A DNA stretch of 44,090 nucleotides from assembly GCA_012798455.1 (NCBI GenBank), contig JAAZNC010000095.1, forward strand, positions 1 through 44,090, in the 5' to 3' direction. Numbering within the stretch: the stretch's first letter is position 1; each line of letters starts with the position of its first letter. The DNA is from Chloroflexota bacterium (GTDB taxonomy: Bacteria; Chloroflexota; Anaerolineae; Anaerolineales; Anaerolineaceae). A model generated the notes under the pieces. The model had not been told where the DNA came from. It searched no databases and saw only the letters and a program-made list of their open reading frames with translations. Shown in pieces: positions 1-44,090 of the stretch. The translations under genes were made by a program, and so were the position numbers.

Positions 1-19
1 AGAAAGAAAGGAATAAATC

Positions 20-346
20 ATGGCAGTAAATCCTGAATTAATCGCGTTAGGAATGGTGGAGACCAAGGGTCTGGTCGGCTCAATTGAAGCCGCTGATGCA
101 ATGGTCAAAGCCGCAAACGTAGTACTCATCGGCTCAGAATATGTCGGTGGTGGCTATGTGACCGTTATGGTGCGCGGTGATGTGGGAGCGGTGAAAGCCG
201 CCACGGATGCCGGAGCCGCCGCTGCAAAGCGTGTTGGTGAATTGGTTTCCGTCCACGTCATTCCTCGACCCCATAGCGATGTCGAAATGATCCTGCCGCA
301 GAAGGAAAAGGGCAGTATCAGTGGTCGTACCACTTCTGCAAAATAA
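20..346 (+). CDS. BMC-H hexameric microcompartment shell protein
   Basis: This 108-residue protein is a single-domain BMC shell protein of the PduA/EutM/CcmK type. Such proteins form flat hexamers that tile the facets of a bacterial microcompartment, with a central pore for substrates. The N-terminus ([20 protein letters not shown]) and the [19 protein letters not shown] stretch are hallmarks of the fold, and the length matches the family. An AAAGGAA ribosome site sits just ahead of the ATG. It is the first gene visible in a run of six microcompartment genes reading rightward, and more of the operon presumably lies to the left. The sequence does not say which metabolic type of compartment this is. 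Confidence 0.96.
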
Positions 347-368
347 GCACGGATCAAAGTAGATTATC

Positions 369-1253
369 GTGCTGGGCAAAGTAGGTGAGTTTGATCTCAC
401 ACAATACCTGATGTGCGCAGAGCAAGTGATTCTGCCGAGTCAGATGCAAAATACCTCGCCAGCGCCTATCGAAGATGGACCTCTTTATGTAGGTGCTGAT
501 CTGGGTACGGCCTACCTGGTCTTGGTTGTGTTGGATAAAGATCTGCAACCGGTCGCTGGCGAGTATCAATTTGCCCAGGTGGTAAAAGATGGATTGGTGG
601 TCGATTATTTTGGGGCGGTCGACCGACTTAAAGGGATGAAGGAACGTGTGGAAGCACGGATCGGTAGAACTTTAACAGAAGCAGCCAGTTCTTATCCCCC
701 AGGTGTGCCACAGGTTGAGGTACGTGCAACTGCCAATGTGGTCGAAGCTGCCGGACTCGAGTGTGTAGGGTTGGTGGATGAACCAACCGCCGCGAATAAT
801 CTACTGGGCATCCGAAATGGTGCAATTGTGGATGTCGGGGGTGGGACGACCGGAATTGCCCTGGTGGAAGATGGAGATGTAGTCTATTCTGCGGATGAAG
901 CGACTGGCGGAACTCACTTCACATTGGTGATAGCCGGAGCAAGGGATATCAGTTTTGAAGAAGCTGAAGAACTGAAAAAGACAGCGACCATGCAAAAAAC
1001 ACTATTTCCGGTTGTTCGCCCGGTGATGGAGAAAGTGGGCAGCATTGTTGCCCGACATTTGAACGGACGTAGCATTACAGGAATTTCCCTGGTAGGTGGT
1101 GCTGTTTGTTTTCCAGGTATGGCAGAAGTGGTGCAAAATTATACCGGTATTCCAACCAGCTCACCAGAAAAACCACTCTTTGTAACACCCATCGGGATTG
1201 CGATGCAACATGCAAAGATGACTGTAGAAAAGGAGAATGTTTATGGCAGATAA
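369..1253 (+). CDS. eutJ: EutJ-like actin/Hsp70-fold protein of the microcompartment operon
   Basis: The protein has the actin/Hsp70 ATPase fold of EutJ, a presumed chaperone found in ethanolamine- and aldehyde-type microcompartment operons. Visible signatures are the phosphate-1 loop VGADLGTAY (about residues 41-49), DEPTAANNLLGI in the middle, and the phosphate-2 loop VDVGGGTTGIALV (about 155-167). The first ~37 residues precede the conserved domain and the GTG start at 369 has no strong ribosome site, so translation could begin at ATG 411 or 444 instead. It ends 11 bases inside the next gene, suggesting translational coupling. Its position between BMC-H and BMC-T genes supports a role in building the compartment or handling its enzymes. 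The true biochemical activity of EutJ is not established. Confidence 0.88.
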   Translation: MLGKVGEFDLTQYLMCAEQVILPSQMQNTSPAPIEDGPLYVGADLGTAYLVLVVLDKDLQPVAGEYQFAQVVKDGLVVDYFGAVDRLKGMKERVEARIGRTLTEAASSYPPGVPQVEVRATANVVEAAGLECVGLVDEPTAANNLLGIRNGAIVDVGGGTTGIALVEDGDVVYSADEATGGTHFTLVIAGARDISFEEAEELKKTATMQKTLFPVVRPVMEKVGSIVARHLNGRSITGISLVGGAVCFPGMAEVVQNYTGIPTSSPEKPLFVTPIGIAMQHAKMTVEKENVYGR

Positions 1254-1869
1254 TTTTCAATTGAGATGTTATTGCTTGCTTGATCGTATGCAAGCACAAT
1301 ATGCAGCGTTCATCGGGACGGTAACCCAAGGTGATCTTCCAACTGAGGGAATGGCATCTTTATATATCGAAATGGCTCCGGGTAATGAAGTATTCAGAAC
1401 GGTGGATATTGCAGTAAAAGCTACTGAAGCAAAACCAGGCGCACAGATCGTGGAACGAGAATTTGGTATGTTTGAAGTACATTCCATGAATCAAGCGGCT
1501 GTTATCGAAGCAGGTCAGGTAGTGCTTGATCGCCTCGGATTGAAAAAGGAAGATCGCGTGAAACCACAGATCGCATCGGTACAGGTTATCACCCGTGTTG
1601 ATTCCTACCAAGCTCAATTATTGAACCGCTTCCGCCGCGGTAGCATGTTGGTACCGGGCGAAACTATGTTGGTATTGGAATGTGCTCCTGCAGCATATAT
1701 TAATTATGCTTGTAATGAAGCTGAAAAAAGAACCAATATCAAGATCGTACATGTCTCCAGTGTGGGTCGTTTCGGACGTATGTGGCTTTCTGGTACGGAA
1801 TCTGAAATAGTCACTGCTAGAGACGCAGCCATAAAAGCGCTTGAGAATCTGGAAGGAATTGCCGGTTAA
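1243..1869 (+). CDS. BMC-T tandem-domain (trimeric) shell protein
   Basis: The 208-residue product is about twice the length of a single BMC domain and appears to contain two of them, roughly residues 1-105 and 106-208. Such BMC-T proteins assemble as pseudohexameric trimers and often carry a larger or gated central pore for cofactors or bulky substrates. I place the start at ATG 1243 because AAGGAG at 1230-1235 sits seven bases ahead of it; an in-frame ATG at 1237 would be too close. The gene overlaps the end of the EutJ-like gene. The second half (SSVGRFGRMWLSGTESEI followed by ARDAAIKALENLEG) resembles the end of a BMC domain. I cannot assign it to a subtype such as PduB, PduT or EutL. Confidence 0.85.
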   Translation: MADNFQLRCYCLLDRMQAQYAAFIGTVTQGDLPTEGMASLYIEMAPGNEVFRTVDIAVKATEAKPGAQIVEREFGMFEVHSMNQAAVIEAGQVVLDRLGLKKEDRVKPQIASVQVITRVDSYQAQLLNRFRRGSMLVPGETMLVLECAPAAYINYACNEAEKRTNIKIVHVSSVGRFGRMWLSGTESEIVTARDAAIKALENLEGIAG

Positions 1870-1888
1870 AGAGATCGGGAGGTTGTGC

Positions 1889-2266
1889 ATGGCAAAAACA
1901 TTTTATACGGAACGCGATGTAGAAGACCTATTCCGTCAAGGTATCATGACTATCACTCTGGCCGATGATATCGTGATGACCGACCTGGCTTATGAAAGAG
2001 CCAATAAGCTTGATATGAAAATGGTGCAGGCGGATGAAACACCTCCGGCAGCACCGATTCGGCCTTATATCAATACAACACCTTCAAAATCAATTAAAAA
2101 GTCTGTTAATAATACGTCAAATGTCCAAATCCAAAATACTTCTCGTGTGGCTGAGATCAAGACAAAGGTTCGTGAGACAGTAAAAAATCGAATGGGCAGT
2201 AGCGTTGATGCTGCCATGTTGGATGCCGTAATTGATCGTGTGGCCAAAGACCTTGGGTTGGGTTAA
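1889..2266 (+). CDS. Small microcompartment-associated protein, EutQ-N-terminus-like, with possible encapsulation helix
   Basis: This 125-residue protein has no family I can name with certainty. Its N-terminus (FYTERDVEDLFRQGIMTITL, then TDLAYERANKLDM) resembles the short leading segment found in several microcompartment proteins such as EutQ. A low-complexity linker (about residues 50-95) follows, and then a predicted amphipathic C-terminal helix (AAMLDAVIDRVAKDLGLG). A linker plus terminal helix of this kind is typical of peptides that tether cargo to the shell, so it may be an adaptor or scaffold; that is inference. The start at 1889 is chosen because GGGAGG lies at 1877-1882. It sits between BMC-T and BMC-P genes. 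Confidence 0.7.
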   Translation: MAKTFYTERDVEDLFRQGIMTITLADDIVMTDLAYERANKLDMKMVQADETPPAAPIRPYINTTPSKSIKKSVNNTSNVQIQNTSRVAEIKTKVRETVKNRMGSSVDAAMLDAVIDRVAKDLGLG

Positions 2267-2269
2267 GAA

Positions 2270-2590
2270 ATGCTATTTGGTAGAGTGAAAGGCACTGCTG
2301 TTTGTACGCAGAAGTACCAGGACATGGAGGGGATGAAGCTCCTGATTGTGCAGCCTTTGGACAAGCAACTTAACCCGGTTGGTCCTTTGCAAGTCGCGGT
2401 GGATGTGGTGCAGGCTGGTCTGGAGGATCTATGCGTCATGGTGCGTTCGCGGGAGGCAGCACTGGCAATGCCGGACGTGAAATTTGTGCCGGTTGATCTG
2501 GCATTGGTAGGTATCGTGGATGAATTAGAGGTCAAACCAGATGGAGAATTCAGTTATATATTAAAAGATGGTTGGAATGCGTTTACATAG
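2270..2590 (+). CDS. BMC-P pentameric vertex protein (EutN/CcmL family)
   Basis: This 106-residue protein belongs to the EutN/CcmL/PduN family, whose pentamers cap the twelve vertices of a microcompartment. Typical features are the opening MLFGRVKGTAVCTQKYQ, the central GMKLLIVQPLD strand, and the VGIVDELEV segment near the end. It begins three bases after the previous stop codon, so it is translated from the same message. It is somewhat longer than the next gene, which belongs to the same family, and the extra residues lie at the C-terminus (FSYILKDGWNAFT). Confidence 0.93.
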   Translation: MLFGRVKGTAVCTQKYQDMEGMKLLIVQPLDKQLNPVGPLQVAVDVVQAGLEDLCVMVRSREAALAMPDVKFVPVDLALVGIVDELEVKPDGEFSYILKDGWNAFT

Positions 2591-2599
2591 AGGAAATTA

Positions 2600-2872
2600 A
2601 TGATCATTGGAAAAGTCGTGGGCACAGTAGTAACAACCATTAGCCATCCTCATTATAAAGACCGCCGGCTCCTAGTTATTGAACCGATGCATATGATAGA
2701 TGAAAAGGATGGAGGTAGCTTTCTTGCGCTTGATAATAGCCACGCGGGTATTGGGGATACTGTATTGATATTGCGAGAAGGAAGTGGCGCCAGACAGGTT
2801 ATGAATAACCCTGACGCATGTGTCATTTCAGTGATTGTTGGAATTGTTGATTCTGTTTCAGCTCAATTCTAA
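2600..2872 (+). CDS. BMC-P pentameric vertex protein (EutN/CcmL family), second copy
   Basis: This 90-residue vertex protein is of the same family as the gene just upstream. It shows the standard start MIIGKVVGTVVTTISHPHY, the strand RRLLVIEPM, and the closing VISVIVGIVDSV. The two copies are clearly diverged, so this is not a recent tandem duplication. GAGGAAATTA ahead of ATG 2600 provides the ribosome site. It is the last gene of the visible microcompartment operon; the following gene has its own promoter-like sequence and an unrelated product. I see no convincing hairpin terminator between them. Confidence 0.92.
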   Translation: MIIGKVVGTVVTTISHPHYKDRRLLVIEPMHMIDEKDGGSFLALDNSHAGIGDTVLILREGSGARQVMNNPDACVISVIVGIVDSVSAQF

Positions 2873-2935
2873 TCCCCAAAAGAACCCCTTGATAGAAATC
2901 GGTATTTGGAGGAACTGATTTTTATTTTAACTAGA

Positions 2936-2944
2936 TGGTATAAT
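2936..2944 (+). promoter_or_regulatory. Extended -10 promoter
   Basis: TGGTATAAT is a consensus -10 with the TGn extension. No good -35 is seen (2916-2921 is only TGATTT). It would start transcription about 15 bases ahead of the TTG start of the zinc-finger gene. Confidence 0.5.
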
Positions 2945-2965
2945 GCACACAAGTGAGGGCATGAA

Positions 2966-3259
2966 TTGAGAACGTACAGCAAACCCCAAAGCATGATTCC
3001 CTGCAGTGAATGTAATATTGGACAGATGCATAAAACCAATGTGACATATTTTACATGGTTGAATGATGAGATGATCACGGTGCCAGATTTCCCCGCCTGG
3101 GTGTGTGATATTTGTGGGAAGAGGGAATATGATCACGAAGCATTAAACCAACTTGCCCTTTTGCTCCATCCGGTTAGTGAATACCATTCCAGCATAACAT
3201 CGAATGCGAATCAAAAAGATAAAGAACATGGTCAAGCGCATACTTCTCCCCAAAAATAA
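2966..3259 (+). CDS. YgiT/MqsA-type zinc-finger protein, orphan
   Basis: The 97-residue product has the paired CxxC layout of the YgiT-type zinc finger: CSEC near residue 13 and CDIC near residue 49, followed by a short acidic helix. In complete MqsA-type antitoxins this domain precedes a DNA-binding helix-turn-helix. Here the protein instead ends in a hydrophilic tail (TSNANQKDKEHGQAHTSPQK), so no HTH is visible. I chose the TTG at 2966 because GAGGG sits six bases ahead of it; ATG 2993 is the alternative. No toxin gene lies next to it: tRNA-Lys follows downstream and microcompartment genes lie upstream. A toxin-antitoxin role is therefore unsupported. Zinc binding is likely, and anything more is unknown. 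Confidence 0.72.
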   Translation: MRTYSKPQSMIPCSECNIGQMHKTNVTYFTWLNDEMITVPDFPAWVCDICGKREYDHEALNQLALLLHPVSEYHSSITSNANQKDKEHGQAHTSPQK

Positions 3260-3294
3260 TTAATTCCCTTCCACAAATAATTCAATTGAATTCG

Positions 3295-3323
3295 TTGACG
3301 CCTAATGCATGGCATGTTAAAAT
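3295..3323 (+). promoter_or_regulatory. Sigma-70 promoter of tRNA-Lys
   Basis: TTGACG at 3295-3300 and TAAAAT at 3318-3323 are separated by exactly 17 bases. Transcription would begin a few bases ahead of the mature tRNA 5' end at 3336. Confidence 0.75.
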
Positions 3324-3335
3324 AACACTCTCTTC

Positions 3336-3407
3336 GGGCGCGTAGCTCAATGGTAGAGCAGTGGCCTTTTAAGCCATTGGTTGAGAGTTCGAGCCTCTCC
3401 GCGCTCA
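3336..3407 (+). tRNA. tRNA-Lys (anticodon TTT)
   Basis: The cloverleaf folds completely. The acceptor stem pairs 3336-3342 with 3400-3406 (one G.T pair), the D stem pairs GCTC with GAGC, the anticodon stem pairs 3361-3365 with 3373-3377, and the T stem pairs GAGAG with CTCTC around the loop TTCGAGC. The anticodon TTT is at 3368-3370, preceded by T and followed by A. The discriminator base is A at 3407. The 3' CCA is not encoded and must be added after transcription. Confidence 0.97.
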
Positions 3408-3660
3408 TTTTAACTAGCTTCTGTTTTCGATTTCACTTTTCATTATTACGATTTTTAATATATTCAATTTTTGAATTCTAGTTTTTTTATTTCTGACTAC
3501 ATATTTGTATAAGTGATTCCAATAGTTAGTGCTTCCATGATCGTGGTAATCAAAACATTGCGTCTATTCCCCTAGCTTAAAATATTTTTAGAATAGATTC
3601 CCTATCATTTTCCTTGATTAAAAAGAAACATAATCGAAATGATCGATTGTGAACGAATAA
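3408..3660. other. AT-rich intergenic region without recognisable genes
   Basis: No open frame with a ribosome site and no clear hairpin terminator are visible between the tRNA and the promoter at 3661. The only structure I noted is a weak inverted repeat, AATCG at 3632-3636 and CGATT at 3644-3648, just ahead of the -35. It could be part of an operator for the DeoR regulator encoded downstream, but a match this short could be chance. Confidence 0.5.
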
Positions 3661-3689
3661 TTGACATATCCTTCCGATTCTCATAATAT
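3661..3689 (+). promoter_or_regulatory. Consensus sigma-70 promoter of the amino-sugar operon
   Basis: TTGACA at 3661-3666 and TAATAT at 3684-3689 are separated by 17 bases, a near-ideal promoter. It lies 25 bases ahead of the first gene's ATG (3714), with ribosome site GAAAGGAAAT in between. A promoter this strong would be expected to be held down by a repressor, consistent with the DeoR gene that is second in the operon. Confidence 0.85.
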
Positions 3690-3713
3690 CTTTATGAAAG
3701 GAAATTATTTGTC

Positions 3714-5000
3714 ATGGTTATTTGTGGCGCAAAGCAAGTAGATATCACTCCTCCTATTGGAATCCCTCTTGCTGGCTACGGCGCCCGAAAAGAAAATAGT
3801 AGGGGAATTCACGATCCATTGTTGGCTCAAACTGTCTATCTAAATGATTCTTTCCATGAGTTACTGTTGGTAGGTTTGGACTTGGTTGCGGTGGATGCAG
3901 ATTTTGTGGCTCAGATTAGAAAAGAAATTTATCAATCTTTGGAAATAACGCCAGAGGCTGTTCTGGTATGTTGTACCCATACCCATTCGGGCCCTGATGG
4001 ATATTGCAATGCTTTCCCACGGGAGTCAACCAATATCAGTTCTCCCCTTCGGCAAAACACGGTTGAAAAGATCGTCGGAGCAGCTTCATGGGCAAAAACC
4101 TCATCTCAGGAAGCAATTTTTAGCTATGGGAAAGTTAAGGTTGCTGATATTTGTCTCAATAGAATTGATCCATTAAAAGAAAGCGATAAGGATCTGTCGA
4201 TATTAAAAATTGAAGGGGAAGATAGGATACTGGCATTGTTGGTCAATTATGGTTGTCATCCAACCGTGATGGGACCGGAGAATCTGTTCATTTCAGCAGA
4301 TCTTCCTGGAGCAGCCCGTAAATATTTTCACAAATTATTTCCCCAAACGGTTTTTATGTTTATGAATGGCGGTTCTGGTGATGTGAGTACTCGCTTTACG
4401 CGTCAATTCCAAGACTTTAACGAATTGGATAGATTTGGATTGCTGCTATTTAGCAATATCATCCAGGCAATGCAGACAGCCCAATCTCTTTTACGGAAAA
4501 ATATTACCAGTACGATTTCCCGAATTGAATTGCCCCTACGAGTATTTCCATCAATTGAAATGGCTCGAGAAGAACTCTCAACATATGAGCAGGAATTCGA
4601 AAAATTAAGGAATGCTCAGATCGATAAGAGTGAATTACGTAAGGCTGAAACAAAAATACAGGGTGCAAGTGCGCAACTGAAGTATTCCAAACTATTTAGC
4701 GATACAAAATCAATTCGTTCTGAGATACAGGGTTTCAAAATCGGGGAGCTGACGTGTGTAACCATTCCGGGAGAACCTTTTGCTGGAATTACTATGGCAA
4801 TCAAAGCAGCGTTTCCAAATCAACCAGTGATGATCATCAGTTATGCCAATGACTATATGGGCTATTTCCCAATCAACGAAGTAAATCTTACTTATGAAAC
4901 TTTGAAAAGCCCCTGGGCATTGGATATTGGGGAATTTTTGGTGGAGAATTGTAAGGTAATCATGAATCAATTGGATGATTTTGTGAAATACGATAAATAG
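3714..5000 (+). CDS. Neutral ceramidase-like N-terminal domain hydrolase
   Basis: The 428-residue protein matches the N-terminal catalytic domain of the neutral/alkaline ceramidase family, zinc amidases that cut N-acyl bonds. Visible signatures are the opening CGAKQVDITPPIGIPLAGYG, the zinc-ligand motif CTHTHSG (His89, His91), NYGCHPTVMG (His182) and the active-site-like NGGSGDVS (218-225, Ser225). True bacterial ceramidases are much longer and secreted. This one has no signal peptide and lacks the C-terminal domain, so it should act in the cytoplasm. Because it opens an operon for amino-sugar uptake, I infer that it cleaves an N-acyl or related bond in an imported sugar derivative rather than ceramide. 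Family assignment is confident; substrate is unknown. Confidence 0.82.
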   Translation: MVICGAKQVDITPPIGIPLAGYGARKENSRGIHDPLLAQTVYLNDSFHELLLVGLDLVAVDADFVAQIRKEIYQSLEITPEAVLVCCTHTHSGPDGYCNAFPRESTNISSPLRQNTVEKIVGAASWAKTSSQEAIFSYGKVKVADICLNRIDPLKESDKDLSILKIEGEDRILALLVNYGCHPTVMGPENLFISADLPGAARKYFHKLFPQTVFMFMNGGSGDVSTRFTRQFQDFNELDRFGLLLFSNIIQAMQTAQSLLRKNITSTISRIELPLRVFPSIEMAREELSTYEQEFEKLRNAQIDKSELRKAETKIQGASAQLKYSKLFSDTKSIRSEIQGFKIGELTCVTIPGEPFAGITMAIKAAFPNQPVMIISYANDYMGYFPINEVNLTYETLKSPWALDIGEFLVENCKVIMNQLDDFVKYDK

Positions 5001-5009
5001 GCGGTGCTT

Positions 5010-5777
5010 ATGTTCAAAGAACGACGACAGACAAAAATTCAAGAGTATCTGGACAAACATCAAGAAGTTGATGTGAATGACCTTGCTTCGAAATTTGATG
5101 TCTCTGTTGTAACAATCCGACGTGATCTAAATGAAATGGAAAACAAAGGATTGATTAGACGTACGCATGGTGGTGCTGTAAATTCTGATGAATTAATGCC
5201 ATCCAGTTTCCGCAAACTATTAACCCGTGTAAATATGCAGCGAGTAGAAAAGCAATTGATTGGTGAATATATTGCATCCCTGATAAAACCAGGTGAGACG
5301 ATCTACATTGGTGCTGGAACTACCGCATATTGGGTCGCAAAATATGTTATTGGAATAAAGAATCTAACCATTGTTACTAATTCATTGCCTTTAGCAAACC
5401 TGATTGCTCAAATTGAATCAATTAATCTGGTTATGGTAGGAGGATATCTTCGTCATAAGGAATTCACATTTATTGGGCAGTTTGCTGAAATGACCTTAAA
5501 AGGATTGCATTTCAACAAGGTTATTGTGGGTATGAGTGGGATTCACCCTGATTTTGGTTTTACCAGTGATTATCCACAAGAGTTGATGATTGATCGAGTC
5601 TTTTATTCCGTCAGCGAGAATGTAATTGTTGCAGCAGATCATACCAAGATCGGGCATATTGCAACATATAAGACAGCTGATATTGAATCAGTAAAAACGA
5701 TTGTTACTACGAAAAAAGCTTCTGCAGATCTGGTCAAAAAAATCGAGCAAAAGGGAGTAGAAGTCATTCTGCTCTGA
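5010..5777 (+). CDS. DeoR-family transcriptional regulator
   Basis: This is a DeoR/GlpR-type sugar-phosphate-responsive repressor of about 255 residues. The N-terminal winged helix (RRQTKIQEYLDKHQEVDV, then LASKFDVSVVTIRRDLNEME and RRTHGGA) is textbook. The C-terminal sensor domain shows the effector-binding loops YIGAGTTAYWVA and the ending AADHTKIGHIA. ATG 5010 is used; a GTG at 5004 would add two residues. It lies between the ceramidase-like gene and the PTS genes with only a few bases separating it from the former, so it very likely controls this operon. The usual inducer of this family would be the phosphorylated sugar delivered by the PTS. Confidence 0.92.
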   Translation: MFKERRQTKIQEYLDKHQEVDVNDLASKFDVSVVTIRRDLNEMENKGLIRRTHGGAVNSDELMPSSFRKLLTRVNMQRVEKQLIGEYIASLIKPGETIYIGAGTTAYWVAKYVIGIKNLTIVTNSLPLANLIAQIESINLVMVGGYLRHKEFTFIGQFAEMTLKGLHFNKVIVGMSGIHPDFGFTSDYPQELMIDRVFYSVSENVIVAADHTKIGHIATYKTADIESVKTIVTTKKASADLVKKIEQKGVEVILL

Positions 5778-5850
5778 GGAAGGAGGATTCATAAGCAAAC
5801 TGATTTAGCAGTATATCTTTATCGATTACAAAATAAATTGGAGGATTGAT

Positions 5851-7428
5851 ATGGAAATTACAGTAGGTCTTGCTTTGTTGTTGGCCCTTATAGCAGGCTT
5901 TGGATACTATTCCCGTAGATTTATGGGAGCGCCATTCCTGGAACGGGCAATTATTATGGCACCCCTTGCAGGGTTGGTAATGGGTGACTTGAAAACCGGG
6001 CTTATTATTGGCGGAACACTCGAATTAGTGTTCATGGGTGCCACGGCTATTGGTGGATCAGTTCCACCGAACATTCCAGTTGGGGCGGTACTTGGTACTG
6101 CTTTTGCAATTTCTGCCGGTTTATCTGTTGAAGAGGCAATTGTAATCGCCGTACCGGCTGCTTTGTTGGGCTCATTGGGTGAATTATTAGCCAAAACAGT
6201 ATCGACAATTTTTGTAAATGCTGCGGAAAAATATGCTGAAAAAGGCAATACCACTGGTATTACAGCGATGGTTCATCTCGGAAATATTGCCCATGGTTTA
6301 TCAACAGCCATTCCTGTCTTTGTCGCGTTGGTTCTTGGACAGGACGCCGTGGCGGCTGCTTCAACGGCTCTGCCTGAAGCAGTACGCACTGGGATCTCCG
6401 TTGCAGGAAAGATCTTACCCGCGCTAGGTTTCGGTATCCTATTGAGTACTCTGGCATCACCATCCTTTATTCCTTGGTTCTTTATTGGTTTTTCGATCGC
6501 TGCTTATGCTGGATGGGGTGTATTGGGAGTCTCATTGGTTGGCATCATGGCTGCTGCATTTTATGTGTCGCAAAAAGGCGGCTTGAGTCTACTTAGTTCA
6601 AAGAGTAAAGGTAAGATCGACCAGTTTAGTGTTGTGCCAAAAAAAGATCAGGTCAAAATGTTCTGGCGATCATTTGCTCTACAATCAGCTTTCAGTTTTG
6701 ATCGTATGCAAGCGCTAGGTTTTACCTGGACCCTTATGCCATTCCTGGAAAAAATCTATAAAGGGTCAAAAGAATTTTCCGCCTCGTTGAAACGTCACTT
6801 ATCTTTCCTTAATACAAATCCTTGGGTTGTTGGTCCAATTGTGGCTATTGTTGCAGAACTTGAATCAAAACGCGCTGAAAATCCCGAAGAAGTCGATGAG
6901 CAATCCATCCAAGCTGTTAAAGGAAGCTTGATGGGACCGCTAGCCGGTATTGGTGACTCAATGGTTCAGGGAACCCTCGTTCCGATTATGGGAGGTGTCG
7001 CTTCATCCCTGGCATTACAGGGTAATCCCATTGCACCGGTTCTGTTCTTCTTGGTTGTTAACGTGGCTCATTTCTGGTTGCGCTGGAATTCTTTGAGTAT
7101 TAGTTTCAAATTTGGGACCCGTTTCTTTGAGGAGATGGACCAATCCAGCATGAGCAGATTACTCGAAGGTGCAACGATTGCTGGTTTAATGGGTGTGGGT
7201 GGTTTGGTGGGTACATGGCTTAATATTAAAACTCCTGTTGTTTATACTATTCAGGATGCATCCATTACTCTGCAAACAATGCTCGATAGTATCCTCCCCA
7301 AATTATTGCCGTTACTTGCCACTTTGGGTGTCTACTTTGGGATTAAGAAGGGACTTAAGAATACACAGGTTCTGCTCATAATCTTGATCGTAGGCGGTGT
7401 GTTAGGAGCTCTAAAGATTCTTGGCTAG
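5851..7428 (+). CDS. PTS mannose-family fused IIC-IID permease
   Basis: This 525-residue membrane protein combines the two permease subunits of a mannose-type phosphotransferase system in one chain. Residues 1 to about 245 form the IIC domain, with many hydrophobic helices and the typical GDLKTGLIIGGTLELVFMG segment. About 260 to 525 form the IID domain, recognised by the SFDRMQALGFTWTLMPFLE and GPLAGIGDSMVQGT motifs. In most organisms IIC and IID are separate genes; here a hydrophilic linker around 245-265 joins them without a stop. Together with IIB (7528) and IIA (10692) it would import and phosphorylate a sugar, probably an amino sugar given NagA in the operon. EI and HPr are not in this window. 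Confidence 0.93.
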   Translation: MEITVGLALLLALIAGFGYYSRRFMGAPFLERAIIMAPLAGLVMGDLKTGLIIGGTLELVFMGATAIGGSVPPNIPVGAVLGTAFAISAGLSVEEAIVIAVPAALLGSLGELLAKTVSTIFVNAAEKYAEKGNTTGITAMVHLGNIAHGLSTAIPVFVALVLGQDAVAAASTALPEAVRTGISVAGKILPALGFGILLSTLASPSFIPWFFIGFSIAAYAGWGVLGVSLVGIMAAAFYVSQKGGLSLLSSKSKGKIDQFSVVPKKDQVKMFWRSFALQSAFSFDRMQALGFTWTLMPFLEKIYKGSKEFSASLKRHLSFLNTNPWVVGPIVAIVAELESKRAENPEEVDEQSIQAVKGSLMGPLAGIGDSMVQGTLVPIMGGVASSLALQGNPIAPVLFFLVVNVAHFWLRWNSLSISFKFGTRFFEEMDQSSMSRLLEGATIAGLMGVGGLVGTWLNIKTPVVYTIQDASITLQTMLDSILPKLLPLLATLGVYFGIKKGLKNTQVLLIILIVGGVLGALKILG

Positions 7429-7467
7429 AGTATCTTGATAAATTCTATTCAAGGGTAGTGCATTCAA

Positions 7468-7500
7468 TGGCGGGTTGGGTGTGTTTACTCCAGCCCGCTA
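7468..7500 (+). other. Intercistronic stem-loop between PTS IIC-IID and IIB genes
   Basis: GCGGGTTGG at 7470-7478 pairs with CCAGCCCGC at 7490-7498 (one T.G pair), extended by two weaker pairs, around an 11-base loop. No T-run follows, so it is unlikely to be a full terminator. It may stabilise the upstream message or tune relative expression of the PTS subunits. Confidence 0.5.
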
Positions 7501-7527
7501 TTGAGCAATTCGGCATTTGGAGGAATG

Positions 7528-8010
7528 ATGAAAGTAGTGTTTACAAGAGTTGATGAGAGATTGATCCATGGACAGATAACGCTTGGTTGGACAAATTTGA
7601 CCAATACAAGAGTGATTATGGCAGTGAATGATCAAGTGGCAGGTAATGCGCTGCAAAAAAATTTACTGAAGATGGCTGCTAAACCTGGTGTACAAGTTGA
7701 GATTTTGACCATGGAAGAGGCTAAAACCAAAATAGCGGAAGATGCTTGGGATAATTCCGCAGTGATGGTCTTGGTGAAAAATCCAATTGATCTGCTCATA
7801 TTAATCAAAAACGGGTTAAGGATCGAAAAGATCAACGTGGGTGGTGTTCGCCAACCTGATGCGAAGATCAATCTGACCAAAGAAGTGAAAGCAACGGAAG
7901 CAGAATTAAAAGCGTGGAAAGAGCTCGCCCAAATGGGATATTCCATCGAGGTGCAGTTTGTTCCAGATCAATCGATTACAAATCTAAATAAAGTACTGGA
8001 AAAATATTAA
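7528..8010 (+). CDS. PTS mannose-family IIB component
   Basis: This 160-residue cytoplasmic protein carries the phosphate from IIA to the sugar. The phosphorylated histidine is His14 in the motif TRVDERLIHGQ, diagnostic of the mannose/sorbose IIB family. I place the start at ATG 7528 because TTGGAGGA at 7517-7524 sits just ahead of it; an in-frame TTG at 7501 is too far upstream. Unlike the well-known E. coli ManX, IIB and IIA are encoded as separate proteins. A stem-loop precedes it and two SIS genes follow. Confidence 0.93.
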   Translation: MKVVFTRVDERLIHGQITLGWTNLTNTRVIMAVNDQVAGNALQKNLLKMAAKPGVQVEILTMEEAKTKIAEDAWDNSAVMVLVKNPIDLLILIKNGLRIEKINVGGVRQPDAKINLTKEVKATEAELKAWKELAQMGYSIEVQFVPDQSITNLNKVLEKY

Positions 8011-8020
8011 AGGCAATGTT

Positions 8021-8740
8021 ATGGACTCAATGAACCAATTCGTCGATATATCTCTGGACATCATCAAAAAAATCAGAGATGAAGAATCACCGAAGATCAA
8101 AACACTGGCACAAAAAATGGCGGAATCCACCATGCAGGGCGGGGTTATCCACTGGTTTGGATCTGGGCATTCTATGTTGCTTACTAAAGAAGTTTATACT
8201 CGCGCTGGAACCCTGACTAATTCGAAACCGATCAGTTTGGATAATTTTCTTGGAAAATTAGAAAGGATCGATGGAGTAGGGCAGGCATTAATGGGCTCGT
8301 TCACCGGATTACCGGGAGAAATTCTAATTGTCGTATCTACTTCTGGAGCAAATCCCCTTCCAATTGATGTTGCATTGATTGGAAAGCAAATGGGGCTGTT
8401 TACTGCTGCAATAACTGCTATGGATCATTCATTACATGTAAAAAGTAACCATAAAAGCGGGAAGAAGTTGTATGAAATTGTAGATTTGGTCATTGATACG
8501 CATGCACCCTTTGGAGATGCGTCGCTTTCAACCCCCGATGGGGCGGTTCGTTTTGGACCACTCTCTACCCTGGCCGGAGTTGAAATTGTGCATATGCTGA
8601 CCGCAGAGGTTGTAGATTTGTTGGTTGCCAGTAATGTTCTACCACCCATTCGCATGAGTCGTAATATTCCTGGCGGGGATGAACACAATCATAGAATTAT
8701 TGAAAAATATAAAGCCAGAATCCCAGATTTGGTTTACTAA
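8021..8740 (+). CDS. SIS-domain sugar-phosphate protein, first copy
   Basis: The 239-residue protein is an SIS-domain (sugar isomerase) protein of the UPF0309 type. The phosphosugar-binding signature is visible as HWFGSGHSMLLTKEVY near residues 44-59 and VVSTSGANPLPIDVA near 105-120. SIS proteins bind phosphorylated aldoses or ketoses and act as isomerases, deaminases or sensors. No NagB-type glucosamine-6-phosphate deaminase is present in the operon, so one of the two SIS proteins may do that step, as AgaS does in galactosamine pathways; this is inference. It starts ten bases after the IIB stop and is followed by a clear paralogue. Confidence 0.88.
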   Translation: MDSMNQFVDISLDIIKKIRDEESPKIKTLAQKMAESTMQGGVIHWFGSGHSMLLTKEVYTRAGTLTNSKPISLDNFLGKLERIDGVGQALMGSFTGLPGEILIVVSTSGANPLPIDVALIGKQMGLFTAAITAMDHSLHVKSNHKSGKKLYEIVDLVIDTHAPFGDASLSTPDGAVRFGPLSTLAGVEIVHMLTAEVVDLLVASNVLPPIRMSRNIPGGDEHNHRIIEKYKARIPDLVY

Positions 8741-8753
8741 AAGGACAACGATC

Positions 8754-9467
8754 ATGAGCATGGGAAATATTTATCTTGACAATGTAAGAAATTTGGTAGA
8801 TGTTCTTGAACACGAAGAAATGCCAAAAATCCAAATAGCCGGTGAGAAGATCGCCGACTCAACGGCAACAGGTGGAATTGTTCATCTATTCGGTTCAGGG
8901 CATTCTATCCTTGCGGCACTTGAAGTTTTCATGCGCGCCGGAAGTTTTTCTAATTCAAAACCGGTCATGAAAGAATTGGAAATTGATCGATTCGAAAGAA
9001 TTCCTGGTGTTGGTTCCGCAATAATGAGAAATTTTGATGGGTGTCCGGGAGAGGTGCTTATTATTTTTTCAAATTCAGGAAAAAATCCTCTACCTGTTGA
9101 GGTTGCACAACGTGGTAAGGAAAAGGGGGTATTTACGGTTGCGATAACCTCCTTTGAACATGCGGAAAAAGCACGTAATGGGAAGATTGAAGTATTGGCA
9201 GATGTTGTGGATCTGGCGATAGATACCCATGTGCCCTATGGAGATGCAAGTGTCTCATTACCGGGTACAAAAATCAAAACCGGACCGCTTTCGACCGTTG
9301 CAAATGTGACCTTATTACATTCTATTTACTGCATGGCGGTGGAAAAATTACTAGAGAAAAATGTGATGCCACCTGTTCGTGTCAGCCGTAACACACCCGC
9401 AGGTGATGCGCATAATAAGCATTTTGCAGATGTTTATGGTGATCGAATTCCTGATTTGAGGTATTAA
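8754..9467 (+). CDS. SIS-domain sugar-phosphate protein, second copy
   Basis: This 237-residue protein is a paralogue of the gene immediately upstream and aligns with it along its whole length: FGSGHSILAALEVFMRAG matches FGSGHSMLLTKEVYTRAG, and the C-terminus NTPAGDAHNKHFADVYG matches NIPGGDEHNHRIIEKYK. The start is ATG 8754, with AAGGA ahead of it; upstream in-frame codons belong to the overlapping end of the first copy. The two are diverged enough to have different substrates or to form a heteromer. It abuts nagA directly. The likely role is interconversion of the phosphorylated sugar taken up by the PTS. Confidence 0.87.
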   Translation: MSMGNIYLDNVRNLVDVLEHEEMPKIQIAGEKIADSTATGGIVHLFGSGHSILAALEVFMRAGSFSNSKPVMKELEIDRFERIPGVGSAIMRNFDGCPGEVLIIFSNSGKNPLPVEVAQRGKEKGVFTVAITSFEHAEKARNGKIEVLADVVDLAIDTHVPYGDASVSLPGTKIKTGPLSTVANVTLLHSIYCMAVEKLLEKNVMPPVRVSRNTPAGDAHNKHFADVYGDRIPDLRY

Positions 9468-10640
9468 ATGACAGAACAATCAGGATTATTAGTTAAAAAC
9501 GGAAGAGTGGCGACCGCCAACGGTATTCAAACTAATATCGCTGTCGGCATAAATCGAAATAGGATTGTCTTCATAGGGAATGATACCCGGATTTCTGATG
9601 AAGAATATCCTAGCATAATCGATGCTGGTGGAGCATTCATAAGTCCGGGATTGATCGATTCACATACGCATGGAGGAGCTGGATATGATTTTCTCACGGT
9701 TGCTGATGATGAAATCGATCAATTATTAGAATGGTATGCCTCAAACGGTGTAACTGCTGTTCTGGCAACTTTATCTGCAGGGTTAAAAGATGGCTATCTT
9801 GAAGCATGTCAGGTGTTGACCAGATTGGTTAAAAAAGGGAGTCCCGGAGCAAGGCTTCTTGGGATTCATATTGAAGGCCCATATATTAGCAAGGAAAAAA
9901 AAGGGGCACAACCCTTTGATGAAGAAAACCCGGTAAAAATTACAGATGTGGATGAATATCTCGGATACTTCGATGATGCTGTTCGCATCATGACGCTGGC
10001 CCCGGAAATAGATAGGGGAATCGAGTTGATTGACCACTTGGTAAGTCGTAACGTGATTTGTTCGGTTGGACATTCTGATGCAACATACGAGGAAATTATT
10101 CGTGCAGTAATGCACGGATTAAATCGATCAACCCATACATTTAATACAATGTCACAATTAGAGCATCATAGTCCGGGTATTGTTGGTGCAGTAATGGTGT
10201 GCGATGAGATTTTTGCTGAGATCACACTTGACGGAAGCCATGTTCACCCAGGAGCGGTTAAAGCGTTGCTGAAAGCAAAGGGCTTAGATAAAATGATATT
10301 GATCACTGATTCCATCCAAGCATCCGGGTTGGGGGACGGGGAATTTATAAGACCAGGGGATCGTCATATCTATGTAAAAGATAATGTCGCACGATTGAAA
10401 TCCGGAAATCTTGCTGGTAGCGTATTGACATTAAACCAAGCAGTAAAGAATGCAGTGACAATGCTTGATCTTCCTCTTGGAATGGCACTTAAATTAGCTA
10501 CCCAAAATGTAGCCAATAGTCTAGGCTTGAAAAATTTTGGGATTTTGAAAGAGGGTAGTGTAGCAGATATTATTGTCCATGATGAGGAGATGAATATTTA
10601 TAAAACTATCATTGATGGAAGACTTGTTTATTCTTCTTGA
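9468..10640 (+). CDS. nagA: N-acetylglucosamine-6-phosphate deacetylase
   Basis: NagA removes the acetyl group from N-acetylglucosamine-6-phosphate (or N-acetylgalactosamine-6-phosphate), giving the amino sugar phosphate and acetate. All family landmarks are present in the 390 residues: the metal motif DSHTHGGAGYDF (His66, His68), HIEGPY (Glu136), GHSDATY (His202), HTFNTM (His223), DGSHVHPG, and the catalytic Asp281 in LITDSIQASG. In most NagA proteins the residue after this Asp is Ala; here it is Ser, which should not abolish activity. It starts immediately after the second SIS gene's stop codon. Its presence points to an N-acetylated amino sugar as the operon's substrate. Confidence 0.94.
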   Translation: MTEQSGLLVKNGRVATANGIQTNIAVGINRNRIVFIGNDTRISDEEYPSIIDAGGAFISPGLIDSHTHGGAGYDFLTVADDEIDQLLEWYASNGVTAVLATLSAGLKDGYLEACQVLTRLVKKGSPGARLLGIHIEGPYISKEKKGAQPFDEENPVKITDVDEYLGYFDDAVRIMTLAPEIDRGIELIDHLVSRNVICSVGHSDATYEEIIRAVMHGLNRSTHTFNTMSQLEHHSPGIVGAVMVCDEIFAEITLDGSHVHPGAVKALLKAKGLDKMILITDSIQASGLGDGEFIRPGDRHIYVKDNVARLKSGNLAGSVLTLNQAVKNAVTMLDLPLGMALKLATQNVANSLGLKNFGILKEGSVADIIVHDEEMNIYKTIIDGRLVYSS

Positions 10641-10691
10641 TATTTGTGAAGTTTTACAAAAAAAATACTATAATTTTAGGTTGGGTTGAAG

Positions 10692-11090
10692 ATGATTAAT
10701 TTTATATTGGTTTCGCATGGTATGTTCGCAGCAGGGCTACTGGACGCGGTGAACCTTATCATTGGAAAGCAAGATGGTATCCTGACATATGCACTCACTG
10801 AAAATGATTCAATAGATGAGTTAGCCGTTCGAATAGGTACTGGTTTGGCTCAACTACACCATAACGGTACCGGAGTTCTGATCCTGGTTGATCTCTTTGG
10901 GGCATCGCCGTTCAATGTTACTTCAACGATGATAGAAAAATATGATGCAATTGATGTGGTTACCGGTTTGAATCTACCCATGTTATTGGAAGTGATATTG
11001 CAGAGAAACAATCTATCTTTATCCGAGATCGCTATGTTGGCAAAAGAAGCAGGAAAAGAAGGCATAAAAGTGCTGAGTGGTTTACTTTGA
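10692..11090 (+). CDS. PTS mannose-family IIA component
   Basis: The 132-residue protein is the IIA subunit that takes phosphate from HPr. The phosphorylated histidine is His9 in FILVSHGMFAAGLLDAV, and the VLILVDLFGASPFN segment is typical of the EIIA-Man fold. A TTG at 10686 is two codons upstream and is a possible start; I use the ATG. It lies 51 bases after nagA, and a TATAAT at 10669-10674 in that gap could give extra transcription. Placing IIA last in the operon, apart from IIB and IIC-IID, is unusual but functionally harmless. Confidence 0.92.
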   Translation: MINFILVSHGMFAAGLLDAVNLIIGKQDGILTYALTENDSIDELAVRIGTGLAQLHHNGTGVLILVDLFGASPFNVTSTMIEKYDAIDVVTGLNLPMLLEVILQRNNLSLSEIAMLAKEAGKEGIKVLSGLL

Positions 11091-11102
11091 AATATATATA
11101 TC

Positions 11103-11465
11103 TCAACTTGTGATCAATCTGGCTGAAATATAATCAAATATTTTTACCAATAAATCTTGATCCAAAATCGTAAACGAATATGTATACTTTGATTGCTTTA
11201 GATAGACACGTATAGCATACGGGCTGTGTTTATTGGGAAGGAATACCAATCGTTCAACTTGCCCGTATGAAACGAGGACCTGTTTGTATGCATTGATTCT
11301 GATCTGATTTGAAAAAAGGTCAATATATGGGTCAAGACGGTTCCTCGCCATTTCTATTGATCCCAAACCTTTAAATCCGGTGATGATTTCCATCACTTCA
11401 ACGTGAATTCCTTCACCAGGAATATCCGAATTTAATAATTCAAGGGTATGAGAAATTCTATTCAT
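11103..11465 (-). CDS. Hypothetical protein, 120 residues
   Basis: I do not recognise a family. The gene reads leftward and has a good ribosome site (GGAG seven bases before ATG 11465). The protein is soluble, mixed alpha/beta by composition, with a repeated pattern of hydrophobic strands in its second half (QVLVSYGQVERLVFLP, then YAIRVYLKQSKYTYSF). There is no signal peptide or membrane segment. It converges on the end of the PTS operon and is divergent from the glyoxalase-fold gene. Confidence 0.6.
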   Translation of the reverse strand: MNRISHTLELLNSDIPGEGIHVEVMEIITGFKGLGSIEMARNRLDPYIDLFSNQIRINAYKQVLVSYGQVERLVFLPNKHSPYAIRVYLKQSKYTYSFTILDQDLLVKIFDYISARLITS

Positions 11466-11566
11466 TTCTTTACTCCAAGCCAGCGATTATGATACCAGAA
11501 TTATCCAAATGTCTAATTGGCTTTTGTTTACGGTTGTCTATAATAATTTTGGGAAGGGAGTTGATC

Positions 11567-11938
11567 ATGCAAAAAAATCCGATTGTGTTTTGGGAATTGG
11601 CATCTTATGACGAGGAGAAAACAGTGAATTTCTTTAGAGAGGTTTTTGAATGGGACTTGAAGAGGGATGAGCGTCTTGGTTTTTACGTGACAGAAGTAGA
11701 AGAAAATTCCCCACCGATTGATGGAGGTATCTTTACGCTTAAAAAAGCCAGATTACCTTTCCTTACTCTGTATATCCAGGTTGAAGATATAGAAAAGATG
11801 GCTGAAAAAGTTGAGGAACATGGCGGTTTCATTGAGGAAGGTGTTCAAACATTGCCCAGTGGCACCAGAATCTGTTTATTCAATGAACCATCAGGTGTGA
11901 CTTTTGCGATGTTGGAACCAAAGAAAAAACCTGTCTAA
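11567..11938 (+). CDS. VOC (glyoxalase/bleomycin-resistance fold) protein
   Basis: This 123-residue protein belongs to the vicinal-oxygen-chelate superfamily. The pattern IVFWELASYDEEKTVNFFRE at the start, with ALxxDxxKxxxFY-like spacing, and the closing GTRICLFNEPSGVTFAMLEP are typical. These proteins are small metal enzymes or binding proteins for diverse substrates. The start at 11567 is supported by GGGAAGGGAG at 11551-11560; the 26 codons upstream in frame look non-coding. The substrate cannot be told from sequence. Confidence 0.8.
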   Translation: MQKNPIVFWELASYDEEKTVNFFREVFEWDLKRDERLGFYVTEVEENSPPIDGGIFTLKKARLPFLTLYIQVEDIEKMAEKVEEHGGFIEEGVQTLPSGTRICLFNEPSGVTFAMLEPKKKPV

Positions 11939-11956
11939 TAATCTCAATAATAAGAG

Positions 11957-11982
11957 AAGAGCGGCTGGAGACAGCCGCTCTT
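11957..11982. terminator. Perfect GC-rich hairpin between genes
   Basis: AAGAGCGGCTG at 11957-11967 pairs perfectly with CAGCCGCTCTT at 11972-11982 around the loop GAGA. It sits between convergent genes (11938 and 12006). No long T-run follows on the + side; on the - side the next bases are TCTTATTATTG. It probably ends transcription from both sides. Confidence 0.65.
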
Positions 11983-12005
11983 CAGGAAGAGAAGGTTGAT
12001 GTAAT

Positions 12006-12254
12006 CTAGATCATATTCAATGCCCTTATCTGTAACAATATCGCGATAAGAAATGAAGTATAACCAAATCCGGATAAGACGATTCCAAATTTTCTCAAAG
12101 AGACAGTCGAGGATTTGAAAAACTCCGTGGTGTTTCCCATAAGTTTCGTTTTCGATTCTCGGAATAGACCGGTGCTCATCGAAAGGAAAAGAAATCCCGA
12201 AATCATGGAAAGCGTGCTGATTAGAATGAAAACAAATGATACGAAATCGACCAT
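12006..12254 (-). CDS. Small two-helix membrane protein
   Basis: The 82-residue product has two hydrophobic stretches, about residues 3-28 and 58-78, separated by a polar loop (TGLFRESKTKLMGNTTEFFK). I know no family for it. An AAGGAGG ribosome site directly ahead of ATG 12254 strongly supports that it is translated. It is the last gene of the MacAB-type operon, 20 bases after the permease gene, so it might be an accessory subunit of that transporter, but that is only positional evidence. Confidence 0.68.
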   Translation of the reverse strand: MVDFVSFVFILISTLSMISGFLFLSMSTGLFRESKTKLMGNTTEFFKSSTVSLRKFGIVLSGFGYTSFLIAILLQIRALNMI

Positions 12255-12274
12255 CTTTCCTCCTTACAAATTTT

Positions 12275-13498
12275 TTATTCTGTGCGTAATGCTTCAACCG
12301 GCTCGAGATTAGCCGCGCGATTAGCAGGGTAAATTCCAAACAATAAACCGACACCGACAGAAAAAAGAGTGGCAAGCAAAACGGAACCACTTGTAATCAC
12401 CGGATTCAACACTGTATTTCCCATGGACGCTACACTTTTTATAATTGCTGATATTCCGGCTCCCAGTAAGATTCCAATAATGCCGCCCACCAACCCTATG
12501 AAGAGGGATTCAACCAGGAATTGAGTGAGGATATCTTTTTTGCGAGCACCGACTGCTTTACGAAGACCAATTTCCTTTGTCCTTTCCACGACCGTGACCA
12601 ACATGATGTTCATGATGCCAATTCCACCAACAAGCAATGAGATTGCCCCAATTCCACCCAAAAAGATGGTTAGGATTTGTGTAATGGAAGTAGCAGCCTC
12701 TGTTAGTGTCTCTTGAGAAAACAATTGGAAGTCAGCATCGTTTGTCAGGGGGATCCCATGGCGGCTTTTTAAAACCGATGTTATTTCATTGATGGCAGCA
12801 TCAATCGTATCGGTGTTGGTGGCAGACACATAAATCTGATCAACGGCATCTTTGGTGGATGACCATGAAATCAGTCTGCTTTGAGCGGTTGTTATGGGTA
12901 CAAAAATCTGATTATCAGACGAACCCAGGGTCGTACCCCCCTTCGATTCAAGGACGCCAATTACAGTATAAAGATAATTGCCAATACGTATTTTATTGCC
13001 AATGATATTGGAGGTTGTCCCATACAATTCATCGGCGATATCTACACCAATTACCGCAACAGTGGAACGATTTTCCACCTGAGTTTCCGTGATAAAAGAG
13101 CCGTAGTTTACATTCTCATTGCGAACGGTTGCATATTCTGGTGTAATTCCATAAATTTGGGCTGTGATCGAGTTACCGCTGAAAGATACCTCCCGATTAT
13201 CGGATACCAGTGGTGCTACTGCTGAAAAGTTATTTGATTTGATCTCGCTAAGTGCATTTGCATCCGAGATAGTAAGTGCCTGTGAATTGGCAACGCTATT
13301 ATCACGGAAAACATAAATGACATTCGTTCCCATTGATTCGATTGAACTGGTAATAGAGGCTGAAGCACCTTCCCCAATAGAGAGCATTGAAATTACTGCT
13401 GCGACACCGATAACGATTCCTAACATAGTAAGGAATGTGCGCATTTTGTTAGAGACCAAGCTCTCCATTGCTTCTTTAACATAGCTAAATAGACTCAT
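12275..13498 (-). CDS. MacB-type ABC transporter permease (FtsX family)
   Basis: The 407-residue protein has the MacB/FtsX layout: one N-terminal helix (about 20-45, RTFLTMLGIVIGVAAVISML), a large extracytoplasmic domain (about 45-280), and three C-terminal helices. The motif MLVTVVERTKEIGLRKAVGARKKDI lies between helices two and three and is diagnostic. Unlike Gram-negative MacB, the ATPase is a separate protein encoded just upstream and overlapping by four bases. With the fusion protein (14197) it forms a tripartite-like exporter of peptides, antibiotics or other small molecules. The cargo is unknown. Confidence 0.93.
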   Translation of the reverse strand: MSLFSYVKEAMESLVSNKMRTFLTMLGIVIGVAAVISMLSIGEGASASITSSIESMGTNVIYVFRDNSVANSQALTISDANALSEIKSNNFSAVAPLVSDNREVSFSGNSITAQIYGITPEYATVRNENVNYGSFITETQVENRSTVAVIGVDIADELYGTTSNIIGNKIRIGNYLYTVIGVLESKGGTTLGSSDNQIFVPITTAQSRLISWSSTKDAVDQIYVSATNTDTIDAAINEITSVLKSRHGIPLTNDADFQLFSQETLTEAATSITQILTIFLGGIGAISLLVGGIGIMNIMLVTVVERTKEIGLRKAVGARKKDILTQFLVESLFIGLVGGIIGILLGAGISAIIKSVASMGNTVLNPVITSGSVLLATLFSVGVGLLFGIYPANRAANLEPVEALRTE

Positions 13499-14184
13499 TT
13501 TTTTACCTTCCCGTCAATGATGTGAACCACTCTCTGGGTCAGTTTGGCGATCTTTGGATCATGTGTCACAAGAATCAGGGTTACCTTTTTTTCCCGGTTG
13601 AGTTTTAAAAGCAGTTCCATGATTTCTTTCCCTGATACGGAATCAAGGTTTCCGGTTGGTTCATCTGCCAGCACGATAGCCGGATCATTGATGAGGGCGC
13701 GTGCGATGGCGACCCGCTGCTGCTGTCCACCTGAAAGTTCGTAGGGTTTATGATCGATGCGATCTTTCAGCCCCACCTGTTCCAGCACAGATACCGCCAT
13801 CTCTTTCTGCTTGTGTGGGGTCAATTGATCTGTGAAGTTGTACCGTAGAGGCAACATAACATTCCCCAATGCAGAGGTGCGGGGAAGCAGGTTGTAATTT
13901 TGGAATACAAATCCGATCTTTTTATTACGAATCGTGGCCAGACCATCATCGCGCAGTTGAGATACATCTTCACCATCCAGAATATATTTACCACTTGTTG
14001 ATCTATCCAGGCACCCTATGATATTCATAAGAGTGGATTTACCCGAACCTGAAGGACCCATGATAGATACAACTTCTCCAGATTTTATTTTGAAAGAAAT
14101 ACCTCGCAATGCGTGCACCTGTACTGCTTCGCCCATTTTATAAGTTTTTACAACATCAAAAACTTCAACAACATTCTTGATCAT
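13495..14184 (-). CDS. MacB/LolD-type ABC transporter ATPase
   Basis: This 229-residue ATP-binding subunit contains the complete set of motifs: Walker [10 protein letters not shown] (about residues 43-51), the Q-loop in [14 protein letters not shown], the signature [15 protein letters not shown], Walker [14 protein letters not shown], and the switch His in LVTHD. It belongs to the family that powers MacB, LolCDE and FtsX permeases. Its end overlaps the permease start by four bases, indicating coupled translation, and it begins 12 bases after the fusion-protein gene. It would energise the permease at 12275. Confidence 0.96.
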
Positions 14185-14196
14185 GAGTCTGTCCTT

Positions 14197-15708
14197 TTAT
14201 TGTTCTGGCGGTGATTGTAGGTCGGTATCACTATTGACTCTCATTCCTCCACCACCCAGGAACATGGCTCCACCAAACCCACCGGCAAAATCGGAAATCG
14301 AAGTGAGGTCAAGCTGGATGACAACCTGATCACCTTCCCTGAGCGTGCTATTTTTAAGAACGGAATATGAATCACCGCTTACTTCAACTTCGACAGGCGT
14401 AGGTACGATTGATCCATCTTCTGTCACGACCATGACAATACTGTTTCCGTTCAAACTCTGGATGGCCAAATTTGGTACCAATACTGCGTTCTCAATTTCC
14501 TGCACGATGATTGATGCTACTGCGGTGAATCCAGGTTTGATTTCATCATCTGGTTCGGTGACGGTGATGGATACTTTGAATTCCACCATGCCCGATGAGT
14601 CATCTCCTGCTTGTGAAATACCAGTGACTGTTCCCTGATATTTCTTACTGGGAATTGCATCGAATGTGATATTTACCGTTTGTCCCAGTTTAATATCATT
14701 TACATCAACTTCTGAAACGGATACTTCGATGACAAGATTGCTTAGATTATCCAATTGAACGCCTGTTTCTCCACTGGAAACAGATTCACCGACATTGGCA
14801 GAAATGTCAGTTATAACCCCATCAAAAGGAGCAATGATCGAGGCTGAATTGACAGTATTTTCCAGAGCCTGAACCTTTGCTTGCGCAGCTGCTATTTCAT
14901 CTGAATTATCCAGATATCTTTGATAGGTAATACGAGCTTCTTCCAGTACTGCAACAGCCATATTATATTCAATATAGTCAGTCTCAACACTGTGGTCATA
15001 TGAATGACCCAATAAATAATTCAGATTACGAAGTGCTTTATCCCTGGTTAATATTGCATTCTGCAAAGCAGTATAAGTGTTTTCTTTATCTGGATCATCG
15101 GTAGCCAGAGCATCATATTGTTTTTGAAGATTCCATACCTCGATGTCGGCAGTGTGATATGCTGATCGTGTCTGATCGATCAGAGCCTGATCGGTGCCAT
15201 TAAAATTCCAATAGTCTCGAGCGTCTTTTTTCGCACGGTAGTCATATTCGGCGTCTTCTAATGCTTGTGCGGCTGTTTGAAAATCGGAATCCGAATTCAT
15301 CACTCGATCCAGCTCATATTGTGCTGAAAGAAGGTCGGTTTGCGCTTCCAGGATCGAGGCGGAAATTGAACCATCCGCGAGCTTGGCGATAACGGTACCT
15401 TCGCTTACCGAATCGCCAACACTATAGTAAACTTCCCCAATAGTGCCGCTTGCGCCCCATGCAATAGCAGCCGAAGGCACTGCTTTAACATTTCCCACGA
15501 TATCGATCGTCTTTGAGAAATTTCCGCTTGATAGAGTGATGATCTGTGTTTCACTCGATTGCTGTTTATTTCTTCCCCCCAGGATCGCCACAAGCAGGGT
15601 AGCAACTAACAGAATGCCACTGCCAATAGCGATAGTCCTTTTTTTATGATCTTTATAATACTGGACGAATTTTTGAACAAATGATGAAAATGTTTCCTTA
15701 AGTCTCAT
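14197..15708 (-). CDS. MacA/HlyD-type membrane fusion protein
   Basis: The 503-residue protein is a periplasmic-adaptor-type (RND/HlyD) subunit. It has an N-terminal membrane helix (about 24-44), a split lipoyl-like domain (IAWGASGTIGEVYYSVGDSV, completed by IIAPFDGVITDISANVGESV), a long alpha-helical hairpin between them, and beta-barrel domains after. The start is ATG 15708, with AGAGGT ahead of it; an upstream in-frame ATG at 15771 lacks a ribosome site. In a single-membrane cell it would act as an extracellular lid or recruiting subunit for the MacB-type transporter rather than reach an outer-membrane channel. The C-terminal Gly-rich stretch GGFGGAMFLGGGGMRV is unusual. Confidence 0.9.
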   Translation of the reverse strand: MRLKETFSSFVQKFVQYYKDHKKRTIAIGSGILLVATLLVAILGGRNKQQSSETQIITLSSGNFSKTIDIVGNVKAVPSAAIAWGASGTIGEVYYSVGDSVSEGTVIAKLADGSISASILEAQTDLLSAQYELDRVMNSDSDFQTAAQALEDAEYDYRAKKDARDYWNFNGTDQALIDQTRSAYHTADIEVWNLQKQYDALATDDPDKENTYTALQNAILTRDKALRNLNYLLGHSYDHSVETDYIEYNMAVAVLEEARITYQRYLDNSDEIAAAQAKVQALENTVNSASIIAPFDGVITDISANVGESVSSGETGVQLDNLSNLVIEVSVSEVDVNDIKLGQTVNITFDAIPSKKYQGTVTGISQAGDDSSGMVEFKVSITVTEPDDEIKPGFTAVASIIVQEIENAVLVPNLAIQSLNGNSIVMVVTEDGSIVPTPVEVEVSGDSYSVLKNSTLREGDQVVIQLDLTSISDFAGGFGGAMFLGGGGMRVNSDTDLQSPPEQ

Positions 15709-15872
15709 GGTTACCTCTTTTCTCCTTGAATATATTGGGAATAATCCAATCGTCGAAGTGTTGACTATCACTCAAGATAGTGAAAAAAAGAAATTAATCG
15801 AATGAGTGCCTTCAGGGGGGGACATGATAAGAATCACACAATGGTTTGCTCAACTTATGTTAATATGAGGGC

Positions 15873-17150
15873 ATGAACCAGGATGAAATCGAGATCCGGG
15901 AAATCCGGTTGTTAAAATACTATGTTCTTTTTCAATTCATCATTTACTTTTTGAGCATAATTGTTCGTGATTTCATTATTATGGGGGGATTCCTTGATAC
16001 AGTGAATTGGCTTCGATTTATTCCCGCAATTATTTTCGTTGGAATTTTTATTGTACTTGGACTAGACAAAGTAAAAAAGAATCTTACCAAGCCACGGTTG
16101 TTATTTATTTTAGCCTTACTGTCTGTTACAACCATCCTGACTCGTTTCATAACCCCCGGTTACTCCATTGCAATCAATCGTGCTCGCTTACTTCCGAGTA
16201 TTTTTAATGTGGGTGTTTTTACCTTTGGCTTTGATCAATTATTTTTCTTGATTCTGCCGGTTCTATTCGTTGCCTGGCAATTTCCACAGAAAACCATGTT
16301 CTTGTTCTGCGGCTTTATTACCTGGATAGAAATCAGTATTTCATTATTGACTGCTGAAACGGACACATTAAGTTTTTTCATTTTAATCGTTACCATTTTA
16401 TTTCGAGGTGTGATCTTTGGAATCATGGGTTTCTTTATTAATGGGATGAGTGAAGTTCAGCGTTCCCAGAGAATTGAACTTGAAAAAGTGAATGCACGTT
16501 TGCGGAAATCCGCTATTTATACTGAGCAATTGGCCCAAAGCCGTGAGAGAAACCGCCTTGCGCGGGAACTGCATGATACCTTGGCTCATACTTTAAGTAG
16601 TACTGCTGTTCAATTAGAAGCAGTGAAAGTATTATATGATGCCAATCCTGTTCAGGCTAAAATTGTTCTAGAGCAAAGCTTGGAAAATACCCGGAATGGA
16701 TTGAATGAAACCAGAAGGGCATTGAAAGATTTACGAACCTCAGAACTGGAAAATTACGGCTTATTTCAAGCCATAAAGAATCTGCTCATCAGCGGTGCGG
16801 AACGCAGTGGATTTATCTATTATGATAATTTGGACATAAAAATCAATTTGTTTCCTGACCAGATTAGCCATGTAATTTATCGCACAATTCAAGAAGCGAT
16901 CGAGAATACTGTTAAACATGCCAAAGCACATCATGTCGATTTGAAGATAGATGTGATGGATAAATTGATTCATATTCAATATACTGATGATGGTCAAGGC
17001 TTTTCTATTGCTGATATAGGAGATGTCAAACATTACGGTTTGCGGGGTATGCAAGAACGAGTGGAATTGATAGGTGGAAAGATCAATATAAAAAGCGAGC
17101 CTGGTGGTGGAACCAATATAGAGGTCGATTTGGAGTTGTATGATGATTAG
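15873..17150 (+). CDS. NarL-family sensor histidine kinase
   Basis: The 425-residue protein has an N-terminal region with about six membrane helices (residues 14-190), a short coiled linker, then the HisKA_3 dimerisation domain with the phosphorylated His234 in RERNRLARELHDTLAHTL. The HATPase domain has the N box EAIENTVKHAKA and G boxes DDGQGF and GLRGMQERVELIGG. Such kinases without a large extracellular sensor, as in LiaS and DesK, often sense membrane stress or antibiotics. It is divergent from the MacAB-type operon and overlaps its response regulator by 11 bases, so the pair probably controls that exporter. Confidence 0.93.
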   Translation: MNQDEIEIREIRLLKYYVLFQFIIYFLSIIVRDFIIMGGFLDTVNWLRFIPAIIFVGIFIVLGLDKVKKNLTKPRLLFILALLSVTTILTRFITPGYSIAINRARLLPSIFNVGVFTFGFDQLFFLILPVLFVAWQFPQKTMFLFCGFITWIEISISLLTAETDTLSFFILIVTILFRGVIFGIMGFFINGMSEVQRSQRIELEKVNARLRKSAIYTEQLAQSRERNRLARELHDTLAHTLSSTAVQLEAVKVLYDANPVQAKIVLEQSLENTRNGLNETRRALKDLRTSELENYGLFQAIKNLLISGAERSGFIYYDNLDIKINLFPDQISHVIYRTIQEAIENTVKHAKAHHVDLKIDVMDKLIHIQYTDDGQGFSIADIGDVKHYGLRGMQERVELIGGKINIKSEPGGGTNIEVDLELYDD

Positions 17151-17784
17151 GATTTTGATTTGTGACGATCAAGAGTTGGTCTGTGAAGGGTTAAAAGCTA
17201 TCCTGGGTACCTCTAATCTGGTGGAGGTGATAGGCTTAGCCTACAATGGCTTGGAAGCTCTTGATTTCCTGGAGAAGAATGAAGTTGATGTAGTGCTAAT
17301 GGATTTGAAGATGCCTATCCTCAATGGAATTCAAACCACCAAACAGATCAAAGAAAAATACCCCAGTGTTCATATTCTTGTTCTAACGACCTATGATGCT
17401 GATCAATGGGTTCTGGATGCCATTCGTTATGGTGCCGATGGGTACATGCTTAAAGATGCGCCACGCGAGAGATTGTTACAGGCAATAGAAGAAGTCAATA
17501 TAGGGAAAACACCGGTAGATTCGAAAGTGGCGGGAAAATTATTTGAACAAATTACCAAAATTCCGCAGAAATCACCAACAACCATTGGATCAAATCTCAC
17601 AGAACGTGAACACGAGGTATTGCTGTTGATCTCGCATGGGAAATCGAACGCTGAAATTGCCGAGAGTCTCTTCCTCTCTGAAGGAACGGTGCGGAATTAT
17701 GTAAGTTCCATTTTAGAAAAATTAGATGTCACGGATAGAACTCAGGCTGCGGTGATCGCCATCCGCAGTGGACTGGTTGATTAA
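17140..17784 (+). CDS. NarL/LuxR-family response regulator
   Basis: The 214-residue protein has a receiver domain (phospho-acceptor Asp55 in VVLMDLKMP, acidic pair DD at residues 9-10, Thr in LTTYDAD and Lys in YMLKDAPRE) and a C-terminal LuxR-type helix-turn-helix (LTEREHEVLLLISHGKSNAE, then EGTVRNYVSSILEKL). The partner is the kinase encoded directly upstream, with overlapping reading frames. A strong hairpin follows the stop codon. The likely target is the divergent exporter operon beginning at 15708. Confidence 0.95.
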   Translation: MMIRILICDDQELVCEGLKAILGTSNLVEVIGLAYNGLEALDFLEKNEVDVVLMDLKMPILNGIQTTKQIKEKYPSVHILVLTTYDADQWVLDAIRYGADGYMLKDAPRERLLQAIEEVNIGKTPVDSKVAGKLFEQITKIPQKSPTTIGSNLTEREHEVLLLISHGKSNAEIAESLFLSEGTVRNYVSSILEKLDVTDRTQAAVIAIRSGLVD

Positions 17785-17816
17785 AAGAAAAAAAGCTCAT
17801 TGAGCTTTTTTTCTTT
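17784..17816. terminator. Bidirectional rho-independent terminator
   Basis: An A-rich arm ending in AGCTC (17784-17798) pairs with GAGCT plus a T-run (17802-17816), a 15-bp stem with a three-base loop. T-tracts are present in both orientations, so it can end both the two-component operon and the convergent BtpA-family gene. Confidence 0.85.
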
Positions 17817-17833
17817 AGGAGAGAAAATATTCT

Positions 17834-18643
17834 TCATCTGATGGATTTAACAATATCCATGAATTCTTTCACTCGTGCCTGATCAACGTGATTTTCGAAT
17901 GTACCATCGTATTTGAAAGTAGTTCCTACCACAGCGCCATCTGAAAGAGAGAGCTGTTCTTTTACATTGGAGATTCTAACGCCTGTGTTTGCAAAAACGA
18001 TGGTCTCAGGTACAGCTTCTTTTACTAAGCGTAAAACTTGCATATCGGTTTCGCTACCAGCGGTGAGTCCCGAAACACACAAGGCATCTGGGCGGTGATT
18101 GAAAACTGTGGATTTAGCGATTTCAATCAGATCACGATCACCCAGATATTTGGCAGCTTCTGGAACGATATTGAACAGCAGTTTTACATTTTCTGCGCTA
18201 ATAGCTCTCTGGTGACGGACAGTCTCCCCGCAATTTGTATCCCAAAGACCAAAATCACTGGCATATACACCAGAAAAGATCTCGCGAACAAATTTTGCTC
18301 CAGTAGCAGATGCCAGGTCAAGCGATGCAATGGGATCCCATAAAACATTAACCCCAAAAGGAATGTGGATATCGGTTTTCAACTCGCCAATGATATCAGC
18401 CATGCTGGCGACTGTGATCGCAGGGACCTTGGTCAGGTAAGGGAGGCTAAATTCATTGGAAAACATTACAGCATCCACACCACCTTCCTGTAAAGCGCGC
18501 AAATCCTTACGAGCCCAATCTAATACATACTTCATTCCCTTTTCTTTTTCATAATAAGGGTCACCCGGTAAGGCGGAGAGATGGCACATGGCAATAATAG
18601 GTTTTTTCGTTCCGAAAATTTCTTCCGTCCAAAAAGTTTTCAT
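17834..18643 (-). CDS. BtpA/SgcQ-family TIM-barrel protein
   Basis: The 269-residue protein belongs to the BtpA family, which includes SgcQ of enteric sugar operons and the cyanobacterial photosystem-I biogenesis factor. Conserved segments are KPIIAMCHLSALPGDPYY at the N-terminus, GGVDAVMFSNEFSLPY, FGVNVLWDPIASLDLA, and the C-terminal FANTGVRISNV and GAVVGTTFKYDG. The fold is a TIM barrel related to phosphate-binding isomerases, and the biochemical activity is not established. It is alone in its transcription unit here, with a consensus promoter and a long leader. Given the sugar operon at 3714, a role in carbohydrate metabolism is more plausible than one in photosynthesis. Confidence 0.88.
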   Translation of the reverse strand: MKTFWTEEIFGTKKPIIAMCHLSALPGDPYYEKEKGMKYVLDWARKDLRALQEGGVDAVMFSNEFSLPYLTKVPAITVASMADIIGELKTDIHIPFGVNVLWDPIASLDLASATGAKFVREIFSGVYASDFGLWDTNCGETVRHQRAISAENVKLLFNIVPEAAKYLGDRDLIEIAKSTVFNHRPDALCVSGLTAGSETDMQVLRLVKEAVPETIVFANTGVRISNVKEQLSLSDGAVVGTTFKYDGTFENHVDQARVKEFMDIVKSIR

Positions 18644-18792
18644 ATCTTGATACCTTTCTTCTTTTTCATTATTTATCCTTTGTTTTGTTCTCTTGTTGGA
18701 AAATATGAAAATAGGATGATTGAGTTGGTTTCATTTCTTTCAAATAGATAGTTGTGTGTTGCTCTATTGATGGTTTCCTCAGAGGCGAAAAA

Positions 18793-18819
18793 GACAAAAA
18801 AGGACAAAATAATGACGAA
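18793..18819. repeat. Three direct repeats of GAC(A/G)AAA, possible operator
   Basis: GACAAAA begins at 18793 and 18803, and GACGAAA at 18814. The 10- to 11-base spacing places them on one face of the helix, just downstream of the minus-strand -10 at 18838. This arrangement resembles operators of some sugar regulators, but A-rich sequence makes chance repeats likely. Confidence 0.4.
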
Positions 18820-18837
18820 AAATGATTGATAATGGAC

Positions 18838-18866
18838 ATTATAACATTTCAAAAAATAACTGTCAA
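18838..18866 (-). promoter_or_regulatory. Perfect-consensus sigma-70 promoter of the BtpA-family gene
   Basis: On the minus strand TTGACA (18866-18861) and TATAAT (18843-18838) are separated by exactly 17 bases. Transcription would start near 18831, leaving a leader of about 190 bases before ATG 18643. That leader shows no strong hairpin or riboswitch I can recognise. Confidence 0.85.
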
Positions 18867-18895
18867 TCTTAAATTCGCGGATGTTATGAAATATT

Positions 18896-18944
18896 CTGAG
18901 ATAAGAAAAGGAAGTCCATTTTGGACTTCCTTTTCTTATCTCAG
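18896..18944 (-). terminator. Long perfect inverted repeat ending the ubiquitin-like operon
   Basis: The 23 bases at 18896-18918 are perfectly complementary to 18922-18944, leaving a three-base loop. The outer arm overlaps the stop codon of the VWA gene. T-rich stretches lie inside the arm rather than after it. It probably terminates the operon and protects the 3' end of its message. Confidence 0.75.
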
Positions 18945-20056
18945 TCTTTCAAGATGATACGAATCTTCTTCCTTTTCTTTTTATTCAAATAACGTGTTAT
19001 TGACATGGGAATGAGTATTGCCAGTATCAGAATACCCAATAGTACCCCAAATAGCAGCCAGTTGCTGGTATCAGGAACTTCGGGGATCAAACCGCCGGGA
19101 TTATATGAAGAAACAGTGCCGCTTACATTGTTTTGCCAAGCTCCCCGCAGATGAACGGAAAGGGATCTTAACACCCCATCTCGCAAACTTTGCGGAGTAA
19201 TATAGCTGACCATGACTTCACTCTGTAATGATTGGCGAATATTTGTATAAAGTCCAACCAATTCCTGTGCATCCTGTACATAACCGTAGATGCCTCCGGC
19301 GTTTTGCGCTAGATTTCTCAGCGTGTTCTCATCAATGCCTTCATATTCATCCGGATTTTCATTTTCACTCGGTTGAGTGCCAAAACCGATGGTGGAAATG
19401 GATAACCCGCTTGCGCCGATTGCTTGAAGGATTTCATCAGAACTGTTCTGGCTTTGATTGTCCATCCCATCGGTCAATAAAATGATGGCTTTACGTCCTG
19501 CTAATGGATTCAACGTGCCGATTGCTTTGAGTAGGGCATCCCACATTGCGGTATCCCCTTGTGCACGAATTCCGGCAATACCTGCCAGCAAGGTTTCTTT
19601 ATCTGAGGTAATTCCTTGAACAGTTTGTACCTGGGTATTGAAGGTAATGATGCCAGCAGAATCACTTGAACGCATCTGTTCAACATAGGATGATGCAGCG
19701 CTCTTGGCTGTTTCAAGTTTGTTTGAGAAGTTCATGCTGCCAGAATTATCGATCAACAATAAACTGGTGAAGGATTCAACATTATCCATACCCTGAATGG
19801 ATTTTTTATCAACAGGGAATCCATCTTCGAGTAACTCAATGTCATTTGCCGGCACGGGCACCGGATTTCCAGTGACATCTTTGGCAGAGATATATACATT
19901 GACCAAAGGGAATTGACTGGTATCTATCTGAGTGATCTGTAATGAAACGGCATTCCCTGGCTGGTCGGTGGTGGGTTGATCTTTAACACATGCATTGAAG
20001 AGAACAGAAGCGATCAATATTCCAACAAGAAGAATTTTATGGTTTTGGTTGTTCAT
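18941..20056 (-). CDS. VWA-domain lipoprotein with C-terminal membrane helix
   Basis: The 371-residue protein has a lipoprotein signal (LVGILIASVLFNAC, lipidated Cys23). A von Willebrand A domain follows with a complete MIDAS (DNSGS, Asp103, Ser105, Ser107; later GDTAMWDAL and TDGMDN). Near the C-terminus is a membrane helix (LLFGVLLGILILAILIPMSI) followed by a basic tail. The VWA domain is therefore outside the cell, anchored at both ends. ATG 20056 is used because AAAGAGGT precedes it; an in-frame ATG at 20074 overlaps the FHA gene. It is the last gene of the ubiquitin-like operon, four bases after the FHA gene. Its role there is unknown: it may bind a metal-dependent ligand or assemble a membrane complex. 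Confidence 0.85.
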   Translation of the reverse strand: MNNQNHKILLVGILIASVLFNACVKDQPTTDQPGNAVSLQITQIDTSQFPLVNVYISAKDVTGNPVPVPANDIELLEDGFPVDKKSIQGMDNVESFTSLLLIDNSGSMNFSNKLETAKSAASSYVEQMRSSDSAGIITFNTQVQTVQGITSDKETLLAGIAGIRAQGDTAMWDALLKAIGTLNPLAGRKAIILLTDGMDNQSQNSSDEILQAIGASGLSISTIGFGTQPSENENPDEYEGIDENTLRNLAQNAGGIYGYVQDAQELVGLYTNIRQSLQSEVMVSYITPQSLRDGVLRSLSVHLRGAWQNNVSGTVSSYNPGGLIPEVPDTSNWLLFGVLLGILILAILIPMSITRYLNKKKRKKIRIILKD

Positions 20057-20060
20057 AACG

Positions 20061-20918
20061 CTACCTCTTTTCATGGTAAATCATCTCTGTCTTGCCGATG
20101 CGGATATGCTGCATATTCTTCAATTTTGCCACATCGATCTTTTTCCCGTCCAGATAGGTACCTTTCATACTGATATCTTTCAATGTAAAATAAGTATCGT
20201 GACCTTCCAGAATGGCATGCTGTGGGTCAATCCCCTCATCAGGAATGGCGATCTCTGCTTTCAGTGGGCTACTGCCAATGGTCGCTGAAGGACCGTCTTT
20301 GCGAAGAAATTTATCCAGAATGAATTCCATACCAGTGATCTTTCCAGTCACGATTTCCAACCATGTGCGCGATAGAACGAAACTGATCATGGCGGTGAAA
20401 ACGCCAGTGGAAAAACCCAGAAGAATCAATCCGGCTGCTTTCCCTAAGGCAAGATCTGCCAGCAGCGCCCGGCTGATTTCCAGCAGGATTCCGCCTACCA
20501 ATCCGCCGATGAGCCCTCCCAATCCGCCTTTCCAAAGCTGGGAACCACCAGTTATTGAGGTAGCAAAACCAACCAAAAGACCGAAGATAGCCCAACCTAA
20601 TGGACGACTCCAACTCTCGCCGCCGACTGCTAGAAAGAGAGTTTCCGCAAGGGGTAAAGCGATGGCACCTCCTAAAGCGCCCAGTAGGAAGGTGATCCCC
20701 CCCTTTTTAAAGGCAGCTCCCCAAGATTGTTCGAGCAGTCCTTGTCCAATTCCGATGCCTACACCGATCAGCCCACCAATCAAAGCTCCTACTATGGCTT
20801 CACTTAATAATAGATGTGCTGTGAATGAGAGCCCCAGCATATTGCTGATCTGCCATCCAAGTAATCCACCAGTGGCACCAGTCATCCCTAATGTATAGAA
20901 ACGGTGAGTTCTTTTCAT
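20061..20918 (-). CDS. Glycine-rich membrane protein with C-terminal FHA-like domain
   Basis: Residues 8 to about 185 are a series of hydrophobic, glycine-zipper-rich helices (for example GGLGGLIGGLVGGILLEI). Residues 197-285 resemble a cytoplasmic forkhead-associated domain, with ATIGSSPLKAEIAIPDEGID, QHAILEG and KDISMKGTYLDGKKI. FHA domains normally read phosphothreonine. Here the usual Gly-Arg is Ile-Gly-Ser (214-216), the Ser-Arg before the conserved His is Pro-Gln (His234), and the usual Asn-Gly is Lys252-Gly253, so phosphopeptide binding may be lost. GGAGGT lies ahead of ATG 20918. The start overlaps the JAB stop by four bases, tying it into the ubiquitin-like operon. Confidence 0.82.
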   Translation of the reverse strand: MKRTHRFYTLGMTGATGGLLGWQISNMLGLSFTAHLLLSEAIVGALIGGLIGVGIGIGQGLLEQSWGAAFKKGGITFLLGALGGAIALPLAETLFLAVGGESWSRPLGWAIFGLLVGFATSITGGSQLWKGGLGGLIGGLVGGILLEISRALLADLALGKAAGLILLGFSTGVFTAMISFVLSRTWLEIVTGKITGMEFILDKFLRKDGPSATIGSSPLKAEIAIPDEGIDPQHAILEGHDTYFTLKDISMKGTYLDGKKIDVAKLKNMQHIRIGKTEMIYHEKR

Positions 20919-21586
20919 ATTACCAATACCTCCATTTCTGGATTAGCTAGATCTAGTTCAGGTTTCAAGTTTTTCCAGAAAACCTTGCTTTTTTTTTCTT
21001 GAGTGATCAATTCATAAAATCCAAAATAACGACGTGTATCCAATTGCCCATTCTTCTGACGGATGAAAAAACCACCAGCGGAGGTGAAGGGTTCCACGAC
21101 CAGAGCTACTTGCCAGGGTTTTGGAAAAAAATTTTTGTGCAACCACTCATCCCAGGAAGAGAAGAACACACCCATTCTTGGATGGGTATGATACCAGCCT
21201 ACCAGTTGTTTATCGGGATGGTAGCGTTCCAAGAATTCGAACAAGGCGATTTGGCTATCACTGGTAAACGTGAGATGAGCAGCCCCGTGATTAGTATAAG
21301 GAGCTGCCAAGATAGTATCAATGACCAGAAATTCCTGCTGGAAAATTGTATCGTAACAATACTTACCAGCCATCCACCCACCGACCTCATTGTTTAGATC
21401 ACTTCCAGCATGCGCGCATACCCGAATATAGGCATTTGGGGTGATGAAAATTTTAACCAGGGGAGTAAATTCATCCTCACTGTTTTCTCGCGGGGTCCAT
21501 TCAAGGGCGTGGTGAATGGGCATGCGGGTCCGACGGGGATGCTCATGTAATTCTTGTTCGGGATGGAAGCGCAACTTAATTTCCAA
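20915..21586 (-). CDS. JAMM/JAB-domain isopeptidase of the ubiquitin-like operon
   Basis: This 223-residue protein has a complete JAMM metalloprotease motif: Glu67 in NEVGGWMAG, then His133 and His135 in GWYHTHPRMG, Ser143 and Asp146 in FFSSWDE, fitting HxH-x7-Sxx D exactly. JAMM enzymes cleave bonds after the C-terminal glycine of ubiquitin or ubiquitin-like proteins. Located directly after the free Ubl gene, it should remove the Ubl from targets or split the Ubl-E2 fusion. The start codon is TTG at 21586, with AAGGA placed correctly ahead of it. A 40-residue N-terminal extension precedes the domain. No signal peptide is present, so it acts in the cytoplasm. Confidence 0.93.
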   Translation of the reverse strand: MEIKLRFHPEQELHEHPRRTRMPIHHALEWTPRENSEDEFTPLVKIFITPNAYIRVCAHAGSDLNNEVGGWMAGKYCYDTIFQQEFLVIDTILAAPYTNHGAAHLTFTSDSQIALFEFLERYHPDKQLVGWYHTHPRMGVFFSSWDEWLHKNFFPKPWQVALVVEPFTSAGGFFIRQKNGQLDTRRYFGFYELITQEKKSKVFWKNLKPELDLANPEMEVLVI

Positions 21587-21624
21587 GGATATTCCTTTTC
21601 TGTATATATGAAATAAATTGTTAT

Positions 21625-21891
21625 TTATCCTGCAGTAATATCTGCAGTGATCATGAGTCGATCATCTTCAGGCACGCCAGCGGATTCGAGCGTTTCATCC
21701 TCTTTTAATTCGCGACCCAATGCTTTGCTGTCTAGGCGATAACTGACCGGACGTCCATCCGGACCAACCGTAGGCAGTTCCAGAGTTGTAGCCAATTCGG
21801 GTAGTAGATCTTTAATTTCTACATCACCGGGTACTTCAGCGTTGCGTGAGCCGCCGGAAGGTAGAACCAGTGTTACGTTTTTATCGGACAT
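21625..21891 (-). CDS. YukD-type ubiquitin-like protein (free Ubl)
   Basis: The 88-residue protein has the beta-grasp pattern of YukD/EsaB-like ubiquitin relatives: strand KNVTLVLPSGG, helix DVEIKDLLPELATTL, and a closing strand DRLMITADI. It ends in Thr-Ala-Gly with nothing after, so the terminal glycine is exposed from the start and needs no processing before activation. Ubiquitin ends Gly-Gly, but Ufm1 and Atg8 show that one glycine can suffice. It matches the first 88 residues of the E2 fusion at 63 positions by my alignment. AAGGAG precedes the ATG. It is the best candidate for the conjugated modifier in this operon. Confidence 0.92.
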   Translation of the reverse strand: MSDKNVTLVLPSGGSRNAEVPGDVEIKDLLPELATTLELPTVGPDGRPVSYRLDSKALGRELKEDETLESAGVPEDDRLMITADITAG

Positions 21892-21906
21892 TTTTAATTC
21901 TCCTTT

Positions 21907-22758
21907 TTATTTCAACTTAATTTTCGGTTTTGCCGTTTTAAACTGCGGTTTCTTTTCTATTTTGATACGTTCAGGACGCAGTAATTCCCTTCCGTCCACC
22001 GGGAACACTCCAGGGTGAGTTTTCCGGTATCCCTGGCACCATTTAGCAGCTTCCATATCCCAAGGAAATGGTGGTTTTTGAGGGTCATCGTGATAATTCT
22101 TGTACTGCACCATTTCTCCCAGCATGATTACCAGGCGATCCAATGAGCGGCTGGCAGACCACCAGGCAGCGTCAATACACACACTGCCATTGGCATGGTT
22201 GATATTAGGATGCCAAACTGGTGTCAACCATTTCATACCTGGCCAACGTTGTGGGTACTGATTGTGGAGATAAATTTCCACTTCGTGTTTATTTCCAAAT
22301 TTCGGATTGCCTTTCTTATCGATCCCAATGATGCCTTTACATTTATATGTAACAATATATTTTTCAGGAGGAAGACCCCCCTGTGTCTTTTCCGCTTTGA
22401 CCGAAATCAGATCGCTACGAGCATTGATTTCCTGAATAAGTTCAAAATCTTTCTTTAAACGACGCATACGCGGGCTGGAAGATACTGCAACGGAACCTGC
22501 TGTAATATCGGTGGTGATCATCAAGCGATCGTCAGTGGGGATACCTGCCTGATGAAGGGTTTCTTTTTCTCGTAGCTCTCTCCCCAGGGCTTTGCTATCT
22601 AAACGGTAACCCAGCGGACGCCCGTCAGGTCCAACGGTAGGCAGACTCAACAAAGATGTCAATTCCGCCAGCAGGTCACCTACTGGCACATCATCCGGCA
22701 TATCTGCTTTACGTGCGCCCCCGCTGGGTAATACGAGTGTTACTGAAATATCTGGCAT
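21907..22758 (-). CDS. Ubl-E2 fusion: ubiquitin-like domain joined to E2 conjugating enzyme
   Basis: Residues 1-88 are a ubiquitin-like domain nearly identical in layout to the free Ubl, down to the ending DITAG at 84-88. Residues about 95-255 are an E2-like (UBC-fold) enzyme with the classic HPN (183-185) and catalytic Cys194 in NGSVCIDAAWW. A basic tail (RPERIKIEKKPQFK) ends the protein. E2s accept the activated modifier from E1 on this cysteine and pass it to a target lysine, often with a RING protein. The Gly88-Ser89 junction looks like a site where the JAB enzyme could release a Ubl, as ubiquitin is released from ribosomal fusions; alternatively the domain may stay attached. Strong AGGAGG ribosome site. 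Confidence 0.93.
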   Translation of the reverse strand: MPDISVTLVLPSGGARKADMPDDVPVGDLLAELTSLLSLPTVGPDGRPLGYRLDSKALGRELREKETLHQAGIPTDDRLMITTDITAGSVAVSSSPRMRRLKKDFELIQEINARSDLISVKAEKTQGGLPPEKYIVTYKCKGIIGIDKKGNPKFGNKHEVEIYLHNQYPQRWPGMKWLTPVWHPNINHANGSVCIDAAWWSASRSLDRLVIMLGEMVQYKNYHDDPQKPPFPWDMEAAKWCQGYRKTHPGVFPVDGRELLRPERIKIEKKPQFKTAKPKIKLK

Positions 22759-22779
22759 ACATTCCTCCTAAGCAGTTCT

Positions 22780-23658
22780 TTATAGCGCATGTTTATGAGC
22801 GATTTGGCATGATCCGGTTACATCCCAGCAATCTTTGTGATGCCAAGTACCACAATCCGGACAAACTACCACCCCACGCGGATCATTCTTTTTCACTTCT
22901 TCCAAACAATAGGGACAGCGATGATCTTCGATACCGACCAACCTGACATTCTGTGCATGCTTTCGAAAAGTTCTGGACGATGACTTCATTTTCTTCGCCG
23001 TTGTTTTCTTCACAGTCATATTTTTGTCGGGCATATCTACTTTTACGGTTGATGTACTAGCTTTTTTTGTGATCTTCATTGAAGTAGTTTTTGGTGATGG
23101 GCTCTTCTTTTTTACGAGAGTTTTCTTTACGGTCGGTTTTCTTCTGACTGAAGAAATTCTGGTTTTCAATTGTTGGAAATTATGATTGATACTGGAACGT
23201 ATCCGATTAACAGAATTGGTTACATTGCCATTCTTTTTCGGAGATGGTTGGCTTGGCGTAATGCCAACTTTCTTTTTTCTAAATAGAGTGATGAACAGAC
23301 TTAACACTAACAAAGCACCAATTTGTGTATATTCTCCCACCGCCCACTCTGAAAATGGCTTTGTCCTCGTCAAAAAACTGTAGGAGTTTAAAAAAAACGC
23401 ATCCAAAATGAGCAAGCTGAGAATACTGCCCAATAAAGAGAACAATACTTTCAAGATCGCAAATCTGGAGGAAATTGCAAAACGGCAAACCAACCCGACG
23501 CCTAATCCGATACCGAGAAGGATGGTGATGCGTGTGAATAACTGCCCGATCTCGGAGGAAGGCGAAAGATAATAGATGATCAGGTATCCGGTGCCTGCCC
23601 CAACTGTGACAGCCAGCAGTAAAATCAATAAAGCTTGAAGAAATGTGATCTTAGACAT
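22780..23658 (-). CDS. Membrane-anchored RING-like protein, putative E3
   Basis: The 292-residue protein has four predicted membrane helices (about 5-30, 40-60, 65-90 and 108-127). A long lysine- and serine-rich linker follows (about 128-238). The C-terminal treble-clef zinc domain has Cys248, Cys251, Cys266, Cys269, His274, Cys277, Cys284 and His288, with the core CPDCGTWHHKDCW. The eight ligands fit a cross-brace RING/PHD-like arrangement, as in prokaryotic RING families noted beside Ubl, E1 and E2 genes. I infer that it acts as an E3, bringing the charged E2 to targets at the membrane. The linker's many lysines could be modification sites. It begins five bases after the E1 stop. Confidence 0.85.
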   Translation of the reverse strand: MSKITFLQALLILLLAVTVGAGTGYLIIYYLSPSSEIGQLFTRITILLGIGLGVGLVCRFAISSRFAILKVLFSLLGSILSLLILDAFFLNSYSFLTRTKPFSEWAVGEYTQIGALLVLSLFITLFRKKKVGITPSQPSPKKNGNVTNSVNRIRSSINHNFQQLKTRISSVRRKPTVKKTLVKKKSPSPKTTSMKITKKASTSTVKVDMPDKNMTVKKTTAKKMKSSSRTFRKHAQNVRLVGIEDHRCPYCLEEVKKNDPRGVVVCPDCGTWHHKDCWDVTGSCQIAHKHAL

Positions 23659-23663
23659 TCTCT

Positions 23664-25304
23664 CTATTTTTTGGGTTCGACTTTGATCTTGTGTTCGTGC
23701 AGTTTGATGAGTGGTTTTTCTGCATCTTTTTGTGGATCGATCTTGATAGATTGTATTTCTCCTAATTTGATCATCGGTTTTTGGAAGTGATTGAAATGTA
23801 AAGCGTTTTGTAGATCTCCGCTCAATTCATAGAACGCATATTGGTCTGCATTGTAAGCTCTTAATATATGCAGCTTCGGTATTCCCAAGCTGGCAAGCGT
23901 ACGATTTAAGTACGGTTCATCCCCGGTGATCAGGTGCGTCATCTCAGTTTCACGCAGCATGCCACAGGTCGGGCAGTGAGCCCTATTGAATCCCACTTGT
24001 GAAATGGGTTGTAGAATATCTTCTTTCGTTTGGCAGTTACGGCAATAAAGTGATAGGATAATCTCCTGATCGAGTTCCAATACTGCTTGTGAACCCAGGT
24101 CATGCCGGATGATCTTGAGCATGTCATCCAGAGTGGTCGTATCAGCTCTTAATGGTAGTTCAACAACTTTCCCATAGGTCCAATGACTTTCACATTCTTC
24201 CATCGGAGTGTAGTTGGTCTTGTGCATTTCATTGGTCATTCCATTGAAATGGATGACCTTACCGGCTTCAACAGGTTTTTCATGGATCAATTTCAACGTT
24301 TCCTGGGCTTGAATAGATCCAATAATAGAAGCAATGGTTGGAGTGGTGGGAACTTTTCCCAACAGTACATTTTCTCGGGCTAACAACGGGCAGGAATAGC
24401 GGATAGAAAGATCACGTCGGGCTTGTTCTGTCAACGTACATTCGAAACAGGCTCCCTCGCCCGGGACGAAAACCCGCGCTAATCCAAAGAATTCCTGAAT
24501 TGCTCCATCGACCCAAGGTTTGTTCATCCAATAACAAAAACGGTTTACAGCCAATCGAGCCTCGCGATTATCCAGGCAACCAATCACCACATCCATACGT
24601 CTGAAAACTCCCAATCCAACTTCGGTGGTCACATCACCATGTAAATATTGAACGTGAACGTTGGGATTGATTTCCTTGGCACGGGCAGCTGCCACTTCAG
24701 CTTTCTTTCTTCCAGTATCGCTTTCTCTGAAAAGAACAGAACGGGAGAGATTTGCCATTTCAATGGTATCGAAATCGATGATATATAGGAACCCCACACC
24801 CATCAGGACCATATTTTTGATCACTTCATTGCCCAGCGCCCCTGCCCCCACGATCATCACATGCGCATTTTCGACTTTCTCCCGTTCCCACCATGAGATA
24901 AATGAAAAAGTACCCAAACGGTCTTTCTGCAAATTAGGAATGATCAGCGGCTTCTCCGGGTTGACTGGCAGTCGTTTAGGCCCCTCGGGGATTTCTTCTA
25001 GCAAACCAGGCTCAATGGAAATTCGCTGCCCACTATCTTTGTCCGCAATTTCATGTGCCTTTAGCAGGCTTTCTTCATCCAAATCAGCGATGAATGAACC
25101 GACACCATGACGTACTTCGATAATGCCACTATCTTCGAGGGTCTTCAATGCTTCGCGCAGAGTGGTACGGCTGACACCGAACTGCTTGACCAGATCCCGT
25201 TCCGCTGGTAACTGGTAGCCGCTGTGATATACTCCGTCGAGAATCATGCTGGCTAATTTTCCTGCAACAATCTCTGATAAGGGTGGGCGTGAAATTGTTT
25301 CCAT
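23664..25304 (-). CDS. E1-like ubiquitin-activating enzyme fused to a GntR DNA-binding domain
   Basis: Residues 7 to about 75 are a GntR/FadR winged helix (LPAERDLVKQFGVSRTTLRE, GIIEVRHGVGSFIAD). Residues about 133-350 are a ThiF/MoeB/E1 adenylation domain with nucleotide loop GAGALG (153-158), acidic IIDFDTIEMANLSR, CFEC zinc pair (286, 289), probable catalytic Cys305 in RYSCPLLAR, and the PTTPTIASIIGSIQAQE segment. A C-terminal module has two more CxxC pairs (421/424, 444/447). It should adenylate the Ubl C-terminus and pass it to the E2. ATG 25304 is chosen because GAGGTG lies ahead of it; an ATG at 25388 is upstream of the promoter. A perfect GntR-type palindrome sits at the promoter, so the enzyme probably represses its own operon. 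Confidence 0.93.
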   Translation of the reverse strand: METISRPPLSEIVAGKLASMILDGVYHSGYQLPAERDLVKQFGVSRTTLREALKTLEDSGIIEVRHGVGSFIADLDEESLLKAHEIADKDSGQRISIEPGLLEEIPEGPKRLPVNPEKPLIIPNLQKDRLGTFSFISWWEREKVENAHVMIVGAGALGNEVIKNMVLMGVGFLYIIDFDTIEMANLSRSVLFRESDTGRKKAEVAAARAKEINPNVHVQYLHGDVTTEVGLGVFRRMDVVIGCLDNREARLAVNRFCYWMNKPWVDGAIQEFFGLARVFVPGEGACFECTLTEQARRDLSIRYSCPLLARENVLLGKVPTTPTIASIIGSIQAQETLKLIHEKPVEAGKVIHFNGMTNEMHKTNYTPMEECESHWTYGKVVELPLRADTTTLDDMLKIIRHDLGSQAVLELDQEIILSLYCRNCQTKEDILQPISQVGFNRAHCPTCGMLRETEMTHLITGDEPYLNRTLASLGIPKLHILRAYNADQYAFYELSGDLQNALHFNHFQKPMIKLGEIQSIKIDPQKDAEKPLIKLHEHKIKVEPKK

Positions 25305-25318
25305 AAACACCTCGCGCG

Positions 25319-25339
25319 GTGGTATATTGGTCATACCAC
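25319..25339. promoter_or_regulatory. GntR/FadR-type operator palindrome over the transcription start
   Basis: GTGGTAT (25319-25325) and ATACCAC (25333-25339) form a perfect inverted repeat with a seven-base spacer. The core read on the minus strand, TGGTATGACCA (25338-25328), fits the TNGTNNNACNA consensus of FadR-subfamily operators. It lies just downstream of the -10, where bound protein would block RNA polymerase, and about 15 bases before the GntR-E1 start codon. Confidence 0.8.
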
Positions 25340-25347
25340 TGCACCAT

Positions 25348-25376
25348 AGTATAGATGTTTTTTTTAGGAATGTCAA
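25348..25376 (-). promoter_or_regulatory. Consensus sigma-70 promoter of the ubiquitin-like operon
   Basis: On the minus strand TTGACA (25376-25371) and TATACT (25353-25348) are separated by exactly 17 bases. The predicted start near 25341 lies at the edge of the GntR-type palindrome. All seven operon genes downstream are tightly packed and could be read from this one promoter. Confidence 0.87.
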
Positions 25377-25529
25377 TATAGGCAACATAGCAGGATTAAA
25401 ACGTGCCCTCCAACATTCAAGGAAAAGGTTATTTAATTAGAAGGATACTAAGAAGATATTTATAAAAGCATGGCTAAATCCAGCGGTATAATCTACCCGT
25501 CATAAATTCTTTTTAATATGGAGGTTTTC

Positions 25530-26294
25530 ATGCTCCGGGTTTTGAAAATGGTAGGGATAGTAGCAATCATTTCAGGAATTTTTCTCCTGACTTCTTGTTC
25601 TTTGATCGAACCGAAAGTTGTTGAAGCAACTGTTTTGGTTCCACAAACCGTGGTGGTCACTGAGATTGTCGAAAAAATCGTGACTGCTACTCCGGCACCC
25701 GCAACCATTACTCCTTTGGTGACAGTAATTAGCACACAATCAACATCGTTGTCCGAACCTGGCGCTGCTACTCCTTCTGCCTATGTCAATCAAGCCAGCA
25801 CTGATTCAACTTCTGACGGTAAAATGCTCAATGGATTGAGCGGATGGTGTATGCCGCTCGGCTCCACCGGACCGGGTGACATTGATTATGGTAGATATGG
25901 TATGCCAGTTACTGGCAGACCGGGGAGAGTAGAGGATGGTATGAATGTGATGCATATTCCTGGTGAATACTGCACACTGATATTTGAATTCTCATCACCG
26001 GTAGGAAGTGGCGGAAAAGTGGAAGTGAAACAGATCCATAATAATCAAACTTTTTATGAGGTTGATCTCACCCCTTCGGCAGCCAATCCCAATATCAGTT
26101 ATGCTCATCTCTATCATAATTATGTAATCAACCCACCCTTGTGGGGTGTCTCTTACCTGATCGAAGCGGTTGACGGAAATGGTTCGACACGTTGGAGTGG
26201 AGAAATCTTGTTCCAAAAAACCGACCCAGGATTATGTTGGGATGGTTCCACTCCTGATCCGGTGAGTATGTGGTGCCCAAAATATGATTGGTAG
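25530..26294 (+). CDS. Secreted lipoprotein of unknown function
   Basis: The 254-residue protein begins with a lipoprotein signal (VAIISGIFLLTSC) and a Thr/Pro/Val-rich stalk (TATPAPATITPLVTVI). A compact C-terminal domain with four cysteines follows (GWCMPLG, EYCTLIFEF, LCWDG, MWCPKYDW). I do not recognise the domain; the spaced cysteines suggest disulfides outside the cell. The start is ATG 25530, supported by GGAGG at 25520-25524. It is divergent from the ubiquitin-like operon and has its own strong terminator, so it forms an independent unit. A TATAAT at 25487-25492 could be its -10. Confidence 0.8.
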   Translation: MLRVLKMVGIVAIISGIFLLTSCSLIEPKVVEATVLVPQTVVVTEIVEKIVTATPAPATITPLVTVISTQSTSLSEPGAATPSAYVNQASTDSTSDGKMLNGLSGWCMPLGSTGPGDIDYGRYGMPVTGRPGRVEDGMNVMHIPGEYCTLIFEFSSPVGSGGKVEVKQIHNNQTFYEVDLTPSAANPNISYAHLYHNYVINPPLWGVSYLIEAVDGNGSTRWSGEILFQKTDPGLCWDGSTPDPVSMWCPKYDW

Positions 26295-26300
26295 AATTTC

Positions 26301-26327
26301 CCCCGGAAACTCCGGGGTCTTTTTTTA
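26301..26327 (+). terminator. Rho-independent terminator
   Basis: CCCCGGA at 26301-26307 pairs with TCCGGGG at 26311-26317 around a three-base loop, followed by TCTTTTTTTA. It lies directly after the lipoprotein stop codon and is a textbook intrinsic terminator. Confidence 0.95.
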
Positions 26328-26356
26328 TCATTAGTGGATATCTGATATTTGAATCA

Positions 26357-26385
26357 TTGTCCATAAAATTATGGGATGGTAAACT
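26357..26385 (+). promoter_or_regulatory. Probable promoter of the BchI/BchD-like pair
   Basis: TTGTCC at 26357-26362 and TAAACT at 26380-26385 are 17 bases apart, a moderate sigma-70 match placed 19 bases ahead of ATG 26404. Confidence 0.5.
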
Positions 26386-26403
26386 TACACGCGAGGTAAA
26401 AAC

Positions 26404-27507
26404 ATGAGAGCAATCTATCCATTTACGGCCATTGTAGGACAAGAGCGTATGAAACGTGCTCTAATCTTAAATGCAGTAGATACTCGTATTGGTGGGGTTT
26501 TGATCCGTGGTGAACGCGGTACCGCCAAATCAACCGCTGCCCGGGCGCTTGCAGCATTGCTACCCCAGGTGCGCGTTGTAAGCGACTGTCGTTTTGCTTG
26601 CGACCCCGATAAGCCAAATACATGGTGTACGGAATGTCGGGAAAGGGTAGAAGCCGGAGAAAAATTACCCATAAAAATTGTTCGTACTCCCTTTATCGAC
26701 CTACCTGTATCTGCAACGGAAGACCGTGTGGTCGGAACATTGGATATTGAAAAAGCTATTCGCAAAGGGGAACGGCGCTTCGAACCTGGAATTTTGGCTT
26801 CGGCGAATCGTGGATTACTCTATATCGATGAGGTAAATTTGTTGGATGATCATGTAGTTGATATCTTGCTTGATTCGGCTGCCATGGGCATGAATATAGT
26901 TGAAAGGGAAGGTATTTCTTTCAGCCATCCCGCCCGGTTTATCTTGGTGGGAACCATGAACCCCGAAGAAGGAGAATTGCGCCCACAATTATTGGATCGT
27001 TTTGGGTTATCTGTTGAAATTCATGGAATCCGTTCTTCCCGTGAACGAGTTGAGATCATGCAGCGTCATCTGGCATTTGAGCAGGATGCCGAGCAGTTCA
27101 GAGAAGAATGGCTGACAAATGAAGAAGAATTATCACAAAAGATTGATGCCGCTCGCCGTATTGTCGATGAGGTCAGTTATACCAACCGTGATTTGCTTTC
27201 GATCGCCAATTTAACTTCTTCTATGAATGTAGAAGGACATCGTGCCGATCTGGTTATTCTAAAGGCTGCCAGAGCCAAGGCAGCTTTCGAAGGTCGTAAA
27301 AAGATCAACGAATTGGATATTGCATTGGTGGCAGAACTGGCACTCTTGCATCGTATGAAAGGTGGACCGATGCAAATGAGTGAAATGGATGCCGATGAGT
27401 TACACGAGAAAATTGAAAAACTGGTTGGCTATAAAGAACCTGGTGAAAATGAAGATGAGCGAGGTTCACCTTCAGAGAAAATGGAGAACCCCCCAAAAAA
27501 AGTATGA
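26404..27507 (+). CDS. Magnesium-chelatase subunit I-like AAA+ ATPase
   Basis: The 367-residue protein is a BchI/ChlI-type AAA+ ATPase. It has Walker A GERGTAKST (about 37-45), the cysteine-containing insertion CRFACDPDKPNTWCTECR, Walker B LLYIDEVNLLDDHVVDILLD, and sensor regions in ILVGTMNPEEGELRPQLLDR. In chelatases this subunit forms a ring with BchD and drives metal insertion by a large subunit. No BchH, ChlH or CobN gene is in the window. It overlaps the next gene by four bases, so the two proteins certainly work together. It may be an ATPase/VWA chaperone pair of another kind, or serve a chelatase encoded elsewhere. Confidence 0.9.
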   Translation: MRAIYPFTAIVGQERMKRALILNAVDTRIGGVLIRGERGTAKSTAARALAALLPQVRVVSDCRFACDPDKPNTWCTECRERVEAGEKLPIKIVRTPFIDLPVSATEDRVVGTLDIEKAIRKGERRFEPGILASANRGLLYIDEVNLLDDHVVDILLDSAAMGMNIVEREGISFSHPARFILVGTMNPEEGELRPQLLDRFGLSVEIHGIRSSRERVEIMQRHLAFEQDAEQFREEWLTNEEELSQKIDAARRIVDEVSYTNRDLLSIANLTSSMNVEGHRADLVILKAARAKAAFEGRKKINELDIALVAELALLHRMKGGPMQMSEMDADELHEKIEKLVGYKEPGENEDERGSPSEKMENPPKKV

Positions 27508-28472
27508 CTGGGGAGGAAATTTCAGAACCTGTTTCTGACGGCAATGAGATGCCGGTTCCTCCCCAAAATGTGTTCGACCAGTACAATGCCAATTGGTGGG
27601 AAGGTGGTCAAAGAATTCGCATAGGAGAATCCTTTACTCCCCGACGCCTGGATACCCCACTCGATAAATTGGTACGCCGTTATGGCGGACGCCGTTCGCG
27701 GACACAAACTTCGCGTCATCGCGGACGCTATATTCAAGCAAAACCTGCCAACGGAGATCTGAGTGATATCGCTTTTGATGCCACCATAAGGGCTGCTGCT
27801 CCATTCCAAAATCAACGCAAGGATGAACCGCAAGATGTGATGTTTCATGTCCATACTGGCGATTTTATGAAAAAGGTACGTGTCCGCCGTGCAGCCAATC
27901 TGATCCTCTTTCTGGTAGATGCTTCATGGTCAATGGCAGTAGCAGAGCGGATGAGTGCTACCAAAGGTGCTATTGTCTCATTATTGACAGATGCCTATCA
28001 ACGTCGAGATAAAGTTGGGCTGATTGTCTTTCAAAAGAACCGTGCCACGCTCATTCTTCCCCCTACCAATTCGATTCAACTGGCACAACGTGCATTAAAG
28101 AACATTCCAGTAGGGGGAAAAACACCTCTTTCTGCCGGACTGTCACTGGCATATGAAGTGATTAAACGCGAACTAATGATCCATCCTGATGTCAAACCGA
28201 TCTTGATCGTGATGACTGATGGTGCTGGAAACGTTGCAATGGGTTCGTATGCTCCACTGGAAGAAGCATACCAGATTGCAGATAGAATTGCCCACGAAGA
28301 AATTCACTGTGTCGTAATTAATATGGAGGCGGAAACTTACGACCAAGGTCTGGCTTATGAACTTGCCAATAGATTAGATTCTCCCTGCCTGACAATCACA
28401 GAATTAAAAGCTGAACAGCTTTATATGGCAGTCAGACAGGTTCGAGATGATATCCAACGCAATAACGCTTGA
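27504..28472 (+). CDS. BchD-like VWA protein, partner of the AAA+ ATPase
   Basis: The 322-residue protein resembles the C-terminal half of BchD/ChlD. A proline- and arginine-rich linker (RRYGGRRSRTQTSRHRGRYI) is followed by a VWA domain from about residue 125. The MIDAS is modified: DASWSMA has DxSxS with Trp in place of the usual Gly. Later MIDAS elements are GGKTPLSAGL and IVMTDGAGN. Full-length BchD also has an N-terminal AAA+ module, which is absent here. It is translationally coupled to the ATPase (ATGA overlap). The MIDAS would bind Mg2+ and contact either a chelatase large subunit or another client. Confidence 0.88.
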   Translation: MTGEEISEPVSDGNEMPVPPQNVFDQYNANWWEGGQRIRIGESFTPRRLDTPLDKLVRRYGGRRSRTQTSRHRGRYIQAKPANGDLSDIAFDATIRAAAPFQNQRKDEPQDVMFHVHTGDFMKKVRVRRAANLILFLVDASWSMAVAERMSATKGAIVSLLTDAYQRRDKVGLIVFQKNRATLILPPTNSIQLAQRALKNIPVGGKTPLSAGLSLAYEVIKRELMIHPDVKPILIVMTDGAGNVAMGSYAPLEEAYQIADRIAHEEIHCVVINMEAETYDQGLAYELANRLDSPCLTITELKAEQLYMAVRQVRDDIQRNNA

Positions 28473-28597
28473 AGCCAATATTCTTCTATTGCATTTTCGA
28501 TCATTTTTTGGGTTATAATGCTTTCCTTTGTGTGAGGGAAGGCATTGTGAATTTTCCTTTCCACATATATTTAACTGTTACAATAGGAATCTAGTGT

Positions 28598-29995
28598 ATG
28601 AATAAAAAAAGCTCATACTTTGATCAGTTTTGGATAAGGGTCTTTGTTGCTGTATTTCTGTTGGTTTTTACGTTATTTGCAGGATGCAGTGGTGAGTCGA
28701 TACTAAGCACTGTTTTTCCTTCGAACACTGAAACTAATACTGAAACCCCAACAGATACAGTCGAGGCATCCCTCGAAACTTTGACAACGCCTGAAGCGGA
28801 TATTTCTGAAGCTACCTCCACAATCCAAGAAACCGTGGATGCAACTCAGGATTTCACTATTGAACAGAATGAGTTAGTGATCTGGATTTCTGAAGAATTT
28901 TCGACTCTGGATGAATCTCCAGCATCATTATTATTACGGCAACATATTGAAGATTTTGAGCGACAGAATCCAGGTGTAGTTGTTACGGTGAGGGTAAAGG
29001 CATCTAGTGGAACCGGAGGTATTCTAAATAGTTTAAAAAATACGAAAATTGCAGCTTCTGCAGCACTTCCCCAATTGGTTTTACTTCCCTCCATTGATTT
29101 GCCAGATGCGGCGGCTCAACAATTGATCTTACCTGTAGAAGATTTTTTACAACACAATAATCCTTCTACTTATTTTAATTATGCCCATGAGATGGCGGAT
29201 GTAGATGGTATTTCTTATGGGTTTCCATTCGTCGGTGATGCATTGGTTGGAATTGCATCTGCAAAAATTGGTGAGGGGGATTTCACATCCTGGGATGATA
29301 TTAGAGCAAAAAAAGAACCTTTATATTTTGCTGCCAATAACCCTCAAGCATCTTTACCCATTTCTCAATACTTATCAACCGGGGGTGCTTTGGAAAATGA
29401 TCAAGGGCATGCATCATTTTCGATTGATAATCTGACGACTGTCCTGTATGCTTTTGAGCAGAATACGCGTACTGGTGTCTTTACAAAAGATTTTGTAACC
29501 CTCAATACCAGCGGAGATGTATGGTCCTTATTTGAGAACGGGGGTGCAAACTGGGTTATTAATTGGGTATCCAGAGCTCTGCAAAGTGATCTTCCAGATC
29601 TGTTGATCTTTCAATTGCCGTCTTTAGGTACAGAAGCATATGTATCAGCCAATGGATGGGTCTGGACGGTGATAAGTTCAGAAAAACTGATAAATGACAA
29701 CCTGTCTGCATTTATCACCTTCATGAACGATCCCGAGTTTCTGGCACAATATAGTCAAGCGATTGGTTATTTACCCGTTATGCCGGATAGTCTATCCTTA
29801 TATGAAGATGATGGATCATTAAACCAGTTGAGCAATATTCTATTGGCAGCCCACACATATTCGAGAAATGATCTTATACTTGAGCTAGGTCCAATATTTC
29901 GGGATGCAACTTTGAATGTATTAAACCAGAATTTTACCTTGGATGAAATCGTTGAAATTGCACTATCACAGATTGAGGCACTACAAGCAAAATGA
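28598..29995 (+). CDS. Extracellular solute-binding lipoprotein (family 1-like)
   Basis: The 465-residue protein begins with a lipoprotein signal (FLLVFTLFAGC, Cys30), then an acidic Thr/Glu-rich stalk (about 38-85) typical of surface lipoproteins. The body from about residue 88 resembles family-1 ABC solute-binding proteins: a DFERQNPGVVVTVRVKASSG segment, YGFPFVGDALVGIASAK, and the C-terminal FITFMNDPEFLAQYSQAIGYLPV. These proteins usually deliver sugars to ABC permeases. No permease or ATPase gene is next to it; a small membrane protein follows with a four-base overlap. It could pair with a transporter encoded elsewhere or have a sensory role. Confidence 0.85.
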   Translation: MNKKSSYFDQFWIRVFVAVFLLVFTLFAGCSGESILSTVFPSNTETNTETPTDTVEASLETLTTPEADISEATSTIQETVDATQDFTIEQNELVIWISEEFSTLDESPASLLLRQHIEDFERQNPGVVVTVRVKASSGTGGILNSLKNTKIAASAALPQLVLLPSIDLPDAAAQQLILPVEDFLQHNNPSTYFNYAHEMADVDGISYGFPFVGDALVGIASAKIGEGDFTSWDDIRAKKEPLYFAANNPQASLPISQYLSTGGALENDQGHASFSIDNLTTVLYAFEQNTRTGVFTKDFVTLNTSGDVWSLFENGGANWVINWVSRALQSDLPDLLIFQLPSLGTEAYVSANGWVWTVISSEKLINDNLSAFITFMNDPEFLAQYSQAIGYLPVMPDSLSLYEDDGSLNQLSNILLAAHTYSRNDLILELGPIFRDATLNVLNQNFTLDEIVEIALSQIEALQAK

Positions 29996-30300
29996 AAGAC
30001 GGAACTGATAAAATAAAACGGAATTGGTTTAATCTTACAAATATCATTATTACATTGGTTTTATTGTTTTTACTGGTTATCATCATTTGGAATCAATCCA
30101 TTTCTGAGAAGGTGTTTTTAAAAGACGAAAACGAATTGATTACAGAAAGTGTTCCAACAAAGATACCAGTTGAATTAACTCCCATCCCATCGGAATTTTA
30201 TAGCAGACCAGCTGACACATCGGGGATCATTATTGGTTCAACCATACTGTTGGTGATCGTTTTTGGTAGTGCTTACTGGAAAAGCAGGACGATCAAATAG
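29992..30300 (+). CDS. Small two-helix membrane protein, coupled to solute-binding protein
   Basis: The 102-residue product has two hydrophobic helices, about residues 15-35 (TNIIITLVLLFLLVIIIW) and 78-93 (GSTILLVIVFGSAYW), with a polar segment between them that is probably outside. I know no family. Its start overlaps the stop of the lipoprotein gene (ATGA), so the two are translated together. A hairpin terminator follows. It may anchor or partner the solute-binding lipoprotein. Confidence 0.75.
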   Translation: MKDGTDKIKRNWFNLTNIIITLVLLFLLVIIIWNQSISEKVFLKDENELITESVPTKIPVELTPIPSEFYSRPADTSGIIIGSTILLVIVFGSAYWKSRTIK

Positions 30301-30312
30301 ATAACAATGTTG

Positions 30313-30344
30313 AAAAAAGGTTTTCATGTCGAAAACCTTTTTTT
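30313..30344 (+). terminator. Rho-independent terminator
   Basis: AAAAAAGGTTTTC at 30313-30325 pairs with GAAAACC plus a T-run at 30331-30343 around a five-base loop, directly after the small membrane protein gene. Confidence 0.85.
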
Positions 30345-30392
30345 ATTTTTACCGTATATGAGATGAAGGAATTCATGAAGGAGAAAAAAGGA

Positions 30393-31802
30393 ATGGTGAA
30401 AAAAATATCTAAGAAAATTGCTGGGATCCTATTACTGGTATTATTGCTGACGTTGGTTCCGGTGAGTGCTGTACATGCAGCGGACTTCAATCATGGTGGA
30501 TCTGTCGGCGCTGATGAAATTGTTGGTGATGATGTATTTTTATCTGGTGAAAGATGCTTCATGGATGGCATCGTGAACGGGAATCTGGTAGCTGCTTGTC
30601 AAACCATCAATCTAAACGGCACAGTCAGTGGTGATGCTATGCTTTTTGCTGAACAAGTGATTGTGGGCAAGAATACAGTTGTTAGCGGGAATTTATTTGC
30701 TTTTGCAGCGAGTGTCGATATTAATGGAACTGTATCCGGTTCATTGGCAAGTGCTGCATCTACTATTCTGCTTGATCAAGATACTGCAGTGGCACGCAAC
30801 GCCTATCTTGCCAGTTATGAAAGTAAAATGGAAACAGGTTCTTCGGTTGGGATGGACCTGTTTGCTGGTGCATATCAAGTGATCGTCAATGGAAACGTTG
30901 CTCGTGATCTGACAGTAGGTGCAAATGCACTTGAGTTGCGTGGGAATGTGGGTCGGAATGCTGTGGTTGAATTGGGTACCGGAGATGAGGAGGTAAGTGC
31001 TTATTCTGGCTATATGCCCGGTATGCAGTATGTTACTGAAAGTATTCCTGCTGGTCTGCGTATCTATGATGGGGCGTATATTGGAAATAATCTTACTTAT
31101 CGAACTCAACTTAATATGGGCTCCCAGTTTGACCAATTTGTTGGTGGCAAAGTGGTGTTTGAACAATTGACCTTACCGGATACCACAAGTCAACAACATG
31201 GTCTTTTTTCACGACGTAATTGGGTGGCGGGTGATTTCTCACAATTCCGTTTGACCAGCACCTTCAGCCGATTAATCGCTTACTTTGCATTGGGAGCATT
31301 AGCTTTCTGGCTGTTCAAAAAACAGTCTACCGCAGTTCGTGATACCGGTTATGCATATCCTCTCAAAGCTTTTGGTTGGGGTTTTCTGACCATTCTAATC
31401 GGTTTCATGGGTATTCTGTTAGTCCCGCTCACCTTTATCATGCTGGGAATCCTGATTGGTGTGGTTTCGTTAGGTGGTTTGTTATTCACTTGGTACGGTG
31501 TTTTAGGAACCGTTATTGTGCTGATCTTTGTACTGTTCTTCTTCATCGTGTTTACTCTCAGCAAAGTGATTGCAGCTTATGAACTTGGTTATTGGTTAAT
31601 GAAAGATGTTTTCAAATCTAGAACACAGAATAACTGGCTTGATCTCTTGGTCGGTGTGTTGATCTATATTATCTTGCGCGCTATCCCTTATATTGGATGG
31701 TTGATTGGGTTTGCAGCAAGCCTATATGGAACCGGTGTGCTTTTTATCAAATTAACAAATGTTGAAAAGCGCAAAGAAACTAATAAGCTTGAAGCTAAGT
31801 AA
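30393..31802 (+). CDS. Bactofilin-like repeat protein with C-terminal membrane domain
   Basis: The protein (about 469 residues) starts with a signal peptide (GILLLVLLLTLVPVSAVHAA). Residues about 35-230 are a series of short repeats such as GIVNGNLVAACQTINLNGTV and GDAMLFAEQVIVGKNTVVSG, the right-handed beta-helix pattern seen in bactofilin-like polymers. Four or five membrane helices follow from about residue 300 (YFALGALAFWLF onward). The repeats would lie outside the cell. The start at ATG 30393 is preferred because AAGGAG lies nine bases ahead; 30363 and 30375 are alternatives. A role in cell-envelope structure is plausible but unproven. Confidence 0.82.
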   Translation: MVKKISKKIAGILLLVLLLTLVPVSAVHAADFNHGGSVGADEIVGDDVFLSGERCFMDGIVNGNLVAACQTINLNGTVSGDAMLFAEQVIVGKNTVVSGNLFAFAASVDINGTVSGSLASAASTILLDQDTAVARNAYLASYESKMETGSSVGMDLFAGAYQVIVNGNVARDLTVGANALELRGNVGRNAVVELGTGDEEVSAYSGYMPGMQYVTESIPAGLRIYDGAYIGNNLTYRTQLNMGSQFDQFVGGKVVFEQLTLPDTTSQQHGLFSRRNWVAGDFSQFRLTSTFSRLIAYFALGALAFWLFKKQSTAVRDTGYAYPLKAFGWGFLTILIGFMGILLVPLTFIMLGILIGVVSLGGLLFTWYGVLGTVIVLIFVLFFFIVFTLSKVIAAYELGYWLMKDVFKSRTQNNWLDLLVGVLIYIILRAIPYIGWLIGFAASLYGTGVLFIKLTNVEKRKETNKLEAK

Positions 31803-31816
31803 CTGTGACATATGAA

Positions 31817-31843
31817 GAGCTCCCACTCTTTGAGCGGGAGCTC
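31817..31843. terminator. Hairpin between convergent genes
   Basis: GAGCTCCC at 31817-31824 pairs with GGGAGCTC at 31836-31843, with a partly paired inner stem (one A-C mismatch) and a three-base loop. It lies between the bactofilin-like gene and the convergent phosphodiesterase gene, so it probably serves both. Confidence 0.75.
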
Positions 31844-31850
31844 CTTATCT

Positions 31851-33146
31851 TTAAAGGCTTAAGAGCAGGAATGGCGTGAGCATTTCTTGGGCGGAAAACC
31901 CCCCATGCCGTCCAAGGAGATGATTATCTTTATCTGCCCACCACCAGTATGCATTGCCCCTGGGAAGAGCAATGAAATTCCCCATCCTTGAACGAATTTT
32001 GCTGGTTATTTCCTTGGTACCAAATATCCCTGAAGCAATCATATGATTTGTCGGTACTAGTGTGAATTCATCTGCCCAACGTTGTTGCAGATATTGTTGG
32101 AAAGCTGCTTGTTTTTTCTCTTTAACAAAGACATAGGGAAGACGGCTCTCTCCACTAGGTGGCATCATCAGATATCCCATGAATTGTTGGTCATTTCGTA
32201 TTTCGTATTTTGGACTGATATTGGAGGGAATTTGTCCGTGATCAGAAGTAATCAGGAAAAGGGTATCACTAGCCTTTTTCTTGACTTGTTGTGAGATGAA
32301 CTGTACCAACAGATGACTGAACCATTGCCACGCATCACGTGCTTTTTTTCCATTCGGCCCCTGACGGTGCGAAAGTGTGTCCAATTCACTCCAGTACAGA
32401 TAGATATACTTACGATTTGAATCTTGTAAGTCTAACAATTCATCAACTGCTTTCCACATACCAACAGGAGAAGAAAAAGCTATGCGATCTACTTCGGGAA
32501 AAAGCATACGTGATAAACCGGAACTATAAATGCTTTCATGTTGGAAAGCATAAGGGTGGATATGATGCTTTTTAAAATAGCTTCCTAGTGTTGGAACTGT
32601 CAAAAAGGAATTCACTGGAAAATGAAAGGTATATGAATCCAATTCCGGTGGATATACCGGGGTTTGTAAGATCATATTAACGATCGCCTGATATTCTTTC
32701 AGAAATACTTCATAACCGACCACACCATGCTCCCCTGGAAAACACCCGGTCCATAAACAGGTCAATGCATTGGCAGTAGTGCTGGGTATCACACTGGTGA
32801 GGGGAGTAAATAACGCATTTTCATGGATGAATTTCCAACCGGTATTGAGTTTATGACTGAATTTGTCATCTTCTAACCAGGTTCGCATACGTTCAAAAGA
32901 TAGCCCATCGATTAACAATAGGATAATATTTTTTATCTGTCCCGTTGGAAAAGATATTTCAGGCAGATCTATCAATTCCGGATGCAGAGAGGGAATGCCA
33001 AACCAGTGACAAATACTGTTAGGAATATTTGCCAGATTCAAACCGTCGTAAAAAGGGTATATCTCAATTGGCAGACCGTGGAGTGAAGGGATGGAATGAG
33101 CATAGATTTTTTGTAAATTAATTTCACTGTAATTCTTCAAAATCAA
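31851..33146 (-). CDS. Type I phosphodiesterase / nucleotide pyrophosphatase family protein
   Basis: The 431-residue protein belongs to the alkaline phosphatase superfamily. Visible metal and catalytic sites are IILLLIDGLSFERMR (first Asp), the nucleophile in SVIPSTTANALTCLWTG (Thr), YLYWSELDTLSHRQGPNG (second metal site), and FLITSDHGQIPS (Asp-His pair), with a late RHGGFS. Such enzymes hydrolyse phosphodiester or phosphonate bonds in nucleotides, lipids or sugars. No signal peptide is visible, so it is cytoplasmic or peripheral. It stands alone on the minus strand. The substrate cannot be told. Confidence 0.87.
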   Translation of the reverse strand: MILKNYSEINLQKIYAHSIPSLHGLPIEIYPFYDGLNLANIPNSICHWFGIPSLHPELIDLPEISFPTGQIKNIILLLIDGLSFERMRTWLEDDKFSHKLNTGWKFIHENALFTPLTSVIPSTTANALTCLWTGCFPGEHGVVGYEVFLKEYQAIVNMILQTPVYPPELDSYTFHFPVNSFLTVPTLGSYFKKHHIHPYAFQHESIYSSGLSRMLFPEVDRIAFSSPVGMWKAVDELLDLQDSNRKYIYLYWSELDTLSHRQGPNGKKARDAWQWFSHLLVQFISQQVKKKASDTLFLITSDHGQIPSNISPKYEIRNDQQFMGYLMMPPSGESRLPYVFVKEKKQAAFQQYLQQRWADEFTLVPTNHMIASGIFGTKEITSKIRSRMGNFIALPRGNAYWWWADKDNHLLGRHGGFSAQEMLTPFLLLSL

Positions 33147-33216
33147 TCACCATTTTGTATATGGAATGTTCCTAACTATACCGTACGATTGTATTTTCTG
33201 GGGATTGGAATAATGT

Positions 33217-33225
33217 TGATATAAT
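33217..33225 (+). promoter_or_regulatory. Extended -10 promoter of the phosphoribosyltransferase gene
   Basis: TGATATAAT at 33217-33225 is a consensus extended -10. No good -35 is visible at the right distance. It lies 28 bases ahead of ATG 33254. Confidence 0.55.
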
Positions 33226-33253
33226 GAATTAACTCTTTACCGGAATTATTTAT

Positions 33254-33769
33254 ATGCGCCAAGAAGTTCTGACATGGAATGATATTGATCTGCTATTGGA
33301 CCATCTGATTCCACAATTCGATGTTATTTTTGACGCGATGCTGATTATCACGCGTGGTGGTATTATTCCGGGTGGATTGGTAGCAGAAGCGCTGGGGATA
33401 GAAGAAATATTGACCGCTTCTATCAATTTTCCGGCTGAATCTCGTCTGGGAGAAAGTCAGAATTTACCGCATAAATTTTTGGCTTTGCCCGAATTCATCC
33501 AATTTCCTGATTCTTCGCTTTTGTGCGAAAAACGAGTGATTATTATAGACGATGTATGGGGATCAGGTAGAACTATCAGCACCGTCAAAAATCGAGTGAG
33601 AGGCACTGATGGCATTCCCTATACCTGTGTTTTTCATTTCAACCCCCATCGCAATCTCTTTGGTGTGGAAAAACCCGATTACTATGCAGCCATTACAGAT
33701 GCATATATTATCTACCCGTGGGAGATTGACCTGGGAAAATCCAGGATGCTTCCCTTCAATTGTAAATAA
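33254..33769 (+). CDS. Phosphoribosyltransferase
   Basis: The 171-residue protein shows the type I phosphoribosyltransferase fold. The PRPP-binding loop is RVIIIDDVWGSGRTISTV (about 95-112), and an early MLIITRGGIIPGGLVAEALG segment matches the start of xanthine/hypoxanthine phosphoribosyltransferases. It probably salvages a purine base with PRPP, the closest relatives being Gpt-like enzymes. It is a single gene between convergent and divergent minus-strand genes and ends two bases before the end of the glycosyltransferase gene on the other strand. Confidence 0.85.
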   Translation: MRQEVLTWNDIDLLLDHLIPQFDVIFDAMLIITRGGIIPGGLVAEALGIEEILTASINFPAESRLGESQNLPHKFLALPEFIQFPDSSLLCEKRVIIIDDVWGSGRTISTVKNRVRGTDGIPYTCVFHFNPHRNLFGVEKPDYYAAITDAYIIYPWEIDLGKSRMLPFNCK

Positions 33770-33770
33770 T

Positions 33771-34793
33771 TCAAGGAATCAATATTTCTAAATAACGCTG
33801 TGCCATATCACGCATATCGAAATGTGTTATCGCTCTTTCACGCGCTGCATTTCGGTATTGATTTTGTTTGTGGTAAATTTCCATCCCTGCTTCGATTAGT
33901 TCATCAAACTGTGGTGCTTCCAATTTCCAGTGGTTACCCCCGTAAGGTGCTGTGAGTCCTCCGTCATCCCCCACCAGTTCGGGAATAGAGCCGGTTGCAA
34001 AGCCGGCAATGGGTAATCCGCATGCCATTGCTTCTATCACTGAATTGGGGCAGGCTGCGTTGATCTCAGCCGGGAAGAATAAATGCGCGCTGCGGTCCAA
34101 TTGAGGTATATCAGATAGAGGAACGATCCCCAACCATTTTAAGCGTACATTCTCATAGACAGGTAACTTGTCCAGCATGGCTTGAGGAGCCCGGCTGGCG
34201 ATCACCAGTTCGACCGGTATTTTCGAACGATCCGCTAGCCCCTTGGCAAAGTCCAATGCATTCATCAGATCACGCTGGTGACCACCGTAAAAACTACCTT
34301 CCACTACCATGACACGGATGTGTTCCCGGGGTGGTTTCTCTTTTCCTGCGGGAGTGAAAAGATCGGTATCCACTCCGTTATGGATGACCGCGTCCGGTGT
34401 TGGGGTCGTTCCATAGACTCTCTTCCACCACTCCCGGGTGAATTGGCTCTGGTATACGATGAAATCGGCATATTTCTTTCGAATGGTTGAAAGGACCGTG
34501 TTGTTCCATTCGGAGCGCAGATAGTGACGCAGTCCGGTTTTGCTAGCTTTATGCAACCAGTTCATACCATCCAGGCGCTGCACGATGCGGACCCCGCGTT
34601 TCTTTACTCTGGCAAGCTGTGATAAATGGCTGCTCCCACCCACCACCAGCACTGCGGCGATATCGTTACGCTGCAAATCAAAATGGACTTCGATGCCTTC
34701 CTGAGTGAGACAGGCTGTCAATTTCTTCTGGAAAGAAGAAGGTCCCCCGGTGCTGTTCAGTTTGGGAAATAAGCAAATACTACCATTGGTCAT
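33771..34793 (-). CDS. Glycosyltransferase family 4-like
   Basis: The 340-residue protein is a GT-B glycosyltransferase. The N-terminal half contains GGPSSFQKKLTACL, and the C-terminal nucleotide-sugar-binding half contains the HLFFPAEINAACPNSVIEAM and ACGLPIAGFATGSIPELVGD segments, with the conserved glutamate pattern of GT4. It is the last of three minus-strand genes making and using UDP-ManNAc derivatives, three bases after wecB. It likely transfers a sugar onto a cell-surface polysaccharide or lipid carrier. Donor and acceptor cannot be told. Confidence 0.9.
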   Translation of the reverse strand: MTNGSICLFPKLNSTGGPSSFQKKLTACLTQEGIEVHFDLQRNDIAAVLVVGGSSHLSQLARVKKRGVRIVQRLDGMNWLHKASKTGLRHYLRSEWNNTVLSTIRKKYADFIVYQSQFTREWWKRVYGTTPTPDAVIHNGVDTDLFTPAGKEKPPREHIRVMVVEGSFYGGHQRDLMNALDFAKGLADRSKIPVELVIASRAPQAMLDKLPVYENVRLKWLGIVPLSDIPQLDRSAHLFFPAEINAACPNSVIEAMACGLPIAGFATGSIPELVGDDGGLTAPYGGNHWKLEAPQFDELIEAGMEIYHKQNQYRNAARERAITHFDMRDMAQRYLEILIP

Positions 34794-34796
34794 TGC

Positions 34797-35936
34797 TTAA
34801 TCCAGTGAATAACGGATGATCTCATCCACGATGCGCTCTGCCGCATATCCGTCTCCGTAAGGATTGGCAGCATGTGCCATACTGTCGTAGTATGGTGGAT
34901 CGCTGAGCAATTTGGTGGTTTCCGATTTTATTTTATGATAATCAGTTCCCACCAATTTGAGCACCCCAGCTTCTACCCCTTCCGGTCTTTCGGTTACTTC
35001 ACGCAGTACCAGGGTTGGAATTCCCAGTCCGGTGGCTTCTTCCTGAATTCCTCCGGAATCGGTCAATACCAGGGTGGCATGTTTCATTAATTGAATCAGC
35101 GGCAAATATTCAATGGGTTGGAGCAGAGTTACATTGGGGATTCCATCCAGGATTTCGTGTGCTGGTTTTTGGATATTGGGGTTCAGGTGAACCGGGTAGA
35201 TCAGTTCTATCATATCGATATTGTTCAATGCAATATCTTTCAGTGCATTGCAAATCTGCCGGATTGGTTCTCCGAAGTTCTCTCGCCGATGGGCTGTGAC
35301 AACGATCAGTCTCTTTTGCTTATCATGGATAAGCTTTTCTTCCAACAATGACTTGATATCATTCGGTACCGGTTCATTGACGATTTGGCGCAGTGCATCA
35401 ATGACGGTATTCCCGGTAACTTTGATGTATCGTTCCGGTATCCCTTCTTTTATTAAATTGTTCTTGCTGAGAGTGGTGGGAGCAAAATGTAGATCAGCTA
35501 CTACCCCGGCGATCTTACGATTCACTTCTTCTGGGAATGGAGCCCATTTATCGTAAGTGCGCAGACCGGCTTCAACATGCCCAATAAGAATATGGCGGTA
35601 AAATGCATTGAGGGCTGCTGCCATGACGGTGGTGGTATCACCCTGCACCAGTACCCAATCGGGGTTGACTTGTTCAAGGATAGGATCCAGATTATTAAAG
35701 ATATTGGCAGTTAACTCTGCCAGGGTCTGATTGGGACGCATTAGGTTCAGGTCAATTTGTGGATCAATATGGAACAGATTTAGAACCTGATCAAGCATTT
35801 CTCGATGTTGGGCGGTTACGCATACTATCGATTCAATTTCAGGTTTTTTAGCAAGTGTCTGGACGACCGGCGCCATTTTGACTGCTTCTGGTCGTGTTCC
35901 GAAAATAGAAAGTACTCTTATCTTTTTTGCACTCAT
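34797..35936 (-). CDS. wecB: UDP-N-acetylglucosamine 2-epimerase, non-hydrolysing
   Basis: The 379-residue enzyme interconverts UDP-GlcNAc and UDP-ManNAc. Family signatures are FGTRPEAVKMAPVV at the N-terminus, VQGDTTTVMAAALNAFY, HVEAGLRTYDKWAPFPEEVNR, VTAHRRENFG, and LTDSGGIQEEATGLGIPTLV. Length matches WecB/MnaA. It lies 13 bases downstream of wecC, and together the two enzymes would make UDP-ManNAc uronic acid for a surface glycan, with the glycosyltransferase following. Confidence 0.95.
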   Translation of the reverse strand: MSAKKIRVLSIFGTRPEAVKMAPVVQTLAKKPEIESIVCVTAQHREMLDQVLNLFHIDPQIDLNLMRPNQTLAELTANIFNNLDPILEQVNPDWVLVQGDTTTVMAAALNAFYRHILIGHVEAGLRTYDKWAPFPEEVNRKIAGVVADLHFAPTTLSKNNLIKEGIPERYIKVTGNTVIDALRQIVNEPVPNDIKSLLEEKLIHDKQKRLIVVTAHRRENFGEPIRQICNALKDIALNNIDMIELIYPVHLNPNIQKPAHEILDGIPNVTLLQPIEYLPLIQLMKHATLVLTDSGGIQEEATGLGIPTLVLREVTERPEGVEAGVLKLVGTDYHKIKSETTKLLSDPPYYDSMAHAANPYGDGYAAERIVDEIIRYSLD

Positions 35937-35949
35937 GGGTTAATTATAT

Positions 35950-37221
35950 TTATGGTTGTCCTAATTTAAAGAACTGGAATCCAGCTGCTTCCCACGCTTG
36001 GCGCTGCCATCCGCCACACATATCCACTGCTATAGTAGCAGTGGTCATTCGTCTTACATTTTGAGGAACAAGTTCAGTAAATTGATGATGTGCAACCAGC
36101 AGCAGTATGATCTCGCAATCTTGGAGAGCATCTTCCAGCGAATTGACTGCCCTAGCTTTCCCATGCAATCCATCCGGTTTAAAAGGTTCAAAGATTGTTA
36201 AATCGCTTTTTTCATCCAGTAGTAGTTTGACGATCTCAATGGCGGGAGATTCGCGCAGATCATCGATATTTGCCTTATAAGCTAGACCGAGTATGCTTAT
36301 TTTCTTTCCACTAAGAGTTCCGAGCTTTCTTCTCATGAGATTCACCACATAACTTGGTTGCCCATCGTTCACTTCTCTGGCGGTGTGCACCAGTGGAGAA
36401 ACATCTGGTGCAGCTTCCACCAGGAACCAGGGATCCACGCTGATGCAGTGACCTCCTACGCCTGGTCCGGGGCTCAAGATATTTACGCGTGGATGACGAT
36501 TGGCGATGTCAATCGCTTCCCAAACATTTACACCAAAGCGGTCTGCCAGACGTGTGAATTCATTGGCAGTCGCGATATTGATATCACGATAAGTGTTTTC
36601 CATCAGTTTCACCATTTCAGCGGTGGTGGCGTTGGTTAATAAGATATCTCCTTTAACGAAAGTACTGTAAAGCTCCTTACCAGCCAAAGCAGATGACTCA
36701 TCGATGCCCCCAATGACACGGGTATTTTGAATGATCTCTTCCAAAATCTTACCGGGCAGCACTCTTTCGGGAGAATAAGCCAGCAAGAAGTCATCACCGG
36801 CTTTAAGCCCACTTTTTTCGAGGATCGGGGTAACAATATCGCAGGTGGTGCGAGGAGGAGAGGTCGATTCCAGAATGACCAGATTACCGCTTTGAAGATG
36901 AGGGACGATTGATTCAGCAGCCGCTTTCACTGCTTTAAGGTCGGCTTTCTTTTCGGGAGTGATAGGCGTGGGTACTGCTATGATGAAAGCATCCACTTTT
37001 TCAGGTGAGGGTTGGAAAGTTAGATTTCCAGATTGGATGGCATCTTGTACCAGGGAACGCAGACCTGGTTCAAAGATATGGATATGTCCATTCTGAAGAC
37101 CCCGCACGATCTCTGTGTTGATATCAACTCCAATGACCTTGATACCATGGGTTGCAAAAGTACATGCAGTGGGTAATCCAATATAGCCTAATCCAAGCAC
37201 ACAAATTTTTTGATATTTCAA
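35950..37221 (-). CDS. wecC: UDP-N-acetyl-D-mannosamine dehydrogenase
   Basis: This 423-residue NAD-dependent enzyme oxidises UDP-ManNAc to its uronic acid. The Rossmann motif VLGLGYIGLPTACTFATHG is at the N-terminus. The central LMENTYRDINIATANEF and catalytic-cysteine loop GPGVGGHCISVDPWF are diagnostic for the UDP-sugar dehydrogenase family, and SILGLAYKANIDDLRESPA marks the C-terminal domain. I place the start at TTG 37221 because GAGGAG lies six bases ahead; an in-frame TTG at 37245 has no such site. It is the first gene of the three-gene polysaccharide operon. Confidence 0.94.
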   Translation of the reverse strand: MKYQKICVLGLGYIGLPTACTFATHGIKVIGVDINTEIVRGLQNGHIHIFEPGLRSLVQDAIQSGNLTFQPSPEKVDAFIIAVPTPITPEKKADLKAVKAAAESIVPHLQSGNLVILESTSPPRTTCDIVTPILEKSGLKAGDDFLLAYSPERVLPGKILEEIIQNTRVIGGIDESSALAGKELYSTFVKGDILLTNATTAEMVKLMENTYRDINIATANEFTRLADRFGVNVWEAIDIANRHPRVNILSPGPGVGGHCISVDPWFLVEAAPDVSPLVHTAREVNDGQPSYVVNLMRRKLGTLSGKKISILGLAYKANIDDLRESPAIEIVKLLLDEKSDLTIFEPFKPDGLHGKARAVNSLEDALQDCEIILLLVAHHQFTELVPQNVRRMTTATIAVDMCGGWQRQAWEAAGFQFFKLGQP

Positions 37222-37350
37222 TGTTTTCTCCTCATCAAAAAACAATGTTCATATTATCCCATAATTCAATATTTTCGGTTTTCAGGGGCAGTTGTTGTAA
37301 AGGATTTTATGGCATGATAAACTTCATTAACTCTTAGAAAAGAGGACGCT

Positions 37351-40125
37351 ATGCCAAAAACAATATATTTGCTCGATGGACATGCTCTGGCTTATAGAGC
37401 ATTCTTCGCCTTGATGGCAAGTGGGTCAAGATTTCGAACGCGAACCGGTGAACCCACTGCTGGTACATATGGTTTCACCAATATCCTGTTAAAGATCATC
37501 GAACAGGATAAACCGGAATATCTGGCAGTTGCTTTTGACACTGGAAAGACTTTCCGTCATGATCTCTATGATGATTACAAGGCTACCCGAGAAAAAATGC
37601 CGGATGATCTGATTCCACAGATCGAACGCATCCGTGAAGTGGTGGACGCCTTTAATATTCCGCGCCTTGAAATGCCCGGTTACGAAGCGGACGATGTGCT
37701 CGGTTCGGTTGCCAATGAAGCCGTGCAACGAGGTTTTGGCGTCAAGATCATCACTGGAGACCGCGATTTATTGCAGTTGGTTGATGACCGTGTCATCATC
37801 AATTTGACTGGTTCAAAAATGTCGGATGCCCAAGATTATTTTCGTGAGGATGTGAAGAAATCACTGGGTGTTTTCCCCGATCAGGTGGTGGATTATAAAG
37901 CGTTGATCGGTGATACTTCTGATAATATCCCCGGTATCAAGGGCATCGGACAGAAAACTGCCGACAAATTATTGGAAGAATTCTCACATCTAGATGATAT
38001 CTATGCCAATCTGGATAAGATCAGTGGTCGTACCAGAACTTTGTTGGAAGCAGGTAAAGATTCTGCCTATCTCAGTTATGATCTGGCAAGGATACGCACC
38101 GATCTCCCCATCAAGATTGATTTCGAACAGGCGCGGACGCGCGAAGTGGACATTGATACGATCATTGCAATCTTAAAAGACCTCGAATTCAGGTCCAGTA
38201 TTGAACGGGTGAAGAAAATATTCAACGTTGTTGAACCTTCCAGCTTTGATGGCATTCAACCCGATCTTTTCAGTACGAACGAACCGGTCAATATCGCGGT
38301 CGACCCACAATACAAGCTGGATGTGCATATCGTGGATTCAAAGGAAACCCTCAGTGACCTGGTCGCCACGTTGGAAAAAGCGCAATACCTGTCTTTTGAT
38401 ACAGAAACGACCTCAACTGACCCCATGCTGGCTGATATGGTGGGTATCTCGATCGCCACCGAACCAGGCAGTGGCTTTTATATTCCCGTTGGGCATAAAA
38501 ATGTCTCCAAGCAGCTTGATTTGGACCTCATTCGAGAAGCATTAAATCCTTTCTTCATGAATAGCGATCTGCGCAAGGTTGGGCATCATTTGAAATATGA
38601 TTGCATCATACTGGTCAACCATGGATTCACTATCAACGGCTTATATTTCGATACCATGATCGCGGGATGGTTACTGGAACCTTCTTCTCGCCGCCTGGGG
38701 TTGAAGACCATGAGTGAATTGGAATTGGGTATCAGTATGACTCATATCGAAGAGTTGATTGGCAGTGGCAAGAATCAACTTTCCATGGCAGATATTGCAG
38801 TGGAACAGGTGGCTCCTTATGCGGCAGCTGATGCAGAAGTACCTCTAAAATTGATGAAGATTCTAAAAGAGCGACTGGAAAAGAACCAGTTGTTGAAAGT
38901 TTTAGATGAAATCGAGATGCCGCTCATCCCTATCTTGATCGATATGGAACGCAATGGGATAGCCATCGATAAAGATTTCTTTAAACAATTTTCACATGAA
39001 TTGAGCACACGCATGCGGGAAATCGAGAAGAAGATCTACGAGATCCTGGGCTACCCCATCAATATCAATTCCACCCAGCAGCTTTCCAAAGCGCTGTTCA
39101 CTGATCTGGGTCTCACCCCTCCTGATAGTGGTAATAAAACCAAATCGGGGCACTATTCTACCTCGGCTTCAGTGCTCGAGGAAATGCGTGGTCAGCATGT
39201 GCTGGTTGACTTGATCCTGGAATATCGTGAACTGACGAAACTGGTTTCTACCTATTTAGACACTTTACCCAGGCAGGTCAATCCACGAACCAATAAGATT
39301 CATACCTCTTTCAGCCAGACCGGTTCTGTTACGGGCAGGCTTTCTTCTTCTGACCCTAATCTACAGAATATCCCCACCCGCACTGAATTGGGGCATGAAG
39401 TGCGCAGAGGTTTTATTGCCGATAAAGGGCAATTGTTGGTCTCAGTGGATTACTCGCAGATCGAATTGCGAGTAGTGGCACATATGTCCCAAGATCAAGC
39501 CATGCTGGATGCATTCCGTCACAATATGGATATTCACGCCGCCACAGCCGCTGCCATCTATAACGTTCCAATGGAGGAAGTGACCAAAGACCAACGCCGG
39601 CATGCCAAAGCTATCAATTTCGGTTTGATTTACGGCATGAGTGCTTTCGGACTGAGTCGCTCAACTGATCTGACCTTGGCTGAAGCGGAAAATTTTGTAA
39701 AAACCTATTTTGAGCGTTTTCCTGGAGTAAAATCTTATTTGGATTCCATTCGCAAGCAAGCTGCCAGTGAAGGTTACGTGGAAACCATGTTAGGTAGACG
39801 AAGGTACTTTCCGAATTTGAAAAATCCTGTCAACGCCCAACTTAAAGCACGTGAAGAGCGCGAAGCTATCAATGCACCTATTCAAGGGACGGCTGCGGAT
39901 ATCTTGAAGATCGCCATGATTCAATTGAAACCTGCCATAGAAAAAGCACAACTGAAAACGAAGATGTTGATTCAGGTACATGATGAACTGGTACTGGAAT
40001 GTTCACAGGAGGAATTGGATGCCACTATCAAATTAGTCAAAGGCATTATGGAGAAAGCCTATAAGTTGGATATCCCACTCAGCACAGACGCGCGTTATGG
40101 CAATAACTGGGCGGAATTGAAATAA
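37351..40125 (+). CDS. polA: DNA polymerase I
   Basis: The 924-residue enzyme has all three domains. The 5'-3' nuclease (about 1-290) shows YLLDGHALAYRAFFAL and GDTSDNIPGIKGIGQKTA. The 3'-5' proofreading domain (about 305-500) retains its catalytic residues (Asp350 and Glu352 in LSFDTETTS), so it is probably active; many bacterial homologues have lost it. The polymerase domain shows motif A with Asp700 in VDYSQIELRV, motif B RRHAKAINFGLIYG, and motif C with His877-Asp878 in QVHDELVLE. GAGGACG precedes the ATG. It fills gaps and removes RNA primers during replication and repair. It converges with the replication operon on its right. Confidence 0.98.
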   Translation: MPKTIYLLDGHALAYRAFFALMASGSRFRTRTGEPTAGTYGFTNILLKIIEQDKPEYLAVAFDTGKTFRHDLYDDYKATREKMPDDLIPQIERIREVVDAFNIPRLEMPGYEADDVLGSVANEAVQRGFGVKIITGDRDLLQLVDDRVIINLTGSKMSDAQDYFREDVKKSLGVFPDQVVDYKALIGDTSDNIPGIKGIGQKTADKLLEEFSHLDDIYANLDKISGRTRTLLEAGKDSAYLSYDLARIRTDLPIKIDFEQARTREVDIDTIIAILKDLEFRSSIERVKKIFNVVEPSSFDGIQPDLFSTNEPVNIAVDPQYKLDVHIVDSKETLSDLVATLEKAQYLSFDTETTSTDPMLADMVGISIATEPGSGFYIPVGHKNVSKQLDLDLIREALNPFFMNSDLRKVGHHLKYDCIILVNHGFTINGLYFDTMIAGWLLEPSSRRLGLKTMSELELGISMTHIEELIGSGKNQLSMADIAVEQVAPYAAADAEVPLKLMKILKERLEKNQLLKVLDEIEMPLIPILIDMERNGIAIDKDFFKQFSHELSTRMREIEKKIYEILGYPININSTQQLSKALFTDLGLTPPDSGNKTKSGHYSTSASVLEEMRGQHVLVDLILEYRELTKLVSTYLDTLPRQVNPRTNKIHTSFSQTGSVTGRLSSSDPNLQNIPTRTELGHEVRRGFIADKGQLLVSVDYSQIELRVVAHMSQDQAMLDAFRHNMDIHAATAAAIYNVPMEEVTKDQRRHAKAINFGLIYGMSAFGLSRSTDLTLAEAENFVKTYFERFPGVKSYLDSIRKQAASEGYVETMLGRRRYFPNLKNPVNAQLKAREEREAINAPIQGTAADILKIAMIQLKPAIEKAQLKTKMLIQVHDELVLECSQEELDATIKLVKGIMEKAYKLDIPLSTDARYGNNWAELK

Positions 40126-40134
40126 GGTTGCTCA

Positions 40135-40821
40135 TTACAACAAGCGCGGACGCCCGTATTCCAGTTTCTCTTTGATATGACTATTGTCATTGAATAGACG
40201 GATGACCGGATTTCCCTTATAGAAATCCACAACTGTTAGTGATGTGTTGTCGACCCAAAATGGCACGTAGCGTGAAAAATCACCACCAACGTGATAATAG
40301 AGAAAACTTTTTATAAAACCGCCATGCGATACTGCCACCACCTGTTGCCCGGCGTGCTTTTGGATGACCGTGTTGGTAAAAGATTGGATGCGTTTCTTGA
40401 ATTTGTCTATTGGTTCTGCCCCGGGAATTTCAGGGCGAATGGGATTCTCTGAATATTCAGATTCAATCCAGATGGCGATCTGCTGGTAAAGTGCGGGATT
40501 TGTATTCTTGATCTGAGAGATTTTGATGTCTGAGAGTTCCCCAAAACCGTATTCGAGCAGGTCATCATTGGGCAGCACTGGTAAATCGAAGATCTTACCC
40601 AAATAAGCAGCAGTTTGCATGGTACGCTGCAGAGGGCTGGAGTAGATAACATCCACAGCATACTGTTCCTTGACGCGCTCAGCTGTCTTCTGGGCTTGCT
40701 GGTGCCCTATCTCGTTGATGGGAATGTCATTCCAACTCGAAATGACTTTTTGTGTATTATGCAGGGTTTGTCCGTGCCGGATGAGCAGCAGGCGAGTAAA
40801 GAGTTTTTTGTTTTCATCCAT
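40135..40821 (-). CDS. Histidine phosphatase family protein (phosphoglycerate-mutase-like)
   Basis: The 228-residue protein has the histidine phosphatase core: LLIRHGQTLHN with the phosphorylated His, YSSPLQRTMQTAAYL, and VVAVSHGGFIKSFL with the second His. The family includes cobalamin-pathway phosphatases, phosphoglycerate mutases and broad phosphatases, and I cannot choose among them. It lies 27 bases downstream of the helicase-loader gene, so it is probably co-transcribed with the replication genes, although no functional link is obvious. Confidence 0.9.
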   Translation of the reverse strand: MDENKKLFTRLLLIRHGQTLHNTQKVISSWNDIPINEIGHQQAQKTAERVKEQYAVDVIYSSPLQRTMQTAAYLGKIFDLPVLPNDDLLEYGFGELSDIKISQIKNTNPALYQQIAIWIESEYSENPIRPEIPGAEPIDKFKKRIQSFTNTVIQKHAGQQVVAVSHGGFIKSFLYYHVGGDFSRYVPFWVDNTSLTVVDFYKGNPVIRLFNDNSHIKEKLEYGRPRLL

Positions 40822-40848
40822 GAAAAGTCAATCCTTGATACTGTTAAA

Positions 40849-42222
40849 TTATGGTAATGATTCGTAAGGGCGCACTGCGATGGAGTAGATGGCGCAGACT
40901 CGTGAGTCAAGCATGCGCGTGCGGATGCGCGGATCTATATCTTCAAGCTTCAGCGATGAAGTAATTACGGTGGGTGCCCTGGTTTCATAACGAAAATTTA
41001 AAATTTGAAATAACTTCTCTTTTGCCCAGGGAGTGGTGTTCTGCGTTCCTAGGTCATCCAGGATCAATAATCGGGCGTTCCGCACCTGGTTGAAGATATG
41101 ATCATAGGAGATGGGTGAGGAAGGGTTAAAAGTCGCTCGCAAATGATCAAGCAGGTCGGGGACGACGGTGAAAATTGGGTCATCTCCGGCAGCCTGACGG
41201 AATTTTGCAATGGCAGCTGCCAGATGGGTTTTCCCGGTTCCGTAGGTGCCCAAGAATACCAGCCAACCTTCGGGATTTTCTGCAAATTGCTGGGCAGCAT
41301 GAAAAGCCTGATCAAGGCTTTTTTGTTCGGCTGCCGGTAAATTCTCCTTTTTGCGGGCGGAAAAATTACGGAAAGTGCGATGATCGCTTAGATAAGCCAG
41401 TGTGGAAATAGGCGAATCTTTATGCTCGATGAACGGGTCGCGGTAATCGGGGGCGGTGATAGTAATATTGACGACCAGATCGCGATCGTTCAAGCGAGAG
41501 CTTACCCGCTCATCGATCTCAGATACTTCCAGGTTGGATGTGATCACAGTAGGTAATTTGTTCACGTAGCGGTGGTTGATGATCTGGAATAGTTTTTCCT
41601 GTGCCCAGGGAGTGCTGTTTTGGGTGCCCAGATCATCCAGCACCAGGAAGGGAACATCCCGGATCTCAGAAAAACGTTCCTCAAAGGATGTATCCTGCCC
41701 ACTGAAGGTATAACGCAACCAATCTAAAAGGTCAGGTACGGTTAAGAACAGAGTGCGAGTGCCATTCTGAATGATTTCATTGGCAATGGCGGCTGCTAAA
41801 TGGGTTTTCCCACAGCCGAACTTACCGGTCAGGAACAACCAACCATTGGGATGGGAAGCGTAGTTTTTGGCGTTCTGGTAAGCCATTTCCATGCTTTTAT
41901 TGCTATCTTTGACACTGCCACGTCCCTGTAGATTGAATGTGTCGAATGTCATGGCACGAAACGATTCGATGTTGCTAAAATCATACAGATGTTCTTTTTG
42001 CGCTTTGTCAACCTTTTCTCGCCGGCATTCGCATATTTCCATTTTCCCGAAATCAGGGTGATTGATGGGCAGGTCACGGCGGATAAAGCCAATGCCGTGA
42101 CAAATGGGGCAATTGGGATCGCCGGGGAGTATCGATCTTGCTTCAGTTACGGATGAATTTGCCATATTTGCCTTGGGTGTATTGCTTGTAATCCGCTTCA
42201 GCGTTTCTTTGATCTCTTCCAT
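40849..42222 (-). CDS. DnaI/DnaC-like helicase loader with two ATPase modules in one chain
   Basis: The 457-residue protein contains a DnaI-type zinc site (CPICHG at 38-43 and CECRR from 64) and two full DnaC/DnaI AAA+ modules. The first, about 85-265, has Walker A GKFGCGKT (133-140) and Walker B LVLDDLGTQNSTPWAQEKLF. The second, about 280-457, has GTYGTGKT (325-332) and LLILDDLGTQNTTPWAKEKLF. Ordinary loaders are around 250-310 residues with one module. Neighbouring DnaB helicase and DnaD-like genes confirm a helicase-loading role. The start overlaps the DnaD-like gene by 80 bases; ATG 42165 would reduce this to 23 and is a good alternative. Confidence 0.9.
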   Translation of the reverse strand: MEEIKETLKRITSNTPKANMANSSVTEARSILPGDPNCPICHGIGFIRRDLPINHPDFGKMEICECRREKVDKAQKEHLYDFSNIESFRAMTFDTFNLQGRGSVKDSNKSMEMAYQNAKNYASHPNGWLFLTGKFGCGKTHLAAAIANEIIQNGTRTLFLTVPDLLDWLRYTFSGQDTSFEERFSEIRDVPFLVLDDLGTQNSTPWAQEKLFQIINHRYVNKLPTVITSNLEVSEIDERVSSRLNDRDLVVNITITAPDYRDPFIEHKDSPISTLAYLSDHRTFRNFSARKKENLPAAEQKSLDQAFHAAQQFAENPEGWLVFLGTYGTGKTHLAAAIAKFRQAAGDDPIFTVVPDLLDHLRATFNPSSPISYDHIFNQVRNARLLILDDLGTQNTTPWAKEKLFQILNFRYETRAPTVITSSLKLEDIDPRIRTRMLDSRVCAIYSIAVRPYESLP

Positions 42223-42850
42223 TGCGACCTTCTTCTTTCCAACTCTTTAAAATAGCCTGTATATAGCGCCAGCGCCTTACATTGTTCACGACCGCGATTT
42301 GAATGGCTTCTTCAAGCCACTCAAACGGGTATTCCTTTTCTGCTTCTTTCAATTCATCTGCCATGAGGGGGGTGATGGGAGCGATGTTTTCTTCGTAAAG
42401 CCGATATAGATTTGGTCCTGCGCTGTGGTCACCGGATGCATGAGCGGTGCTTTCTTTTTGCTCTGCGAGCAGTTGCGCAGCCTGACTGCCGCGCGCGGTT
42501 CGTAGATAAAAAGGACCTCCCCTGCGGATGGCATCCATATTGTTGCCGGTGATGAACTCACTGGCAAGATTGGCTTCGATGCCTTTGAGCAGATTTTCTC
42601 TTGCTGCGGCGGTCGTATCGCCCAGGGTATCGGTAAATTCGGGATATGTGAAAAAATCGGCTAACCTGAGTGCATTGGCGTCGTCGCCGCTTTGTTGTAC
42701 CAACCAGATGGCGAATAATAGCACTTTTAATTGCAATAGGTCAGTGATCTCTGCTACACTTTCCGTGAGAAAGGCGAGATTGAAATGCACTTCATTGAGG
42801 TCCATCCTTTTTTCACGCATTCTTGGGGAAAGACCTCTTCTTGTGTTCAT
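42143..42850 (-). CDS. DnaD-like replication initiation protein
   Basis: The 235-residue protein ends with a DnaD/DnaB2-type domain: NLYRLYEENIAPITPLMADE, then FEWLEEAIQIAVVNNVRRWR and YIQAILKSWKEEG. This follows the NxYxxYExxxxxlTP...YIxxILxxW pattern of primosomal DnaD proteins. The N-terminal half is probably a winged helix. In Firmicutes such proteins help load the replicative helicase with DnaI. ATG 42850 overlaps the end of dnaB by 38 bases and has AGGT ahead; ATG 42805 (MDLNEVHF) is an alternative. Its position between dnaB and the loader gene supports the same role here. Confidence 0.88.
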   Translation of the reverse strand: MNTRRGLSPRMREKRMDLNEVHFNLAFLTESVAEITDLLQLKVLLFAIWLVQQSGDDANALRLADFFTYPEFTDTLGDTTAAARENLLKGIEANLASEFITGNNMDAIRRGGPFYLRTARGSQAAQLLAEQKESTAHASGDHSAGPNLYRLYEENIAPITPLMADELKEAEKEYPFEWLEEAIQIAVVNNVRRWRYIQAILKSWKEEGRNGRDQRNAEADYKQYTQGKYGKFIRN

Positions 42851-44090
42851 TATCTACCTGCGCGGCGTTTTCAAAACGAGCAATTTCATTCAGGAACACG
42901 ATGTTAATACCGGAATGGGTAGGTCCATTACGGTGTTTTGCAACGATGATCTCTGCGGAATTCTGTTTACTGATATCCTTTTCTGTGATATCGGGACGGT
43001 GAATGAACATGACGATATCTGCATCCTGCTCGAGGCTGCCCGATTCGCGCAGATCGGAAAGCATGGGACGTTTATCGGTGCGTTGTTCGACCGCGCGTGA
43101 AAGCTGTGCAGCAGCCAGCACCGGGACGTTCAATTCCCTTGCCAGGATCTTTAGATTACGCGAAATGTATGAGACTTCCTGCACACGATTATCATTGCGC
43201 GAATCCCCTGACATGAGTTGCAGGTAATCCACGATGATGAGGTCCAGGTGATATTCCAGATGCAAGCGACGGCATTTGGTGCGCATCTGCACCGGGGTTA
43301 ACGCTGGCGTATCATCCAGGAAGATTTTTGTTTCTCCCAGTACTTCGATGGCGTGTGTGAAAAGTGGCCATTCTTCATCTTCCAGGTCACCCAGACGCAG
43401 GCGTTGTGCATTAATACGCGTTTCCTGTGAAATCAGACGCTGTACGAGCTGTTCGTTGGACATTTCAAGCGAGAAGAATGCCACATGTTTATGGTGTTTT
43501 TGAGCGGCATTCTTGGCAATGGTCAGCAAGAACCCGGTTTTACCGGTGGCAGGGCGCCCGGCAATGATCAAGAAGTCAGATTTTTGCATTCCTCCCAGCA
43601 CTTTATCCAGGTCGATCAGCCCGGTCGGTACTCCCATGAACTCATCACCGCGTTCAGCGAGTTCGGTGATGTGATCATAATATTCACTCAGGACGGTATT
43701 AATGGGCTGAAGATCACGGCGGATACGTCTTTCACTTAGATTGAACACTTCTCGCTCTGCTTCGTCGAGAACGGAATTAATGCTCTTCTCTTGATCGTAT
43801 GCTAGTTTTGCCATTTCATTGGCAGACCCCAGCAATCTGCGCCGGATGGAGGTCTCTTCCACGATATGGGCATAAGCCTGGGCATTCAACGAACTGGGAG
43901 TCTGATTAACCAGAGAAACAAGATAAGCCTGCCCCCCCACTTCATTAAGTTGATTGCGTTTCTCCAATTCTTCACTGACGGTCAGCAGATCGATGGGGAT
44001 GCGCTCTTCGTAGAGATGAACGAAAACTTCCCATATCCAGCGGTTGCGGATAATATAAAAATTATCCGCTTCGAGCACCTGGGCTACGTC
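42813..44090 (-). CDS. dnaB: Replicative DNA helicase DnaB, 5' end outside the window
   Basis: The frame is open to the right edge, so the N-terminus is missing; 425 residues are visible. Present are part of the N-terminal domain (EERIPIDLLTVSEEL, NQLNEVGGQAYLVSLVN), the linker, and the RecA-like motor with Walker A AGRPATGKTG, VAFFSLEMSNEQLVQRL, Walker B LDLIIVDYLQLMSG, and the C-terminal SDLRESGSLEQDADIVMFIHR. It unwinds DNA at the replication fork. It heads a tightly overlapping group with the DnaD-like and loader genes. Confidence 0.97.
   Translation of the reverse strand, partial: DVAQVLEADNFYIIRNRWIWEVFVHLYEERIPIDLLTVSEELEKRNQLNEVGGQAYLVSLVNQTPSSLNAQAYAHIVEETSIRRRLLGSANEMAKLAYDQEKSINSVLDEAEREVFNLSERRIRRDLQPINTVLSEYYDHITELAERGDEFMGVPTGLIDLDKVLGGMQKSDFLIIAGRPATGKTGFLLTIAKNAAQKHHKHVAFFSLEMSNEQLVQRLISQETRINAQRLRLGDLEDEEWPLFTHAIEVLGETKIFLDDTPALTPVQMRTKCRRLHLEYHLDLIIVDYLQLMSGDSRNDNRVQEVSYISRNLKILARELNVPVLAAAQLSRAVEQRTDKRPMLSDLRESGSLEQDADIVMFIHRPDITEKDISKQNSAEIIVAKHRNGPTHSGINIVFLNEIARFENAAQVDNEHKKRSFPKNA

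Follow-up and report, generated by a model that had tools for sequence, protein, structure and literature searches.

A seven-gene operon, conserved among many Chloroflexota bacteria, is predicted to conjugate a ubiquitin-like protein (Ubl) and to take it off again; its E1-like enzyme bears a GntR-type DNA-binding domain. This E1 is predicted to control its own operon together with the gene of a cell-surface lipoprotein. We consider it probable (at roughly 60%) that the GntR-bearing E1 binds a double-dyad operator in front of both, most likely as a repressor that would be relieved by Ubl activation. The operon lies on the minus strand of the window, by which we mean the whole 44,090-nt stretch of DNA that was analysed (Table 1). 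An earlier note on this DNA had listed the seven genes but had overlooked both the GntR domain at the N-terminus of the E1 and the operator.

Gene content and distribution of the operon

ORF calls place the cluster at 18941-25388; by their coordinates, neighbouring ORFs are separated by 5, 21, 15 and 38 nt or overlap by 4 and 14 nt. Pfam matches exceed the gathering cut-offs across all seven genes (ThiF, Prok-RING_1, YukD plus UQ_con, YukD, JAB/Prok-JAB, FHA and VWA), and the proposed Ubl gene set thus stands as a set of real, domain-supported ORFs. The order of all seven genes is identical in 66 of 80 related loci; of the remaining 14, 13 stop at contig ends, and the FHA and VWA genes are absent from just one locus with room for both. 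The linkage of these two genes to E1 and E2, which had been set beforehand as a test, is therefore borne out, both being fixed members of the operon. Furthermore, the distances co-vary (Spearman 0.61-0.86). The operon has a patchy distribution: of 400 genomes from the order, 79 carry it. Nearby MoxR, VWA2, lipoprotein, two-component and BtpA genes were considered as further operon parts and rejected, as they occur in 2-6 of the 80 loci (raw counts, contig ends included). An Rfam search across the window returned a tRNA-Lys only.

Table 1. Positions of the operon's genes, domains, putative catalytic cysteines and predicted control sites
Feature	Position	Strand	Basis
-35 hexamer TTGACA	25371..25376	-	Promoter scan
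-10 hexamer TATACT, one base upstream of operator	25348..25353	-	Scan; -10-like box at about equal distance in homologues
27-bp double-dyad operator, TGGT-N4-TGGT-N3-ACCA-N4-ACCA	25320..25346	-	Exact match; predicted from sequence
Operator core TGGTATGACCA	25328-25338	-	Core of the 27-bp double dyad
E1 (546 aa), fusion of a GntR winged-HTH with a ThiF/E1 adenylation domain	23664..25304	-	ORF open to 25388; Pfam, homologues, conservation
DNA-binding GntR domain, E1 residues 10-72	25089..25277	-	Pfam PF00392, 69.7 bits; PDB matches to PdhR and FadR-type regulators
ThiF/E1 adenylation domain, residues 135-371	24192..24902	-	Pfam PF00899, 192.5 bits
E1 Cys305, putative catalytic residue	24390-24392	-	Conserved in 74/74
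Membrane protein, C-terminal Prok-RING_1 (22789-22926), putative E3	22780..23658	-	Pfam 42.9 bits, cut-off 29.1
Ubl-E2 fusion with HPN; putative catalytic Cys194 (22177-22179)	21907..22758	-	Pfam YukD and UQ_con; conservation
Free Ubl, 88 aa, C-terminus ADITAG	21625..21891	-	Pfam YukD, 40.7 bits
JAB/JAMM metalloprotease (TTG start), putatively for deconjugation and processing	20915..21586	-	Pfam; conservation
Membrane protein, C-terminal degenerate FHA domain (20094-20282)	20061..20918	-	Pfam 38.5 bits
VWA protein with N-terminal signal/TM, VWA domain predicted to be extracytoplasmic, C-terminal TM and basic tail	18941..20074	-	Pfam; MIDAS

Alignments of homologues confirmed the residues named earlier for E1 (GAGALG and Cys305), E2 (HPN and Cys194) and the five residues of the JAB protease. 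The E2 motif and cysteine are invariant (74/74), as are E67, H133, H135, S143 and D146 of the JAB protein (70/70), whose best PDB match is eukaryotic RPN11 (41.5 bits), followed by the 'N11-like protein' 6fjv (36.7 bits), presumably of archaeal origin. The free Ubl ends at its very C-terminus in AD[IV]TAG in 70 of 71 homologues; it exposes a single terminal glycine and not the Gly-Gly of ubiquitin. A PDB search with it reached no E-value lower than 0.11; the four top-listed entries all bear the name 'ubiquitin-like protein'. The Ubl-E2 fusion carries an internal TAG at residues 86-88 and terminates in PKIKLK. We considered whether the free and the fused Ubl might be recent copies that are kept similar, and rejected this: in other genomes, a free copy matches best to a free one in 69 of 70 cases, and a fused copy to a fused one in 73 of 74.

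The RING protein has hydrophobic segments and fits the Prok-RING_1 family model, its zinc ligands (C248, C251, C266, C269, H273, H274, C277, C284 and H288) being kept in 76 of 76 sequences; its E3 role is putative. PDB matches to the protein had E-values of at least 0.045 and were mostly ion channels aligned along the hydrophobic stretches, with one PHD finger match besides (residues 251-284, E 0.18).

The two remaining membrane proteins call for corrections. In the FHA domain, the Arg and Ser positions that we take to be the phosphopeptide site do not conserve these residues: the former is serine (Ser216) in 66/66, and the latter is A in 50, D in 9, S in 4 and E in 3 of the 66 homologues, which is not the pattern of a phosphothreonine-binding FHA domain. 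The VWA protein, possibly starting at the Met at 20056, retains invariant MIDAS residues (D109, S111, S113, T175 and D202; 62/62), and 55 of the 62 homologues have two TM segments. It had been called a lipoprotein, which the alignment does not support: the lipobox cysteine is aligned in 9 of 62 and falls in a gap in 48. Its tail, predicted to be cytosolic, often bears the same short C-terminal motif as E1 and E2. Hence, sequence supports the idea of a complete gene set that would conjugate and remove a Ubl and that includes three membrane proteins, but not a VWA lipoprotein or a normal phosphopeptide-binding FHA protein.

A DNA-binding domain in the E1 and its predicted operator

Residues of the E1 are numbered from the Met at 25304 (546 aa), a start that is based on the length of homologue P0001 (546 aa) and on an AGGTG ribosome-binding site. 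GntR and ThiF domains are both present in all 120 homologues listed (the best 120 of 6180). Within the HTH, E35, R36, R46 and R50 are invariant (72/72), and wing residues 66-67 are variable among homologues; we take the arginines and residues 66-67 to be DNA contacts. The domain is hence a GntR winged HTH whose arginines for DNA contact are conserved; the E1 is predicted to bind DNA, the variable wing residues being a point against this. GntR/FadR transcription factors usually have an effector domain of the FCD/FadR or UTRA type. Pfam found no such domain in the E1; ThiF stands in its place, and therefore the protein is, by its domain content, a GntR-HTH E1 and not a FadR-subfamily regulator.

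The adenylation motif GAGALG is conserved, with a single Ala-to-Ser change in 74 sequences. A PDB search with residues 230-400 placed UBA5 on top, with the UBA5 cysteine (Cys250, presumably catalytic) opposite Leu314 and Cys305 at a gap. Cys305, invariant in 74 of 74, is nevertheless kept as the likely catalytic cysteine because of this conservation and its spacing, 16 residues past a CxxC, which we take to be that of NEDD8/SUMO E1s. An AlphaFold model of the E1 (27 close homologues) was poor (pLDDT 51.6, pTM 0.43) and therefore lends no structural backing to a coupling between Ubl and DNA.

FadR-subfamily regulators recognize TKGT/ACMA boxes, as a rule with a 3-nt spacing, and further boxes may be present in GntR motifs (PMC4494728). 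The predicted site at the E1 start has such boxes at this spacing, at a promoter that would be regulated. Its FadR-type core, TGGT-N3-ACCA, is present with at most one mismatch in 74 of 78 loci (63 exact), compared with a density of 0.07 per kb across these loci, in which the sites at E1 are also counted. The full 27-bp site before E1 is exact in 23 of 78 and has three or fewer mismatches in 65 of 78. Alignment of the 74 sites yielded TGGT-N4-TGGT-CTG-ACCA-N4-ACCA adjoining a -10-like box. The ORF is open through the site, and protein coding was therefore considered as the cause of its conservation; it was rejected because the offset to the E1 start varies from -8 to -50 and spans all three frames. 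No site was found in loci L034, L093, L094 and L098 (4/78), though the HTH region matched in all four, and L175 is likewise without one.

A consensus promoter had been proposed at this position, and a -35/-10 pair does exist at 25376/25348 (11/12), but the scan found 13 promoter-like sites compared with 16.0 in shuffled sequences. The promoter is thus supported by its fixed position next to a conserved operator and not by the scan count.

In the draft genome, the 27-bp double dyad occurs exactly at two places, the start of the E1 operon and upstream of a gene for a lectin-fold lipoprotein. Ten genomes were opened for this second site, and in all ten it lies upstream of the orthologous lipoprotein gene; these genomes form a single clade and are not independent. 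The operon is also present in the cultured Pelolinea submarina (NZ_AP018437.1), where the predicted site ahead of the lipoprotein gene is at about 138 kb. A close orthologue of this lipoprotein is present in 10 of 147 genomes of the family, with E1 in all ten. The envelope role suggested earlier gains independent, indirect support, because the draft genome's one further exact copy of the operator lies ahead of a gene whose product is an exported lipoprotein.

Alternative readings and related systems

The operator might belong to a separate, free-standing GntR regulator, with the E1 HTH having lost DNA binding or having another role. Ten weaker GntR-HTH matches elsewhere in the genome could supply such a protein, and four genomes without E1 have exact 27-bp sites near unrelated genes, a hint that the pattern may also serve further GntR proteins. 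Yet exact sites track the fusion and not the E1 as such: of the 11 class-level E1s that bear GntR, eight have an exact site and two a site with one mismatch, whereas the figures for E1s without GntR are 0 of 20 exact and 5 of 20 with one mismatch. Across genomes, the exact 27-bp site is found in 25 of 79 that bear E1 and 4 of 321 that do not (Fisher p 1e-15), the reversed control pattern being found in 1 of 400. At one mismatch, 10 of the 23 E1-bearing genomes searched had no 27-bp site. Together with the invariant HTH arginines, the comparisons between fused and unfused E1s and between genomes with and without E1 make a free-standing regulator improbable.

A fixed autorepressor, in which the GntR domain senses the level of E1 protein and not Ubl charging, would leave the chemistry unlinked to transcription. 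Negative autoregulation is the commonest regulator motif (PMC4494728), and the operator overlaps the predicted transcription start. We regard this reading as unlikely, if still to be reckoned with, given that the HTH is fused to a catalytic domain and is not a separate gene in the 120 homologues listed, and that the operator also precedes the unlinked lipoprotein gene.

The cluster unites Ubl, E1, E2 and JAB protease with conserved key residues, as do operons of the Bil/Bub kind, and it might likewise serve phage defence, Ubl being put on phage or membrane targets upon infection and the HTH only setting expression. The earlier note had argued against a defence island. Indeed, there is no cGAS-like nucleotidyltransferase, as CBASS would have, among the seven genes that recur in 66 of 80 loci, but the patchy presence in the order and partial PADLOC matches speak for defence. 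These are partial E1-E2 matches and one JAB match (among the 25 of 33 matches listed), and 5 of the 7 proteins have none among those listed. The genes that flank the operon in the window reappear in between 2 and 6 of the 80 loci (raw counts, contig ends included), and some Bub operons elsewhere are controlled by DNA-damage regulators (PMC13373217). Against this stand the five proteins that lack PADLOC matches, the fixed gene order, the co-varying distances and the nature of the second operator target, a lectin-fold lipoprotein, and a defence operon seems rather unlikely.

Bub and Bil bacterial ubiquitin-like operons have reportedly been described by Chambers (2024), Hoer (2024) and Ye (2026), and bacterial Prok-RING_1 membrane proteins are said to have been noted beside Ub, E1, E2 and JAB genes by Burroughs, Iyer and Aravind (2011). 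Bub/Bil operons likewise place Ubl, E1, E2 and protease in one bacterial operon, and some are also under dedicated transcription control (see PMC13373217 and PMC12687455). Many Bub operons adjoin a separate CapW, CapH plus CapP or CapK plus CapS (PMC13373217), whereas here the DNA-binding domain is inside the E1, and the RING, degenerate-FHA and VWA membrane proteins and the Ubl-E2 fusion are fixed members. The Caldiarchaeum subterraneum cascade also comprises Ubl, E1, E2, a small RING protein and a JAMM protease (Rpn11); the accessible part of PMC5654768 mentions no HTH, FHA or VWA partner. Its ubiquitin is matured to a di-glycine, whereas the Ubl here ends in TAG without extension, and its Rpn11 cuts ubiquitin fused N-terminally to another protein (same source), as the Ubl-E2 fusion would need. 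With the GntR/FadR-subfamily regulators PdhR, FadR and LldR the E1 system has in common the winged HTH and the TGGT-N3-ACCA operator; here, however, the C-terminal ligand-binding domain is replaced by E1 and the operator is a double dyad. In the literature searched we found no account of a GntR-E1 fusion, a search whose coverage excludes most specialist bacterial-Ubl papers, so a prior mention is possible.

A candidate circuit between conjugation and transcription

On the preferred reading, an E1 dimer would occupy the operator while Ubl or ATP is scarce or unused. Once Ubl is adenylated or passed to Cys194 of the E2, the ThiF half may be reshaped or occupied and the DNA released, and conjugation demand would thereby boost its own supply. 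Trigger enzymes such as PutA and BirA are likewise both enzyme and DNA-binding regulator, and to our knowledge none of the known ones is a ubiquitin-type E1. The Ubl, with its C-terminal TAG, would be handed on to Cys194 by a cysteine of the E1, most likely Cys305; the RING protein may steer it to membrane targets, and the JAB enzyme would remove it and may also cut the Ubl-E2 fusion after the internal TAG. The VWA protein may sense or hold something outside the membrane. As the VWA protein often shares its short C-terminal motif with E1 and E2, all three may dock on one partner. We tentatively extend this, with the balance slightly against us, to an envelope-to-promoter circuit, in which the E1 itself would be the transcription factor that reads Ubl activation and sets transcription of the operon and the lectin-like lipoprotein gene, the tails of E1, E2 and the VWA receptor being held together by a shared docking motif at their C-termini.

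In the ubiquitin systems that we considered, the control of transcription and the enzymes of conjugation reside in different proteins; here both are combined in a single polypeptide, whose likely DNA target can be identified from sequence. Whether Ubl charging alters DNA binding hence becomes a direct question with two purified components. Finally, because the draft genome has only one other exact operator, in front of the gene of an exported lipoprotein, bacterial Ubl conjugation gains a candidate role outside phage defence, at the cell envelope.

The seven-gene operon and its conserved residues

Seven head-to-tail ORFs make up the operon (Table), and their Pfam matches, all above the gathering cut-offs, are in gene order GntR and ThiF (E1), Prok-RING_1, YukD and UQ_con (Ubl-E2), YukD (free Ubl), JAB, FHA and VWA. 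A scan of the species genome collection with an E1 alignment yielded 240 relatives, the best 80 of which, all from Chloroflexi or its subgroups, were taken as loci. The full set occurs in unchanged order in 66 of these 80; 13 of the 14 incomplete loci stop at a contig end, at most 854 bases past the final gene detected. The exception, L095, is missing FHA and VWA although 7.2 kb of sequence remains. These counts bear out the proposed linkage of these two genes to E1/E2. The window neighbours (MoxR, VWA2, a lipoprotein, a two-component pair and BtpA) each recur in just 2-6 of the 80 loci, so the operon is the unit, and the distances of its seven proteins covary (Spearman 0.61-0.86, 57 loci). 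E1 is common but patchy: among 400 genomes sampled from the order 79 carry it, and among the 210 good ones the figure is 51.

In six more divergent loci (L085, L087, L088, L089, L091 and L094), Ubl and JAB are ~1.1-1.4 kb further apart, and a second JAB-like match (37-41%) falls in that interval. In the window, a divergent lipoprotein-like gene, yielding no Pfam match, lies between E1 and the MoxR gene; it recurs in only 4 of 80 loci. Between the VWA gene and a downstream gene, which we take to be BtpA-like, sits a perfect TTGACA-17-TATAAT promoter with TG before the -10; given this promoter, that gene is probably transcribed separately.

Coordinates of features in the window and in related loci (L-numbers)
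Feature	Sequence	Position	Strand
Seven-gene operon	window	18941-25388	minus
Promoter after VWA gene	window	18838-18866	minus
Downstream gene	window	17834-18643	
Lipoprotein-like gene	window	25518-26294	plus
NurA/HerA-like genes	L123	5614-7385	
NurA/HerA-like genes	L136	5972-9509	
NurA/HerA-like genes	L133	5972-9472	
Small lipoprotein, third site	L130	5019-5663	
Small lipoprotein, third site	L134	5115-5759	
Second Ubl locus (genome G691; coordinates of Pelolinea submarina G400)	L167	5649-11597	

Residues were counted over alignment rows reaching the length limits. The residues named as catalytic in the earlier note are retained: E1 GAGALG (one Ala-to-Ser among 74), Cys305 (74/74), E2 HPN and Cys194 (74/74), and JAB E67, H133, H135, S143 and D146 (70/70). 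Invariant too are three CxxC pairs of E1 (74/74), nine Cys/His of the RING protein (76/76) and the VWA MIDAS residues (62/62). The Cys305 numbering is correct when E1 is counted from the Met at 25304. In NEDD8 and SUMO E1s the catalytic cysteine lies 16 residues past a CxxC, and the same spacing points to Cys305 as the putative catalytic cysteine; an alignment with UBA5 placed the UBA5 cysteine opposite Leu314, giving this assignment no support. Two details of the earlier note did not hold up: its VWA lipobox Cys aligns in just 9 of 62 proteins, and the FHA domain has Ser at the canonical position of the phosphopeptide-binding Arg in all 66 proteins aligned.

The free Ubl is 88 aa long in 69 of 71 cases and ends in AD[IV]TAG in 70 of 71. 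In the E2-fused Ubl domain, T, A and G are kept in 74, 73 and 73 of 74, respectively; since they are kept although the linker beyond varies, TAG may be a conserved cleavage site. An archaeal Rpn11 from Caldiarchaeum removes ubiquitin from the N-terminus of a fused protein (PMC5654768).

A tail motif, [KR][IV][KRHTSQ][LIV][KRHW] at most two residues from the C-terminus, is found in Ubl-E2 (56/74), E1 (32/74) and VWA (32/61). The remaining four operon proteins (282 sequences) never show it, and among 705 further ORFs just two do, one of them, judging by coordinates, the VWA gene of L086. Within their last 60 residues, Ubl-E2, E1 and VWA carry it together in only 18 of 57 loci. The VWA tail should be cytosolic, because a C-terminal hydrophobic segment precedes it. 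The Ubl is acidic (pI 4.3), and as a guess it is one candidate partner of these tails.

A GntR domain in E1 and an operator at its start

E1 is read from the Met at 25304 (546 aa), because the top homologue (P0001) has the same length, AGGTG precedes this codon and the operator lies upstream. The GntR match scores 69.7 bits in Pfam, and residues 1-85 match a Rv0494/FadR entry and PdhR in the PDB. Both GntR and ThiF were found in all of the best 120 of 6180 homologues. Public names for these are few and vary, from 'GntR family transcriptional regulator' at one end to 'ThiF family adenylyltransferase' at the other, with one JGI name joining both. HTH residues E35, R36, R46 and R50 are invariant (72/72); wing positions vary. 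When 50 E1s were placed in a tree, a single branch (support 70/60) set the 30 with GntR apart from the rest, a grouping for which 0 of 500 shuffles were as low; a single origin of the fusion is likely, if not firmly shown.

Upstream of the E1 start, TGGT-N3-ACCA is exact in 63 of 78 scorable loci (window included), has one mismatch in 11 and is absent from 4, which still match the HTH; the background is 0.07/kb across loci, E1-start sites counted in. The offset from the position aligned with the E1 start ranges between -8 and -50 and falls in all three frames, so the site is not coding. The 74 aligned sites extend to TGGT-N4-TGGT-CTG-ACCA-N4-ACCA, immediately past a -10-like box, and this 27-bp pattern is exact in 23 of the 78 loci; allowing one mismatch raises the count to 32, and allowing three, to 65. 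In the window, TTGACA-17-TATACT stops one base ahead of it. Regulators of the FadR subfamily recognise TKGT/ACMA boxes with a typical spacing of 3 nt, and additional boxes sometimes extend GntR motifs (PMC4494728).

Operator sites across genomes

Among class-level E1s, some from genomes that overlap the 78-locus set, a search within 700 nt gave an exact site for 8 of the 11 with GntR, one mismatch for 2 and none for 1, versus no exact and five one-mismatch matches for the 20 without GntR. In the order, 25 of 79 E1-bearing genomes contain the exact 27-bp site, versus 4 of 321 E1-less ones (p 1e-15, kinship uncorrected); a reversed control pattern turns up in 1 of all 400. In the four E1-less genomes the sites lie near other genes. 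Judged by eye, the exact double dyads of L163/L164 are placed at a LeuA-like gene and, in the other case, ~120 bases ahead of one resembling SAM synthetase, a hint that this double dyad may also serve other GntR proteins. That another GntR protein controls the operator at E1 itself is improbable, and we rank it third among the rival explanations.

In most genomes where a lipoprotein gene bears the operator, NurA nuclease-like and HerA helicase-like genes come directly after it, possibly on the same transcript. In two genomes, a third site precedes another small lipoprotein, the two being 39% identical to each other.

Related systems and proposed mechanism

Bil and Bub are known operons that combine Ubl, E1, E2 and protease, and RING gene neighbourhoods have reportedly been described in bacteria. 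The genome with the Pelolinea submarina coordinates also holds a second Ubl locus (L167), whose E1 lacks GntR. By eye, this locus further encodes two E2-like proteins, a Ubl-like protein with the C-terminus ITSAR, a VWA protein and a RING-like one; VWA and RING are again found next to a different E1. Another family of the class has a different E1-Ubl-E2-JAB operon (L018/L127, L019/L128), also without GntR, whose short flanks gave no match to the window RING, FHA and VWA proteins. Bub operons often have separately encoded regulators next to them, CapW or CapH+CapP accompanying 219 of 544 operons and CapK+CapS 59 of 544 in one survey (PMC13373217), whereas in the window the DNA-binding domain is within E1. 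No account of a DNA-binding E1 was found in the literature searched, most specialist bacterial-Ubl papers lying outside its scope.

Domains, residues, gene order, operator and second target, an exact operator copy before an envelope lipoprotein gene elsewhere in the draft genome, are established at the level of sequence. We propose that E1 would repress its own operon and this lipoprotein gene through an operator overlapping the transcription start, and that E1 would bind DNA less tightly once it engages Ubl and ATP or once E2 is charged. Plain autorepression by E1, uncoupled from Ubl chemistry, heads the rivals but is itself unlikely; a defence role for the operon comes second and is likewise doubtful. 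Conjugation would pass from E1 to E2, with JAB reversing it. The E3 would be the membrane RING protein, so that targets would probably lie at the membrane, and the VWA protein would point to the outside.
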